From: Butyrivibrio sp.
GTDB lineage: Bacteria > Bacillota > Clostridia > Lachnospirales > Lachnospiraceae
DNA: 56,103 nt
Direction: 5' to 3'
NCBI GenBank assembly: GCA_024697425.1
Contig: JAILFT010000231.1
Coordinates: 1-56,103, forward strand
Position numbers and translations under genes: made by a program. Below, in pieces: positions 1-56,103 of this stretch (positions are counted from its first letter, which is position 1; each line of letters starts with the position of its first letter). Below the pieces are notes generated by a model, which worked only from the letters and a program-made list of their open reading frames with translations, searched no databases and was not told where the DNA came from.

Positions 1-419
1 CCAAGAAGTTAGAATTAAAGGGCGATTATAGAACTAAGAGGAATACATTAGTTAATAATTTCCCCGATGAAAAAATATTGAAAAATCTTAAAGTCAGGAT
101 TACCGGCACTCAGAATACAGTTAAGGACAAAGATGCCGATATTGAGGCATTAAAAAGTCTGATTGAGAATTGGACCAGGCTTACGGATATGCATGGAGAG
201 TATAATTTCTTTGATACCCGTGAGGTTGATAACGATGAGGAATTTTGTAAAAAAATGGTAAAGAAGTTTGCAGATGTGTTTAAGCTTGATTCCAAGAAAG
301 ATGCAAAGGTTTTGGCGCATAAGATCAAGGATCGATATAATATGCCCGATGATATGATAGCCGTTATCTTTGTTCCGGTAATGGGATCAGAGCAACAAGC
401 AAAAAAACTATTAGGTTAA
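1..419 (+). CDS. hypothetical protein, 5' end outside window
   Basis: The reading frame is open from the first complete codon at position 3 to the TAA at 417-419, so the gene begins upstream of the window; a TTG at 78 is only an internal codon. The visible 138 residues are charged and Lys/Asp rich, with no membrane segment and no motif I recognise. A predicted helical stretch (DKDADIEALKSLIENWTRL) is followed by a Lys-rich half. A strong terminator starts 17 bases after the stop, so this is the last gene of its transcript. Function unknown. I am confident that it is coding because the frame is continuous and directly followed by the terminator. Confidence 0.7.
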   Translation, partial: KKLELKGDYRTKRNTLVNNFPDEKILKNLKVRITGTQNTVKDKDADIEALKSLIENWTRLTDMHGEYNFFDTREVDNDEEFCKKMVKKFADVFKLDSKKDAKVLAHKIKDRYNMPDDMIAVIFVPVMGSEQQAKKLLG

Positions 420-435
420 GGCAAATCATTAAAGT

Positions 436-500
436 CACCGGGACGTTTCATTCTGACTCATTTAAATTGAGCCGGCGAAACGCCCCGGTGGAGTTTTTTT
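436..500 (+). terminator. intrinsic terminator
   Basis: A 14-base arm at 436-449 pairs with 477-490 (CACCGGG/CCCGGTG outer part, CGTTTC/GAAACG inner part, one mismatch), followed by GAG and seven T at 494-500. It ends the transcript of the truncated first gene. Confidence 0.9.
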
Positions 501-515
501 CATGAGGACTATTGG

Positions 516-1160
516 ATGAAGCATGATTATGATGCTTTTTGGGAAAGCAGCTGGAATGAGGAAGATCCGGGCGAACTGAACGGATATCTTGAAGGCTATT
601 ACCAATTAAAAAGCAGGGAAATTGAAATCTTCAAGGAGCATGATATAGCGAAAGTCTGTGACGCCGCATGCGGCTTCGGAGCATATTCACTGGCCTTTGC
701 TTCCAATGGATTTAGTGTTCACAGCTTTGACATTTCGGAAACAGCCGTAAAGCTTACGGCAAACGCACTGGGAAAATACGGAATTGATGCTTCCAACGTC
801 AGGGTGGCAAGCATTCTTGCTACCGGATACGCCGATAGCTCTTTTGACGGAGTGATAGCTCATGCGGTATTGGATCATCTGACGGCAGAGGATGCAAGGA
901 AGGCCCTGGCAGAGCTGTTCCGGATCACAAGATCCGGAGGCCTGATCTGGCTCTCATTCGATATTCCCGAAGAGGATGACCTTACTGAAGCCCATGTCAC
1001 GCTGGATGACGGAACGCTGCTGTACACATGTGAGGACAGGAACGGAATGCTCTTTCGCCCATACGATCCGGAGAGAATAGATGAACTTCTTAAAGACTAT
1101 ACGATAATCCACCGGGCAAAGAAGGGGGAGCGGGAATACGCTGTGATCCTGGAAAAGTGA
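516..1160 (+). CDS. class I SAM-dependent methyltransferase
   Basis: A 214-residue protein with the Rossmann methyltransferase fold. Motif I is VCDAACGFGAYS near residues 47-58 (SAM glycine loop). An acidic residue ends the next strand (HSFDIS, near 74). The post-II motif is SSFDGVIAHAVLDHL near 109-123, and the later strand is RSGGLIWLSFD. This is the Methyltransf_11/25 type; the substrate cannot be read from sequence. The start is the ATG with GAGG 8 bases upstream, just after the preceding terminator, so the gene has its own or a read-through transcript. It converges with the CapA-like gene, with only 10 bases between the stops and no terminator visible there. A small-molecule or tRNA target is possible; I assign only the enzyme class. 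Confidence 0.85.
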   Translation: MKHDYDAFWESSWNEEDPGELNGYLEGYYQLKSREIEIFKEHDIAKVCDAACGFGAYSLAFASNGFSVHSFDISETAVKLTANALGKYGIDASNVRVASILATGYADSSFDGVIAHAVLDHLTAEDARKALAELFRITRSGGLIWLSFDIPEEDDLTEAHVTLDDGTLLYTCEDRNGMLFRPYDPERIDELLKDYTIIHRAKKGEREYAVILEK

Positions 1161-1170
1161 GGAAGAATTG

Positions 1171-2322
1171 TCATTTCCAGAAGCTGCCCCAGACTTTATC
1201 GCACAGCTCGACGCATTTTTCCTTGGAAAAAGAGCTGTCCTGTTCCCGGATGGCATTTTCCAAAGCAAGGCTCTGAGCATATCTGCTTAAAGGATAAACA
1301 CACACGCCGCCCGGTACTGGGGTCACGTGGCACACCAGAGCTCTTACGCCGTAGTTGGATATTACCACCTCGCCGTCAGCTCTTTTCTCAAGGGTGACAT
1401 CTGCCATTCCGCCCACCATTCGGTTGGTGACACCGCTTCCGGTCCCGGAAGTCCAGTTTACAAAGTTTCCAAGAGAGTAGTAAACAAGCATATCACCGCC
1501 GCCGTGGTTGTTGCCGTGGCCCGGCGCTGCGCCTTCTATAAATTCAATGGGCTCTATAACATGAGGGTGCGTGCCGATTACCAGATCTGCGCCGCCTTCT
1601 CTGAAGATCCCCGTCCATTTCTTCTGGGAAGAATCGATCCCGAGATTATATTCGGTCCCCCAATGTGGGCATACAATCGTAAAGTCAGCATTTGCCTCGG
1701 CAAATTCAAGATCCCGTTTCACTTTTGCTTCGTCAAGCATGTCCACCGCATAGGGCATGTCTTTGGGCGCTGAAATGCCGTTGGTTCCGTAGGTGTAATT
1801 AAGGATGGCTATCCTTATGCCGTTTTTGGTGATGATATCCACAGTGTTTTTCTGAGCTTCATCTCGGTTGATTCCAAGAACTGCAATCTCAGGGTGATTG
1901 GTGCTCCAGTAATCCAGGGTATTGGTGATGCCTCTTTTCCCTTTATCGAGAGCGTGGTTGGTGGCGTGGAACACCACATCAAAGCCGGCGCCTGTCAGGG
2001 CATCACCTATCTCATAGGGCGCGTTAAAAGCAGGATAACCGGAAACTCCAAGCTCTTTACCGCCTATGATCACTTCCTGGTTGACCAGGGCAAGATCCGC
2101 CTCGCTTATCAGAGTCTTAGTCCTCGAAAAGATCGCATCAAAGTTGTAGTTTCCTTCCTCATCAACGGAAACTTCCTCAACAGGAGTGTGGAGAAGAATG
2201 TCTCCAACCATGACTAAAGAGACTGTCTCGGGCTCACTTGCCAGAACGGTCTTTTTTGATGCGGTGATCAGGAGTATGAAAATAAGTGCCAAAATTATGG
2301 GCTTCATTCGTGTTCGCGTCAT
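1171..2322 (-). CDS. CapA-family (PGA_cap) putative metallophosphoesterase-like protein, secreted
   Basis: A CapA/PgsA-like protein of the calcineurin-like superfamily, a family linked to poly-gamma-glutamate or capsule handling. Visible motifs, in order: MVGDILLH, LVNQE, HATNHALDKG, CPHWGTEY and IGTHPHVIEP, which carry the expected metal-ligand Asp, Asn and His residues. The N-terminus reads MKPIILALIFILLITASKKT, a signal peptide or anchor. I chose the ATG at 2322 (383 residues). The frame stays open to 2421, but the upstream part is not signal-like and would run into the promoter of the divergent gene. A second ATG at 2307 begins directly at the signal peptide. No Shine-Dalgarno sequence is seen at either; a TATAAT lies at 2329-2334 on this strand. 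No pgsBC neighbours are present, so the exact role is open. Confidence 0.8.
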   Translation of the reverse strand: MTRTRMKPIILALIFILLITASKKTVLASEPETVSLVMVGDILLHTPVEEVSVDEEGNYNFDAIFSRTKTLISEADLALVNQEVIIGGKELGVSGYPAFNAPYEIGDALTGAGFDVVFHATNHALDKGKRGITNTLDYWSTNHPEIAVLGINRDEAQKNTVDIITKNGIRIAILNYTYGTNGISAPKDMPYAVDMLDEAKVKRDLEFAEANADFTIVCPHWGTEYNLGIDSSQKKWTGIFREGGADLVIGTHPHVIEPIEFIEGAAPGHGNNHGGGDMLVYYSLGNFVNWTSGTGSGVTNRMVGGMADVTLEKRADGEVVISNYGVRALVCHVTPVPGGVCVYPLSRYAQSLALENAIREQDSSFSKEKCVELCDKVWGSFWK

Positions 2323-2368
2323 ATTTAAATTATAACATGCGTAATGCTGAAACGACCCGCTGACGATA

Positions 2369-2414
2369 TTGACATATGTCATAAATGGTACTATATTATA
2401 TCTGACATATGTCA
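2369..2414 (+). promoter_or_regulatory. sigma-A promoter with two identical 12-bp palindromes (likely operator)
   Basis: TTGACA at 2369-2374, a 17-base spacer and TATATT at 2392-2397 form a near-consensus promoter for the DUF134-NifX gene. The perfect palindrome TGACATATGTCA occurs at 2370-2381 (overlapping the -35) and again at 2403-2414 (over the expected start point). The centres are 33 bases apart, about three helical turns. Two half-sites on one DNA face around RNA polymerase suggest cooperative repression. The obvious candidate regulator is the HTH protein encoded immediately downstream, but this is inference. Confidence 0.8.
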
Positions 2415-2415
2415 A

Positions 2416-2466
2416 TTTCACCCGGGCAATAATTTCGCCCTGGACATATTTTCACCCGGGCCATAA
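2416..2466 (+). repeat. three 17-base direct repeats in the 5' leader
   Basis: Three units start at 2416, 2433 and 2450 with an exact 17-base period. Units 1 and 3 begin TTTCACCCGGGC and end CATAA or AATAA; unit 2 is a diverged copy (TTTCGCCCTGGA). They lie between the palindromic promoter and the start codon at 2500, so they would be transcribed. They could be binding sites for a second regulator or an RNA element. Confidence 0.7.
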
Positions 2467-2499
2467 CTTAAACCCGAATTTCACTTTACGGAGGCCATA

Positions 2500-3228
2500 A
2501 TGCCAAGAACCCCAAAACTCAGGAAGATACACAGCTTCCCTGATTACTACAGCTTTATACCCGAAGAGGCGGATGCCGAAAGCCTGGAGAGCATAGAGAT
2601 GTCCTTGGATGAGTTTGAGACCATGCGGCTTCTGGACCATGAGGGACTCAACCAGGAGGAATGCGCTGCAAGAATGGGAGTTGCAAGGACTACCGTGACG
2701 GCCATGTATGAGAGTGCCAGGAAGAAGCTGGTAAGTGCTGTGGTTGAGGGCAAGCGCCTCAGTATAACAGGGGGAAATATTGAAATTGACAGAACGGGAA
2801 GGCATTTCCCGATTTATGCGAATGAAAAAGGAGACAGAACTATGAGAGTAGCGGTAACTTATGATAACGGTAATGTTTTTGGACACTTTGGAAGAACAGA
2901 GCAGTTCAAGGTTTACGATATTGAAGACGGAAAGGTAGTTGATTCTAAGATCCTTGGAACCAACGGCGAGGGATGCGGAGCCCTGGCAGGAATCCTTAAC
3001 CTGGCAAATGTTGATGCCCTTATCTGCGGCGGAATCGGCGGCGGTGCCCAGAGAGCCCTTCAGGAAGCAGGCATTAAGCTTTACGCAGGAGTTGAAGGAA
3101 GCACAGATGCGGCTGTTGACGCTCTTATTGCAGGGACACTTGAAGCCGGAAGCGAAGCCAACTGCGACCACCACGACCATGAACACGGCGAGGGTCATTC
3201 CTGCGGACACGGCGGCTGCCACCACTGA
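2500..3228 (+). CDS. DUF134 HTH domain fused to NifX/NifB-like dinitrogenase-cofactor domain
   Basis: A 242-residue two-domain protein. Residues 1-90 match the DUF134 pattern: SLDEFETMRLLDHEGLNQEE, then the helix-turn-helix AARMGVARTTVTAMYESARK, which resembles sigma region 4. From residue 115 there is a dinitrogenase iron-molybdenum cofactor domain (MRVAVTYDNGNVFGHFGRTE, then GGIGGGAQRALQEAGI), which in this family binds Fe-S or FeMo-cofactor precursors. The C-terminus is a His/Cys-rich tail (HHDHEHGEGHSCGHGGCHH) that could bind metal. An in-frame ATG at 2842 with GGAG at 2830-2833 sits exactly at the start of the second domain and might give a free NifX-like product. No nif genes are nearby. 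A likely role is a metal- or Fe-S-responsive regulator that controls its own promoter (inference). Confidence 0.85.
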   Translation: MPRTPKLRKIHSFPDYYSFIPEEADAESLESIEMSLDEFETMRLLDHEGLNQEECAARMGVARTTVTAMYESARKKLVSAVVEGKRLSITGGNIEIDRTGRHFPIYANEKGDRTMRVAVTYDNGNVFGHFGRTEQFKVYDIEDGKVVDSKILGTNGEGCGALAGILNLANVDALICGGIGGGAQRALQEAGIKLYAGVEGSTDAAVDALIAGTLEAGSEANCDHHDHEHGEGHSCGHGGCHH

Positions 3229-3347
3229 TTGGCCAACCAATCAACCAACCAGCCAATCAGCCACTAAGGAATATAGCCACTGCAGGGGGCCTTGTTTGAC
3301 TCCCCAATAGAGACAATCAGAACCGTCCCCATTGACTCCGGGCCCCA
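3229..3347. other. non-coding stretch with short repeats
   Basis: Directly after the stop codon come short CCAACC/CCAATC-type repeats (3231-3265). Further on, CCCCATTGACTCC occurs twice, at 3327-3339 and 3343-3355; the second copy supplies the -35 box of the next promoter. No hairpin with a T run is visible, so read-through from the DUF134 gene into the ABC-F leader is possible. Confidence 0.5.
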
Positions 3348-3376
3348 TTGACTCCCTGCAGAATTTGGGCTAGAAT
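3348..3376 (+). promoter_or_regulatory. sigma-A promoter of the ABC-F leader
   Basis: TTGACT at 3348-3353, a 17-base spacer and TAGAAT at 3371-3376. The predicted start near 3383 gives an untranslated leader of about 250 bases ahead of the ABC-F gene, which matches an attenuation-controlled gene. Confidence 0.7.
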
Positions 3377-3409
3377 TTCATTATAAAAAAAGAAAGAGCA
3401 CATCTGTGC

Positions 3410-3433
3410 ATGGGTGAAGAAATGAGGCTTTGA
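3410..3433 (+). CDS. leader peptide ending Met-Arg-Leu (regulatory uORF)
   Basis: An ATG at 3410 reads MGEEMRL then TGA at 3431-3433. A second in-frame ATG at 3422 would give the minimal peptide MRL. A purine-rich AAAGAG at 3394-3399 precedes the first ATG by 10 bases, and GGGTG precedes the second. Met-Arg-Leu is the established minimal sequence on which macrolide-bound ribosomes arrest, as in the ErmD leader. The stop codon is immediately followed by the base of a long hairpin (3432-3508), the geometry expected of a stalling-controlled attenuator. Translation and the inducing drug are inference. Confidence 0.65.
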   Translation: MGEEMRL

Positions 3434-3508
3434 TGATCACATTTAAGTTAACACGTATGTTTAACCCCGGAGACGGGCTTTTATGCGTGCGCCTTAAATC
3501 TGATTATC
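3432..3508 (+). promoter_or_regulatory. anti-antiterminator hairpin of the ABC-F attenuator
   Basis: Four stacked helices can be traced: 3432-3438 with 3502-3508 (7 pairs, one GU), 3441-3447 with 3493-3499 (7 pairs), 3452-3458 with 3483-3489 (7 pairs, one GU), and CCCG/CGGG at 3466-3477 closed by a GAGA tetraloop. The 3' strand includes 3484-3492, which alternatively forms 9 pairs (one GU) with 3578-3586 inside the downstream terminator stem. The hairpin therefore competes with an antiterminator. Confidence 0.7.
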
Positions 3509-3566
3509 GCAAGCTTCTTTCATTCCTACATGTTACCGGTGGGTGATATATGGGTTTGTTTTTGCG

Positions 3567-3610
3567 AGTCTGTTTTAGCGTACGCAGGTATGTCTGAAAC
3601 AGGCTTTTTT
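3567..3610 (+). terminator. attenuator terminator upstream of ABC-F
   Basis: A stem of about 17 pairs: 3567-3583 pairs with 3588-3605, with a GCAG loop, one bulged T at 3593 and a few GU pairs. The T run is at 3605-3610. It lies 26 bases before the ABC-F start codon, in the leader, so transcription must pass it for the gene to be expressed. The antiterminator pairing 3484-3492/3578-3586 would destroy its upper left arm. Confidence 0.85.
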
Positions 3611-3636
3611 ATTTGCTCCGGGAGATTGGAGGATAT

Positions 3637-5226
3637 ATGTCACAGATAAATGTAAGTAATCTCACCTTCGGGTATGAAGGAAGTTTTGATAACGTCTTTG
3701 AGGACGTGTCCTTTAGCATTGATACCAACTGGAAGCTGGGTTTCATCGGAAGAAACGGCAAGGGTAAGACCACGTTCCTTAGGCTCCTTCTTGGGGAATA
3801 CGAGTATAAGGGGAGCATAACCACCGATGCGGTGTTTGACTATTTTCCTTACATAATCCGGGGAAAAGAGCTGGATATGACAGCCGCGGAACTTATGGAA
3901 AAATGGAAGCCTCAGGCTGAGTACTGGAAGGTTTTGTGCGAACTTCCGCAGCTTTCAGTTGATCCCGGGCTCCTTAGCAGGCCCTTTAAAACCTTAAGCT
4001 ACGGCGAGAGGACCAAGGTCATGCTGGCGGTTCTTTTCTCGGGAGAAAATGACTTTCTTCTCATCGACGAGCCCACCAACCACCTGGACATGGAGGCAAG
4101 ACAGATCATAAAGAACTATCTATCCGGGAAAAAAGGCTTCATCCTGGTGTCCCATGACAGAGACCTTCTGGACGCCTGCGTGGACCATATGCTGATACTT
4201 AACAGGTCCACCATCGAGGTCCAGAGCGGTAACTTTACCAGCTGGTGGGAGAACAAGGAAAAGAAAGATGCCTTTGCCCGGATGGAAAACGAAAAGCACC
4301 AGAAGGAAATCGGAAAGCTCAAGGCTTCCGCCGACCGCACCTCAAGATGGGCTGAGAAAAGCGAGAATTCCAAGATCGGTTTTGATCCTGTTAAGGAAAA
4401 TGACAGGTCCATTGCCACCAGGTCCTACATCGGTGCCAAGACCAAGAAAATGCAGTCCCGGGTGAAAAACTTCGAAAAACGCATAGACCGCGAGATAGAT
4501 GAGAAGGAGGGACTTCTTCAGGACATCGAGGAGAACGCAGACCTTAAGATCATGCCCCTTAAACACTACAAAGAGAGGCTTATCCGGTGCAGAGACCTCT
4601 CTCTTAGGTACTCCGATGGAAAAGAGCCGGTGACCGAAAATCTCACCTTTGAAGTCAAGCAGGGAGAGATAGTGTTCCTAAACGGAGCCAACGGCAGCGG
4701 AAAGTCCAGTCTTATAAAGGCAATACTGCGCGAAATACAAGACGGGGGCGATAGAGCCGACAGCTGTGAAAGCCCCGAAAGCATGGAAAATCCGGGAAGC
4801 ATCTCCGCAAGCCAAGGCGGCAGCCTTTTGCTTACAGGCACCCTCACCGTTGCTCCCAACCTGACCGTATCCTACATCAACCAGGATACAAGCCACTTAA
4901 AGGGGAGCCTTAAAGCCCACGCCAAAAGCCTGAATCTTGATTACAGCCTGCTTTTGGCAATCTTAAGGCAGCTTGATATGAACAGAACTCAGTTCGAGAA
5001 AAACATGGAGGATTTTTCCGAGGGCCAAAAGAAAAAGGTGCTGATAGCGACAAGTCTTTTGACCCCGGCGCATCTCTATATCTGGGACGAACCCCTGAAC
5101 TATATAGATGTCTTCTCCAGAATACAGATAGAAAGGCTTATAGAGAAATACAAGCCCACAATGCTCATTGTAGAGCATGATGTAAGGTTCAGACAGAAGC
5201 TCTCGTCTAAAGAGATCGAGCTTTAA
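3637..5226 (+). CDS. ABC-F ribosome protection protein, Lsa-like
   Basis: A 529-residue protein with two ABC ATPase domains and no membrane segment. NBD1 has Walker A GRNGKGKTT (38-46), signature SYGERTK and Walker B LLIDEPTNHLD. After a charged linker, NBD2 has Walker A GANGSGKSS, SEGQKKK and IWDEPLNYIDV. The DTNWKLG(F)IGRNG start and the EPLNYIDV end are typical of Lsa-family proteins, which displace lincosamides, pleuromutilins and streptogramin A from the ribosome. NBD2 carries an extra stretch of about 30 residues after its Walker A, making the protein longer than typical Lsa (about 500). The ATG at 3637 has GGAGG 4 bases upstream; an ATG-like codon at 3613 overlaps the terminator and is unlikely. 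The leader attenuator predicts antibiotic-inducible expression. The stop overlaps the convergent amylosucrase stop. Confidence 0.9.
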   Translation: MSQINVSNLTFGYEGSFDNVFEDVSFSIDTNWKLGFIGRNGKGKTTFLRLLLGEYEYKGSITTDAVFDYFPYIIRGKELDMTAAELMEKWKPQAEYWKVLCELPQLSVDPGLLSRPFKTLSYGERTKVMLAVLFSGENDFLLIDEPTNHLDMEARQIIKNYLSGKKGFILVSHDRDLLDACVDHMLILNRSTIEVQSGNFTSWWENKEKKDAFARMENEKHQKEIGKLKASADRTSRWAEKSENSKIGFDPVKENDRSIATRSYIGAKTKKMQSRVKNFEKRIDREIDEKEGLLQDIEENADLKIMPLKHYKERLIRCRDLSLRYSDGKEPVTENLTFEVKQGEIVFLNGANGSGKSSLIKAILREIQDGGDRADSCESPESMENPGSISASQGGSLLLTGTLTVAPNLTVSYINQDTSHLKGSLKAHAKSLNLDYSLLLAILRQLDMNRTQFEKNMEDFSEGQKKKVLIATSLLTPAHLYIWDEPLNYIDVFSRIQIERLIEKYKPTMLIVEHDVRFRQKLSSKEIEL

Positions 5227-7067
5227 TGCATATTATAGGCAAGCCATAAAAAGTCATGGGCCGGAACCGTCACGTTCTTTGCGGTAAAGAGCCTTCTTGT
5301 CAGGAGATTCTTGTAATTGCCTTCCTCATTGATGTGGGCAAGCTCATCATAATCTCCGAAGTTGAAAAGACCTATGAACTTCTCGCCTTCATAGTATCTG
5401 CCGATACCAAGGATGTGGTCGTTGTAGGTTTCTATGATCCAGGCGTCAGCGGCACTGTTGAACACCTTGTGTTCTCTTCGGATTTTGGAGAGTTTCCCTA
5501 TTGCGGAAAAGAGCTGTTGCTGCCTGGTACCTTTCTTTTTCCTCATAGCTGCGCTGTTCCAGTCGAAGTCTCCTCTGTGAAGATACCTGCTGTCGCCCGC
5601 CTTCACCGGATCGTTGTGATAGCTGTAATCATTGAGCTGACCGATCTCATCACCGCTGTAGAGGACCGGGATTCCGCTCTGGGTCAGAAGGAAAGCATGG
5701 AGCATGATATCAAGCTTTATAGCCCAGGCCTGTTTGTTTATATCCTGCTCGTACTCGGCAGCTTCGATGCCGCAAAGAGAAGCAGTGGTGCCGCAAAGTC
5801 TGGCATCACCAAGGGCGGGATCGTCGTTGTAGAGTTCTCCCCTTGAGGAGGACTCATACATGGAGCCGGTAAGATAGGAGTTTAAGTACTTCTTGTGGTC
5901 CACCTGACGAACCCCGAACTGCCGCAGGAAATCGTAGTCCAGGCCCCAGCCTATATCATCGTGGCAGCGCAGATAATTAAGGAAGATATACTGCTTGGGC
6001 AGGGAGAAAAGAATCCCCATCTGGTGCTTTAAGAGTCTGACATCCTTAACTGCCACGGTGTGCCAGGTGCTGGCCATGGTGGTGACATTGTAGAGCATCT
6101 GACATTCGGGCTTTTCAAGAGTTCCGAAATAGGGAACAACCTTGGAGGGCTCCATTACAACCTCTCCCAGGAAAAGAGTGCCCGGGCAGACAATCTTTGC
6201 TGCTATATGCATCATTCTTACCAGTGTGTGGACCTGGGGAAGGTTACGGCAGCTGGTGCCCAGAGTCTTCCAGATGTAAGGCACAGCATCCAGTCTTATT
6301 ATCCCCACTCCCTGATTGCACAGATAGAGCATGTTAGCTGTCATGTCATTCAAGACCGTGGGGTTTCTGTAGTTGAGATCCCACTGATATGAGTAGAAGG
6401 TGGTCATAACAACCTTGCCCGCCTCGCTGCACCAGGTAAAATTCCCCGGAGCTGTCTGAGGAAATACCTGGGGTACCGTCTCTTCATAATCATTGGGTTC
6501 ATTCCAGTCATCAAAGAAGAAGTATCTGTCCTGAAATTCCTTCTCGCCTCTTCTGGCGCGCTTTGCCCACTCGTGATCCTCACTGGTGTGATTCATTACA
6601 AAGTCAAGACACAGGCTGATGCCGCGCTCACGGCATTTTGCGGAAAGATGAGAAAGGTCCTTCATGGTTCCAAGCTGAGGCTGTACGGTCCTGAAATCCG
6701 ATACCGCATAGCCGCCGTCGCTGCGCTCTTTTGGGCTCTCCAAAAGGGGCATGAGGTGGAGATAATTCACCCCGGCCTCTTCAATATAATCAAGGTGCTC
6801 CTCCACACCCTTCAAGGTGCCGCCAAAGCAGTTGGTATACATCAGCATACCAAGCAGGTTGCCACCCTTGTACCAGTCGGGATCAGCCTCTTTTTCCGCA
6901 TCCCATTTCTTAAGGGCACTGCTTCTTTTGTCATAGAACTCTTTTAACATGGACAGAAAATACTGATATGCCTGTTCATCGTTATAGTAAAGCTCATTGT
7001 AGAGCCACTTCAGTTCGTCCTGGTATTTAGCAAGACGTTCATCGAAATCGTCGGTTCTTTTCCTCAA
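5223..7067 (-). CDS. amylosucrase-like GH13 alpha-amylase family enzyme
   Basis: A 614-residue GH13 protein resembling amylosucrase (subfamily 4), which makes alpha-glucan from sucrose or transfers glucosyl units. Catalytic blocks are visible: DFVMNHTS (region I), GIIRLDAVPYIW with the nucleophile Asp (region II), LFLGEVV with the acid/base Glu (region III) and LRCHDDIGW (region IV). An N-terminal helical part (DERLAKYQDELKWLYNELYY) is typical of amylosucrases. There is no signal peptide, so it is cytoplasmic. I chose the TTG at 7067 because GGAGG lies 9 bases upstream; the ATG at 7091 has no ribosome-binding site. Its final stop overlaps the ABC-F stop on the other strand. A divergent partner is the sugar-binding-domain/GGDEF gene. 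Sucrose phosphorylase-like or amylase activity cannot be excluded. Confidence 0.8.
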   Translation of the reverse strand: MRKRTDDFDERLAKYQDELKWLYNELYYNDEQAYQYFLSMLKEFYDKRSSALKKWDAEKEADPDWYKGGNLLGMLMYTNCFGGTLKGVEEHLDYIEEAGVNYLHLMPLLESPKERSDGGYAVSDFRTVQPQLGTMKDLSHLSAKCRERGISLCLDFVMNHTSEDHEWAKRARRGEKEFQDRYFFFDDWNEPNDYEETVPQVFPQTAPGNFTWCSEAGKVVMTTFYSYQWDLNYRNPTVLNDMTANMLYLCNQGVGIIRLDAVPYIWKTLGTSCRNLPQVHTLVRMMHIAAKIVCPGTLFLGEVVMEPSKVVPYFGTLEKPECQMLYNVTTMASTWHTVAVKDVRLLKHQMGILFSLPKQYIFLNYLRCHDDIGWGLDYDFLRQFGVRQVDHKKYLNSYLTGSMYESSSRGELYNDDPALGDARLCGTTASLCGIEAAEYEQDINKQAWAIKLDIMLHAFLLTQSGIPVLYSGDEIGQLNDYSYHNDPVKAGDSRYLHRGDFDWNSAAMRKKKGTRQQQLFSAIGKLSKIRREHKVFNSAADAWIIETYNDHILGIGRYYEGEKFIGLFNFGDYDELAHINEEGNYKNLLTRRLFTAKNVTVPAHDFLWLAYNMH

Positions 7068-7267
7068 ATTAATAATCCTCCGTGGTGACATAATAAATTT
7101 AAGCAAATATTGCCACTATTATTTTATCAAAAATTAAGGTGCCGGGGGCGTTTCATTTTGAAAGACTAAATTATCTAAAATTAGTATAAAAATTCATTTT
7201 ATCCAATACAAATACGTACGTCGCTGTAGTATTCTAAAACAAAGAGATTCATACTTTGGTGTTGAAT

Positions 7268-9157
7268 ATGAGCAGGTCGAAAAAGATTATCGCCTTCATG
7301 GGCGGAATGATCGATGAAGAGAAGAACTGCTATTTCATCCGTGCGATGGAGCAGCAGTGTAGAAAAAACGGCTATCTGATGATCGTCTTTGGGTTTTCCG
7401 AGACCACTTTCAGTGATCAGGACAGGAATAACTGTGAGATGAAGCTGATTCAGATGGCTGGTTTGCTTGACCTTAAAGCTATAATTATGCACCTTGAGTT
7501 CATCAAGAACGACTATCTTATAGAAGCTTTCAAGAATCTGGCCAGGGAGAAGGGCATTCCCATTGTCGCCATGGAGCGCAACACTCCCGACTGTCTTAAT
7601 ATTTCCATGCGCTATAAAAACGGCTTTGAGGAAATGGTCCGCCACGTGGTGGAGTTTCACGGATGCCGCAAAGTCAATATGATGGCGGGCCTTCAGGGAG
7701 ACCATTTCTCCGATATCAGGATAGAAGCCTATAAGACGGTTCTTCAGGAGAACGGGATTCCCATTGAGGAGAAGAGAATCGGCTACGGCGATTTCTGGGA
7801 CAGGCCCGCAAGGGCAGCAACCAGGAAGTTCCTTGAGGACGGGGATGTGCCGGAGGCGATAGTCTGCGCCAATGACAACATGGCAATTGCGGTCAGCGAC
7901 GAGCTTCAGAAACTTGGCTACAAGGTGCCGGAAGATGTGATTGTTACAGGCTTTGACGGAGTTAACAAGTGCCTTTTCAAGCAGCCTTCAATCTCCACGG
8001 TTGCCCCTGATTACATGAAAGAGGCTTATCAGATAATTGAAATGATTAAATATAACGAGGGTAATCCCCTGGCGGAGGGCCATGACAAGGTGGATTTCCA
8101 TCTGAGGCTAAGGGGCTCCTGCGGATGTAACAGGTCCTGGGATACTCTTTCTTCGGAGAATATCAAGAACCTCTCTGAATATTATGACGATGTGAACTGG
8201 GCGGTTACCAGCGTTAACTCGCTGTTTTCCCAGGCGGCGATCCTTGAGACTTTGACGGATCTGTCCAAATCCATAGAGGAGACGCTGTGGCTCTGGAAGA
8301 GGGATTTCCAGTTTGCTGCGGTTTATTCGGATATTCTAAGGCCGGAAATAGAGGACCTTGGCCCCGGGAAGTACACTCCGTTTTTCTGCTACAGGGATGG
8401 CGAGGCTACGGGAATCGGACAGCCCTACAATGAGGATGTCTTTTTCCCTGATTTCGAGAGCTTCATAGAAAGCGGCAATATACATGTAATGATTGTTAAG
8501 CTCCTTCATTCCGGAAACAGGATTTTCGGTTATATGGTGGAGGGTGCGGAGGATACCAATGACCGGGATGTCAGAAGGTGCGAGGAATTTGGCATGTTCA
8601 TTTCTTCCGCCATCAATATCGTTGCGGCCAACAGGAATCTGATCCGCATGCACAGGGAGATCGCCGAGGCTTCCCTCAAGGACTATCTCACGGGAATCTT
8701 CAACAGACGCGGTTTCTTTAATGAACTGGAGAGGATCATCACCATGGCCTCCAGCAAAGACATGTATCTTACCGTCTTCTCCATAGATATGGACGGACTT
8801 AAGCGTATAAACGACGATTTCGGCCATGCGGACGGTGATTTCGCAATCCAGTGCATGGCGGAGGCAATCCACCATGTGGCTTCACGAAACGGCATCAGTG
8901 CCAGGTATGGAGGCGACGAATTCGCCTGCGCGATGATCACTGAGAATCCAATCTATCTTTCGGCGGATACCTTCAGGAGCCGCGTAGCGGCCTATCTTGC
9001 CGGAAGATCGGATGTGGCGGATAAAGACTATGTGATAACCGCCAGTGTCGGAAGCGCCATGGCCCGCATTGACGAGAAGCTGGACATCGAAAAGCTCATA
9101 AAAGAAGCCGACGATGCCATGTACGAAGACAAAAGGCTCAAGAACAGCCGAAAGTGA
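7268..9157 (+). CDS. periplasmic-binding-like (LacI-type) sensor with GGDEF domain
   Basis: A 629-residue protein. Residues 1-290 look like a LacI/GalR-type ligand-binding domain without its DNA-binding headpiece: it starts at KKIIAFMGGMIDEEKNCYF and has VCANDNMAIAVSDELQKLGY, VPEDVIVTGFDG and QPSISTVAPD. A middle domain of about 180 residues is unassigned. The C-terminus is a diguanylate cyclase: DYLTGIFNRRGF, SIDMDGLKRINDDFGHADGD and an intact ARYGGDEFAC active site. No signal peptide or membrane segment is visible, so it should sense a cytoplasmic ligand, possibly a sugar, and make c-di-GMP. It is divergent from the amylosucrase gene, which hints at a carbohydrate signal (inference). The ATG at 7268 was chosen; TTG/GTG codons at 7256-7264 are alternatives, and no strong ribosome-binding site is seen. 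Confidence 0.85.
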   Translation: MSRSKKIIAFMGGMIDEEKNCYFIRAMEQQCRKNGYLMIVFGFSETTFSDQDRNNCEMKLIQMAGLLDLKAIIMHLEFIKNDYLIEAFKNLAREKGIPIVAMERNTPDCLNISMRYKNGFEEMVRHVVEFHGCRKVNMMAGLQGDHFSDIRIEAYKTVLQENGIPIEEKRIGYGDFWDRPARAATRKFLEDGDVPEAIVCANDNMAIAVSDELQKLGYKVPEDVIVTGFDGVNKCLFKQPSISTVAPDYMKEAYQIIEMIKYNEGNPLAEGHDKVDFHLRLRGSCGCNRSWDTLSSENIKNLSEYYDDVNWAVTSVNSLFSQAAILETLTDLSKSIEETLWLWKRDFQFAAVYSDILRPEIEDLGPGKYTPFFCYRDGEATGIGQPYNEDVFFPDFESFIESGNIHVMIVKLLHSGNRIFGYMVEGAEDTNDRDVRRCEEFGMFISSAINIVAANRNLIRMHREIAEASLKDYLTGIFNRRGFFNELERIITMASSKDMYLTVFSIDMDGLKRINDDFGHADGDFAIQCMAEAIHHVASRNGISARYGGDEFACAMITENPIYLSADTFRSRVAAYLAGRSDVADKDYVITASVGSAMARIDEKLDIEKLIKEADDAMYEDKRLKNSRK

Positions 9158-9482
9158 GCGGGGCGGCATATTAGTCATGGCTGGTGCAGACTGATCTGCA
9201 GACTCGGGCATTGGATATTTTGATCATGACTGGTATAGGTTGACCTGCAGGTTTCATAATTGAATATAAGGGATATTTGCGGCGGACTTACAAGATTTCG
9301 ATGATTTCGAAAAGGTGAGTCCGCCGCATTTGTCTGAGATGGGGCGTTGCGGCGGAAGAGCCCGGTTCACATCTCTCTTTCGCGCCCGCTGCCAATCATA
9401 CTCAACAACAAAAAACTCAATTCACATCCCCCCCTCGCCACCCGCGACCAATTACCTTCCTCTAATTTGCCAAAATGGGATG
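9158..9482. other. intergenic region with a 49-base tandem duplication and a hairpin
   Basis: Two imperfect direct repeats of about 49 bases start at 9175 (TCATGGCTGGT) and 9224 (TCATGACTGGT); they share TGCAG cores and ATTG.ATAT ends. A perfect-arm hairpin follows at 9279-9327. The remainder to the next promoter shows no gene that I can support; short open frames here lack ribosome-binding sites. Confidence 0.5.
9279..9327 (+). terminator. strong hairpin without a clear T run
   Basis: GCGGCGGACTTAC at 9279-9291 pairs with 9315-9327 (13 pairs, one GU), and the inner TTTCGA/TCGAAA extends the stem. Only ATTTG follows, so termination efficiency is uncertain. It probably ends or stabilises the transcript of the GGDEF gene. 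Confidence 0.5.
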
Positions 9483-9520
9483 TTGACTTTTTATACCAAG
9501 GTGATATCATAATGATATCA
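9483..9520 (+). promoter_or_regulatory. promoter with 19-bp perfect palindrome over the -10
   Basis: TTGACT lies at 9483-9488. The -10 region (TATCAT at 9505-9510, 16-base spacer) lies inside the perfect palindrome TGATATCATAATGATATCA at 9502-9520. A dimeric repressor bound here would occlude RNA polymerase. The ribbon-helix-helix protein encoded two genes downstream is the natural candidate (inference). Confidence 0.75.
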
Positions 9521-9568
9521 AATAGATAAACAAAATATTTTCATAGACAACAGACGGAGGTAATTGTC

Positions 9569-10609
9569 ATGAACGAAAACATCAAAGAGAAAGAGATACG
9601 CGGACACAAGAACGGAATGGCAGCACTGGTACTGATCACAGTATCATATATTGTTGCAATAGCACTTCTGATATACGGAGGATCATCGGAAGGTCCTGCA
9701 GGATCAATTATCTTCACAGTTGCAATTATCTACATCTGCGTAGGCTGGGTACTCTACCTTGGACTTAAGGTCCTTAAGCCCGGTGAGGCCTTAGTGCTCA
9801 CACTGTTCGGCAAATATGTGGGAACCTTAAAGGGCGACGGATTCTTCTTTGTAAATCCTTTCTGCATTTCCGTTAACCCTGCAGCAGACACCAAGCTCGG
9901 ACAGAGCGGAGACATCACAGACAACGGCAAGAGCAAGCTTGCTGCAGCCTTTACAGGCACAGGCAACGTAGCCATTGACACTTCTTCCATGAAGAACAAG
10001 AAGATCTCCCTCAAGGTCATGACCCTCAGCAACAGCAAGCAGAAGGTCAACGACATCCTTGGTAATCCCGTAGAGATCGCAGTTGCCGTTATGTGGAAGG
10101 TAACTGATACTGCTAAGGCAGTGTTCTCAGTTGATAACTACAAGGAATACCTTTCACTCCAGTGCGACACTGCAGTGAGAAATGTAGTAAAGCTCTATCC
10201 TTACGATGTAACTGAGAATGTTGACACAACAGGCGACGGACAGGCCGATGACGGAAGTCTTCGCGGATCCACAGAACTTGTTGCAAACCGCATTATGGAA
10301 GAGATCCAGAACAAGGTTACAGACGCAGGCATCGAGATCGTTGATGCAAGGATCACATATCTTGCCTATGCTCCCGAGATTGCAGCAGCAATGCTTCAGA
10401 GGCAGCAGGCAGCAGCAGTAGTTGATGCAAGAAAGCTCATCGTAGACGGCGCTGTAGGCATGGTAGAACTTGCCCTTGATCGTCTTAACGAAAAAGAGCT
10501 GGTGCAGCTGGATGAGGAGCGCAAGGCAGCCATGGTATCAAACCTCCTCGTAGTCCTTTGCGGCAACCACGATGCACAGCCCATAGTTAACTCAGGAAGC
10601 CTTTACTGA
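9569..10609 (+). CDS. SPFH/band-7 domain membrane protein
   Basis: A 346-residue protein with two N-terminal membrane segments (near 18-38 and 48-68), the second ending LYLGLKVLKPGEALVLTLFG, which is the usual entry into the SPFH domain. The SPFH core includes NPVEIAVAVMWKVTDTAKAVF and VRNVVKLYPYDV. The late helix DAGIEIVDARITYLAYAPEI is followed by an Ala/Gln-rich helix (MLQRQQAAAVVDARKLIVDG), typical of flotillin-like oligomer scaffolds. The start has GGAGG 9 bases upstream. The stop TGA overlaps the next ATG by one base, so it is translationally coupled to the RHH gene. It is the first gene of an SPFH-RHH-YhfC operon under the palindromic promoter. Its role is probably organising a membrane complex, perhaps with the downstream protease. 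Confidence 0.9.
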   Translation: MNENIKEKEIRGHKNGMAALVLITVSYIVAIALLIYGGSSEGPAGSIIFTVAIIYICVGWVLYLGLKVLKPGEALVLTLFGKYVGTLKGDGFFFVNPFCISVNPAADTKLGQSGDITDNGKSKLAAAFTGTGNVAIDTSSMKNKKISLKVMTLSNSKQKVNDILGNPVEIAVAVMWKVTDTAKAVFSVDNYKEYLSLQCDTAVRNVVKLYPYDVTENVDTTGDGQADDGSLRGSTELVANRIMEEIQNKVTDAGIEIVDARITYLAYAPEIAAAMLQRQQAAAVVDARKLIVDGAVGMVELALDRLNEKELVQLDEERKAAMVSNLLVVLCGNHDAQPIVNSGSLY

Positions 10610-10806
10610 TGGCAGAGAAGAAACAGGTTCCTCTTCGCCTGAACGAGAAGTTATACAATGCCATCGCTGCCTGGGCAGAAGATGACTTTCGCTCAGTGAA
10701 CGGACAGATCGAATACCTGCTGACGGAATGCGTCAAGCAGAGGAAAAAGGACGGTAAATATGTTTCGGAGACTCTTGATGAGTCTCCGGAATTTGACATT
10801 AAATAA
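10609..10806 (+). CDS. Arc-type ribbon-helix-helix DNA-binding protein
   Basis: A 65-residue protein with the ribbon-helix-helix layout: the strand QVPLRLNEKLYNAIAAWAED, then RSVNGQIEYLLTECVKQR as the second helix. This matches the Arc/MetJ superfamily, whose dimers insert the strand into the major groove. It overlaps the SPFH stop by one base, with AGGA 9 bases upstream of its ATG. As the only DNA-binding protein of the operon, it may bind the 19-bp palindrome at 9502-9520 and repress its own operon. In some genomes such small Arc-like proteins accompany SPFH proteins without a proven regulatory role, so function is inferred. Confidence 0.85.
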   Translation: MAEKKQVPLRLNEKLYNAIAAWAEDDFRSVNGQIEYLLTECVKQRKKDGKYVSETLDESPEFDIK

Positions 10807-10836
10807 CCGGGAAAAGAGATCCCGAAGGAGAAAGAT

Positions 10837-11658
10837 ATGACACAGACAGTAAGTTCATTATCCATAGCTATAATGGCTTTATCACTGGTTTTTTCCATCC
10901 TGTTTCCCATAGGACTGTTTATTTATTACAGGAAAAAAGGCGCCGACATCCCGCCGTTTTTCATCGGATGCGCAGTGATGCTTATTTTCGCCTTTATCAT
11001 TGAGTCTTTGGTTCACCAGGTGGTTCTTAATATGTCTCCCGCCGGAAGCGTGATCGTCAACAATGTAGTCCTCTATGCCCTGTACGGTGGCCTTATGGCG
11101 GGGCTTTTCGAGGAGACCGGAAGATTTGTGGCTTTTAAGACTGTTATGAAGAAGTACAGAGGAAAAGATATCAATGCTCTCATGTACGGAGCCGGCCACG
11201 GCGGCTTTGAGGTGCTGGTGGTTCTGGGCATTACCATGATCGGCAATATATATCTTGCAGTTATGGCCAACACCGGCATGGTATCTTCACTGGTGGCAAA
11301 TGCACCTGCCGAGAGTGCTGCCGCTCTGCAGACTCAGATTGATTCCCTTGCGGCGATTGCTCCCGCCACATTCCTTCTTGGAATGTTTGAGAGAGTATCT
11401 GCTGTGATCGCCCATCTTTCCTTCTCGGTTCTGGTGTGGTTTGCGGTCAAAAAAGGAAAAACAATACTTTATCCTGTGGCAATCCTGCTCCACGCCCTGC
11501 TTGACTGTGTTACGGTCATTGTATACAGATCCGGGATCCCTCATGCCGAGATAATCACTGAGATTGTTATCTTTATTGTAGTGATTGCCTTTGCCTTTTT
11601 TGCCCGGAGAATATGGGATAAGGAAAAAGAAACAGTTTCGGAAGCAGCAGAAATGTAA
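10837..11658 (+). CDS. YhfC-family intramembrane metalloprotease-like protein
   Basis: A 273-residue protein with about seven to eight hydrophobic segments. Conserved polar motifs sit inside the membrane part: FEETGRFVAFK (near 88-98), MYGAGHGGFEVLVVLG (near 112-127) and a late LLHALLDC. This pattern matches the YhfC/PrsW/CPBP-related glutamic or metallo intramembrane proteases. GGAG lies 7 bases upstream of the ATG. It follows the RHH gene by 30 bases in the SPFH operon. Bacterial SPFH proteins often pair with membrane proteases (for example HflKC-FtsH), which supports a joint role in membrane protein turnover or signalling. The C-terminus is short and charged. Confidence 0.85.
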   Translation: MTQTVSSLSIAIMALSLVFSILFPIGLFIYYRKKGADIPPFFIGCAVMLIFAFIIESLVHQVVLNMSPAGSVIVNNVVLYALYGGLMAGLFEETGRFVAFKTVMKKYRGKDINALMYGAGHGGFEVLVVLGITMIGNIYLAVMANTGMVSSLVANAPAESAAALQTQIDSLAAIAPATFLLGMFERVSAVIAHLSFSVLVWFAVKKGKTILYPVAILLHALLDCVTVIVYRSGIPHAEIITEIVIFIVVIAFAFFARRIWDKEKETVSEAAEM

Positions 11659-11749
11659 ATGAAATAAAGTCTCAATTTTGTTGTTTAAAAATTGAAAAAA
11701 TAGTGTATAATGTCTCTGATAACGGAGTGTAGTTTCACGGAGATAAGTT

Positions 11750-12205
11750 ATGGATTTAAATAATAACGATGCTGTTGCTGTTGCCGAAGAGGTGGCTGCA
11801 CAGCCGGCATGCGATCATGAAGTCGTTGATATGCTTACGGAGATCCGGGACATGACCAAGAAAGAGCTTATCTGGCAGAGAGTAAGTTCATCTGCTCTGC
11901 TGGTTCTTGTTTTAGCACTGATAATCATTGGAGTTAACGTAATTCCCAAGGCTGTAGTTGCCATTCAGAATGTCAGTGAAGTTGCTCAGGTTGCCATCGA
12001 TTCTCTCCACGAGATAGATGTTATGGTTTCGGACGTTACAAATACAAGCCAGAATGTTAATAAGGTCATCGAAGACAACGCGGTTCCTCTTTCGGATGCC
12101 GTCAACAACATGTCTAACGTGGATTTCGATGGGCTGAACAAGGCGATTGCGGATCTTCAGGATACAGTGGGTCCCATGGCAAGTTTTTTCAATAAATTCA
12201 GGTAA
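11750..12205 (+). CDS. single-pass membrane protein with long extracytoplasmic helix
   Basis: A 151-residue protein of unknown family. Residues 1-45 are acidic and cytoplasmic. One membrane segment follows (SSALLVLVLALIIIGVNVIP, near 46-65). The remaining 85 residues are a predicted coiled coil with regular hydrophobic spacing (VSEVAQVAIDSLHEIDVMVS, VNKVIEDNAVPLSDAVNNMS), resembling the MCP-like or DUF948 type of helical protein. GGAG is 8 bases upstream of the ATG. A TATAAT at 11706-11711 could be its -10 box, although the -35 is poor. It lies 15 bases before the next small gene. A structural or signalling membrane role is likely, but I make no assignment. Confidence 0.75.
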   Translation: MDLNNNDAVAVAEEVAAQPACDHEVVDMLTEIRDMTKKELIWQRVSSSALLVLVLALIIIGVNVIPKAVVAIQNVSEVAQVAIDSLHEIDVMVSDVTNTSQNVNKVIEDNAVPLSDAVNNMSNVDFDGLNKAIADLQDTVGPMASFFNKFR

Positions 12206-12220
12206 AGCGAACAGTTTTTT

Positions 12221-12532
12221 ATGGAAATAGAACCTTCAAGTTTTTTTAATCTCAAGCACTATGAATACGGAGAGGCGTACTTCGGGAGCCACAAAGGCAT
12301 GCGCTACAGACTGGCGAGAGAACCCCTTGAGAACGTGGTTTTCGTCAAGCCCGAGGACAGGAAGCCCGCAACACTTATGGCGACCGTATGGCCGGAACCC
12401 TATTCATATGCAGCAACAGACAAGGCGCTGATGACCAGCGAGAACTTCGAGATCTCAGAGGAGGGCTTTGCAGCTGCCATTAAGTGGATCAATGACCAGT
12501 ACGAGACCAGGATAGATATGTGGTCGCTGTAA
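12221..12532 (+). CDS. conserved small hypothetical protein
   Basis: A 103-residue soluble protein with no motif that I can name. It contains many aromatic residues (FFNLKHYEYGEAYFGSHKG) and a conserved-looking AAIKWINDQYETRIDMWSL end. There is no signal or membrane segment. It follows the single-pass membrane protein by 15 bases, and its ATG lacks a clear ribosome-binding site. It is followed 38 bases later by a hairpin terminator (12571-12605), which closes this short transcript. Codon use matches the neighbours, so it is probably real. Confidence 0.65.
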   Translation: MEIEPSSFFNLKHYEYGEAYFGSHKGMRYRLAREPLENVVFVKPEDRKPATLMATVWPEPYSYAATDKALMTSENFEISEEGFAAAIKWINDQYETRIDMWSL

Positions 12533-12570
12533 TTTTTTAACAAAAAAATAAAATAAAAAAAGGAAATTAA

Positions 12571-12605
12571 GGTCCCATGTCGAATAATTACGGTATGGGA
12601 CCTTT
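12571..12605 (+). terminator. terminator closing the small-gene transcript
   Basis: GGTCCCAT at 12571-12578 pairs perfectly with ATGGGACC at 12595-12602 (8 pairs, 16-base loop), preceded by an A-rich run and followed by TTTCT. A longer reading of the dGTPase gene would start at the ATG inside this stem (12577); the stem argues against that start. Confidence 0.6.
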
Positions 12606-12639
12606 CTATTGCACAGAAAAGTCAGAAAGAAGACGACAA

Positions 12640-13650
12640 GTGAAAATCCGCGAACAACTCGAAGAGAGAGAAACCAGAATCTTAAGTAAACATGCTACTC
12701 TCAGCATGAATTCCAGGGGAAGAGAAAAAGAAGAAGAGGCTTGCGATATAAGGCCTTGTTTCCAGAGAGACCGCGACAGGATCCTTTATTCCAAATCCTT
12801 CAGAAGGCTCAAGGACAAGACCCAGGTCTTTTTATCCCCTGACGGTGACCATTACAGGACCCGTATGACCCATACACTGGAGGTTTCCCAGAATGCCAGG
12901 ACTATAGCGAAGGCTCTTTTGCTGAATGAAGATCTGGCTGAGGCCATTGCACTGGGGCACGATCTGGGCCACACACCTTTCGGACATGCGGGAGAGAGGG
13001 CGCTTAACGCTGTATGCCCCGATGGCTTCAGGCACAATGAGCAGAGCCGCAGGATTGTGGAGAAGCTCGAGAACTACGGCCGGGGCCTTAATCTTACCTG
13101 GGAAGTGAGGGACGGCATTGAGAACCATGAGATGAATCTTATGCCGGGAACCCTTGAGGGCAAGGTGGTGCGGCTCTCCGACAAGATTGCCTACATGCAT
13201 CACGACATGGATGATGCCATCAGAGGCGGTATCATCACAGAGAAGGACGTTCCCGAGGACCTTTCAAGAGTCATCGGACATACCAACGGAGAGTGGCTTG
13301 ACACCTTTATCCATGACATAATCGCAACCAGCATGGACACCGATGATATCAGAATGTCCGACGAGGTATACGATGCCTTTCACAAGCTTCGTACCTTCAT
13401 GTTTGAGAGGGTGTACACCAACCCCATAGCCAAGGGCCAGGAGGGCAAGGTTGAGGAGATGATCAAAATCCTCTACGGCTACTATCTGGACCACGTGGAC
13501 CGGCTTCCCGAGTACCTCAGGGAATTTATGGACAGGGGAGAGGCCACGAAGGAGAGGATCGTGTGTGACTATGTCAGTTCCATGACCGACAGATACGCAG
13601 TGGCGGTTTTTGAGGAGGTCTATATTCCGCGTTCCTGGACAGTTTTGTAA
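12640..13650 (+). CDS. dgt: dGTP triphosphohydrolase-like protein (HD domain)
   Basis: A 336-residue HD-domain dNTPase that hydrolyses dGTP or other dNTPs to the nucleoside and triphosphate. Visible: NSRGREKEEEACDIRPCFQR, the family signature near the N-terminus; RRLKDKTQVF; the metal-binding H..HD motif at RMTHTLEVSQNAR and IALGHDLGHTPFGHAGE; and a later Asp in VVRLSDKIAYMHHDMDDA. I chose the GTG at 12640 because the protein then begins MKIREQLEERE, as in relatives, and because the upstream ATG at 12577 lies in a terminator stem. The gene sits just ahead of dnaG and rpoD, the usual clostridial arrangement for a nucleotide-pool/DNA replication cluster. Confidence 0.9.
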   Translation: MKIREQLEERETRILSKHATLSMNSRGREKEEEACDIRPCFQRDRDRILYSKSFRRLKDKTQVFLSPDGDHYRTRMTHTLEVSQNARTIAKALLLNEDLAEAIALGHDLGHTPFGHAGERALNAVCPDGFRHNEQSRRIVEKLENYGRGLNLTWEVRDGIENHEMNLMPGTLEGKVVRLSDKIAYMHHDMDDAIRGGIITEKDVPEDLSRVIGHTNGEWLDTFIHDIIATSMDTDDIRMSDEVYDAFHKLRTFMFERVYTNPIAKGQEGKVEEMIKILYGYYLDHVDRLPEYLREFMDRGEATKERIVCDYVSSMTDRYAVAVFEEVYIPRSWTVL

Positions 13651-13699
13651 CGGGGCGATATTTACAGTAATTAACTAACAACGAAATGGGGAAAAGAAA

Positions 13700-15478
13700 T
13701 TGCGCTATTCGGAAGACATTATAGAAGAAGTGCGATCACGAAACGACATCCTGGACGTTGTGGGGCAGTACGTGCATCTTGAGAAGAAGGGTGCCAATTA
13801 CTTTGGGCTTTGCCCCTTCCACAATGAGAAGTCGGGGTCGTTTTCTGTATCCCAGTCCAAGCAGATGTTCCATTGCTTTGGCTGCGGAGCGGGAGGAAAC
13901 GTGTTCACCTTCCTTATGCAATATGACAACCTGACTTTCCCTGAAGCGGTGCAGGCTCTTGCAGAAAGAGCGGGCATTCAGCTCCCGGAGGAGGATAATT
14001 CCCCCGGTGCCAGGGAAGACAGAAATAAGAGACAGTTACTTTTTGAAATAAACAAGGAAGCTGCAACCTACTACTATCACAATCTGCGGAGCCAGCGAGG
14101 CGCCAAGGGAATGGAGTATTTCAAGGGACGACAGCTTACCGATGAGACCATGAAGCGTTTTGGTCTGGGCTTTGCTTCCATGAGTTCCGACGAGCTTGTG
14201 AAGTATTTAAAGTCCAAGGGATATTCAGATGCCCTTATCATAGAAGCGGGGCTTGCATCCCACGATGATAAGAGGGGAACCCATGACAAGTTCTGGAACA
14301 GAGTAATGTTCCCGATACAGGATGCTTCCCAGAAGGTCATAGGATTTGGCGGCAGAGTCATGGGAACAGGAGAGCCCAAGTATCTTAATTCTCCCGAGAC
14401 TCCCATCTTCAATAAGAGAAGGAATCTCTTTGGCCTCAATATAGCCAAGAATTCCAAGGCGGGGTACATGATACTCTGCGAGGGCTACATGGATGTCATT
14501 GCCATGCACCAGGCGGGCTACGATATGGCTGTTGCCTCTCTGGGAACGGCTTTCACAGCTGAGCAGGCCATGATACTTAAGCGCTACACAAGCGAGGTCA
14601 TCCTTGCCTACGATAGCGATGAGCCCGGTACCAAGGCGGCCCTTCGAGGAATAGAGAACCTGAAGGAAGTCGATCTTAAGTGTAAGGTCCTGGACCTTCG
14701 GCCCCACAAGGACCCCGACGAGTTCATCAAGAACCTTGGCAAAGAGGAATTTGAAAAGCGCATCAGGAACGCCGAGAGGCCTTTCTTCTTTGAGGCCAGG
14801 ATCATGGAATCGCGGCATGACATGTCCGATCCTGAATCCAAGACGGAGTTCTACAGAGGTCTTGCCAGGAAGCTCAGCGAGATACAGGATGCCTTTGAAA
14901 GGGACAGCTACATTGAGGCTACGGCCGCAAGGTACAACATCCCCTTGGAGAACCTCAAGAAACAGGTGGCAGAATATGCTTCCATGGGAGGTCTTATAAA
15001 GCCGGCGACAAGGCCCATGTCCGGCATACAGCCCAAGAAGGATCCCGAGGACGGTATCAGGAAGAACCAAAGACTCCTCCTCACCTGGCTTACGGATGAG
15101 CCACAGATCTTTTCCAGGGTCAAAAAATGGGTAACGCCTGAGGATTTCTCAGATGATCTATACAGAAGCGTTGCAAGAGAGCTCTTTTCCGGAATGGAGA
15201 GCGGAAGCTTTTCTCCGGCAGCTGTTCTGGACAAATTCGAGGATGAAGAGGAACATCGGCAGGTGGCCGAAATGTTCAATACCAATCTGGTAGATATCGA
15301 AACTCCGGAGCAGAGGAAGAAGGCTTTTCACGACATCATCTACGGTGTCAGACAGGCCGGATATGAGCGGCTCAAGAAGACACTTAAGCCTGATGATCCT
15401 GAATATCTGATGAAGACCATTCAGGGCAAAAAGGAACTTGAGAATCTGGCCCATGCACAGATTTCTCCCGACGACTGA
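13700..15478 (+). CDS. dnaG: DNA primase
   Basis: A 592-residue primase that synthesises RNA primers for the replication fork. The N-terminal zinc finger is C-P-F-H-N-E-K near 39-45 with the downstream HCFGCGAGG pair (CHC2 type). The TOPRIM core shows [10 protein letters not shown] (catalytic Glu) and [17 protein letters not shown] (DxD-type Asp residues). The C-terminal helicase-binding part is shorter and less conserved. It starts at a TTG with GGGGAAAAG upstream, giving [20 protein letters not shown], the standard primase start. It is followed by rpoD after 34 bases, the conserved dnaG-rpoD macromolecular synthesis operon without rpsU. Confidence 0.97.
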
Positions 15479-15512
15479 TTATGAAAAAATCTATAGAAAA
15501 GGAATGAAAAAC

Positions 15513-17138
15513 ATGGCAACTAAGAAGGATACAGCAAAAGAGACAGAGAAGAAGACAAAGGTAACCGCTGCCAAGACTGCGGCCAAGAAGGAGACAGCTG
15601 CCAAGGCTGCTAAGGCTCCTGCCAAGAAAGAGACTGCAGCAAAGAAGGAGACCAAGTCTTCCAAGGAAGCGGAGAAAGCGGTAAAAGAGCCTGCTAAGAA
15701 GGCAGCTGCAGCCAAGAAGGAAACTGCAAAGGAGCCTGAAAAGAAGGCTCCCGCCAAAAAGCTGACAGCAGCTAAAGCTGCAACAGAGCCCGAAGAGGTA
15801 AAGGCTCCCAAGAAGACCAAAAAGGCAGAAGCTGCTGAAGAAGCCGCTCCCAAGGCAAAGAGAGCTTCCAAGAAGGCTGCCGCTGAGGAGACAGCTCCCA
15901 AGGGCAAAAATGCAGAGAATACAGGCGAGGTTGATGAGGCAACTCAGGAACTTGTCAGTCAGAAGCTGAAGGACATTCTGGCTCTTGCCAAGAAAAAGAA
16001 AAACATGCTTGAGTACTCCGAGATCAGCGATTTCTTCGCAGACATGAATCTTAACGAAGAGCAGCTGGACGGTGTTCTTGAGGTAATCGAGAACAGCGGT
16101 ATCGATGTACTCAGAGTATCCGATACAGATGATGACATTCCCGATGATGACGATATGGTACTCTCCGAGGAGGATGAGGTTGATATGGAGAATATCGACC
16201 TTTCCGTTCCCGACGGAATCAGCATTGAGGATCCCGTAAGAATGTACCTCAAGGAGATCGGTAAGGTTCCGCTTCTTACCGCAGAGCAGGAGATTGATCT
16301 TGCTCAGGCAATGGAAGCCGGCCTTGATGCTGAGAAGAAGCTTGCAGAGGACGAGGGCAAGAACAAGCTTACAGAGGCTGAGAAGAAAGAGCTGAACATG
16401 GCCATCTACGCAGGAGATGAAGCTAAGAAGCGCCTTGCAGAGGCTAACCTTCGTCTTGTTGTAAGTATTGCCAAGAGATATGTGGGAAGAGGAATGCTGT
16501 TCCTTGACCTTATCCAGGAAGGAAACCTTGGACTTATCAAGGCTGTAGAGAAGTTCGATTTCAGGAAGGGATTCAAGTTCTCCACATACGCTACATGGTG
16601 GATCAGACAGGCCATCACAAGAGCTATCGCCGACCAGGCAAGAACAATCCGTATCCCTGTTCATATGGTTGAGACCATCAACAAGCTCATCCGTGTAAGC
16701 CGTCAGCTTCTTCAGGAGCTGGGTCGTGAGCCTCTTCCCGAGGAAGTTGCCAAGGAGATGAACCTGCCTGTTGAGCGTGTCCGCGAGATCCTCAAGATCT
16801 CTCAGGAGCCCGTATCCCTTGAAACACCTATTGGTGAAGAGGAAGACAGCCATCTTGGTGATTTCATCCAGGACGACAACGTACCCGTTCCTGCAGATGC
16901 AGCAGCTTTCACACTCCTCAAGGAGCAGCTGGTTGAGGTTCTTGACACTCTTACAGAGCGTGAGCAGAAGGTGCTCAGACTCAGATTTGGTCTTGACGAC
17001 GGAAGAGCAAGAACCCTTGAAGAAGTTGGTAAAGAGTTCAACGTAACCCGTGAGCGTATCCGTCAGATTGAGGCAAAGGCGCTTAGGAAGCTTCGTCATC
17101 CCAGCCGCAGCCGTAAGCTCAAGGATTACCTTGATTGA
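15513..17138 (+). CDS. rpoD: primary sigma factor RpoD with Lys/Ala-rich N-terminal extension
   Basis: The 541-residue housekeeping sigma factor. Region 1.1 begins near residue 145 ([20 protein letters not shown]). Region 1.2 is [20 protein letters not shown]. Regions 2.1-2.4 include [20 protein letters not shown] and [20 protein letters not shown]. Region 4.2 ends [20 protein letters not shown]. The first 140 residues are an unusual Lys/Ala/Glu-rich, histone-H1-like tail made of KKETAAK-type repeats. I chose the ATG at 15513 (AAAGG 10 bases upstream); an ATG at 15504 overlaps that site. The long antisense frame across this gene is a by-product of the repetitive codons. The stop is one base before the next start region. 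Confidence 0.97.
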
Positions 17139-17139
17139 T

Positions 17140-18000
17140 ATGATGACAGAGAAAAACCATCAAAGCAGTGTAGCGGAGAGAAAACAAGAAGTGAATTCAC
17201 AAGCCGGTGTAGCGGAGAGAATGTCAAAAAGGCTTCTGACCGTGGCAAAGATGCTGGGCGGAGCTGAGAGCTTCAGGCGCGTTGCGGATGTCGGCTGTGA
17301 CCACGGCTATGTATCTATCTATCTGGTGCAGAGCGGCATTGCAGAGACTGCACTTGCAATGGATGTTCGAAGGGGCCCTTTGGCAATAGCCACCGGCAAT
17401 GTGGAAGCTTTTGGACTTAAAGATCGCATTGAGACAAGGCTCTCGGACGGACTGGAAAAACTTGAGCCCGGGGAAGCCGACGCTCTTGTAGTTGCCGGTA
17501 TGGGCGGAAAGCTGATGATCAGTATCCTGGAGAAGAAGTCTCTTTTTGACCTGGGGATAAAATATGCAGTTCTTCAGCCTCAGTCCGATATAGATGAATT
17601 CAGGCAGTTCCTCAGAGACAACGGATTTACTGTTGTTGATGAGAACATAGTCCTTGAGGATGGGAAGTATTACTTCCCCATAAAGGTCAAGGTTTCTGAA
17701 GATGGCCGTGTCGGCAAGGCCCTTGGAAGGTCACCCCTAAGGCTTATGGATATGCCGGGGCCGGCAGCAGTGGCAGACAGGCTTGGCATCAGTGATGGCA
17801 AGGACCTTGAAAGAATCTGCAACCGCTACGGAGAGATCAATATTTTAAAGAAAGACCCGCTCCTTGAGAAGTTTCTTTTGCATGGGAGAGAGGTTTGTGG
17901 CTCTATAATGAAGAGCCTTGATAAACAAAGCCATAGTGACAGGTACAATGAAGTAAGACAGGAAGCGGAGGATATTGAGCTGCTTCTTAAGATGTTTTGA
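17140..18000 (+). CDS. trmK: tRNA (adenine22-N1)-methyltransferase
   Basis: A SAM-dependent enzyme that methylates A22 of tRNA. Family features: MSKRLLTVAKML, VADVGCDHGYVSIYLVQSGI (motif I), AMDVRRGPLAIATGN, and VVAGMGGKLMISILE followed by LQPQSDIDEFRQFLRDNGF. It is encoded directly after rpoD, a conserved clostridial order. Two starts are possible. The ATG at 17140 (286 residues) overlaps the rpoD end but lacks a ribosome-binding site. The ATG at 17221 (259 residues) begins exactly where homology starts and has GGAG three bases upstream. The extra 27 codons contain a 39-base in-frame duplication (GTGTAGCGGAGAGAA at 17168 and 17207), so the shorter form may be the true protein. Confidence 0.88.
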   Translation: MMTEKNHQSSVAERKQEVNSQAGVAERMSKRLLTVAKMLGGAESFRRVADVGCDHGYVSIYLVQSGIAETALAMDVRRGPLAIATGNVEAFGLKDRIETRLSDGLEKLEPGEADALVVAGMGGKLMISILEKKSLFDLGIKYAVLQPQSDIDEFRQFLRDNGFTVVDENIVLEDGKYYFPIKVKVSEDGRVGKALGRSPLRLMDMPGPAAVADRLGISDGKDLERICNRYGEINILKKDPLLEKFLLHGREVCGSIMKSLDKQSHSDRYNEVRQEAEDIELLLKMF

Positions 18001-18028
18001 TAACTTTTCCGTAAAGCGAGGAAATCAT

Positions 18029-19681
18029 ATGCCTATAGTTACTATCAACGGAGTTCAGAAAGAATATGAGAAGGCGACTACTTTCGAGGAGATCGCCAAG
18101 GAATACCAGAAGGACTATCCACACAGGATAGCCGCAGTTATCTACAACGGCAAGATAAGAGAACTGATGAAGACTGTCAAGAAGGACGGAACGCTGTCCT
18201 TTATTACCTTTGCGGATAACATCGGCCACAAGACCATGGCCAGGACAGCCGTGATGATACTTATCAAGGCTGTAAGAGACGTGCTTGGGGACAAGAATCA
18301 GTCCAAGATAAGAGTTGAGTTCACCATCGGCAACGGGTATTTCTGCACACTTCACGGAGTTGAGGTGACGGATGAACTGATCGAGAAGTTCTCTGTAAGA
18401 TTCAGGGAACTGGTGGAGGAGGCTCTCCCCATTACCAAGAAGGTTTATCCTCTTGATGAAGCTATAGAGATATTCAAAAAGCAGGGCATGACCGACAAGG
18501 TGGCTCTTCTTAAGTACCGCAGAAGTTCAGAGATCAACATCTACAAACTTGGGGATCTCTATGATTATTTCTATGGATACATGCTCCCCAATACCTCTTA
18601 TATTGAGCAGTTTAAGATTGATAAGTATCACGATGGGATCATGCTTACGCTGCCCACTAAAAAGGCTCCTGAGCAGCTGATCGTATCCGAGCCCAGAGAG
18701 AAGCTTTTTGAGACCATGATGCTGGCCAGCGACTGGGGAAGCATGATGGGTATCTCCAATGTGGGTGACCTTAACAACATGATCTGCGAGGGCAGGATAA
18801 ATGAGATGATCCTGGTACAGGAAGCTCTTCAGGAGAGCAGGATCGCGGACATCGCCCGTCATATCTTCAAGAGGATTGATGTTAAGTTTGTTATGATCGC
18901 AGGTCCCAGCTCTTCAGGCAAGACCAGCTTTGCCAACAGGCTTTCGATACAGCTGCGTACCTACGGCCTTGTTCCTCATCCCATAAGTCTTGACAACTAT
19001 TTTGTGAACAGAGAAGATACTCCTCTTAACGAGGACGGAAGCTACAACTTCGAATGCCTTGAAGCTCTTGATGTTGAGCAGTTCAACAAGGACATGAAGA
19101 AGCTTCTTAACGGAGAGCGGGTTGAACTTCCGGAGTTTAACTTTATCACCGGCAAGCGTGAGATGAACGGAAACTTCATGCAGCTTGGAAAGAACGATGT
19201 CCTCGTTATTGAAGGCATCCACGGACTTAACGAGAAGATGAGCTATGCTCTTCCTTCCGAGTCCAAGTTCAAGATATATATCAGCTGCCTTACAACCCTT
19301 AGCATTGACGATCACAATAGGATCGCTACCGCAGACGGAAGGCTTCTTCGAAGAATGGTCAGAGATGCCAGAACAAGAGGTGCTTCGGCCAAGAAGACCA
19401 TCAGCATGTGGGGCTCTGTAAGAGCCGGCGAGGAGGCCAACATCTTCCCCTTCCAGGAGGAAGCCGATGAGATGTTCAATTCCGCCCAGATCTACGAGCT
19501 TGCAGTAATCAAGCAGTACGCAGAGCCGCTTCTTTTCAACATCGGCAAGGACGAACCCGAGTACTACGAAGCCAAGAGACTCCTTAAGTTCCTTGATTAC
19601 TTCGTAAGCGTGGACAGCTCCTTCCTTCCCAGAAACTCCATCTGCAGGGAGTTCGTGGGCGGAAGCTGCTTTAAGGTGTGA
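18029..19681 (+). CDS. TGS-domain nucleoside (uridine kinase-like) kinase
   Basis: A 550-residue protein. Residues 1-60 form a TGS domain (MPIVTINGVQKEYEKATTFE), as in ThrRS and Rel proteins. The middle resembles the threonyl-tRNA synthetase editing neighbourhood (NGYFCTLHGVEVTDELIEKF). The C-terminal half is a uridine kinase-type P-loop domain: Walker A GPSSSGKTSF, ISLDNYFVNREDTPLNEDGS, and VLVIEGIHGLNEKM as the Walker B region. This combination is the clostridial nucleoside kinase/uridine kinase family, which phosphorylates nucleosides. The ATG at 18029 was chosen (GAGG 8 bases upstream); the frame is open further upstream into trmK. Degenerate copies of its last codons continue after the stop. 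Confidence 0.88.
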   Translation: MPIVTINGVQKEYEKATTFEEIAKEYQKDYPHRIAAVIYNGKIRELMKTVKKDGTLSFITFADNIGHKTMARTAVMILIKAVRDVLGDKNQSKIRVEFTIGNGYFCTLHGVEVTDELIEKFSVRFRELVEEALPITKKVYPLDEAIEIFKKQGMTDKVALLKYRRSSEINIYKLGDLYDYFYGYMLPNTSYIEQFKIDKYHDGIMLTLPTKKAPEQLIVSEPREKLFETMMLASDWGSMMGISNVGDLNNMICEGRINEMILVQEALQESRIADIARHIFKRIDVKFVMIAGPSSSGKTSFANRLSIQLRTYGLVPHPISLDNYFVNREDTPLNEDGSYNFECLEALDVEQFNKDMKKLLNGERVELPEFNFITGKREMNGNFMQLGKNDVLVIEGIHGLNEKMSYALPSESKFKIYISCLTTLSIDDHNRIATADGRLLRRMVRDARTRGASAKKTISMWGSVRAGEEANIFPFQEEADEMFNSAQIYELAVIKQYAEPLLFNIGKDEPEYYEAKRLLKFLDYFVSVDSSFLPRNSICREFVGGSCFKV

Positions 19682-19810
19682 GGCTGGCTGCGGTAGCTGT
19701 TTCAAGGCGTGAGACTGGCTGCGGCATGTGGCTTTATGGTGTGAGGATGATTGATGGCAATGTAGCTTTATGGTGTGGGGCTGACTGGCGGCAGCGCGGC
19801 AGGATATGTG
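19676..19810 (+). repeat. degenerate tandem repeats continuing from the gene's 3' end
   Basis: Four units begin G(T/C)GTG(A/G)G at 19676, 19707, 19739 and 19773, with periods of 31, 32 and 34 bases. The first starts in the last codons of the kinase gene, and each ends in a version of GCTTTAAG, GTTTCAAG or GCTTTATG. They decay downstream. The pattern suggests slippage duplication of the gene end followed by drift. It is not a CRISPR: there is no conserved repeat/unique spacer structure. Confidence 0.6.
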
Positions 19811-19840
19811 ATGGGATAAACGCGCGAATCATCCATTTTT

Positions 19841-19882
19841 TGACTAAGACATCAATGATTCTCCTGTTGGGTCACTTTTTTT
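19841..19882 (+). repeat. hairpin-type repeat, copy 1
   Basis: The unit starts TGACTAAGAC and ends GTCAC followed by seven T. Only a short TGAC/GTCA stem is visible, so it is the weakest of three related copies at 19841, 19904 and 19988. Confidence 0.4.
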
Positions 19883-19903
19883 CGAGTTTTTGAGATGCTC
19901 GGG

Positions 19904-19943
19904 TGACTAAGACGATAGCTTTCGGCTGTCTGAGTCAGTTTTT
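19904..19943 (+). terminator. hairpin-type repeat, copy 2
   Basis: TGACTAAGAC...AGC at 19904-19919 pairs with GCTGTCTGAGTCA at 19925-19937, with a mismatch and a bulge, followed by a T run at 19939-19943. It shares the TGACTAAGAC start with copy 1. Confidence 0.55.
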
Positions 19944-19986
19944 CCTTAAGAGAGAAGTGAAATTTCCTGTAAAATCCAGGATTAAT

Positions 19987-20028
19987 GTGACTAGAGCATG
20001 CAAGATACAATGCTTTAGTCACTTTTTT
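19987..20028 (+). terminator. strong intrinsic terminator, copy 3 of the hairpin family
   Basis: GTGACTAGAGCAT at 19987-19999 pairs with ATGCTTTAGTCAC at 20010-20022 (13 pairs, one GU), followed by six T at 20023-20028. It isolates the upstream kinase/housekeeping block from the vWA operon. Confidence 0.85.
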
Positions 20029-20240
20029 ATATTCTGCCAAATCAAGAACAAGCATCGGTCCTGTTCATATTAACTTTTCTATATCATACTAATTGATTCA
20101 CCCGCCGTACCCACCTACAAAAATTCTTAAAAATTCAAAATCTCAAAAAATATTTTAAATCTTTGCAACATATCATCCCCCTCGTTTGTATACAGTGTAG
20201 AACAGCAAAAAACAAGCTGTATAAACGGAGGGAAAAAATT

Positions 20241-22028
20241 ATGAAAAAGCATTTCAGGCATGTATCAATCTTAACAGGAGCCGCTATCATGGCTTCATCA
20301 CTGGCAGGGTGCGGCAATTCGGTGACCACATCCGATACTGCGACCACAACCACGCAAACAACTACCACAACCACCACAGAGACAACAACACAAACAACCA
20401 CTGCCATTGATACTTATGATTCGGCCACTGAGGCAGAGTATCCCACCGAGGCAGAGTATTCCGTTGAAGCAGAATATCCTGTTGAAGCAGCCCCCATGGC
20501 ACCACAGGAGTCTGCCTGTACTTCAGCGGCGGACGCTGTTACAGGGTTCTTCTCATCCAATAAGAACACAGCTGCAACAGCGGAAGGCTGCTATGTATAT
20601 GAAGATTATTGGGATGATTCATATTGTCCCGTTCCCTATAATACCGAATCCTATGGCAAACCCGAGGAGAACGGCTTCTTCCTCTCTCAGGTGCAGCCTC
20701 TTTCAACCTTTGCAGCTGATGTGGATACGGCATCCTACGCCAATGTCCGCAGGATGATCGAGAGCGGCTACGGCGAAGACAGCATTGATCCTGAGGCGGT
20801 CCGTCCCGAGGAATTCATCAATTATTTCTCCTATGACCTTAATTCTCCCAAAAGAGGCGAGAAATTCGGAGTTACAACAGAAGTTTCAACCTGCCCCTGG
20901 AACAAAGATCACCAGCTGATGTTCGTGGGACTTAAGGCAGAAGATCAGTTTGACGGCGATATGCCAAAGAGCAACCTTGTATTTCTCATCGACGTATCGG
21001 GGTCAATGACTTCCGAGAACAAGCTGCCTCTTTTACAGAAAGCATTCAAAGAGCTGGTGGACAATCTTCCCGGGGACGGCACTGTTTCAATAGTTACCTA
21101 TGCCAGCAAGGAGGACGTAATTCTTTCCGGAGAGAAGATGTCCAACAAGCGCGCCATCAAAAACGCCATCAGCAGGCTCTCCGCAGGCGGCTCAACAGCA
21201 GGAGAAAGAGGCATGCAGATGGCCTATGAAATTGCTGAGGAGAATTTCATAGAAGGCGGCAACAACAGAGTAATCATGGCAACAGACGGTGATCTCAACG
21301 TGGGCATTTCCGACCCCGACGATCTTGAGGATTTTATCAGCAAGAAAAAAGACAGCGGCATTTACCTCTCAGTTCTTGGCTTTGGAACAGGAAACTACAA
21401 GGACGACAAGCTTGAGAGACTGGCAGACTGCGGCAACGGCAACTATTCCTACATTGATTCCATGACAGAGGCCAGGAAGGTTCTTGTGGATGAAATGAGC
21501 TCAACCCTCGTTACTGTTGCCAAGGACGTCAAGTTCCAGGTGGAGTTTAATCCTGCAACAGTTAACGGCTATAGACTTATCGGCTATGAGAACAGACAGA
21601 TGGATGCGGTGGACTTCAACAATGATGCCAAGGATGGCGGCGAGATCGGTGCAGGCCACACAGTTGTTGCCCTTTACGAGATCATCCCCGCAGGCAGCAA
21701 GTCAGCCATTGACCTCAAATATCAGACCGTTTCCGGTAGCGACAGCGACGACTATGCAACCATTAAGATCCGCTACAAGGAGCCTGATGAGGACAAGTCA
21801 AAACTCCTTACCTACGTGGTTGATGGTGAATTCTTCAATGAGAATGCAGGAGAGAACCTGGCATTTGCAAGCCTTGTTTCGGAATTCGCAATGCTCATCG
21901 GAGACAGCGACTACGCCGGCGACATCACCTACAGCGATATCATGAAGGCCTACAAGAAGCTGGACAACACCGATGACTACAAGGACGAGTTCTACAATCT
22001 GGTGAGAATGGTGGAAAAGAGAAGCTGA
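20241..22028 (+). CDS. YfbK-like von Willebrand factor A lipoprotein
   Basis: A 595-residue lipoprotein. The signal peptide ends with the lipobox SLAGC near residue 25. A Thr-rich linker follows, then repeats of E(A)EYPVEA type. The vWF N-terminal YfbK domain (LSTFAADVDTASYANVRRMI, PEEFINYFSYD) precedes a vWA domain with an intact MIDAS, FLIDVSGSMTS, plus MATDGDLNVGISD. The C-terminus is the DUF3520-type YfbK domain. The protein is expected to sit on the outer face of the membrane and bind a partner through a divalent metal. GGAGGG lies 9 bases upstream of the ATG. It is followed by an ECF sigma factor and its probable anti-sigma, so it may be part of the sensed surface system. Confidence 0.92.
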   Translation: MKKHFRHVSILTGAAIMASSLAGCGNSVTTSDTATTTTQTTTTTTTETTTQTTTAIDTYDSATEAEYPTEAEYSVEAEYPVEAAPMAPQESACTSAADAVTGFFSSNKNTAATAEGCYVYEDYWDDSYCPVPYNTESYGKPEENGFFLSQVQPLSTFAADVDTASYANVRRMIESGYGEDSIDPEAVRPEEFINYFSYDLNSPKRGEKFGVTTEVSTCPWNKDHQLMFVGLKAEDQFDGDMPKSNLVFLIDVSGSMTSENKLPLLQKAFKELVDNLPGDGTVSIVTYASKEDVILSGEKMSNKRAIKNAISRLSAGGSTAGERGMQMAYEIAEENFIEGGNNRVIMATDGDLNVGISDPDDLEDFISKKKDSGIYLSVLGFGTGNYKDDKLERLADCGNGNYSYIDSMTEARKVLVDEMSSTLVTVAKDVKFQVEFNPATVNGYRLIGYENRQMDAVDFNNDAKDGGEIGAGHTVVALYEIIPAGSKSAIDLKYQTVSGSDSDDYATIKIRYKEPDEDKSKLLTYVVDGEFFNENAGENLAFASLVSEFAMLIGDSDYAGDITYSDIMKAYKKLDNTDDYKDEFYNLVRMVEKRS

Positions 22029-22043
22029 TACTGATATACTATC

Positions 22044-22084
22044 TTCCGGGAACCTGGGCAAAAAAGACAGCTCTTTTCCCGGGA
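22044..22084 (+). promoter_or_regulatory. hairpin covering the ribosome-binding site of the ECF sigma gene
   Basis: TCCGGGAA at 22045-22052 pairs with TTCCCGG(G) at 22076-22083, and an inner GGGC/GCTC extends the stem. The right arm contains the GGGAG that serves the sigma-factor ATG at 22094. The fold could lower translation of the sigma gene relative to the vWA gene; it is followed by GAGATTTTT, so weak termination is also possible. Confidence 0.5.
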
Positions 22085-22093
22085 GATTTTTAG

Positions 22094-22735
22094 ATGAGTG
22101 AGATTGTCTTACGTTTAAGTGAATATATAAGGCCTAATCCCATGAGCATCATTGCTTCCTTCATTGCGAAAGTCGCTGAGGCTGTTGGCTTTGGTACTTT
22201 GATCAAAAAAGCAGAATCTGCAAGCCTTGAATCAGAAGCCGATAAAGCTGCACAGGCTGAACGTGCGGCGAGAGCTGCTTCCATTCTTGATGACTATGGA
22301 AACAGTATTCTGCGTACTGCCTACATGTATCTTCACAACATGAGCGATGCGGAGGACATCCTTCAGGATACCCTTATTCAGTACATCAGAAAGGCTCCGG
22401 CATTTGAGAGCGCAGGCCATGAGAAGGCGTGGCTCCTTACCGTGGCAGCGAATCTTTCCAAGAACAAGATCAAATACAACGAGCTTAGAAAGACTGATGA
22501 GCTTGCGGAGGAACTGGTGGGAGAGGAAGACCGGGATCTTGCCTTTGTCTGGGAGGCGGTCAAGCAGCTTCCCGAGAAGTTCCGAGAGGTTATACATCTT
22601 TTTTATCAGGAGGGATACAGTACTTTAGAGATAGCAAAGATCCTTAAAAGAAATGAGTCCACTGTTCGCTCGGACCTTAAGCGTGGCAGGGACAAGTTAA
22701 AAGAAACATTGAAGGAGGCCTACGACTTTGAGTAA
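22094..22735 (+). CDS. ECF-type RNA polymerase sigma factor
   Basis: A 213-residue sigma factor with regions 2 and 4 only. Region 2 is DYGNSILRTAYMYLHNMSDA with DAEDILQDTLIQYIRKAPAF; region 4 is LPEKFREVIHLFYQEGYSTL with the HTH EIAKILKRNESTVRSDLKRG. It carries an N-terminal extension of about 65 residues (Ala/Glu-rich) that is unusual for ECF factors. GGGAG lies 7 bases upstream, within a hairpin arm. The gene overlaps the next one by 8 bases, the normal arrangement for a sigma/anti-sigma pair. It probably directs its own operon; no convincing ECF promoter with standard spacing was found upstream of the vWA gene. Confidence 0.93.
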   Translation: MSEIVLRLSEYIRPNPMSIIASFIAKVAEAVGFGTLIKKAESASLESEADKAAQAERAARAASILDDYGNSILRTAYMYLHNMSDAEDILQDTLIQYIRKAPAFESAGHEKAWLLTVAANLSKNKIKYNELRKTDELAEELVGEEDRDLAFVWEAVKQLPEKFREVIHLFYQEGYSTLEIAKILKRNESTVRSDLKRGRDKLKETLKEAYDFE

Positions 22736-23696
22736 GTATCAGGATATTATGAACAAAATTGAAGTCACGGACGAGATGAAGTCCAGGATCCTTCAGAATA
22801 TAGAAAAAGAGCTGAAGACAGAAGAAGCTGCGACAGGCGATGATAAGAAAAAGGAGATGGAATCTTCGACAGGCGATGATAAGCTAAAGGAGAAAGAATC
22901 TTTGGCAGGCGAAGATAAGAAAAAGAAGAAAGAAGCTTCGGCCGGCGAAGATGCTCCCGGTAAGATCCGCAAATTTGAATTCAGGAAGTACATGCCAATG
23001 GCGGCAGGACTTCTTGTTTTCATCCTGAGCACCTTCCTTATCCTCAATGTTATTCCGCACCATAGAGGCAATGAAAGTGCCACAACGGCGCCCATGGCCG
23101 ATTCCGAGAGCGCGGTTTATGAGACTGAAGCACCGATGGCGACAGAGACCGCAGCGGAAGCAGAGATGGCAGAAGAAGCGCCTGCGGAGGCAGAGATGGC
23201 AGCAGAAGCCCCGGCGGAAGCAGAGGCAGAGACTGAGGCAGAGATGGCAGAAGAGTCACCTGCAGATACTGCATTACAGGTGGAAACCAATGCGGCTGTG
23301 CAGGAAGCAGCAGAAGAGGGCCTAAGGGCAGAAGAAGCTGCAAAGGGTGATAAAACCACCGGTACAGCACCATCAGCAGTGGGTGGCGCCAAGGGCGAAT
23401 CAATACAGCTTGATGGGATGAAGCCATCCTCAGAGACCGATACAGTTGCGTCAGAGTCGGAAAACGCAGCAGCGCAGGAGAACACCGACAAGACGGAAAG
23501 CGTAACGACGCAGGATAGCACCGGCAAGACAGAAGGTGTAACAGCGCCGGAGAGCGCCGGCAAGACAGAAGCAGTGGGAGAGCCGGAGCCCATTACATCC
23601 CCTGTGGAAACATCTGCGCCTAAGCCGAGTTTCTTTGGCAGGATAGCCAGATTCTTCAGAACTATAATTGAGGCAATAAAGAGTTTGTTCGAGTAA
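22728..23696 (+). CDS. probable anti-sigma factor, single-pass, low-complexity
   Basis: A 322-residue protein, translationally coupled to the ECF sigma gene (8-base overlap). The cytoplasmic N-terminus (SKYQDIMNKIEVTDEMKSRI) resembles the start of YfbK-operon anti-sigma factors. It then has three to four 14-residue repeats of the TGDDKKKEMESS type. One membrane segment (YMPMAAGLLVFILSTFLILNV, near 86-106) is followed by a long low-complexity outer part: EAEMAEEAPAEAEMA repeats, then TGKTEGVTAPESAGKTE repeats. It ends in a basic, aromatic helix (FFGRIARFFRTIIEAIKSLF). Its role is inferred from topology and operon position. Tract lengths could vary between strains through slippage. Confidence 0.8.
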   Translation: MSKYQDIMNKIEVTDEMKSRILQNIEKELKTEEAATGDDKKKEMESSTGDDKLKEKESLAGEDKKKKKEASAGEDAPGKIRKFEFRKYMPMAAGLLVFILSTFLILNVIPHHRGNESATTAPMADSESAVYETEAPMATETAAEAEMAEEAPAEAEMAAEAPAEAEAETEAEMAEESPADTALQVETNAAVQEAAEEGLRAEEAAKGDKTTGTAPSAVGGAKGESIQLDGMKPSSETDTVASESENAAAQENTDKTESVTTQDSTGKTEGVTAPESAGKTEAVGEPEPITSPVETSAPKPSFFGRIARFFRTIIEAIKSLFE

Positions 23697-23773
23697 TTAT
23701 GATTTTGACCGGAAGAATAACTTATGCTTTCCGGGTGAAAAACAGCTTTGGCGGTAATATAAATTGTAAAAAA

Positions 23774-23818
23774 CAGCGCCTTAGGATCCGTAAAAGGGTT
23801 CCAAGGCGCTGTCTTTTT
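23774..23818. terminator. bidirectional terminator (anti-sigma gene and rnpB)
   Basis: CAGCGCCTT...GGA..CC at 23774-23789 pairs with 23796-23811 (CCAAGGCGCTG side). The plus strand continues TCTTTTT; the minus strand reads TTTTTTACAATTT beyond the stem. It can stop the anti-sigma transcript and the convergent rnpB transcript. Confidence 0.85.
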
Positions 23819-23825
23819 CTTTTTT

Positions 23826-24176
23826 AAGAGCAGAACTGTAAGCCGGGTTATGTCGTGAATGATCATCTATCTAGGACTGCTGTCACCAACAGCCTCAAGC
23901 GACCCACCTGAGAGCGAACCGGGCCGGCTCATAGCTCTCTGTTCGGTCTTGCTTCGGATGGGGTTTACATGGCTACTGATGTTACCACCAGCACGGTAGT
24001 CTCTTACACTGCCTTTCCACCCTTACCAGCCTCGAAGAGACTGGCGGTATCTCTCTGTTGCACTATCCTGGGAGTCACCTCCACCAGACGTTATCTGGCA
24101 TCCTGCCCTGTGAAGCCCGGACTTTCCTCTCCCATGCCCTTTCGTTTGCATGGCAGCGATCATTTATTCTGCTCAT
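23826..24176 (-). ncRNA. rnpB: RNase P RNA
   Basis: The RNA subunit of RNase P, which cleaves 5' leaders from pre-tRNA. Read on the minus strand it has the universal GAAAGTCCGGGCT block near the 5' end, the GAAGCAAGACCGAACAGAGAG region, and the 3' segment ACATAACCCGGCTTACAG. The terminal helix P1 is GAGCAGAA (24167-24174) with TTCTGCTC (23828-23835), which sets both ends. Length is about 350 bases, typical of bacterial type A RNA. A consensus promoter places the start point at about 24176. Small open frames across this region should be ignored. Confidence 0.96.
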
Positions 24177-24181
24177 CAAGT

Positions 24182-24210
24182 AATGTAATAGGGATTGAAG
24201 GATTTGTCAA
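24182..24210 (-). promoter_or_regulatory. rnpB promoter
   Basis: On the minus strand TTGACA (24205-24210), a 17-base spacer and TACATT (24182-24187). The predicted start at about 24176 coincides with the 5' end of the RNase P P1 helix. Confidence 0.85.
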
Positions 24211-24272
24211 ATTTTTCATAGGAGATGTAAATTTTGTGAAAGCACTTACATTTGGACAAGATTTGCAAGGTT

Positions 24273-24301
24273 TTGACATAAAAATGAAGTGAAAATGGAA
24301 T
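24273..24301 (+). promoter_or_regulatory. possible kdu operon promoter
   Basis: TTGACA at 24273-24278, a 17-base spacer and TGGAAT at 24296-24301; the -10 is imperfect. It lies 109 bases before kduI and upstream of the inverted repeat at 24347-24373. Confidence 0.45.
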
Positions 24302-24346
24302 TGATTTACCTTATGATGGTATAGAAGTCGAAAGACAAACCCGCAA

Positions 24347-24373
24347 TGAATCACGAAGTATCATGCTGATTCA
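24347..24373 (+). promoter_or_regulatory. inverted repeat upstream of kduI (candidate operator)
   Basis: TGAATCA at 24347-24353 and TGATTCA at 24367-24373 are perfect inverted arms separated by 13 bases, 37 bases before the kduI start. This suits a dimeric uronate-responsive repressor, but no regulator gene lies in the window. Confidence 0.45.
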
Positions 24374-24409
24374 CTGCAATTTACAACGATTTACATTATT
24401 GGAGGCATT

Positions 24410-25273
24410 ATGGAACTTAGAACAGCTTGTTCACCCAAGGACGAGAAATACTACGATACCAAGAGACTTCGAGAGGAATTCCTGATCGATGACCTTTTCC
24501 AGCCGGATACCATTAAACTGGTATACAGCCACATTGACAGGATCATCACCGGATCTGCGGTACCTGTTAAGGAAGAGCTGAAGCTTACAGCGGGAGATGA
24601 GCTTAGAGCTGAGTATTTCCTGCAGAGAAGAGAGATGGGAGTTATCAATATCGGCGGAGCCGGCGTTATCACCATCGACGGCAGGAAGTATGATGTGGAT
24701 TACAAGCAGGGCATGTACATAGGTATGGGGTCAAAAGATGTTTCTTTTGCCAGCGTAGACAGTGCTAAGCCTGCCAAGTTCTATATCAACAGCGCACCTG
24801 CCCACAAGACCTATCCCACTGTTCTTATCAAGAGAGAGGGAACACCTTCAGAAGATGTTGTCATCATCAAGGATGAGAACAAGAAGGAACTGGGAAGCCT
24901 TGAACAGGCCAATCACAGAGTTATCAACAAATACATCCTTCCCGGCCAGGTTGAGACCTGCCAGCTGGAGATGGGTATGACCGAGCTTAAGCCCGGCAGC
25001 GTATGGAATACAATGCCATGCCACACCCACGACAGAAGAATGGAAGTTTACCTGTACTTTGATATCCCAGAGGATGCACTGGTAATGCATTTCATGGGAG
25101 AACCCACAGAGACAAGACATATCATCATGAGAAACGAGCAGGCTGTTATCAGCCCCAGCTGGTCAATCCACTCAGGATGCGGAACTCAGGCTTATACATT
25201 CATCTGGGGAATGGTAGGAGAGAACCAGGATTTCGATGACATGGATGACTGTGAGATGTGTACATTGATATAA
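24410..25273 (+). CDS. kduI: 5-dehydro-4-deoxy-D-glucuronate isomerase
   Basis: A 287-residue cupin isomerase that converts 5-keto-4-deoxyuronate, from unsaturated pectin or glycosaminoglycan fragments, to 3-deoxy-D-glycero-2,5-hexodiulosonate. The metal site reads PCHTHDRRMEVYLYFD near residues 203-218 with a later His in SIHSGCGTQAYTFIW. The N-terminal RREMGVINIGGAGVI and EQANHRVINKYILP blocks match KduI. GGAGG lies 7 bases upstream. It is the first gene of the kduI-kduD-eda-kdgK operon and lacks a signal, so it is cytoplasmic. The expected start promoter and an inverted repeat lie just upstream. Confidence 0.96.
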   Translation: MELRTACSPKDEKYYDTKRLREEFLIDDLFQPDTIKLVYSHIDRIITGSAVPVKEELKLTAGDELRAEYFLQRREMGVINIGGAGVITIDGRKYDVDYKQGMYIGMGSKDVSFASVDSAKPAKFYINSAPAHKTYPTVLIKREGTPSEDVVIIKDENKKELGSLEQANHRVINKYILPGQVETCQLEMGMTELKPGSVWNTMPCHTHDRRMEVYLYFDIPEDALVMHFMGEPTETRHIIMRNEQAVISPSWSIHSGCGTQAYTFIWGMVGENQDFDDMDDCEMCTLI

Positions 25274-25276
25274 GTA

Positions 25277-25326
25277 TTCAAAGTCATTCAATGCTGTGCT
25301 TGCACAATGCATTGAATGACCTTGAA
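25277..25326 (+). repeat. long intercistronic hairpin
   Basis: 25277-25294 pairs with 25309-25326 (17 of 18 positions), capped by TGTG/CACA. It starts three bases after the kduI stop. There is no T run, so it is better explained as an mRNA-stabilising or processing element than as a terminator. Confidence 0.7.
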
Positions 25327-25391
25327 GACTGAACAAACATGAGGAAAAAAGATACATGAAGAATGAATGTATCGATTTCCGAATGTTTGTA

Positions 25392-25419
25392 GCATGTCGA
25401 GAGCGAAGCGGAGACATGC
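25392..25419 (+). repeat. second kduI-kduD intercistronic hairpin
   Basis: GCATGTC at 25392-25398 pairs with GACATGC at 25413-25419, with a loop containing GAGCGAAGCGGA. The loop core resembles that of the eda-kdgK hairpin at 27379. Confidence 0.55.
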
Positions 25420-25470
25420 GTATATATCATAATTATATAAACTAATATGACTATTTAGGAGGAAAATGTA

Positions 25471-26325
25471 ATGGGAGACTTTTTAAAGAACTTTTCACTT
25501 GAAGGCAAGGTAGCATGGATCACAGGCGCATCCTACGGACTTGGTCTTGCTTATGCAGTAGCTTACGCAGAGAGTGGAGCTAAGATTGTTTTCAACGATA
25601 TCAATCAGGAACTGGTAGACAGAGGCCTTGAGGAATACAAGAAGCGCGGCATCGATGCTTACGGTGCAGTTTGTGATGTAACCAAGGAAGATCAGGTTCA
25701 GAAATTTGTTGCCGATGTTGAAGCCAAGGTTGGCTCAATCGACATTCTTGTTAATAATGCAGGTATCATCAAGAGAATACCTATGCACGAGATGAGCGTA
25801 GAGCAGTGGAACCAGGTCATCGATGTTGACCTTACAGGTCCCTTCATCTGCTCAAAGGCAGTTATCCCTGCAATGATGAAAAAGGGCTCTGGCAAGATCA
25901 TCAACGCATGCTCAATGATGTCTGAGTTTGGCCGTGAGACTGTATCAGCTTATGCAGCTGCAAAGGGCGGACTTAAGATGCTCACAAGAAACATCTGCTC
26001 TGAGTACGGTCAGTACAATATCCAGTGCAATGCTATCGGACCCGGCTATATTGCAACACCTCAGACAGCACCTCTTCGTGAGAAGCAGCCTGATGGATCA
26101 ATGCATCCTTTTGACAGATTCATCCGTTCCAAGACACCCGCTCAGAGATGGGGCAGAACAGAGGACCTTATGGGTCTTGCAGTATTCCTTGCTTCTCCCG
26201 CTTCCGACTTTATCAACGGACAGGTTGTTTATATCGATGGCGGTATCTCTGCTTACATCGGACAGGATCCCGGAAACCTTGATCCTTCCAAGTTCACAGA
26301 TATCGACGAGAGCACAGCTCAGTAA
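25471..26325 (+). CDS. kduD: 2-dehydro-3-deoxy-D-gluconate 5-dehydrogenase
   Basis: A 284-residue short-chain dehydrogenase that reduces the KduI product to 2-keto-3-deoxygluconate. NAD-binding TGASYGLGLAYA near 17-28, NNAG (LVNNAGIIKRIP), catalytic Ser in NACSMMSEFG and YAAAKGG with Tyr/Lys are all present. The C-terminal VFLASPASDFINGQVVYIDG is standard for SDRs. AGGAGG precedes the ATG. It lies between kduI and eda, which fixes the assignment to KduD over other SDRs such as gluconate 5-dehydrogenase. Confidence 0.93.
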   Translation: MGDFLKNFSLEGKVAWITGASYGLGLAYAVAYAESGAKIVFNDINQELVDRGLEEYKKRGIDAYGAVCDVTKEDQVQKFVADVEAKVGSIDILVNNAGIIKRIPMHEMSVEQWNQVIDVDLTGPFICSKAVIPAMMKKGSGKIINACSMMSEFGRETVSAYAAAKGGLKMLTRNICSEYGQYNIQCNAIGPGYIATPQTAPLREKQPDGSMHPFDRFIRSKTPAQRWGRTEDLMGLAVFLASPASDFINGQVVYIDGGISAYIGQDPGNLDPSKFTDIDESTAQ

Positions 26326-26383
26326 TATCGCCGGATGGCAAAAGTGATTTCGTAAGATTATTTATATATAGAGAGGCATAGAA

Positions 26384-27346
26384 ATGGATAAGATTTGTGA
26401 AGAACTTTATAAGATCGGTATTGTGCCGGTAATCGCAATCGACGATGCAAAAGATGCAGAGCCCCTTGCCGAGGCACTTATAAAAGGCGGACTCCCCGCA
26501 GCTGAGGTTACCTTCAGAACCGCAGCCGCAGAGGAGGCAATCAGCATCATCTCTAAGAAATTCCCCGAGATGATCGTAGGAGCAGGAACAGTTCTTAACG
26601 CTGAGCAAGCTGACAGAGCCAAGGCAGCAGGAGCAAAGTTCATCGTAAGCCCCGGATTTAACAGAGCAAATGTTGAATATATTCAGAGCATCGGAGTGCC
26701 GGTAGTTCCCGGAACAGCTACACCCGGTGAAGTAGAGCAGGCTATCGAGCTCGGACTTGACTGCGTTAAGTTTTTCCCTGCCGAGCAGAACGGCGGAATC
26801 GCCAAGATCAAGGCTATGGCTGCACCTTACACCAAGATGCACTTCATGCCCACAGGCGGTATCAACAAGAACAACTTAAATGACTATCTTAGCTTTGACA
26901 AGGTATTCTGCTGCGGCGGAAGCTGGATGGTGAAAAAAGATCTCATTGCAGCCGGAAAGTTTGATGAGATCGAAGCTATGACAAGAGATGCGGTAAGCGC
27001 AATGCTGGGCTTCAAGCTCAAGCACATCGGTATCAACCAGAATAGTGAAGGCGATGCCGAGAAGGTTGCTGACATGTTCGACAATCTCTTTGGATTCACC
27101 AAGAAGGTAGGCAACTCATCAGTATTTGCCGGATCATTCATCGAAGTGATGAAGGCAAAGGGACGCGGAGACTGCGGACATATCGCCATCGGCTGCAACA
27201 ACATTGACAGAGCTGTATATCACCTTCAGAGGCAGGGCGTTAAGTTCGAAGAGGCTTCACTTTCATATGATGCTGACGGACATTTAAAGAACGCATATCT
27301 TGAAGATGACTTTGGTGGCTTCAGAGTACACCTTGGAAAAAACTGA
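26384..27346 (+). CDS. eda: KDPG/KHG aldolase fused to a C-terminal VOC (glyoxalase-like) domain
   Basis: A 320-residue fusion. Residues 1-210 are 2-keto-3-deoxy-6-phosphogluconate aldolase, which cleaves KDPG to pyruvate and glyceraldehyde 3-phosphate: LPAAEVTFRTAAAEEA with the catalytic Glu, KFIVSPGFN, and the Schiff-base Lys in LDCVKFFPAEQNGG. Residues 213-320 form a VOC-type domain (LKHIGINQNSEGDAEKVADM, then RGDCGHIAIGCNNIDRAVYH and DDFGGFRVHLGKN). Eda is normally about 210 residues, so the VOC part is an addition. It could bind a metal and an alpha-keto or sugar acid. GAGAGG is 7 bases upstream. It is third in the kdu operon. Confidence 0.92.
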   Translation: MDKICEELYKIGIVPVIAIDDAKDAEPLAEALIKGGLPAAEVTFRTAAAEEAISIISKKFPEMIVGAGTVLNAEQADRAKAAGAKFIVSPGFNRANVEYIQSIGVPVVPGTATPGEVEQAIELGLDCVKFFPAEQNGGIAKIKAMAAPYTKMHFMPTGGINKNNLNDYLSFDKVFCCGGSWMVKKDLIAAGKFDEIEAMTRDAVSAMLGFKLKHIGINQNSEGDAEKVADMFDNLFGFTKKVGNSSVFAGSFIEVMKAKGRGDCGHIAIGCNNIDRAVYHLQRQGVKFEEASLSYDADGHLKNAYLEDDFGGFRVHLGKN

Positions 27347-27378
27347 GCACTACGCGAGGTTCTTTCCAGCGTAGATAC

Positions 27379-27415
27379 GAAGTCTGTTCCGGCGAGCAAA
27401 GCAAGAGCAGAACTT
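27379..27415 (+). repeat. eda-kdgK intercistronic hairpin
   Basis: GAAGTCTGTTC at 27379-27389 pairs with GAGCAGAACTTC at 27405-27416, with one bulge and one GU. The loop contains GCGAGCAAAGCAA, similar to the loop at 25399-25412. Confidence 0.5.
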
Positions 27416-27444
27416 CCTTATGAATAAACGGAGGATAAATAATC

Positions 27445-28470
27445 ATGGCAAAAAAAGTAGTAACTTTTGGAGAAATAATGCTTCGCCTTCAGCCTGATAA
27501 CTATTTGAGATTTGTACAGGTTGATCACCTTGAGGCTACCTTTGGCGGCGGAGAGGCCAATGTTTCGGTATCTCTTGCCAATTACGGACTTGATTCCGTA
27601 TATGTAACAAAGCTCCCTGCACACGAGATTGGACAGGCAGCAGTTAATTCCCTCAGAAAATACGGAGTTGATACATCCAAGATCACCAGAGGCGGCGACA
27701 GAGTTGGTATCTATTTCAACGAGAAGGGCGCTTCCCAGAGAGGTTCCAAGTGCATCTATGACAGAGCACATTCAGCCATTGCTGAGGCTTCTCCCGCAGA
27801 CTTTAACTGGGACGAGATCTTTGAAGGAGCAGAGTGGTTCCACTTTACCGGCATCACTCCCGCTGTAAGCGATTCTCTTGCAGCCATTACTCTCGAGGCT
27901 GTTAAGAAGGCCAAGGAGCACGGCCTTACAGTATCCTGCGACCTTAATTACAGAGGCAAGCTCTGGAGCAAGGAGAAGGCAGGTAAGGTTATGGGCGAGC
28001 TCTGCAAATATGTTGATGTCTGCATCGCCAACGAAGAGGATGCCAACGACGTATTCGGCATTGCAGCTTCTTCCACAGATGTTACAACAGGTAAGCTCAA
28101 CAGAGAGGGCTATATTGAAGTTGCCAAGAAGCTTACTGACAGATTCGGTTTCAAGAAGGTTGCCATCACTCTTCGTGAGTCCATATCAGCCAACGACAAC
28201 AACTGGAGTGCAATGCTCTACACCGACGGACAGGCTTACTTCTCCAAGAAGTATGCGCTTCACATCGTTGACAGAGTCGGCGGCGGTGATTCCTTCGGCG
28301 GTGGACTTATCTATAGCTGCGTAAACGGCTTTGATCCTCAGGAGACTATTGAGTTTGCTGTTGCTGCATCAGCCCTCAAGCACTCCATCGAGGGTGACTT
28401 CAACCTGGTAACAGTTGATGAAGTCAAAAAGCTTGCAGGCGGAGACGGCTCAGGACGTATCCAGAGATAA
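27445..28470 (+). CDS. kdgK: 2-keto-3-deoxygluconate kinase, PfkB family
   Basis: A 341-residue PfkB/ribokinase-family sugar kinase that phosphorylates KDG to KDPG, the substrate of the preceding aldolase. It begins KVVTFGEIMLRLQPDNYLRF and has GGGEANVSVSLANYGLDSVY (substrate lid), CDLNYRGKLW and the catalytic/anion-hole motif DRVGGGDSFGGG near 273-284, where the usual GAGD is GGGD. GGAGG lies 10 bases upstream. It is the last gene of the kdu operon; a strong terminator follows 41 bases later. Confidence 0.93.
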   Translation: MAKKVVTFGEIMLRLQPDNYLRFVQVDHLEATFGGGEANVSVSLANYGLDSVYVTKLPAHEIGQAAVNSLRKYGVDTSKITRGGDRVGIYFNEKGASQRGSKCIYDRAHSAIAEASPADFNWDEIFEGAEWFHFTGITPAVSDSLAAITLEAVKKAKEHGLTVSCDLNYRGKLWSKEKAGKVMGELCKYVDVCIANEEDANDVFGIAASSTDVTTGKLNREGYIEVAKKLTDRFGFKKVAITLRESISANDNNWSAMLYTDGQAYFSKKYALHIVDRVGGGDSFGGGLIYSCVNGFDPQETIEFAVAASALKHSIEGDFNLVTVDEVKKLAGGDGSGRIQR

Positions 28471-28511
28471 TATTTCAAAGTATGATATAAAGATAAAAAA
28501 AGAATTAAAAA

Positions 28512-28546
28512 GCGTCATGCGTTATTTAAATGCATGGCGCTTTTTT
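28512..28546 (+). terminator. terminator of the kdu operon
   Basis: GCGTCATGC at 28512-28520 pairs with GCATGGCGC at 28532-28540 (9 pairs, one GU) followed by six T at 28541-28546. The A-rich left flank would let it work on the other strand too. Confidence 0.9.
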
Positions 28547-28591
28547 CTATAATGTAATAATGAACAGATATGTAGCAAATGAGGTGACGCA

Positions 28592-29767
28592 GTGGTACCG
28601 GAAGGCTGGATGATACTTAATTTTTATACGGCTCTTCTTTTGATCCTGCTCCTGTTTTTCCAGGGAAGAACAACCCGTACGGAATCAGGAGACAGGTTTA
28701 TCAGATTGGACTTAATGACACTGCTTCTTCTGACTGCTGAGACTGTGGGGCATGTAGGTGAGTTTTCCGTGGACCTCATATGGATGTCCAAGATAGGCTA
28801 TTACATCATTTATGCCCTGGATCCGGCATGTTACCTCTTTGCCATTCTATATATTGACTGCTGGATAAACGAGGGAGAGAAGAGTATAGGCCGAAAGCTT
28901 GTCACCGCGGCCTACAAGATCTTTGTGGCGGGCAACATCATTGTGGTTACTGTCTCGGCTCTTTTTGATCTTAAACTTCTCTATTATTTTGAGGGCACAG
29001 AGTATTTCAGAGGACCGCTGTTTTATGTAAGAGCCGCGCTCCTTCTGATATTCTGTCTGCTGCTTTCGCTCTACTCCTTTGCCTACAGGAAAAAGATCTA
29101 TGCGGATTACCGTGGGGCCATCTTTGAACTGCCAACTCTTGCCATGATAGGAGCATTCCTTCAGATAGTGTTTGCAAACCTTGACATTACCTATGCCTCC
29201 ATTGCAATAGGACTCCTTATAGTGTTCTGCAATCTTCAGGCCAACAACCTGGATGTGGATTATCTTACAGGAGCACTTAACAGGAGAGGCCTGGACATCA
29301 AGCTGGAGGAGCGCATAAGGTTAGCCCAGGCGGGTGGCAGATCCTTTTGTGCCATAATGCTGGACCTTGACAGATTTAAGAAAATCAACGATACCTACGG
29401 CCATATGGAGGGTGACTACGCTCTTAAGACTGTGTCGGATATTTTATACAGAGTCTTTTTCCAGGGGGCTCACATCGGGAGATTCGGTGGCGACGAGTTC
29501 TGTGTCATCTCAAATATCACCGACAGAAAAGAACTGGATGAATGCCTGGAGATACTTGATGATGAGATTGAGATCTGGAATTACAGGGGCGGTAAGCCCT
29601 ATGAAATAGCCATAAGCTACGGAAGTATGATCTACGATCCGGCCTCTAAAATGAGCGCCAAGGATTTTCAGATCGCCATAGATGAACTTATGTATAACGA
29701 AAAGAGAAAACATCACCTTGTAGATAACAGAAGGAGGAGAACTGATGAAGCTGGACAAAACAACTGA
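28592..29767 (+). CDS. membrane GGDEF diguanylate cyclase
   Basis: A 391-residue protein with six or seven N-terminal membrane segments (ILNFYTALLLILLLFFQ, then several to AIGLLIVFCNLQAN near residue 218). A diguanylate cyclase domain follows: DYLTGALNRRGLDIK, MLDLDRFKKINDTYGHMEGD and an intact RFGGDEFCV active site. It makes c-di-GMP in response to an unknown membrane-proximal signal. It starts at a GTG with GAGG 7 bases upstream. Its last 23 bases overlap the start of the HD-GYP gene, so synthesis and degradation enzymes for c-di-GMP are translated as a coupled pair. Confidence 0.92.
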   Translation: MVPEGWMILNFYTALLLILLLFFQGRTTRTESGDRFIRLDLMTLLLLTAETVGHVGEFSVDLIWMSKIGYYIIYALDPACYLFAILYIDCWINEGEKSIGRKLVTAAYKIFVAGNIIVVTVSALFDLKLLYYFEGTEYFRGPLFYVRAALLLIFCLLLSLYSFAYRKKIYADYRGAIFELPTLAMIGAFLQIVFANLDITYASIAIGLLIVFCNLQANNLDVDYLTGALNRRGLDIKLEERIRLAQAGGRSFCAIMLDLDRFKKINDTYGHMEGDYALKTVSDILYRVFFQGAHIGRFGGDEFCVISNITDRKELDECLEILDDEIEIWNYRGGKPYEIAISYGSMIYDPASKMSAKDFQIAIDELMYNEKRKHHLVDNRRRRTDEAGQNN

Positions 29768-31004
29768 ATCACTTTTGATCTTCCTGGTATCCTTTGTGAT
29801 TCTTTTAAGTGCATTTTATGTCAGCAGAGTGGCTGTTATTGACTTTGTTTCCTCGGAGTATCATCAGGATATGGATCTTACGGGAGCAAGGCTCTCTGAC
29901 CTTGTCTACGCAACCGTGAACAGGACCAGTCATTGGAGTACCAAATCAGGTTACGGAGCTCAGTTCGATTTTGTTTTGCATAACCACAGCAATTCCGAGA
30001 TCAACAATTGGAACATTCACATGAATGTTCCCAATAATTCCGATATTTCACAGTACAACGGGATCAGCGTCAATGTTGAGAAAGGGGAAGTTATTCTGGA
30101 GCCGGACAGCGACAATCTTACGCTGAAAAGAAATTCACCCATTGAATTCAGTATTGTGATAAACACCCAGGAACCCTTTTATCCGGAGTCCATCAGCTTT
30201 ACCGGATATCAGAGGGGAATCTTCGGAGAGAGTGTTGCCAACAATATCGTCTTTCTGGCCTTTATGGTATGGGCATTTTTGTTTGTTGGTTTTTTTGTAA
30301 CAAGATTCAACCTCAAGAACTACCGGGAGAAACAGAAGAATGATGTGAGGATCATCCTTCAGTCCATGAACACATTCATCAGCTTCATCGATGCCAAAGA
30401 TCCGTACACCAGAGGCCATTCCAGACGTGTTGCCATGTATGCGGCCGAGATTGCCAAGAGAATGAGACTGTCGGAGGATGAGGTCCAGAATATTTATTAC
30501 GCAGGGCTCCTCCACGATGCCGGTAAGATAAGTGTTCCCGATGCCGTTCTTAACAAGCCCGGCAAGCTCACGGATGAAGAGAGAAAGCAGATCCAGGAGC
30601 ACACTGTTGCGGGAGGCAAGATGCTCAAGCAGCTGTCGTCCCTTCGCGGAATAAGAGAGACAGCTCTTTACCATCATGAGAGATACGACGGCAAGGGATA
30701 TCCTGAAGGATTAAAGGGCGAGTCGATCCCTCTTTATGCCAGGATCGTCGGCGTTGCCGATTCCTATGATGCCATGTCCAGTAACAGGGTATACAGAAGG
30801 CATCTTAGCAAAGATGAAATTATCGAAGAAATTCAGAGGGGATCCGCAACACAGTTTGACCCAAATGTGGTACCCTATATGGTGGACATGATCAATGACG
30901 GCTATGTAAACGTGGTGAAGATGGAGACAGCGGATTCGGATGACAAGTCCTCTGATTTCCACATTACTGAGGACGATATTCCCAGTGTTTACATGGGCTT
31001 CTGA
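29745..31004 (+). CDS. HD-GYP phosphodiesterase with extracytoplasmic CBM-like domain
   Basis: A 419-residue protein. The N-terminal anchor is near 8-32. Residues 60-160 lie outside the cell and read GAQFDFVLHNHSNSEINNWN then IHMNVPNNSDISQYNGISV, the strand pattern of CBM2-like beta-sandwiches. A second membrane segment (VFLAFMVWAFLFVGFFV, near 168-185) leads to a complete HD-GYP domain: the GHSRRVAMY His, LLHDAGKIS, and HHERYDGKGYPEG. It is expected to degrade c-di-GMP. AGGAGG precedes the ATG, which lies inside the GGDEF gene. The opposite activities in one unit suggest a local c-di-GMP switch responding to an extracellular ligand, perhaps polysaccharide (inference). Confidence 0.9.
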   Translation: MKLDKTTESLLIFLVSFVILLSAFYVSRVAVIDFVSSEYHQDMDLTGARLSDLVYATVNRTSHWSTKSGYGAQFDFVLHNHSNSEINNWNIHMNVPNNSDISQYNGISVNVEKGEVILEPDSDNLTLKRNSPIEFSIVINTQEPFYPESISFTGYQRGIFGESVANNIVFLAFMVWAFLFVGFFVTRFNLKNYREKQKNDVRIILQSMNTFISFIDAKDPYTRGHSRRVAMYAAEIAKRMRLSEDEVQNIYYAGLLHDAGKISVPDAVLNKPGKLTDEERKQIQEHTVAGGKMLKQLSSLRGIRETALYHHERYDGKGYPEGLKGESIPLYARIVGVADSYDAMSSNRVYRRHLSKDEIIEEIQRGSATQFDPNVVPYMVDMINDGYVNVVKMETADSDDKSSDFHITEDDIPSVYMGF

Positions 31005-31041
31005 TTACCGGTCAAAAGAAATATGAACAGGACGGAAAACT

Positions 31042-32910
31042 ATGGCACAATTTGAGATCAAAGACACTTTTTACCTGAACGGAGAACCCTTTAAGGTTAT
31101 CTCCGGAGCATTTCATTTCTTCAGGACAGTTCCCGAGTACTGGGAGAACAGACTTCTTAAGCTTAAGGCAATGGGCTGCAACACGGTTGAGACCTACATT
31201 CCCTGGAACCTCATTGAACCTGAAAAAGGCAAATTCCACTTCGAGGGTATGTGTGATGTGGAAGGCTTTCTTAAGCTGGCAACAAAGCTCGGCCTTTATA
31301 TCATTGTAAGGCCATCACCCTATATCTGCGCTGAATGGGAGTTTGGCGGACTTCCCGCATGGCTCTTAAAGGACAGGAACATGAGGCTTCGTGTAAGCTA
31401 CAAGCCTTTCCTTGATGCAGTGGAGGATTATTATAAGGTTCTTTTCCCAAGGATAACAGAATATCAGATCGACAAGGGCGGCAACATCATCCTGATGCAG
31501 GTGGAAAATGAGTACGGCTATTACGCTAATGACCATGAGTACATGAACACCATGAAAGACCTCATGAGGAAATACGGTGTGACCGTTCCCCTTATTACCT
31601 CTGACGGGCCTTATCATGAGAGCTACAGAGGCGGCTCTGTTCCGGGAGCGCTTCCCACAGGAAACTTTGGATCAGGCACGGAAAAGAGATTTGGTGTGCT
31701 TTCACAGTACACAGAAGGCGGCCCTTCCATGTGCGCTGAGTTCTGGGTTGGCTGGTTTGACCACTGGGGTAACGGCGGCCACATGAAGGGAAATCTTGTG
31801 CAGAGCTGCGAGGACCTGGATAAGATGCTGGAGATGGGAAATGTCAGCATCTATATGTTTGAGGGCGGCACCAACTTTGGATTCATGAACGGCTCCAATT
31901 ACTACGATGCTTTAACTCCCGATGTTACAAGCTATGACTATGACGGCCTTCTTACCGAGGACGGCCGCATCACTGAGAAATACAAGAAGTTCAAAGAGAT
32001 AATTGAAAAGCACACCGGCAAGGCACAGGATGCTGAGTTTGCCGATATCCCGAGAAAGGCTTACGGCAAGCTTGAGTGCAGCGGAAAGGTAAGTCTCTTT
32101 TCCGTGGTTGATGATATCAGCACACCGGTTGAGCTTTCCTATACCACAAATATGGAGGATCTTGGCCAGAACTACGGCTACATTCTCTACAGATCCCGTC
32201 TTCACAGCGAGGCAGGAATTGCCAAGCTTCGCCTCTGGGAAACTGCGGACAGGGCAAATGTCTTTGTGGATGAGAATCCGCTCGTAACTCTCTATGATAA
32301 AGAGCTGGAGAAGGAGCATGACATTCCTTTGGATAAGTATCTTGCCTGCAGCACTCCTGCTATGATGCTGGCCGGCAAGTTTATGGCAGAGAATGGGCTT
32401 ACTCCCGAGACTGCCATGGGCGCCATTTCCGAGGCAGGCCTTTCCACAGGCGGCTTTATGGGACTTAACGAGAAGTTTGATATTCTTGTGGAGAACATGG
32501 GAAGGGTGAACTTCGGACCCAGAATGGAGACCCAGAGAAAGGGCATCGGCCGCTGCGTTCAGATCAACGGCCATATGCACAACGGATGGGATATCTACAC
32601 CCTGCCACTTGATAACGTGGACAAGGTGGACTTTAACAAGGAGTACAAGGAGAACGTTCCCGCCTTCTACAGGTTCGAGTTCGATGCAGATGAGGAGGGA
32701 GATACCTTCCTTGATTTCCGGGGATGGGGCAAGGGAGTTGCCTTTATCAACGGCTTCAATCTCGGAAGATTCTGGGAAATCGGACCGCAAAAGAGACTGT
32801 ACATTCCCGCGCCTCTTCTTAAGGAGGGCAAGAATGAAATCATCATCTTTGAAACCGAGGGTAAAGCCCCCGGAACCATTGAACTTAAAGATGAACCTGA
32901 TATAGGTTAA
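31042..32910 (+). CDS. GH35 beta-galactosidase-like enzyme, cytoplasmic
   Basis: A 622-residue family 35 glycoside hydrolase. The N-terminal block FYLNGEPFKVISGAFHFFR and ETYIPWNLIEPEKGKF are family signatures. The acid/base Glu is in LMQVENEYGYYAND near 149-162 and the nucleophile Glu is in MCAEFWVGWFDHWG near 232-245. It lacks a signal peptide, so it acts on imported oligosaccharides. The C-terminal beta-domains include DFRGWGKGVAFINGFNLGRF. It is downstream of the HD-GYP gene by 37 bases and could be co-transcribed. Beta-galactosidase is the usual activity, although exo-beta-1,3-galactosidase or glucosaminidase relatives exist. Confidence 0.92.
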   Translation: MAQFEIKDTFYLNGEPFKVISGAFHFFRTVPEYWENRLLKLKAMGCNTVETYIPWNLIEPEKGKFHFEGMCDVEGFLKLATKLGLYIIVRPSPYICAEWEFGGLPAWLLKDRNMRLRVSYKPFLDAVEDYYKVLFPRITEYQIDKGGNIILMQVENEYGYYANDHEYMNTMKDLMRKYGVTVPLITSDGPYHESYRGGSVPGALPTGNFGSGTEKRFGVLSQYTEGGPSMCAEFWVGWFDHWGNGGHMKGNLVQSCEDLDKMLEMGNVSIYMFEGGTNFGFMNGSNYYDALTPDVTSYDYDGLLTEDGRITEKYKKFKEIIEKHTGKAQDAEFADIPRKAYGKLECSGKVSLFSVVDDISTPVELSYTTNMEDLGQNYGYILYRSRLHSEAGIAKLRLWETADRANVFVDENPLVTLYDKELEKEHDIPLDKYLACSTPAMMLAGKFMAENGLTPETAMGAISEAGLSTGGFMGLNEKFDILVENMGRVNFGPRMETQRKGIGRCVQINGHMHNGWDIYTLPLDNVDKVDFNKEYKENVPAFYRFEFDADEEGDTFLDFRGWGKGVAFINGFNLGRFWEIGPQKRLYIPAPLLKEGKNEIIIFETEGKAPGTIELKDEPDIG

Positions 32911-32941
32911 AAAAGCTGTCCCGGTGAAAGTGCCGGGGCAG
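32909..32941 (-). terminator. terminator of the minus-strand serine hydrolase
   Basis: CTGTCCCGG at 32916-32924 pairs with CCGGGGCAG at 32933-32941 (one GU). Read on the minus strand the stem is followed by a run of T (complement of 32909-32914). The plus side has no T run. Confidence 0.7.
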
Positions 32942-32947
32942 AAATAA

Positions 32948-34453
32948 TTACTTAAGCTTACCGTAGAGGTGACCTTCAAATTCCTTAAAGAAGGTCTCCT
33001 CTATTTTTTTCATGAAGACAACAACATCGTCATCGCCAAAATACAGCTGGAAGTGGACTGAGCCTACGGACTCACCGATCAGGTGGACCTTCACATACAG
33101 AACGTTGTCCCTGGTAAAGATTCCCCCGGCAACGTATCTTGTCTCATAGATTGGGAAGATCCCGCGGACCATGCTTCCGAGGCCAAAGGCTATGCGATAG
33201 CTGTTGTTTCCCTGTTTAAATTCTATGTAGCACTGGCCGCTTCCCTTTGGAGAGAGGAAAAGAGACAGCTTTTCAAAGCCGGAGCTGTTCTCCGTAAGGT
33301 TATATTCAAGGTTCCCTCTTATATATTCCGGGATCTTTTCAGGATCAAACTCAGGGAAGGTTATGGAATAGCTCTCGGGAAGATGGGGCGGTGCTATGGC
33401 AAGGCCCTTCTCAAGTAGGCTTCCGTCACTTTTATTGCAGAAGCCGTCAGCTCTTTTTCCGTCTTTATCATTCCCATCGTTTTTATTATCAATAAGATTC
33501 TCGTATATCGCATCGTATATGATCTGATTGCCGCCCTGAAGCCCCTGGGTATCGGCGGTTGTAACAACCAGCATTTTCTCTGAAGGAACACATATTCCAA
33601 GCTGCCCGCCCATGCCGTAGAGAGTAAAACCGCCCTTCTGGTTCATCCAGATCTGCATGCCGTACCCTTGCGCCTCTGAGGCCACAGGGGCAGTCATGTA
33701 AGTGTCTGTGATATTTCTTGTGGCCTCCTCTATAAATTCCGGGTTGAACAAAGTACGCACCTTCCCGTCATTGCAGGTAACCGTTCCCTTTTTGTACAGA
33801 ATGAAAAGAAACTTCATGATATCCATAGGAGTTGCCATAAGGCCGCTGCCGCCCATGGAGACCCCGAAGGGGTCCTTTACCATGTAGGATTCCTTAGAAA
33901 AATCAACGTAGTGCAGAGCTTCGTCCTTAAGGAAGGTCAAAAGGTCTTTTCCCGAAAGCTTTTCTACAAGGGCGCACAGCACATGGGCTGCGGAGGTGTC
34001 GTAGTGGAACACAGTGCCGGGTTTATGGGTGGGAGCAACCTTAAAGAAACTCTCTACCCAGTCGGTCTTCATGCACACCTTGTAGGTGGTGGAGGCGTGG
34101 GGAGAGCGCATTTGCAGCATATTGCGGATGGTGGTCATCCTTATAAAAGGGTGAGTGTTCTCATCCACATATTCCGGGAAATAATCGCATATGGACTTAT
34201 CAAGCTCCACAAGCCCCTTATCTGCCAAAAGAGATATGCCCATGGCGGTAAAACTCTTGCTGATTGAGAACATGCGATGAAGATTGTCCTCATCGTAGGG
34301 AGCATAGTATTTCTCGTATATCAGTTTGTCATTTTTCATGATCAAAAGACTGTGGAGAGTAACCGGTGATTTTTGTAAAAAACACAGAATGTTCACAATT
34401 GATTCTTCGGAAAGGGACACATCCGAAGGAATGGCTTTTTCAAAGAATGACAT
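32948..34453 (-). CDS. serine hydrolase of the class C beta-lactamase/DD-peptidase family
   Basis: A 501-residue cytoplasmic-looking protein without a signal peptide. The SxxK nucleophile motif is FSISKSFTAMG near residues 63-73. The second motif, normally Tyr-x-Asn, reads HYDTSAAHVL, with Asp-Thr in place of x-Asn. The glycine-rich third motif is LYGMGGQLGICVP. This family includes esterases, DD-peptidases and D-amino-acid hydrolases; the substrate is unknown. About 150 C-terminal residues beyond the catalytic domain form a beta-rich part. The start at 34453 has GGGGG 8 bases upstream; an ATG at 34468 is less likely. A 19-bp palindrome at 34472-34490 lies just upstream. Confidence 0.85.
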   Translation of the reverse strand: MSFFEKAIPSDVSLSEESIVNILCFLQKSPVTLHSLLIMKNDKLIYEKYYAPYDEDNLHRMFSISKSFTAMGISLLADKGLVELDKSICDYFPEYVDENTHPFIRMTTIRNMLQMRSPHASTTYKVCMKTDWVESFFKVAPTHKPGTVFHYDTSAAHVLCALVEKLSGKDLLTFLKDEALHYVDFSKESYMVKDPFGVSMGGSGLMATPMDIMKFLFILYKKGTVTCNDGKVRTLFNPEFIEEATRNITDTYMTAPVASEAQGYGMQIWMNQKGGFTLYGMGGQLGICVPSEKMLVVTTADTQGLQGGNQIIYDAIYENLIDNKNDGNDKDGKRADGFCNKSDGSLLEKGLAIAPPHLPESYSITFPEFDPEKIPEYIRGNLEYNLTENSSGFEKLSLFLSPKGSGQCYIEFKQGNNSYRIAFGLGSMVRGIFPIYETRYVAGGIFTRDNVLYVKVHLIGESVGSVHFQLYFGDDDVVVFMKKIEETFFKEFEGHLYGKLK

Positions 34454-34471
34454 ATCGTAATCCCCCATATT

Positions 34472-34490
34472 TACTGTACTTTATACAGTA
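34472..34490. promoter_or_regulatory. 19-bp palindrome between divergent genes
   Basis: TACTGTACTTTATACAGTA has 7-base perfect arms (34472-34478, 34484-34490) around CTTTA. It sits in the start region of the serine hydrolase and near the divergent promoter of the big surface protein. It is a candidate repressor site for the hydrolase. Confidence 0.6.
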
Positions 34491-34508
34491 TACCATAACT
34501 TGCCCCGA

Positions 34509-34537
34509 TTGACTTTCCCACGAAAAAATAGTAAATT
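34509..34537 (+). promoter_or_regulatory. promoter of the first surface-protein gene
   Basis: TTGACT at 34509-34514, a 17-base spacer and TAAATT at 34532-34537. The start codon at 34598 follows about 55 bases after the expected start point. Confidence 0.55.
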
Positions 34538-34597
34538 TGAGGACAGTTTGCGGCTTTTTTACGCATTTAATAAGAAGTAATAAGAGGGAAGAGTGGA

Positions 34598-37500
34598 ATG
34601 AAAAAAAGACTGGTAACATTGCTTATGGCATTTACCATTGCCATGGGCAGCCTTGCGCCTGTCTCGCCGGTTTATGCGGCAGAGATTGTTGAGGCGGGAG
34701 AAAGTGCGTCGGGAAAGGCGCAGGTATTTTCAGCTGATGCGGGGCTTGGAGCATCAGAAGGGGAAAAAGCTTCATCCGATGGAAAAGAATCGGATGTTAC
34801 GGAAGAGAGCCCGGAAGGAGAAGCTTCAGGAAGTGAGAATCCCGATAAGGGGAATCCCGGGGAAGACTCCTCGAATAAAGAAAAGTCCGATGAGGTATCA
34901 GGATCTGATAGCTTAGGAAATGCCGGAGAAACATCAGAGTCCGGCAGCAAAGAGAACACTGATAATACTTCAGGATCCGGAAGCAAAGATGGGGGTGGCA
35001 ACGAAGACAGTGCTGATGAAAACTCAGAATCCGGAAGCAATGAAGACGCCGGGAATGAAAATAACGGGGATGAAAACGCCGGCAAAATAAATACCGATAA
35101 TGATGCTTCCGACGAATCATCAACAGACACTGATAAAGAACTATCAGGTGAGACTGACGAGAATACTGCCGGGGAGACCATAGAAGACTCCAAGGAAACT
35201 TCAGAAGAAAACTTAGATGAGAGAGACGAAGATCTCGCCGAGGAATCCTTAGAGGAAATCTCCGAAGCCTCTCTTATAGACGAAACAGAGGAAGAGGACC
35301 TGGTAGCAGCCAAGACAAAGTTTACCGACGGCTATGATACAACCGGCAAAACGGCTGCAAGTAATGGCAAGCTGCTCACAGGCTGGATCTGCGCGGTAGA
35401 AGACACAGGGGCTGTGCTTAAGATCGTAGCTACCGGCAGCAAAGCACTTTCCTGTAAGGAAGGAAACATATATTATATCGACCCCGGGACTAAAAGGGCC
35501 GCAAGGGGAACGACAGTTATCGGGGGGAAGAAATATCTTTTCCTTGAGAGCAGTAATGCAGCCCTTGACTGCAGTCTTGCAAGGGGCGAAGGCAAAGCCC
35601 GCTTTGTGGAATCAGGCTCAAAGAAATACATCGTCAAGGCAAACGGCGAAGTCTATACCGGCTGGTTTAAGGCTTCCGAGATTGCACCTCTTGATAACAA
35701 AGCTGTTACAAATGAGTTCTATCTTGATCCTCAGACAGGCGCGATTACTGTAAAGGCCTGGGTTCCCCGTGGAAAGGGAATTACCTACGTCGATGAAAAC
35801 GGCCTGATGATGGATACAGTGAAGCGCCCCATAAATGACGGCATTGCCTATATTGAGGGTGATTACTACTGCTTTAAAGGCGGCCTTATGACCACGGGAC
35901 TTGTATTCTTTGACAGAAACGGTTCTGTAACCACCGCCGCAAAGGCTGATTTTGCCAGGTTCTTTGATCAGGATAACGGTACCCTCAGGACCGGTTATTT
36001 TTCAAATGGCGGCAAGTACTATTATGCCTGTGAATACGAGTTCTATGACTGGACTAAAAGCGGCATTGACAGAAGAATGGATTACGGCAAGATAAGGCTC
36101 GATGATCTTGATTATTGTCAGGCTCTAAAAAGGCACATCTACATAGAGAAAAACGGCACTCTTGCCGTGAATAAGCTTATTACCATCGATGGAGACAAGT
36201 TCTATGCCAAGGAAGACGGAACTCTGTGCAAGGACGAGTACATGATGATAAACGGCAAGCTCTGCTACTTTGACCAGAACAGCTTTATGCTGGACAACTC
36301 TGAAGAGGGCGCAGGCAGAATCACCGGTTATTATGGCTATGTTGACGGAGCAAAGTATCTTCTCGCCAAGGCTGTATACATCAAGAATAAGAGCAAAAAT
36401 ACTACTGACGGAGTGGCGTTCTTTTCCGATAAAGCCTGCACCAATAAGCTTACAGACTGCTGGCTTGTTTCGGCCGATAACGCAACTCAGGCTCCGGATA
36501 GACGTGAGTATTACCTTGATAAGAACGGAAATCCGGTAAAGGGCATTGTGACGGTAGCAGACAAGAAGTATCTTTTCGATACTGTCACCGGCCACATCAT
36601 GACCTTTGCTTATAAAAATGATACTAATGCTGTTGACTACCGCTCAGTTAAAGTTGGTGGCAAGCTGTACCTTATCACCCGCAAGGGAGAAGTTATCACA
36701 AAGGAAGGTTTCTATAACAGGGCTCACGAATGCTACTATGTCAGGAAAAACGGAACAGTGGCAACAGGCCTGATGACCCTGAAGACAACGGTGAATGAGG
36801 TTGTTAAAGAGGGTGGCGGGTTCGTCCAAAAACCCGTTACCAGAAACAGGAAATACTACTTCTATTCCGATGGTCGCCTGTTCATGGATGTTATTCTTAC
36901 CATGAACAACAAGCTGTATGTTCTGAATCCGGAGTTGTCCGGGAATGTGATTCCGGCAGAATACTTTATCTGGGAGAAGAAGGACTTCGACAAATATGGC
37001 GATGGCGGCTCCGTTACCAACTCCGATGGGTCTTTGTTCACCGGATGGAAGACCATCAGAGGGAAAAGATATTTCTTTGAAATGAGCATGCCTCTTACTG
37101 ACGATGATGCCGATGAGAGTGAGTTCTATGAGATCAACGGAAAATTCTACTGTTTTTCTCCTGAGGGATATGCCCTTGGCGGATGGGTAACTCTTAAAAA
37201 CGGTGACAAATACTATTTTAATGCAGGAGACAGTGAATCGGATGCATCAGGTGTTGCCAAGGGTGAAATGAAGTTCTATTTCGACCCCAAGAGCTATGCT
37301 ATGACTACCGGATTTAAGACCATTGATAAAAAGACCTATTACTTCACCCAGAAGAATGTAGGTGCGGGTAAGTTCATAACAGGCCAGATGGTCTGCAACG
37401 ATACCCTTGTAATCGGAGGTAAGACCTGCAGCTTTGACGAGAACGGAGTTCTTCTCGGTTCATTAAACAACGGAAGAAATCAGGTAAAAGAAGGTACCGC

Positions 37501-38617
37501 AAAGTTTTCATACTATGTTTCCCCAAGAACCGGAGCAAGAGAAAACAGTGTTATCAGAAAGACCGGAAGCAAGTGGTTTTTCTACGGAAGCGACGGAAGA
37601 CAGGAGACTGAGCTTAATATAAAGAACATCGACGGCGCCATGACAGAGGCTGCCTTTAACAAAGACGGCAGTATTAAGGGATTTTTCCTTAACGGCGTTA
37701 AGCAGGTCAACACCATGATCGGCACAGACAAAGGTTACTATTTCCTTGGCGCTGGCGGCCTTCCCATGACAGGTCTTGTAAGTCTTCCTTCAGATCTTTC
37801 CATGGACCTTACAAACAGACCCGGTGCAAGAGTCTATGTTGAAAGTGACGGGTATTGCAGTTACTCGGTTGCTCCTAAGACTCATGATTATATTCCGGTT
37901 AAAGTCGGAAACAAGATATACATAACAGATAATGCCCTTACGGTCAGCGAGAACACATCAGGGTATGCCATCAGAAATTACGGGACTCTTCCGGAAGCAG
38001 ACAGGAGGATGCTTTCAAGATATATTGAAACTCATGAAAAGTATGCCAGGAACTGTGCTTCTATCTATACATCCCGCTCCGGATCGGACCTTTGCGTGTA
38101 TGTAAATTCAGACGGCTCTCTTGCTTCGGGTAAGACTGTGGTTGCATCGGACGGTAAAAAGGTTCGCCTTAACAAGTACGGAATTCCCACAGATGACATT
38201 GGAATGTTTGTGAAGGACGGCAGCAGTTGGTATCTTGGCTGTCTGTCCACCGTTAAAAGTAAGGGGATTACCGGATTTACCCTTGATGTGACAGATAGTC
38301 TCGGCAATAAGGAATATAAAGCATATGTCTCCTTCGGTGCTGACGGTAAGCTTCGTCAGATAAAGGATGAAAACGGCAGACCGCTAAACGGAATTACGCC
38401 CATAAACAGCATGGAAGCAGTCATCATCAAAAAGAGCGGTGGCAAAGAGACAAAAGAAACCCTGAAGTGCAACATCAGCGGATCCGTCATGCTGTTTAAG
38501 AACGGTTATCCCGCAGGAGGAAAAAAGACAGTTAAAGTCAGCGGTATGACAGCCATATATGAGGTGGATCCCGACACGGGATGGAGCTGTCTTAAGCCCG
38601 CATTTAAAGTTAACTGA
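34598..38617 (+). CDS. giant secreted protein, acidic linker plus cell-wall/glucan-binding-like repeats (copy 1)
   Basis: A 1339-residue secreted protein. Signal peptide: KKRLVTLLMAFTIAMGSLAP with cleavage near PVYAAE. Residues 30-235 are a Ser/Glu/Asp/Gly-rich acidic low-complexity linker (SESGSKENTDNTSGSGSK and similar). The remaining 1100 residues are about 20 short repeats of the CW-binding/glucan-binding type, with hallmark GW..IRGKRYFFE, TGLMTLK and DGRLF motifs. No catalytic domain, sortase motif or S-layer domain was seen. A choline- or glucan-binding function is inferred only from the repeat type. It is nearly followed by a paralogue 43 bases downstream, so the two are probably one operon. 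The repeats make frameshifts and copy-number changes likely between strains. Confidence 0.85.
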   Translation: MKKRLVTLLMAFTIAMGSLAPVSPVYAAEIVEAGESASGKAQVFSADAGLGASEGEKASSDGKESDVTEESPEGEASGSENPDKGNPGEDSSNKEKSDEVSGSDSLGNAGETSESGSKENTDNTSGSGSKDGGGNEDSADENSESGSNEDAGNENNGDENAGKINTDNDASDESSTDTDKELSGETDENTAGETIEDSKETSEENLDERDEDLAEESLEEISEASLIDETEEEDLVAAKTKFTDGYDTTGKTAASNGKLLTGWICAVEDTGAVLKIVATGSKALSCKEGNIYYIDPGTKRAARGTTVIGGKKYLFLESSNAALDCSLARGEGKARFVESGSKKYIVKANGEVYTGWFKASEIAPLDNKAVTNEFYLDPQTGAITVKAWVPRGKGITYVDENGLMMDTVKRPINDGIAYIEGDYYCFKGGLMTTGLVFFDRNGSVTTAAKADFARFFDQDNGTLRTGYFSNGGKYYYACEYEFYDWTKSGIDRRMDYGKIRLDDLDYCQALKRHIYIEKNGTLAVNKLITIDGDKFYAKEDGTLCKDEYMMINGKLCYFDQNSFMLDNSEEGAGRITGYYGYVDGAKYLLAKAVYIKNKSKNTTDGVAFFSDKACTNKLTDCWLVSADNATQAPDRREYYLDKNGNPVKGIVTVADKKYLFDTVTGHIMTFAYKNDTNAVDYRSVKVGGKLYLITRKGEVITKEGFYNRAHECYYVRKNGTVATGLMTLKTTVNEVVKEGGGFVQKPVTRNRKYYFYSDGRLFMDVILTMNNKLYVLNPELSGNVIPAEYFIWEKKDFDKYGDGGSVTNSDGSLFTGWKTIRGKRYFFEMSMPLTDDDADESEFYEINGKFYCFSPEGYALGGWVTLKNGDKYYFNAGDSESDASGVAKGEMKFYFDPKSYAMTTGFKTIDKKTYYFTQKNVGAGKFITGQMVCNDTLVIGGKTCSFDENGVLLGSLNNGRNQVKEGTAKFSYYVSPRTGARENSVIRKTGSKWFFYGSDGRQETELNIKNIDGAMTEAAFNKDGSIKGFFLNGVKQVNTMIGTDKGYYFLGAGGLPMTGLVSLPSDLSMDLTNRPGARVYVESDGYCSYSVAPKTHDYIPVKVGNKIYITDNALTVSENTSGYAIRNYGTLPEADRRMLSRYIETHEKYARNCASIYTSRSGSDLCVYVNSDGSLASGKTVVASDGKKVRLNKYGIPTDDIGMFVKDGSSWYLGCLSTVKSKGITGFTLDVTDSLGNKEYKAYVSFGADGKLRQIKDENGRPLNGITPINSMEAVIIKKSGGKETKETLKCNISGSVMLFKNGYPAGGKKTVKVSGMTAIYEVDPDTGWSCLKPAFKVN

Positions 38618-38659
38618 TCATAAAGTATGAACAGGAAGGAATTAAGAAGAGAGGAAGTT

Positions 38660-41600
38660 ATGAAAAAGAGAGTAGTGACATTACTGCTGGCGTTTATGAT
38701 CGCCTCAGGCAGCATTGCGCCTGCTTCTACTGCTTATGCAGCGGAGTATTCCGCTAACGAGGAGGCTTTGGCCTTAGTAAGCAGCGAAGAAGAGGACGCT
38801 ACTGATGCTTCAGGGAAGGCATCAACAGAAACATCTAAGGAACCCCGGGAAGAAAATTCTGAGGAAAACACAGACACTGAGAAGAACAGTGACTCTGACA
38901 AAAGCGGGGAGACTGATCCCGGCGACGGAGAGGCTGATGAGAACGACAATCATCAGTCCGAAGATAAGACCGGGGAGCAGGAAAAAGACACGGAGAACAC
39001 CTCAAAAGAGAACAATTCCTCTGAAAAAGAAGAATCCATGGGCGATACTTTTGAGAATGAAACTGCGCAGGATTCAGCTTCAGAAGCCGATACATCCGAG
39101 AATGCAGCATCACAGGAAACAGCTGATGACGCAGCCGAAGAAGAGGCCGGGGATGAAGCCACCCTGGAAGAAAGTCTTGATGAGGAAGATGATGATGCAG
39201 CAGCCGAAGACAGTGCAGAGGAGCTTATCATCGAGGAAGACGAGGCTAAGCTTGTAGAGTATACATTCAAGACAAACTGCTACGATACCCAGACAAAGGT
39301 TGCCACAGATGAAAACGGCAAGGTAATTACAGGCTGGATAAATGTGGATGTGCCCGCAGAAGAAGGTGCAACCGCTTATGAGATCAAGGCTGTTGGAACA
39401 AAGGCCCTTTCCAGGACTGAGGGCGTTGTTTATTACATCAGCCCCGAGACAAAGACAGCAGTAAGCGGCGTCAACAAGATCGGCGGAAAGAGATATCTCT
39501 TTTACCAGACCGGAATCGGCAATGATAAAAAAGCCTGCCAGCTGGCAAGAGGCAATGATAAAAAGACAGAGGTTCGCTCCGGAAATACTGCATTTTACTG
39601 CGTGCTTCCCTCAGGTGAGATCTGCACAGGATGGCAGGTTATCGGAGACAATGAATATCACTATAACGAAACTCTTGGATGCAAGGATACGATGGTATGG
39701 ATTGCCAGAGGTAAGGGATGTACCTATGTTGACAGCAACGGACGTATGCTTGACAGTTATAATCACTCCCTTAATGAAGATGGACTCCACTATATCTATG
39801 ACGGGCAGTATACAACCCCTGGAAGGGCCGATGAATTTTATGTATTCAAAGGCGGAGTAAGACTTACGGGTATTGTATATTTTGATGCTGAAGATAAGCT
39901 TACAACAGCGGCAAAGGCTGTATATGCAAGATATTGCGATCTCGGAACGGGAATCGTTAAGTCGGGATTCTTTACTGTAGGAAGCAAGCTGTACTATGCA
40001 GGCCCCGAGACTTTCCCTACAGTTTCCAAGGAGGGAGACCTTGCCACAGCAAGAACCTACGGAAGGATGACCTTAAACTCTGTAACCCGGCTTTCCGATT
40101 CAGGCAGCCTCGTGTTTATTGACAAAACAGGCGCGCTTGCAGTAAACAAGCTTGTTACCTTTGAGGGTAAAACTTACTATGCCAAGGCAGACGGAATGCT
40201 TTGTGTGAACGAGTACTTTATGGTGAACGGAAAGCTTTGCCATTTCAATGCCGGGGGAGAGATGGACAACAGTGCCGTTCGTCTTACAGACTATAAGTGT
40301 TCTGAAGACGGAAGTAATGTCAGCAGCACTGCCAAGGTTTATGCCAATGGCAAAGACAGCCTGCTTTTTTACAGCGATATTAAGTGCACGCAGGTTATAA
40401 AAAACTGCTGGCTTATGAACAATTCAGGAAGTGCTGCCCGCGTATACTACCTTGATAAAAGCGGCCGCGCTGTTAAGGGCGTAGTTACCATAAACAAAAA
40501 GAAGTATGCATTTGATCCTTCCACAGGAAAATGCCTTAATGCTTTAGAAGGCAATAACGGCGGTCCGATCAAGATCAGCGGTAAGTATTACTTCGTGTCT
40601 TCTGAGGGAGAAGTAGTTTCAAAAGTCGGATTTATTGGTGACGGCAAGAAATATTACTATGTTAAGAGCACCTCAGGTCAGCTGGCAACAGGACTTACAA
40701 CCATAAGAGGTAAAAGATATTACTTTGACAGTGATGCTTCTCAGGTAGTTGGCCCTATTGTTATCGGCAGCAAGCGATATATTACAAATCCCATGGGCGA
40801 AGACGGCGGAGAACAGGGATATATCCTTAGCAAGAAGGATTTTTTGGCTCTTGCGGCTGTAATGGTGCCTGAAGAAGCAGGCATGGCAGAAATCATGGTA
40901 AATATGAATTCCGACGGTTCTTTTAAAACCGGCTGGAAAACTGTCCATGGAAAGAAATACTATTTCTTTGAGGGCGTGAATGTCGGTTTGGATAGCACCA
41001 GTGATGAGACTGATTTTGTATCAATAAATGGAACGATGTACTCATTTGATCCTACTGACGGTGCAATGGAAAAGAACAAGTTTGTTGAGCTTAAAAAGAG
41101 TGATCGTTTCACGATACACTTTTACAGCGGTTCAGCCTTCTCATCTGCCAGCACCTTTGCGAGGCAGAACACCGCGGTTTACTTTGGGTCAAACGGGGCT
41201 GCAGTAACAGGTTTTGCAACCGTTAATGGTGTAAAGCATTATTTCTATCCGGAAGATAACACTTTTATAAATATCTATAAAGGAATGATGGCGACAGACA
41301 CCACCCTTACCATCAAGGGCAAGATCTATCGTTTTGATGAGAATGGTATGATCGATTCGTCGGAAAACGAGGATTATCATTACAATAAAGACGGATCTCT
41401 TGTCACAGGAAAGACTGTAGTAAAGAACACTGCAGGCACTAAGTCCTACTATCATGACCCCAAGACCGGAAAACTTGAGAGAAGAGTGATCAGAAAGACC
41501 GGAAGCAAGTGGTATTTATACGGATCTGACGGTATTATGCGAACTTCCGACTTATTCTACAGTTCCGATAAGAGTTATACAGTAAAGGTCAATGCCAAAG

Positions 41601-42454
41601 ACGGCAGCATCACAGGATTTTATTCTACGGAAAACGGAACTGACAAAAAGATCACAGGTTCAGCGATCATATATGAAGGAAGCTATTACTTCCTTGGTTC
41701 AAACGGTCTTCCTGTTACCGGACTGTACAAACTAAGTGAAAGCGACTCCATGGATTTTTGTGACAACAAGCCCGGATGCAGTATGTATATCGAAAGTGAC
41801 GGATACTGTGCTTATAAACCCGGCAGAAACAGCACCGACTGTTCCATGATAAAAGTCGGAAGCAAGATCTATCTGATCAATAATGGCCATACAGTGACAG
41901 CCCTTGACGAAAAAGGCCATCCTGTCATGTACAGTGTTTTGGATTATTCATCACTGCCTTCCGCAGACAGGGCAAATGTTGACATGTATGCACTTCAGTC
42001 CAGCAGCAGCCGCAAGTTCGTGGCAGCTGTTAGAGAGGACGGATCGGTAGGTGCCTTTACATATACAGACCCCAGCTTTACCAGGAGCAGGGAATACTTC
42101 AACAAGTACGGCATTTCCATCAGACAGATGGGAACCTTCGCAAGAGTAGGTAATTCTTTCTATGTGATAGGAGATGTAAGCTCTGCAAGCTCAGAAACCT
42201 TGAAGGCATCAGATCAGAACGGTAATAATGTTACCCTTGAGTTTAGCTGGGATAATAACCTTAAGGTTGGTAAGTTCAGGGAAGTAGAGACAGGGAAACC
42301 TGCAAACGGCGGCTACATCTTGGATTACAGCAGAAGGCCTGTCATGGTCTTTAAGAACGGTGTTATACAGACCGGTAAGCAGACCGTCAAGACTTCCTAT
42401 GGATCTTCCGCTGTCTATATCAACCCTGACACAGGATGGTACAGGAGTTATTAA
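38660..42454 (+). CDS. giant secreted protein, acidic linker plus cell-wall/glucan-binding-like repeats (copy 2)
   Basis: A 1264-residue paralogue of the preceding protein with the same layout. Signal peptide: KKRVVTLLLAFMIASGSIAP, cleaved near TAYAAE. An acidic Glu/Asp/Ser linker spans about residues 30-205 (EDATDASGKASTETSKEPRE), then glucan-binding-like repeats such as LTTIRGKRYYFDSDASQVVG and TGLYKLSESDSMDF. Both proteins end in a Pro-Asp-Thr-Gly-Trp motif (VDPDTGWSCL here INPDTGWYRSY). I chose the ATG at 38660 because AGAGG lies 6 bases upstream; an ATG at 38627 has weaker context. Tandem duplication followed by divergence is the simplest history. Likely role: surface attachment to the bacterial wall or plant glucan (inference). 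Confidence 0.85.
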   Translation: MKKRVVTLLLAFMIASGSIAPASTAYAAEYSANEEALALVSSEEEDATDASGKASTETSKEPREENSEENTDTEKNSDSDKSGETDPGDGEADENDNHQSEDKTGEQEKDTENTSKENNSSEKEESMGDTFENETAQDSASEADTSENAASQETADDAAEEEAGDEATLEESLDEEDDDAAAEDSAEELIIEEDEAKLVEYTFKTNCYDTQTKVATDENGKVITGWINVDVPAEEGATAYEIKAVGTKALSRTEGVVYYISPETKTAVSGVNKIGGKRYLFYQTGIGNDKKACQLARGNDKKTEVRSGNTAFYCVLPSGEICTGWQVIGDNEYHYNETLGCKDTMVWIARGKGCTYVDSNGRMLDSYNHSLNEDGLHYIYDGQYTTPGRADEFYVFKGGVRLTGIVYFDAEDKLTTAAKAVYARYCDLGTGIVKSGFFTVGSKLYYAGPETFPTVSKEGDLATARTYGRMTLNSVTRLSDSGSLVFIDKTGALAVNKLVTFEGKTYYAKADGMLCVNEYFMVNGKLCHFNAGGEMDNSAVRLTDYKCSEDGSNVSSTAKVYANGKDSLLFYSDIKCTQVIKNCWLMNNSGSAARVYYLDKSGRAVKGVVTINKKKYAFDPSTGKCLNALEGNNGGPIKISGKYYFVSSEGEVVSKVGFIGDGKKYYYVKSTSGQLATGLTTIRGKRYYFDSDASQVVGPIVIGSKRYITNPMGEDGGEQGYILSKKDFLALAAVMVPEEAGMAEIMVNMNSDGSFKTGWKTVHGKKYYFFEGVNVGLDSTSDETDFVSINGTMYSFDPTDGAMEKNKFVELKKSDRFTIHFYSGSAFSSASTFARQNTAVYFGSNGAAVTGFATVNGVKHYFYPEDNTFINIYKGMMATDTTLTIKGKIYRFDENGMIDSSENEDYHYNKDGSLVTGKTVVKNTAGTKSYYHDPKTGKLERRVIRKTGSKWYLYGSDGIMRTSDLFYSSDKSYTVKVNAKDGSITGFYSTENGTDKKITGSAIIYEGSYYFLGSNGLPVTGLYKLSESDSMDFCDNKPGCSMYIESDGYCAYKPGRNSTDCSMIKVGSKIYLINNGHTVTALDEKGHPVMYSVLDYSSLPSADRANVDMYALQSSSSRKFVAAVREDGSVGAFTYTDPSFTRSREYFNKYGISIRQMGTFARVGNSFYVIGDVSSASSETLKASDQNGNNVTLEFSWDNNLKVGKFREVETGKPANGGYILDYSRRPVMVFKNGVIQTGKQTVKTSYGSSAVYINPDTGWYRSY

Positions 42455-42476
42455 ACAAAAATGAGATAAACAAAAA

Positions 42477-42522
42477 AGAAGGTTCTTTGAGAGAAATCAT
42501 CAAAGAACCTTCTTTTCTTTTC
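42477..42522. terminator. bidirectional terminator at the surface-protein/MATE junction
   Basis: AGAAGGTTCTTTGA at 42477-42490 pairs with TCAAAGAACCTTCT at 42500-42513 (14 pairs, 9-base loop), followed by TTTCTTTTC on plus and a T-rich run on minus. The right arm contains the final codons and stop of the MATE gene. Confidence 0.85.
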
Positions 42523-43867
42523 GATAGGTGAGATAGTAGTAGATAACCTCTGTAAGGCAGCAGCTCATCCAGCCTACAGGGTAGCCGAAGCCTACAAGAA
42601 ACGGCGTGTTGGCCACATAGTGAGTTACAGTGAAAAGATATATCTGCCTAAGGGCCACAAAGGTGGACAGCATTATCACCATGGGACCCTTGGAATCTCC
42701 GCGGCCCCTTAAGGCTCCCGCAAGAGTGTGGTTTACACAGTTGAAGATAAGGAAGAATACGTTGGCGTGAATAAAGAGGCTTCCGTACTCAATAACAGCT
42801 TCTTCCGCGGAGAACATCCTTATGGCCGGCCTTGCGAAGATATACAGTAAAAGTGCGATGGCTGCGGTAACAAGTACACCCAGCCCTATGGATATCCCGG
42901 TTCCCTTCTCAGCTCTTTTGACCTTGCCGGCTCCTATGTTCTGACTTACAAAGGTGGTGGCGGCCATGGCTATGCTGGACATGGGAAGCATTATAAAGGA
43001 ATCAAGCTTGTTGTAGCTGCTCCAGCCTGCCATGCAGGAGGAACCGAAGTAGTTTATGTAGGACTGGACAAAGATGTTGGAGAAGGCCGTGATAACGGAC
43101 TGTATTCCTGTGGGAAGGCCCACCATGAAGATGAGCTTTAAAATATCCCGGTCAAGGCTAAGGTCCTTAAGGCTGAGCCTGTAGACATCCTTGCTGCGAA
43201 GCAGCAGTGCTATTATCAGGATGGCCGATACAAACTGGGAGATAATGGTGGCGTAGGCAACGCCTTCAATTCCGGTGTGAAGGCCCTTTACAAAGAGAAG
43301 GTCAAGAATGATGTTCATAACACTGGTGAGGATCAGGAAATACAACGGCCTTATGGTATCGCCCACCGCTCGCAGAATTCCGCTACCCATATTGTAGATA
43401 AGAAGTCCGGAAAATCCCAGGAAATAGATAGTAAGATATGTGGTGGCATCTGCAAACACGTCGTCGGGTGTGGCCATAAACTTAAGCATTGGCTTAACAC
43501 CCAGGACACCGGCTATTGTCAGCACGATACAGAAGATAAAGGTGGCAGCCATGGTGGTCTCGATGGCCCTGTGGAGGCGAGCTGTCTCTTTTGCCCCGAA
43601 GAATCTGGAGATGATGACGCCGGCACCTACCGAGAAGCCGTTAAAGAAGAACACCAGCATGTTGGTGATCATGGTGGTGGAACCCACAGCAGCCAGAGCT
43701 TGGGTGGATACATAGTTTCCCACAACAATGGAATCCACTGTGTTGTACAGCATCTGGAAAACATTGCCGAACATCAGCGGAAGTGAGAAAACAAGTATCT
43801 GTTTTATGATGGAACCCTCCGTCATATCACGGACGGCGGACTTTGGCTTTTCTGTAGCTGCTTTCAT
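42500..43867 (-). CDS. MATE family multidrug/Na+ efflux transporter
   Basis: A 455-residue integral membrane protein with about 12 helices in two homologous halves. It starts EGSIIKQILVFSLPLMFGNV and FQMLYNTVDSIVVGNYVSTQ, the MATE (DinF/MepA-like) signature, and has ISRFFGAKETARLHRAIETT. It exports cationic drugs or metabolites using an ion gradient. GGAGA lies 6 bases upstream of the ATG on this strand. The stop codon lies inside the shared terminator hairpin. It is divergent from the small unknown gene at 43990. The substrate is not readable from sequence. Confidence 0.9.
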   Translation of the reverse strand: MKAATEKPKSAVRDMTEGSIIKQILVFSLPLMFGNVFQMLYNTVDSIVVGNYVSTQALAAVGSTTMITNMLVFFFNGFSVGAGVIISRFFGAKETARLHRAIETTMAATFIFCIVLTIAGVLGVKPMLKFMATPDDVFADATTYLTIYFLGFSGLLIYNMGSGILRAVGDTIRPLYFLILTSVMNIILDLLFVKGLHTGIEGVAYATIISQFVSAILIIALLLRSKDVYRLSLKDLSLDRDILKLIFMVGLPTGIQSVITAFSNIFVQSYINYFGSSCMAGWSSYNKLDSFIMLPMSSIAMAATTFVSQNIGAGKVKRAEKGTGISIGLGVLVTAAIALLLYIFARPAIRMFSAEEAVIEYGSLFIHANVFFLIFNCVNHTLAGALRGRGDSKGPMVIMLSTFVALRQIYLFTVTHYVANTPFLVGFGYPVGWMSCCLTEVIYYYLTYRKEKKVL

Positions 43868-43926
43868 GGAAATCTCCGACTTTGATCATTTTGCTTTATC
43901 CCGTTCATATTATTATATCACTATGT

Positions 43927-43955
43927 TTGTTTTTTGCCCGTGGTTGCGGTATAAT
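43927..43955 (+). promoter_or_regulatory. promoter of the 43990 gene
   Basis: TTGTTT at 43927-43932, a 17-base spacer and TATAAT at 43950-43955, 35 bases before the start codon. Confidence 0.65.
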
Positions 43956-43989
43956 TCTAAGGTACGAAAAAAGTTTTTGAGAGGTTTAT

Positions 43990-44391
43990 ATGTCATCTAT
44001 AATTCAGAACAATCAGGTTTTTAATAACGAGGTACCATTTTGCAGAGTTTACAGCGTTGAGAGCAAGAAGCAGCTCGAGGAGAGATTCCTGGCTCATCGC
44101 ATTTCATACTTCATCGAATGGCAGGAGAAGAATTTTATTCAGAGGCTCCTGGACAGGAAGGGCAGCAAGATAGTATGCACCTTCAGGATCAACAGAGGAG
44201 ATGTGATAAAAGCCAAGGAACTGGCTCAGGGAATCGAGGGCATCAAGTTCAAGGATCTTGGTGAGATGAAGAACACTGAGCGTATCCGCAGACGCAGCGA
44301 AGCTGTAAAGACTACCGAAGATATTGGCCTGGATGTACCAAATAAACTTAAGTTTGAGAATCAGGTAGAGGATCTGGATGGTGAAGAATAA
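43990..44391 (+). CDS. conserved hypothetical protein
   Basis: A 133-residue soluble, charged protein with no membrane segment and no motif that I recognise. A central part (FLAHRISYFIEWQEKNFIQR, then VCTFRINRGDVIKAKELAQG) suggests an alpha/beta domain; the C-terminus is a charged tail rich in Arg and Glu. GAGAGG precedes the ATG. Its last 14 bases overlap the following rRNA methyltransferase gene, so the two are translated together and it may assist that enzyme or ribosome biogenesis. The fold is unknown. Confidence 0.75.
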   Translation: MSSIIQNNQVFNNEVPFCRVYSVESKKQLEERFLAHRISYFIEWQEKNFIQRLLDRKGSKIVCTFRINRGDVIKAKELAQGIEGIKFKDLGEMKNTERIRRRSEAVKTTEDIGLDVPNKLKFENQVEDLDGEE

Positions 44392-45556
44392 TAACAGCAC
44401 AGGGCATGGGGCTAAATCCCTATGCCCTGTTTTCAAGAAATGCGGAGCATGTCAGATGATTGACACTCCCTACAAAAAGCAGCTTAAGATCAAGCATGCC
44501 AGAGTGCAGGAGCTTCTTGAGCCGTACTGCAAGGTGGAATCCTTTATCGGAATGGAGAGCCCCGAGCATTACAGGTGCAAGGTTCATGCGGTTTTCACCC
44601 ATGACAAAAAAGGCAATCCCTTATCCGGAATTTATCGCGAGGGAAGCCACGAGGTTGTGCCGGTGGAGAGCTGCCTTCTGGAGGATCAGAAGGCTGATGC
44701 CATAATCGCATCCATAAGAGGGATGCTTAAGTCTTTCAAGATCAAGACCTACGATGAGGACAACGGTTATGGTCTTCTTCGTCATGTCCTGATACGCATA
44801 GGCAGGAATACCGGAGAGATCATGGTGGTACTGGTAACCGTATCTCCGATTTTCCCATCCAAGAACAATTTTGTTAAGGCCTTGAGAAAAGAGCATCCGG
44901 AGATCACCACCATCGTGCTCAATGTCAATGACAAGCAGACCAGCATGATCCTGGGTGACAAGGAAAAGCCCATTTACGGTCCGGGCTTTATCTATGACAT
45001 ATGCTGCGGTATGAAGTTCAAGATAAGTCCCAAATCCTTCTATCAGGTCAACCCCATTCAGCAGGAGGTCCTCTATAACACGGCCATTGAGATGGCACAG
45101 CTTAAGGGAGATGAGGTGGCTCTTGACTGCTACAGCGGTGTTGGCACCATCGGGCTTATCGCCAGCCCTCATGTGAAAGAGGTTATCTCCGTGGAGCTCA
45201 ACAAGGATGCGGTTAAAGATGCTATCCTTAATGCCAAGATCAATGAGGTTAAGAATATCACCTTCTATCAGAACGATGCTACCCGTTTCATGCAGCAGAT
45301 GGCTGATTCCGGGGACAGCGTTGACCTGGTATTTATGGATCCTCCAAGAAGCGGATCCACACCTGAATTTATAAGCTCAATGGTATCTCTTTCTCCAAAG
45401 AAGATAGTGTACATTTCCTGCAGTCCCGAGTCCCTTGCCAACGACCTTAAACTCATCACAAAGGGTGGCTATAAGGCTCAGAAGGCTGTTCCTGTGGATA
45501 TGTTCCCTTTTACCCGCGGAGTGGAGACTGTGGTTTTACTCACAAAAACAAACTGA
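44378..45556 (+). CDS. 23S rRNA (uracil-5-)-methyltransferase, RlmD/RumA-like
   Basis: A 392-residue SAM-dependent RNA uracil-C5 methyltransferase. The Fe-S cysteines are visible as C-P-V-F-K-K-C-G-A-C near 16-25 with a fourth at VESCLLED. The catalytic domain has FYQVNPIQQEVLYNTAIEMA, motif I LDCYSGVGTIGLIAS, and VFMDPPRSG followed by YISCSPESLANDL, where the Cys is the nucleophile. It lacks the N-terminal TRAM domain seen in many relatives and so is shorter than typical RlmD (about 430-460). It overlaps the previous gene by 14 bases. The 1939/747/tRNA-54 target choice cannot be settled from sequence. Confidence 0.9.
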   Translation: MVKNNNSTGHGAKSLCPVFKKCGACQMIDTPYKKQLKIKHARVQELLEPYCKVESFIGMESPEHYRCKVHAVFTHDKKGNPLSGIYREGSHEVVPVESCLLEDQKADAIIASIRGMLKSFKIKTYDEDNGYGLLRHVLIRIGRNTGEIMVVLVTVSPIFPSKNNFVKALRKEHPEITTIVLNVNDKQTSMILGDKEKPIYGPGFIYDICCGMKFKISPKSFYQVNPIQQEVLYNTAIEMAQLKGDEVALDCYSGVGTIGLIASPHVKEVISVELNKDAVKDAILNAKINEVKNITFYQNDATRFMQQMADSGDSVDLVFMDPPRSGSTPEFISSMVSLSPKKIVYISCSPESLANDLKLITKGGYKAQKAVPVDMFPFTRGVETVVLLTKTN

Positions 45557-45559
45557 AAA

Positions 45560-45579
45560 GCGCATGATTGTGCATTTTT
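45560..45579 (+). terminator. terminator after the rRNA methyltransferase
   Basis: GCGCA at 45560-45564 pairs with TGTGC at 45569-45573 (one GU, loop TGAT), followed by ATTTTT. The stem is short, so efficiency is uncertain. Confidence 0.55.
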
Positions 45580-45606
45580 ACTTACGAAAATTTTAGAGAA
45601 CATTAA

Positions 45607-45635
45607 TTGTTGGAGTTAACTAAATATCGTATAAT
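45607..45635 (+). promoter_or_regulatory. promoter of the signalling cluster
   Basis: TTGTTG at 45607-45612, a 17-base spacer and TATAAT at 45630-45635. The start codon is at 45668, so this promoter probably drives the HD-GYP gene and the genes behind it. Confidence 0.75.
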
Positions 45636-45647
45636 TAATATCATGGC

Positions 45648-45664
45648 ATTTCCTCGGAGGAAAT
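45648..45664 (+). promoter_or_regulatory. palindrome containing the ribosome-binding site
   Basis: ATTTCCTC and GAGGAAAT face each other around a single G. As RNA, ATTTCC/GGAAAT can pair with a TCGGA loop and sequester the GGAGG used by the GTG at 45668. Translation control is possible. Confidence 0.45.
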
Positions 45665-45667
45665 AGA

Positions 45668-47794
45668 GTGGATATTAACATCAGGCGCCTTAACCGAAGC
45701 AGCTTTCGCTGCAAGGTTTACGGTACTCTTTGCATAATTCTCAATGTAAGCCTTGCGTATATGGCTTACACTTTTGGGCTGCCTTTGTATCTTGATACAA
45801 TAGGCACCATCATAATGGCATCCCTGGGCGGTTTTCTGCCCGGTATCTTTGTTGCGGTCTTTACCAATCTTTTATGCTGCTTTTTCAGTGGGGATGCCCT
45901 CTACTATACTCTTTCAAATGTAATAGCCGCACTGGTTACAGTCTGGTTTGTCAGGGCAGGCGGCTTCAGGAAGAAAAAGAACCCCGTCATTTATTTTCTT
46001 TTGCTTGTGGTTTTAACAGGACTTTACAACGGCGGAGTTCAGTGGCTATTAAGAGGCGGCCCTTCTTTTCCGGAGGTGGTGTATGCTTCTTATCAGCTGA
46101 GTGCCAAGACCCATATGGGCTATGTTGCTGCTTCACTGCTGATCGATATAGGGCTAAACGCCATAGACAAGGCTACCACTTCGCTTATAGCTCTTTTCAT
46201 CATATTGCTGATACCTGAGGATGAGAGAAAGGCTATCTGGGACAGCAACTGGAAACAGGCACCCGTTTCAAAGGATGAGATGTATGAGAAGGTAAGATCT
46301 GCCAACAAGCGGACCATTCAGAAGAAGATGGGTATGATACTGTCTGTTACAGCACTCCTTCTAGTAATTGTTATGGTCTGGACCGGCATCAGCGTTTTCT
46401 ACAGCAATACCAAGACAGTATACACCGATAACGCCAGGAAAGCTGCTCGTTTTGCGGCCAGTGTGGTTGACGGCGACAGGATCGATGATTACATTACCGA
46501 GGGCAGAACGGTGCCGGGGTATGAGCAGACTGAAGCTCTGCTTTATAAGATCCGGGACAATGTTACCGGACTTAAATATCTGTATGTCATAAGAGTCACA
46601 CAGGACAAAATATACTACGTGTTTGACCTGCATTCCGGAGATTTCCCCGCTATGGAACCCGGAGAAGTGGTTCCTGTGGAGGACTATTTCAAGCCCTACC
46701 TGGAGGGCTTCCTTGCGGGCAGGGAGATAGAGCCCATCGAGTCTGACAATATTTCAGGCTGGGTCATGGCAGCATATTACCCCATCAAGGACAGCAGCGG
46801 GAAGACCGTTGCCTATGCGGGAGCAGACTCCTCAATGATCCTTATGTCCGATTATACCAAAGAATACCTGCTGAAGATTTTCCTTATTTTCTCAGGTTTC
46901 TTTGTGCTGATATTAGGGTACGGCATCTGGAATTCCGGATTCTATCTGTCCTATCCCATTACCAGTATGACCAAGTGCGTTCAGGAGTTTATTGATTCCG
47001 ACAGAAATCAGAAGAACCTTGATGACAACGTCAAGAAGATAAGAGCACTGGATATTCATACTCAGGATGACGTGGAAGATCTCTATAAAGCCATATGCGA
47101 GATGGAAGCCAACATGTCGGAGCAGATGAGGGAACTTCGTCACTACGCCGATGCCACCTCCAAGATGCAGAGCGGACTTATCATCACCATGGCGGATCTT
47201 GTGGAGAACAGGGATTCCGACACCGCAGCCCACATTCAGAAGACTGCGGCTTATGTAAAGATAATAGTGGAGGCGCTTAAGAGAAAGGGTTATTACGCCG
47301 AGAAGATCACGCCTTCCTTTGAAAACGATATAGTAAATTCTGCGCCTTTACATGATATTGGCAAGATCCATATTCCGGATGCAATCTTAAATAAACCCGG
47401 CAAGCTCACTCCTGAAGAGTTTGAGATCATGAAGACTCATACCACAGCCGGAATGAATATCATGGAAAAGGCCATAAATACCACGCAGGGAGAGTCATAT
47501 CTTAAGGAAGCAAGAAATATGGCTGCCTACCATCACGAGAGGTGGGATGGAAAAGGCTATCCTGAGGGACTCCATGGACAGGTTATTCCACTTTCTGCCA
47601 GGATCATGGCAGTAGCGGATGTTTTTGATGCTCTTGTTTCCAAAAGAATCTACAAGCCTGCCTTCTCCTTTGAAAAGGCTCTGGAGATCATCCAGGAAGG
47701 CGCAGGGACTCAGTTTGATCCCAAGTGTGTAGAGGCATTTATGGATTCCCTGACAGAAGTTCGAATTGTTTTAAAGACGTTCCAGGAGATGTAG
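45668..47794 (+). CDS. HD-GYP phosphodiesterase with membrane-transporter-like N-terminus and Cache sensor
   Basis: A 708-residue protein. The N-terminal 200 residues contain about five hydrophobic segments that resemble ECF-transporter substrate components (LYLDTIGTIIMASLGGFLPG, LYYTLSNVIAALVTVWF). A second anchor near 220-245 is followed by an extracytoplasmic Cache-like domain (VTGLKYLYVIRVTQDKIYYV, SGWVMAAYYPIKDSSGKTVA), a membrane segment near 405-430, a HAMP-like linker and a complete HD-GYP domain (LHDIGKIHIP; HHERWDGKGYPEG). It would hydrolyse c-di-GMP under control of an external ligand. The start is a GTG with GGAGG 7 bases upstream, partly inside a palindrome. It is the first gene of the signalling cluster, 16 bases before the hybrid kinase. 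Confidence 0.9.
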   Translation: MDINIRRLNRSSFRCKVYGTLCIILNVSLAYMAYTFGLPLYLDTIGTIIMASLGGFLPGIFVAVFTNLLCCFFSGDALYYTLSNVIAALVTVWFVRAGGFRKKKNPVIYFLLLVVLTGLYNGGVQWLLRGGPSFPEVVYASYQLSAKTHMGYVAASLLIDIGLNAIDKATTSLIALFIILLIPEDERKAIWDSNWKQAPVSKDEMYEKVRSANKRTIQKKMGMILSVTALLLVIVMVWTGISVFYSNTKTVYTDNARKAARFAASVVDGDRIDDYITEGRTVPGYEQTEALLYKIRDNVTGLKYLYVIRVTQDKIYYVFDLHSGDFPAMEPGEVVPVEDYFKPYLEGFLAGREIEPIESDNISGWVMAAYYPIKDSSGKTVAYAGADSSMILMSDYTKEYLLKIFLIFSGFFVLILGYGIWNSGFYLSYPITSMTKCVQEFIDSDRNQKNLDDNVKKIRALDIHTQDDVEDLYKAICEMEANMSEQMRELRHYADATSKMQSGLIITMADLVENRDSDTAAHIQKTAAYVKIIVEALKRKGYYAEKITPSFENDIVNSAPLHDIGKIHIPDAILNKPGKLTPEEFEIMKTHTTAGMNIMEKAINTTQGESYLKEARNMAAYHHERWDGKGYPEGLHGQVIPLSARIMAVADVFDALVSKRIYKPAFSFEKALEIIQEGAGTQFDPKCVEAFMDSLTEVRIVLKTFQEM

Positions 47795-47810
47795 CGGAGG
47801 AAGCATTAGG

Positions 47811-50327
47811 ATGTTCTACAATTTTCTTAGGAACCATCAATTAAATATAATGATGTCTCTGGCCAGTATCTGCGGCATCATCACTCTGTTTGTGTTCATT
47901 TCCAAATCCATTCCGAAAGAGAGGAAAAGAGCGCTTCTTCTTATTGAAATAAACGCCATGTTCCTTCTGGGAGCAGACAGGTCTGCCTATATTTACAGGG
48001 GCGACATGAGTACGCTTGGCTACTGGATGGTCAGGATAAGCAACTTTATCGTGTTCTTTACCACTTTGACCATTATCTATTCCTTTAACATGTATATGAA
48101 GGATCACTTAAAGAACACCCTCAAGCTTGATCCTATGCCCAGAAGGCTTATTGTCAACGACATTCTCATTGCCTTTGGAATACTTAATCTTGTTGTTTCA
48201 CAGTTTACCGGCTGGTATTACTATTTTGACGCTGCAAATCTCTATCACAGAGGACCCGGTTTCTATATTTCAATGTGCATTCCTCTTCTGACACTGTTCA
48301 TACAGCTGACGCTTATCCTTCAGTACCGCAGGATCATAAGGCGATTTGTGCTCTACCCGCTTCTGATCTTTACATTACTGCCTCTTGCAGCGTCCATAGC
48401 TCAGATATTTGCCTACGGTCTGTCCCTTACCAATATGACCATTGTAGGAACAGCCGTTGTTGTTTACGTTTTCGATCTTATTGACCTTAACAGGATGAGC
48501 GAGGAAAAAGAGAAAGCGGAGAGAGCCAACGATGCAAAATCCCGCTTTCTGGCAAATATCTCGCATGAGCTTCGAACTCCCATCAATACCATCATGGGCA
48601 TGGATGAGATGATCATGCGTGAGGATCCCACTGATGTACCAAAGCCCTATTTTATGTCAGTGGTGGGGTATGCTCTTGATATCAGGACTGCCTCCGAGTC
48701 CCTGCTTTCCCTTATAAACGATCTTCTTGACATGAGTAAGATCGAGTCGGGCAAGATGCATCTTGTGGAAGAGGAATACAGCCTCGAAGAGATGCTCCGT
48801 TCTGTTGTGACCATGATAAGGGTCAGAAGCGGGGAAAAAGACCTGACGTTTACGGTAGATGTCGATGAAGACCTTCCAAAGGGGCTTTACGGAGATGACA
48901 AGAAAATAAAGCAGGTGATATTAAACCTTCTTACCAATGCCGTTAAGTATACCGAGAGCGGTGGTTTCATGTTTAAGATAAGCGCCGAATCCTTCAGCGG
49001 AGAATACTGCGATATAAGGATATCCGTCAAGGACTCCGGTATCGGCATTAAACCCGAGGATATGGACAGGCTCTTTTCCCGTTATGAGAGACTTGATGAG
49101 GAAAAGAACATCTCTATTCAGGGAACGGGTCTTGGCCTTGACATTTCCCGGCATTTTGTAGAGATGATGGGCGGAAGGATCTGGTGCGAGAGCGTTTACG
49201 GAGAGGGATCCGAGTTTATTGTTACTTTGAAACAGAAGATCGTGGATGATACCCCCATAGGGCACTTTAAGGAGCGCCTTGAAGCCGAGAGTAAGGGACC
49301 ATATATTCCTCAGTTTGTGGCTCCCGATGCGGAGGTTCTGGTTGTTGACGACAATCCCATGAATCTGTCTGTTATAAAGAATCTTCTGAAAGCCACACGG
49401 GTATTTGTAACCACCGCAGGCAGCGGCGAGGAGTGCCTTGAAAAGATCAAGTACGGCAGGTTCAACGTGGTGCTGCTGGATCATATGATGCCCGGCATGG
49501 ACGGTATAGAAACTGTGGAAAGGATAAGACAAAGTCATCCGGATCTTCCGGTATACGCCCTTACAGCCAATGCAACTTCAGGAGAAGCCTTCTATGTTTC
49601 CAAGGGCTTTAACGGATATCTGTCAAAGCCCATAGACAGCACCACTCTTGAAAAGACCATTATGAAGCACATCCCTGAAGAAATCATGATGAAGCCTTCT
49701 GCCGAAGCAGCGGAGAAGGACTTTGAGAGCATTCCCGATAACCTTATGTGGATCGAAGATATCAGGGAGATATCCACTCAAATGGGAATCAAGAACTCGG
49801 GAGGAATAAAGGCTTTCATTAACTCTCTGGATCTTTTCTATGACACCATAGACAGCAACGCCGAGGCCATAAAGAATGCCTATGACACCGATAACATCAG
49901 GATCTACACCGTGAAGGTCCATGCCCTTAAGAGCTCTGCAAGGATCATCGGTGACCAGGATCTTTCCACCATGTGCGAGGAGCTTGAGGCAGCGGGAAAG
50001 CGGGAGGATAAAGCATTTATCATATCCCATCACGATGCTATGATGGAGAGATATCTTTCCTACAAGGAAACCCTTTCTCTTATTAAGGAGAGCACTGGAA
50101 CCCGGGACGATAAAGACAGGGAACCTATTTCAGAGCAGGACCTGACGGGAGCCTATGATGCACTTAAGGAACTGGTCTCTCAGATGGATTATGACGGAAT
50201 TGAGATGGTGGTAAACCAGCTCAAGGACTATAAACTCCCGGATAAAGATACACAGATAATGGCTGAATTTGAAAAGGCGATGAAGGTATTTGACTGGGAT
50301 GAAATGGAGAAACTTATAGTGGGATGA
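47811..50327 (+). CDS. hybrid histidine kinase with seven-helix membrane sensor, REC and Hpt domains
   Basis: An 838-residue hybrid kinase. Residues 1-225 are a seven-segment membrane domain shared with the HD-GYP protein downstream (DRSAYIYRGD; MVRISNFIVFFTTLTIIYSF; VSQFTGWYYYFD). HisKA has [19 protein letters not shown] with the phospho-His. HATPase motifs: LNLLTNAVKYT, VKDSGIGI and GTGLGLDIS. A receiver domain follows (VLVVDDNPMN, phospho-Asp in LLDHMMPGMDG, Lys in YLSKPI). A C-terminal Hpt domain has VHALKSSARIIG. Phosphate would go His-Asp-His and then to a separate regulator, probably the one encoded next. Overlap/spacing of 17-22 bases on both sides makes this part of one operon. Confidence 0.94.
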   Translation: MFYNFLRNHQLNIMMSLASICGIITLFVFISKSIPKERKRALLLIEINAMFLLGADRSAYIYRGDMSTLGYWMVRISNFIVFFTTLTIIYSFNMYMKDHLKNTLKLDPMPRRLIVNDILIAFGILNLVVSQFTGWYYYFDAANLYHRGPGFYISMCIPLLTLFIQLTLILQYRRIIRRFVLYPLLIFTLLPLAASIAQIFAYGLSLTNMTIVGTAVVVYVFDLIDLNRMSEEKEKAERANDAKSRFLANISHELRTPINTIMGMDEMIMREDPTDVPKPYFMSVVGYALDIRTASESLLSLINDLLDMSKIESGKMHLVEEEYSLEEMLRSVVTMIRVRSGEKDLTFTVDVDEDLPKGLYGDDKKIKQVILNLLTNAVKYTESGGFMFKISAESFSGEYCDIRISVKDSGIGIKPEDMDRLFSRYERLDEEKNISIQGTGLGLDISRHFVEMMGGRIWCESVYGEGSEFIVTLKQKIVDDTPIGHFKERLEAESKGPYIPQFVAPDAEVLVVDDNPMNLSVIKNLLKATRVFVTTAGSGEECLEKIKYGRFNVVLLDHMMPGMDGIETVERIRQSHPDLPVYALTANATSGEAFYVSKGFNGYLSKPIDSTTLEKTIMKHIPEEIMMKPSAEAAEKDFESIPDNLMWIEDIREISTQMGIKNSGGIKAFINSLDLFYDTIDSNAEAIKNAYDTDNIRIYTVKVHALKSSARIIGDQDLSTMCEELEAAGKREDKAFIISHHDAMMERYLSYKETLSLIKESTGTRDDKDREPISEQDLTGAYDALKELVSQMDYDGIEMVVNQLKDYKLPDKDTQIMAEFEKAMKVFDWDEMEKLIVG

Positions 50328-50349
50328 TCTGCCCCGGAAGGAGATACAA

Positions 50350-51108
50350 ATGGAAAACAGAAAAGTCATGATGCTGGGCGAAAAGGAAACATTCCTGGTA
50401 AGAGTGCTGGAGGGCAAGACGACCGGAATCGGGATAGAGTGCAGCTTCAGCAGTTGGAACGTCAATGATATCAATGCCAATTGGGAGGGGACAGTCCTTG
50501 TGGTCCTGTATATGGATGAAGGAGACAGGCCTTCCGATGAAGCCGTTCATTTCCTGAAGGAGAAGCTCACCGAAAGCGGAGTGATGATGATCGTTATAGG
50601 CGAAAAGGGCGATGTTCTGTATATTCAGAATCGGGTACCCGGGGAAATGATCTATAAGACCTTCATCCGACCGGTTGATAATGAGGAATACGTCAAGACC
50701 ATCAATGAAGTTTTTTCCAAGGTCAAGGCAGGAGAATTCAGAAAGAGCATACTGATCGTGGACGATGACCCCAACTACCTGGGTCTGGTCAGGGAGTGGC
50801 TTAAGGGCAAATACAAGGTCTCCATGGCAAACTCGGGACTTCAGGCTATTAAGTTCCTTGGCAAGAACAAGGTGGATCTTATCCTTCTTGACTATGAGAT
50901 GCCTGTCACGACAGGGCCGCAGGTCCTTGAAATGCTTCGAAGCGAAGAGGAGACCAGGAACATTCCTGTTATGTTCCTTACCGGCAAGGGCGACAAGGAG
51001 AGTGTCATGGAAGTGGTGGCACTTAAACCGGAAGGGTACTTTCTCAAAAACATTGAAAGAAATGATCTTCTGGATAAACTGGAGGACTTTTTTACACTCC
51101 ACAGGTAA
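50350..51108 (+). CDS. response regulator without output domain, N-terminal pseudo-receiver
   Basis: A 252-residue protein. Residues 125-250 are a receiver: LIVDDDPNYLG, phospho-Asp in LILLDYEMPVTTGP, Thr in MFLTGKGDK and Lys in YFLKNI. The first 120 residues (VMMLGEKETFLVRVLEGKTT, LVVLYMDEGDRPS) look like a diverged receiver-like or Rossmann-type domain with no clear phosphorylation site set. There is no DNA-binding or enzymatic domain. It sits between the hybrid kinase and the second HD-GYP protein, so it may be the phosphate acceptor that passes information to c-di-GMP turnover. GGAAGGAG is about 8 bases upstream of its ATG. Confidence 0.88.
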   Translation: MENRKVMMLGEKETFLVRVLEGKTTGIGIECSFSSWNVNDINANWEGTVLVVLYMDEGDRPSDEAVHFLKEKLTESGVMMIVIGEKGDVLYIQNRVPGEMIYKTFIRPVDNEEYVKTINEVFSKVKAGEFRKSILIVDDDPNYLGLVREWLKGKYKVSMANSGLQAIKFLGKNKVDLILLDYEMPVTTGPQVLEMLRSEEETRNIPVMFLTGKGDKESVMEVVALKPEGYFLKNIERNDLLDKLEDFFTLHR

Positions 51109-51114
51109 AGACAT

Positions 51115-53514
51115 ATGATGGAAATCTTGCTTGCACACCAACTTAATATCATTTCGTTCCTTACCGGCATAGGGGTCATCATCACCATTTTTGCCATTAT
51201 AGCCAGTTCCCTTTCCAGAAACAGGCGAATTGCCATTATCATGCTGGAGGTAAGCGCGATCATACTTCTTAATTTTGACCGCTTTGCCTATTTGTATGAC
51301 GGCAATCCCGGTGTCAAGGCCTATTACATGGTCCGTATCAGCAATTTTCTGGTTTTCTTCATGACACTGGTGGTGATCTTTGCCTTTAACCTGTATATCG
51401 AAGATGTTCTTTTGGTGGACTGCGGACTTAAGAAAGTGCCAAGGCGTGTTAAGGCAGCCGGTATCATTCTTACGGTGGGTATGGTCCTTGTTATCGTTTC
51501 GCAATTTACGGGGCTTTACTATACCTTTGACGAATCAAACACTTACCACAGAGCTCCGCTGTTTATCATATGCTATATTCTGCCCATCATTGCTCCCATT
51601 ATTGAGTTTACAGCGGTTTATCAGTACAGAAGGCTGATGAGCAGGCATATTTACATTTCGCTGGTGGTGTTTATCACAGTGCCGCTTATATCTTCATTCA
51701 TACAGATATTCTTTTATGGTTTCTCATTTACCGATATGGCTTTTATCATTGCGGCGGCAATCCTGTTTGTCTTTGCTCTGGTGGATATCAACGAAAAGGT
51801 AAGGCATGCGAACACCCTGGAGATCAATTATCTTAAGCAGGAGAAGGAGAATGCTCAAAGACTTTTTGGCCAGATGGCCACTGCCTTTATCGGTGCCATC
51901 GAGGAGAAGGAGCCCTTCAGCATCGGTCATTCCCTCAGGGTTGCATCCTATTCGGTAGAGATCGCCAGAAGAAGCGGCAAAAGTGAAGAGGAGTGCAAGG
52001 AGGTATACTACTCCGCGCTTATGCATGATGTTGGCAAGATCGGTATTCCCATAGCAATACTTCAGAAATCCGAAAGGCTCACAGAGGAAGAGGAACAGGT
52101 CATGAGGAAGCATGTTTCCATCGGACAGAGGATACTCTCCAGTGTGAGCGAATATCCCTACCTTAGCATCGGGGCACATTACCATCACGAGAGGTATGAC
52201 GGAACCGGATATCCGGAGGGTCTTTCGGGAAAAGACATACCGGAAATCGGAAGGATCATCTGCGTGGCTGATCATTACGACAGAATGACCACCAGGAAGC
52301 GCTACAGAGGGCCACTTCCCCAGGCTGTAGTAAGGGATGAGCTGATAAGGCGGGCAGGATCGCAGTTTGATCCGGACTTTGCAGGGATCATGGTTAAGAT
52401 GATAGACGCCGACAGTGAGTACAGAATGCAGGAGAAGGGAGAGGAGCTTCCTCCCAAGGAGAAGCTTGTCTGCAATGAATACAGAAGCGATATCCTTGAG
52501 GGCATTGTCATTACGCCTTCGGTTAAATCCATCAGGTTCATGTGCAGGAGAGAGGCAATCGATGAAGATCAGTTTGGTGCACCTTCGGTAATAGTATTTG
52601 ACGCCTACGACGGGCTGGTTCATGACGATGAGTTTACGATAAAAGCCTTCTCTTATCTTGAATACGGCGAGATATGGTTTGACGGCCATATGATATCCAC
52701 GGGAGCAAGAAACATGATCATGAAGCCTGTGGGAGATCAGGACAGCGAAAAGAGAAGAGTAAGGGGCAGAAACAGGATAAGACAGTATGAGATACAGGCG
52801 GGAAGATTTGAGGACCATGTCAGGATACGCATGATATCGCCTGAAGAGACAAAAGAGGTCATCATAGCGCTTCCCAACAGTTCCAAATATGCCTTCATCG
52901 GACTTACCGGTGAGCACTGCCTTATCACGGATATACAGGTGGAAGATACGGGCAGGATCCTCAAAGAAGGCGAGATAGACAGGATCGCCGAGAGGGTTGA
53001 TTATACCAACAGGATGGAGAGCGACATTCCAAACCTGCAAATCAATGGGCCCAAGGAAGCGGCAACGGAAGGAATCCCGGTTGAAGACGGAATGGAGATA
53101 CTGTTTCATTCCATGAGTCTTCCCACGGCCTCGCTTTTATGGCAGTGCCCCTATGTAATGCTGTTTTCATCTGAAGATAAGACCATTTTCGGTGAGAACT
53201 ACCATGAGTACGCTCATCTTAAAATGAACGGCGAAAATGAGTGGCAGGGCAGCTATTCCGAGAACAGCTCCCGGATAATAAAGGATGACAAGTTCGAGAG
53301 TTGGGAGAAGTGGGAGGAACGCAATAAAAGAGGCGTTGAATGCCGTGTCATTTTTGAAAGAAAAGGTGATAAGATCATTACTACAACAGAGTGTGCGGGT
53401 CTTACCATGAAAAATACCACAACACTGCTTGAAAGATCAAAGGAAGTATACTGTTCACTTTCGGGAGACCAGTGCGCTCTCACCGATATCAGGATCAGGA
53501 AACCAAGGTTTTAG
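51115..53514 (+). CDS. HD-GYP phosphodiesterase with seven-helix sensor and C-terminal duplicated beta domain
   Basis: A 799-residue protein. The N-terminal seven-segment domain (HQLNIISFLTGIGVIITIFA; MVRISNFLVFFMTLVVIFAF; VSQFTGLYYTFDESN) is a clear relative of the hybrid kinase's membrane domain. HD-GYP follows (LMHDVGKIGIP; HHERYDGTGYPEG, intact HD and GYP). The last 350 residues are of unknown family and contain two related segments ending GLTGEHCLITDIQV and SLSGDQCALTDIRI, suggesting a duplicated beta-sandwich, possibly lectin-like. The start is one of two adjacent ATGs, 6 bases after the regulator gene ends. It would remove c-di-GMP in step with the kinase because both may see the same signal. 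Confidence 0.88.
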   Translation: MMEILLAHQLNIISFLTGIGVIITIFAIIASSLSRNRRIAIIMLEVSAIILLNFDRFAYLYDGNPGVKAYYMVRISNFLVFFMTLVVIFAFNLYIEDVLLVDCGLKKVPRRVKAAGIILTVGMVLVIVSQFTGLYYTFDESNTYHRAPLFIICYILPIIAPIIEFTAVYQYRRLMSRHIYISLVVFITVPLISSFIQIFFYGFSFTDMAFIIAAAILFVFALVDINEKVRHANTLEINYLKQEKENAQRLFGQMATAFIGAIEEKEPFSIGHSLRVASYSVEIARRSGKSEEECKEVYYSALMHDVGKIGIPIAILQKSERLTEEEEQVMRKHVSIGQRILSSVSEYPYLSIGAHYHHERYDGTGYPEGLSGKDIPEIGRIICVADHYDRMTTRKRYRGPLPQAVVRDELIRRAGSQFDPDFAGIMVKMIDADSEYRMQEKGEELPPKEKLVCNEYRSDILEGIVITPSVKSIRFMCRREAIDEDQFGAPSVIVFDAYDGLVHDDEFTIKAFSYLEYGEIWFDGHMISTGARNMIMKPVGDQDSEKRRVRGRNRIRQYEIQAGRFEDHVRIRMISPEETKEVIIALPNSSKYAFIGLTGEHCLITDIQVEDTGRILKEGEIDRIAERVDYTNRMESDIPNLQINGPKEAATEGIPVEDGMEILFHSMSLPTASLLWQCPYVMLFSSEDKTIFGENYHEYAHLKMNGENEWQGSYSENSSRIIKDDKFESWEKWEERNKRGVECRVIFERKGDKIITTTECAGLTMKNTTTLLERSKEVYCSLSGDQCALTDIRIRKPRF

Positions 53515-53520
53515 CCTGCT

Positions 53521-56103
53521 ATGATGATAAGAAAAGCACTTGAAAAAACAGTGCGCCTTGCACTTATATTTTGCCTTACCGTTGGCACTGCTGCCATGCC
53601 GTTTTTGACTGCCCTGGCAGCAGATGAAACTTCGGATATAGCCGACAGTCTCACCACAAACAGCGGCAAGTATACCACCGTTGTTTATGACAACAAGAAC
53701 GGACTTCCTACCTCCGAAGCCAATGCCATAGCAGAAACCGAAGACGGCTTTATCTGGATCGGCTCCTACAGCGGACTCATAAGGTATGACGGTTATAATT
53801 TTGTCAGGATAAATTCAGCCTCTGGAATAGCCAGTGTTGTGAGCCTTTTTGTGGATTCCAGGCAAAGGCTGTGGATTGGTACCAATGACAGCGGTCTTGC
53901 CCTTATGACCAGGGGCAATCTTAATATATTCGGTAAAAAGGACGGTCTGCCGGCTCTGTCGGTCCGCTCTATTGTGGAGGGAGACGACGAAGAGATATAT
54001 ATTGCCACCACAGGCGGACTGTGCATAATGGACAGGGAAAACAATATCACGGTTCCGGATATACCGCAGCTACAGGGTGAGTATATCCACAGGCTTGCCA
54101 AGGGACCGGAGGGGCTTATCTATGGACTTACCAAGAACGGGACAGTCTTTACCGTAAAGGGCAGGGAGCTTTTGGGAATCTATCCTGCCGAGAGTATGGA
54201 GCTTGATGACATTGCTCATGCGATCCTTCCCGATCCTTCAAACCCGGGGCATGCCTATCTTGGGACCCAGGGGAGCAAAGTTTACTACGGCAGATTCGAA
54301 ACGTCTTTTATCCCGGAAAAATCTTACAGCTTAAATCGCATTGAGTACATCAATGCTCTTAGGATGGATCATGGCAGACTATGGATCTGCGCCGACAACG
54401 GCATCGGCTCTGTCAGCAATGATACGATCCATTACTACGACAACTTAAGTTTCAATAATTCTCTTGAGGATATGATGACGGACTACCAGGGGAACCTGTG
54501 GTTCATATCATCCAAGCAGGGTGTTATGAAGGTGGTCTTTAATCAGTTCTCGGATATTACAAGGCAATACAATCTTGAACCAACCATTGCCACCACTACC
54601 TGCATGTATGACAATAAGCTGTACATCGGCAACAAGAACGGCGGACTGACCGTTCTTGGCAAAGATGCTACCGCTACCAAGATAGCACTTACAGAGGCGG
54701 TCACTGCATCGGGGAAAACCGTTGTGGCCAAAAATCTTCTGGAGATGCTTAAGGGAGTGACCATCAGATCTATCATAAGGGACAGGAAGAACAACCTTTG
54801 GATCTCAACCTACAGCAGACATGGCCTGATATGCTTTAACGGAAGCAAGGTGATCTGTTACACGAAAGAAGACGGTATGCCTTCCGACAAGGTAAGAGTC
54901 GCTTACGAGCGCTCAAACGGAGATATTGTAGCCGCAGGTATCGGAGGGGTTGTCATTATACGAGATGGTAAGGTTATAGAGAAATACGGTGAAGCGGAGG
55001 GAATTGTCAATACCGAGATACTGTCAGTTTCCGAAACGGAGGATGGCAGGATCCTTGTGGGATCTGACGGCGACGGTATTTATGTGATCGATGATACCGG
55101 AGTATCCCATATCGGCACCGATGACGGTCTTTCTTCGGATATTGTCATGAGGATCAAGAGGGATCCCCAAAGACCGGATATCAACTGGATCGTCCTTAGT
55201 AATTCCATAGGTTATCTGGATAAGGATCTGAAGCCGACCATACTCAGAAACTTTCCGTATTCAAACAATTTTGATATCTTTTTTGACAGGTACAGTCAGG
55301 CCTGGATACTTAGCAGTAACGGAATATATGTGGTTCCTTATGAGCAGCTTCTTGGCAATGCTGATAGCTACGACTATGATTTTTATGATTCCAACAACGG
55401 TCTTCCATGCATAGCAACTGCAAACTCATACAGCGAACTCACCCCCGGTGGTGACTTGTATATTGCCGGAAGCACCGGTGTCGCCAAGGTAAACATCAAT
55501 CAGCCCTTTGAGGATGTAAGCTCCCTAAAGGTAGATGTTCCCTACATTGAGGCTGACGGAAAATTCGTCTACGCCGATGAAAGCGGAGTATATAACATTC
55601 CCAGCGATGCCAAGAAGGTAAGCATTACAGGCTATGTGTTTACCTATTCCCTGATGAACCCGGAGATAACCTACTATCTTGAGGGGTTTGATAACACCCG
55701 GTACAATGCAAAGAGAACCGAGTTTAACACTGTAAGCTACACGAATCTTCCCGGGGGCAAATACCGGTTTGTAATGGATATACAGGATGCCCGGGGAACC
55801 TCCATGAAGTTCTTTGCCATAAACATAAACAAGGAAATGGCTTTTTATGAGTATACCATCTTCAAGGTGATGATCATCCTGGTCGCTATGGGATTTATGG
55901 GACTTGCTGTTTGGAGGCTTATGCATATCACCATCATCAGCAGGCAGTACGAGCAGATCAGGGCGGCAAAAGAGGATGCGGAGAGAGCCAACACAGCTAA
56001 ATCCAGGTTCCTTGCAAATATGTCCCATGAGATAAGAACACCTATCAACACCATCATGGGCATGAACGAGATGATAGCAAGAGAGGCTGACACCTCGGAT
56101 CCT
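53521..56103 (+). CDS. propeller-type (Reg_prop/Y_Y_Y) sensor histidine kinase, 3' end outside window
   Basis: An open frame of 861 codons running off the window end. It begins with a signal peptide ([20 protein letters not shown], cleaved near TALAADE). Two-component regulator propeller repeats follow ([49 protein letters not shown]), forming extracellular beta-propellers. A Y_Y_Y-type domain near 680-760 ([20 protein letters not shown]) leads to a membrane segment ([20 protein letters not shown]), then a coiled coil and HisKA ([20 protein letters not shown]). Such proteins sense polysaccharide breakdown products in related organisms. It is six bases after the previous stop, in the same cluster. 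The remaining catalytic and receiver parts are missing from view. Confidence 0.93.

Follow-up and report, generated by a model that had tools for sequence, protein, structure and literature searches.

A putative minimal-uORF transcription attenuator upstream of an Lsa-like ABC-F gene belongs to an apparently undescribed leader family

The stretch of DNA analysed here, called the window, is the whole 56,103 nucleotide contig JAILFT010000231.1 of a Butyrivibrio sp. (GCA_024697425.1). At positions 3637-5226 of the forward strand it encodes a 529 amino acid ABC-F protein, termed Lsa-like from profile scores and a structure match. The best scoring family was ABCF_Lsa_all with 617.6 bits, which is below the curated cut-off of 750 that defines NCBIfam Lsa membership. 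The generic ribo_prot_ABC_F model gave 427.8 bits, above its cut-off of 380, and the top match among solved structures was Lsa(A) (7nhk, E 2.7e-110). Judged by these matches, the gene product is closest to the Lsa family. We assume its resistance spectrum from this likeness, at a score below the Lsa cut-off. The upstream neighbour gene has sub-cut-off matches to the MrpORP and NifB models and the downstream neighbour is an alpha-amylase type gene on the opposite strand. These neighbours suggest that the locus is chromosomal and not mobile.

The region preceding the gene harbors a series of elements, all on the forward strand. A sigma-A-like promoter, TTGACT (3348-3353) and TAGAAT (3371-3376) separated by a 17 nt spacer, is located at 3348-3376, in line with the promoter noted in the initial annotation; it is called from consensus matches only, 10 of 12, and shuffled sequences contain on average 1.0 site of equal match, so that one is expected by chance. 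A small stem-loop (GCAC/GTGC, 3398-3409) lies immediately 5' of GGTGA (3413-3417), the predicted Shine-Dalgarno sequence (SD) of an upstream open reading frame (uORF). The uORF itself, ATG AGG CTT TGA (3422-3433), has three codons and encodes Met-Arg-Leu followed by a stop. Together with its stop codon it is part of the 5' side of a predicted anti-antiterminator hairpin (3419-3521), with the helices 3431-3439/3501-3509, 3441-3447/3493-3499, 3452-3459/3482-3489 and 3466-3469/3474-3477 in the fold. The hairpin with a GAGA loop that had been noticed earlier at about 3432-3508 is present as a section of this longer one.

The putative antiterminator 5' strand is found at 3474-3492. A duplex search recovered the nine-pair alternative helix of the initial annotation, 3484-3492 with 3578-3586 including one G-U pair, and also returned 3474-3478 with 3592-3596. 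The duplex has a predicted energy of -23.3 kcal/mol against a shuffled mean of -16.1 (p 0.02). Both partner strands, 3578-3586 and 3592-3596, are contained in the intrinsic terminator, earlier placed at 3567-3610 and found here as a hairpin (3566-3606, -22.2 kcal/mol) that extends with its U run over 3566-3610. Between the anti-antiterminator and the terminator the fold has a further hairpin (3525-3554), which is possibly comparable to the pause hairpin SL-2 of vmlR. A small hairpin in which CUCC pairs with the ABC-F SD (3616-3631) is predicted from the fold of the window sequence alone, and could be an extra layer of control at the level of translation. The leader as a whole folds at -93 kcal/mol, versus a mean of -64.6 kcal/mol for dinucleotide shuffles (z -6.08), a value reached by 0 of 200 shuffles.

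The analysis covered upstream DNA from 110 loci, some of them duplicates. Thirty-five distinct leaders, picked by pattern, make up alignment A1, in which L007, L009, L035 and L057 were positioned by hand; left out were L015, L061 and L089, at which the pattern had taken a wrong upstream ORF, the duplicate L027, and L082-L084, L101 and L102, which are on contigs shared with other loci. The 35 leaders have a common architecture consisting of a small stem-loop, then GGTGA and a very short ORF, and finally an extended hairpin with a 3' arm close to GGATTATCG. In A1 the equivalent of the 5' stem-loop has 87.1% paired cells and changes on both sides at two of four pairs. All 35 A1 leaders gave an intrinsic terminator in the search, and in a wider search of 125 leaders none was found in 4.

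A covariance model derived from A1 also found the leader in at least L029 (117.9 bits), L086 (64.1 bits) and L087 (58.5 bits), plus weaker cases, which the pattern had missed. Neither the regular expression nor the covariance model gave a leader at L001 or L003, two loci with close relatives of the protein (77% and 71%, respectively). In genome scans the model found the leader in 53 of 79 genomes of the genus at E <=0.1, and at E <=0.01 in 53 of 397 genomes of the family and 43 of 392 genomes of the order, some of them outside the family. Removal of identical cores from 155 records left 132 leaders, each with a readable short uORF. Outside this set are L203, L204, L206, L207, L208 and L209 (model matches with no regular short uORF), L029, L086, L087 and the weaker leaders missed by the regular expression, and several weak model matches; L237-L245 are repeats of matches already in the set.

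Scans with Rfam 15 (4227 models) gave no match at the leader, either in the window at gathering thresholds, in window positions 3250-3700 at E values up to 1, or in nine loci at gathering thresholds. Literature searches, with most subscription papers outside the search, found no account of the leader family. So far as these scans and searches tell, we have one leader family that is new and apparently undescribed, of a known attenuator kind. A Term-seq study from 2016 reportedly dealt with riboregulation of resistance genes.

The initial annotation had the uORF start at 3410 and run for seven codons. Across the family the equivalents of SD and start codon are instead those at 3413-3417 and 3422: GGTGR ends 4 nt upstream of the short ATG in 121 of 132 leaders, and the start codon equivalent to 3422 is invariant in the 35 leaders of A1. 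Only the window, 1 of 132 leaders, has an ATG at the equivalent of 3410 (-12). When the frame is followed upstream, the first start or stop codon reached is a stop in 80 of the 132 leaders, GTG or TTG in 37 and ATG in 6, and nine are open for 42 nt. On these counts, and because a ribosome placed on 3410 does not free the antiterminator in folding, the seven-codon uORF was rejected. By this comparison the window uORF most likely comprises the three codons from 3422. A longer form starting at 3410 is conceivable for the window genome alone, in which the frame is open back to that position.

Leaders were chosen by a short-ORF pattern or script and by a model that contains the uORF, and the following shares of uORF length and sequence are thus partly conditioned: four codons in 116 leaders, three in 15 and two in one, with 42 different peptides of which Arg-stop is the ending in 119 leaders. 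MRL is found in 1 of 132, only the window. The most similar ABC-F among leader bearing relatives (L085, 81%) is preceded by MKN, and both L002 and L010 have MIIR. A search for the exact M-R-L-stop string within 450 nt upstream of ABC-F genes in the 110 loci, a set that holds the window copy, some duplicates and L069 without upstream DNA, gave, apart from that copy, a single short match (L109, at -74). This rarity indicates that the peptides are variable. The reading of Met-Arg-Leu as a macrolide arrest motif was dropped, since it is found once among 132 leaders with 42 peptides and its Leu codon is followed by a stop and not by Arg. The initial annotation had asked for a comparison of leaders across relatives; the compensatory helix changes that it looked for are there, conservation of MRL is not.

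The covariation in A1 supports the hairpin together with the 5' stem. Paired cells amount to 93.4% versus 88.7% in shuffles, and changes on both sides occur at 9 of 20 pairs (31 such cells) versus 5.1 in shuffles; 0 of 500 shuffles were as high on any of the pairing and both-side-change measures, figures that are to be read as support and not as probabilities because A1 was also the source of the structure and the shuffles take no account of relatedness. Shifting the partner by one to three columns left 22-55% paired.

The antiterminator was compared with its own and with foreign terminators in 40 cluster representatives of 121 leaders, a test that is independent of the structural alignment. 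Cognate pairing had a mean of -20.82 kcal/mol versus -16.08 kcal/mol (sd 0.55) when permuted, and 0 of 20,000 permutations were as low. In terminator swaps the cognate pair was better in 719 of 778 cases. The window value of -23.3 ranks 6th of 40 terminators, and specificity of the antiterminator is therefore more a result for the family than for the window. Shuffles run leader by leader gave weak results in a few of the 35 (L014, p 0.215; L031, 0.290; L093, 0.095; L035, 0.055). As far as these pairing energies can tell, the antiterminator coevolves with its own terminator. The comparison of leaders thus shows a conserved SD and ATG, a covarying hairpin, a terminator and a cognate antiterminator.

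Folding of the window leader gave a probability for the antiterminator of 0.00 with no ribosome present. A ribosome on ATG 3422 raised it to 0.91 for a transcript ending at 3586 and 0.85 for one ending at 3596, and a ribosome on 3410 left it at 0.00. At equilibrium the complete terminator beats the antiterminator, so timing must matter and the model has to be a kinetic one. For the family, the response was scored in 121 of the 132 leaders, after exclusion of seven with no recognised 3' arm and four with no terminator, using a half-made terminator and a footprint that extends 15 nt beyond the point where the uORF ATG begins. The mean number of expected antiterminator pairs rose from 0.65 to 7.80 upon a start codon stall. 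Leaders with at least four expected pairs went from 6 to 77 of 121 and none dropped by four or more; moving the footprint 12 nt upstream gave at least four pairs in 32 of 121. With the start codon stall 44 of 121 leaders still have fewer than four pairs, among them L085 (0.0).

We consider it probable that the leader is a minimal-uORF transcription attenuator responding to drugs of the pleuromutilin, lincosamide and streptogramin A (PLSA) type, in which the ribosome would be held on 3422 at initiation or immediately afterwards. Ribosome stalling, drug class, read-through and resistance are all inferred. In brief, a ribosome in drug-free cells would translate the three codons and depart, upon which the hairpin at 3419-3521 would form and sequester the antiterminator strand, and RNA polymerase would halt at 3566-3610. 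A drug that prevents initiation or formation of the first peptide bonds (a pleuromutilin, lincosamide or streptogramin A) would trap the ribosome on ATG 3422. With its footprint reaching to about 3437, the trapped ribosome would melt the base of the hairpin. The freed strand, 3474-3492, could then pair with the half-made terminator at 3578-3596 and allow read-through into the ABC-F gene. The switch would be kinetic, relying on timing before the terminator is completed, and the identity of the peptide as Met-Arg-Leu would not be required. The general idea of the initial annotation, that an Lsa-like ABC-F gene is under ribosome-dependent three-way attenuation of transcription, is borne out at the level of covarying helices and a terminator-specific antiterminator. 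That annotation was puzzled by the inducer spectrum; the puzzle disappears if the sensor is a minimal ORF with a stall at initiation, as for vmlR (MIN) and cplR (MRI).

The simplest reading of these likenesses is that the leader acts like those of vmlR and cplR for pleuromutilin, lincosamide and streptogramin A, with the drug class taken from analogy. Sequence features of that kind are found here: a uORF of three to four codons with its own SD, a covarying anti-antiterminator hairpin that overlaps the uORF, a competing antiterminator (with the 44 of 121 leaders below four pairs in folding) and an intrinsic terminator before the gene. According to the sections of Takada et al. (2022, PMC9226507) consulted, the uORF of Bacillus subtilis vmlR encodes MIN, its start codon and SD are needed for induction, and the 30S toeprint is 16 nt from the A of AUG. 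The uORF variants MDN and MDK are described there as working and MRK as working less well, polymerase pausing matters, and ribosome assembly defects also induce. The vmlR leader, as presented in that source, likewise has a three-codon uORF in an anti-antiterminator hairpin, an antiterminator, an intrinsic terminator and a hairpin at the main SD, and precedes an ABC-F gene against PLSA drugs. It differs in its ABC-F subfamily and in the peptide rule, which here is mostly M-x-x-Arg-stop; the likeness is one of architecture, and homology of the leaders is a separate matter.

For Clostridioides difficile cplR, Obana et al. (2023, PMC10201436) report, in the sections consulted, that the start of the uORF MRI is needed for induction by lincomycin and retapamulin. 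This too is an ABC-F leader from a clostridium; its uORF has three codons with the consensus MR[I/M] and so resembles the forms MRL and MRI seen here. In cplR, as described in the part of the work consulted, it is the terminator that masks the SD, and translational attenuation is enough for control, whereas the fold obtained here has a terminator and a distinct main-SD hairpin. The same source, as far as consulted, gives differing consensus peptides for short ABC-F uORFs, namely MR[I/M], MK[L/Q], MIN and MAGN. The leader of lsa(A), whose product is the best matching solved ABC-F, has a uORF of four codons with the consensus MAGN and thus no Arg-stop, a comparison made by the reported uORF only (PMC10201436, in part).

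The leader is found upstream of several kinds of genes. Downstream genes were classed by best blastx match within approximately 1.7 kb, with references for the small classes drawn from the same loci so that single members match themselves. By this measure the 132 leaders precede 54 Lsa-like ABC-F genes, 49 of a second ABC-F family (MLQIKNLTITHRKDLR...) and 13 of a third (Vga/Msr-like, of which L183 has 455 bits to the generic ribosomal-protection model), as well as six GNAT, three ABC-2 permease, one MFS and one DJ-1 type gene, one with no Pfam family and four that are unassigned. Three ABC-F families share one leader family, which is also present, more rarely, ahead of GNAT, ABC-2, MFS and other genes. 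Those nine leaders that belong to GNAT or permease genes are 0.81-0.97 identical to the nearest ABC-F leader. For L163 and L202 the nearest leader of all is an ABC-F leader, and for the other seven it is one from the non-ABC-F group. These pairwise identities suggest that new genes have acquired the leader by copying. In L197 and L198 a uracil-DNA-glycosylase-like gene is located between the leader and the ABC-2 permease, and in L152, a GNAT case, a short ABC-F reading frame intervenes.

Other readings of the leader have to be weighed against a start codon stall. The reading of the initial annotation, that Met-Arg-Leu at the end of a seven-codon uORF from 3410 arrests macrolide-bound ribosomes at Leu and so opens the hairpin, draws on the open frame in the window and on folding, in which placing CUU 3428 in the ribosomal P site gives antiterminator probabilities of 0.91 (to 3586) and 0.95 (to 3596). 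A +X+ pattern, M-[K/R]-x-R, is also present in 24 of 116 four-codon uORFs. According to the consulted parts of PMC8298421, ErmDL arrest with telithromycin requires Arg6-Leu7-Arg8 with Arg in the A site, and erythromycin arrest relies less on Arg-Leu-Arg, tolerates changes in it, and depends also on the N-terminal part. Met-Arg-Leu is shared with the ErmDL/MRLR leaders, but there the codon that follows Leu puts Arg into the A site during arrest (PMC8298421, as far as consulted), and here a stop follows Leu in a peptide that is not conserved. The family has no conserved Arg-Leu-Arg or Met-Arg-Leu motif of the ErmDL kind: 1 of 132 leaders has MRL, one has an ATG where 3410 would be, and an in-frame stop comes first in 80. 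PLSA drugs are moreover the protection range of LsaA-type factors as given in PMC10201436 (in part). We find the macrolide reading very unlikely.

That the leader senses slow initiation or early elongation in general, be it from starvation, ribosome assembly defects or many drugs, with antibiotics as one trigger among others, has somewhat more in its favour and is still unlikely. It would fit the GNAT, ABC-2 permease, MFS and DJ-1 type genes downstream, the induction of vmlR by ribosome assembly defects (PMC9226507, in the sections consulted) and the Escherichia coli toiL uORF, which by the partial account consulted senses several drug classes through start codon and later stalls. ABC-F genes are however the best downstream match for 116 of 132 leaders (54+49+13), which argues for drugs countered by ABC-F proteins as the main signal. 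A long, conserved and structured leader before a terminator would also be expected if the RNA bound a ligand directly, as a riboswitch does, with an incidental uORF. This is the reading to which we give hardly any credence, as SD and ATG are among the invariant columns in A1 and the peptide is variable (42 different ones in the 132 leaders, in a selection that used short ORFs) and the scanned stretches have no Rfam match.

The start codon stall, taken on its own, leaves the near-constant terminal Arg unaccounted for. Lys or Arg is present in 130 of 132 uORF peptides. Codon 4 is AGA in 102 leaders, CGA in 11, TGA in nine, AGG in two and another codon in eight, and GGA is found in none. Pairing in the hairpin fixes the G and A of codon 4 (A1 columns 67-68), which limits it to AGA, CGA, GGA or TGA, and it is possible that the Arg codon is due to RNA pairing alone. 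In a comparison at cluster level (0.80 clustering), made post hoc after seeing the data, Lys or Arg was present at codon 2 in 8 of 10 three-codon uORFs with no terminal Arg versus 18 of 72 M-x-x-R uORFs (Fisher p 0.0012). The peptide may matter. A basic residue is not generally needed, since the uORFs of VmlR (MIN) and LsaA (MAGN) have none. We put forward, tentatively and as an improbable extension, that sensing involves the terminal Arg itself or, in uORFs that lack it, the Lys/Arg of codon 2. The ribosome would then be held by particular drugs or faults in termination according to a basic code of three or four residues, and a multi-gene regulon in Lachnospiraceae, with acetyltransferases and exporters next to the three ABC-F families, would share this code.

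The leader offers a concrete rule, open to testing, by which Lachnospiraceae of rumen and gut may detect drugs against the first ribosomal steps, and the covariance model serves as a finder for genes under such leaders. Being shared across unrelated families, it would allow new candidate resistance factors (acetyltransferases and exporters) to be named from regulation. The Arg-stop rule raises questions on context-specific stalling by drugs that are described as little context-dependent in the consulted part of PMC10201436. The window genome itself has a second, weak covariance match (24.6 bits, E 0.067) before an MFS transporter, with the uORF MLNR, a terminator and a strong predicted antiterminator response, from 0.0 to 18.4 pairs.

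The genome that contains the window (G000) carries a second leader of the same kind, L112, located on the minus strand of contig C37 (G000:C37, 1501-1624) with a uORF encoding MLNR. The gene downstream of the L112 leader encodes an MFS transporter, which matches the models for an H+ antiporter and for Mef, both below the cut-off.

Leader matches were also observed ahead of other transporter and exporter genes. At two loci, L203 and L204, an MsbA-like ABC exporter is preceded by a close copy of the leader, and no ATG was seen at the uORF position of these two copies. Two further MFS transporters (L206 and L207) are preceded by a leader-like match, in which the uORF continues beyond the usual stop codon.

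A divergent leader with the uORF MRK is found at L226 and L228. Of the genes located behind it, one is phosphoesterase-like, as judged by eye, and the other is an Lsa-like ABC-F gene. MRK likewise occurs among the natural variants of the uORF of vmlR, an ABC-F gene of Bacillus subtilis (PMC9226507). At L152 the leader is followed by a 101-codon ABC-F reading frame and then by a GNAT gene.

In the window, CCCCATTGACTCC is duplicated in tandem at 3327-3355 (copies at 3327-3339 and 3343-3355), and the promoter region thus has two possible -35 boxes. Alignments of the ABC-F protein encoded in the window to several relatives are split in two at approximately residues 370-396 (approximately nt 4744-4824), a stretch that falls within the second ATPase domain. 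The window also encodes a Clostridiales-1 RNA (RF01699) at 25266-25429 on the plus strand and the RNase P RNA at 23823-24175 on the minus strand.
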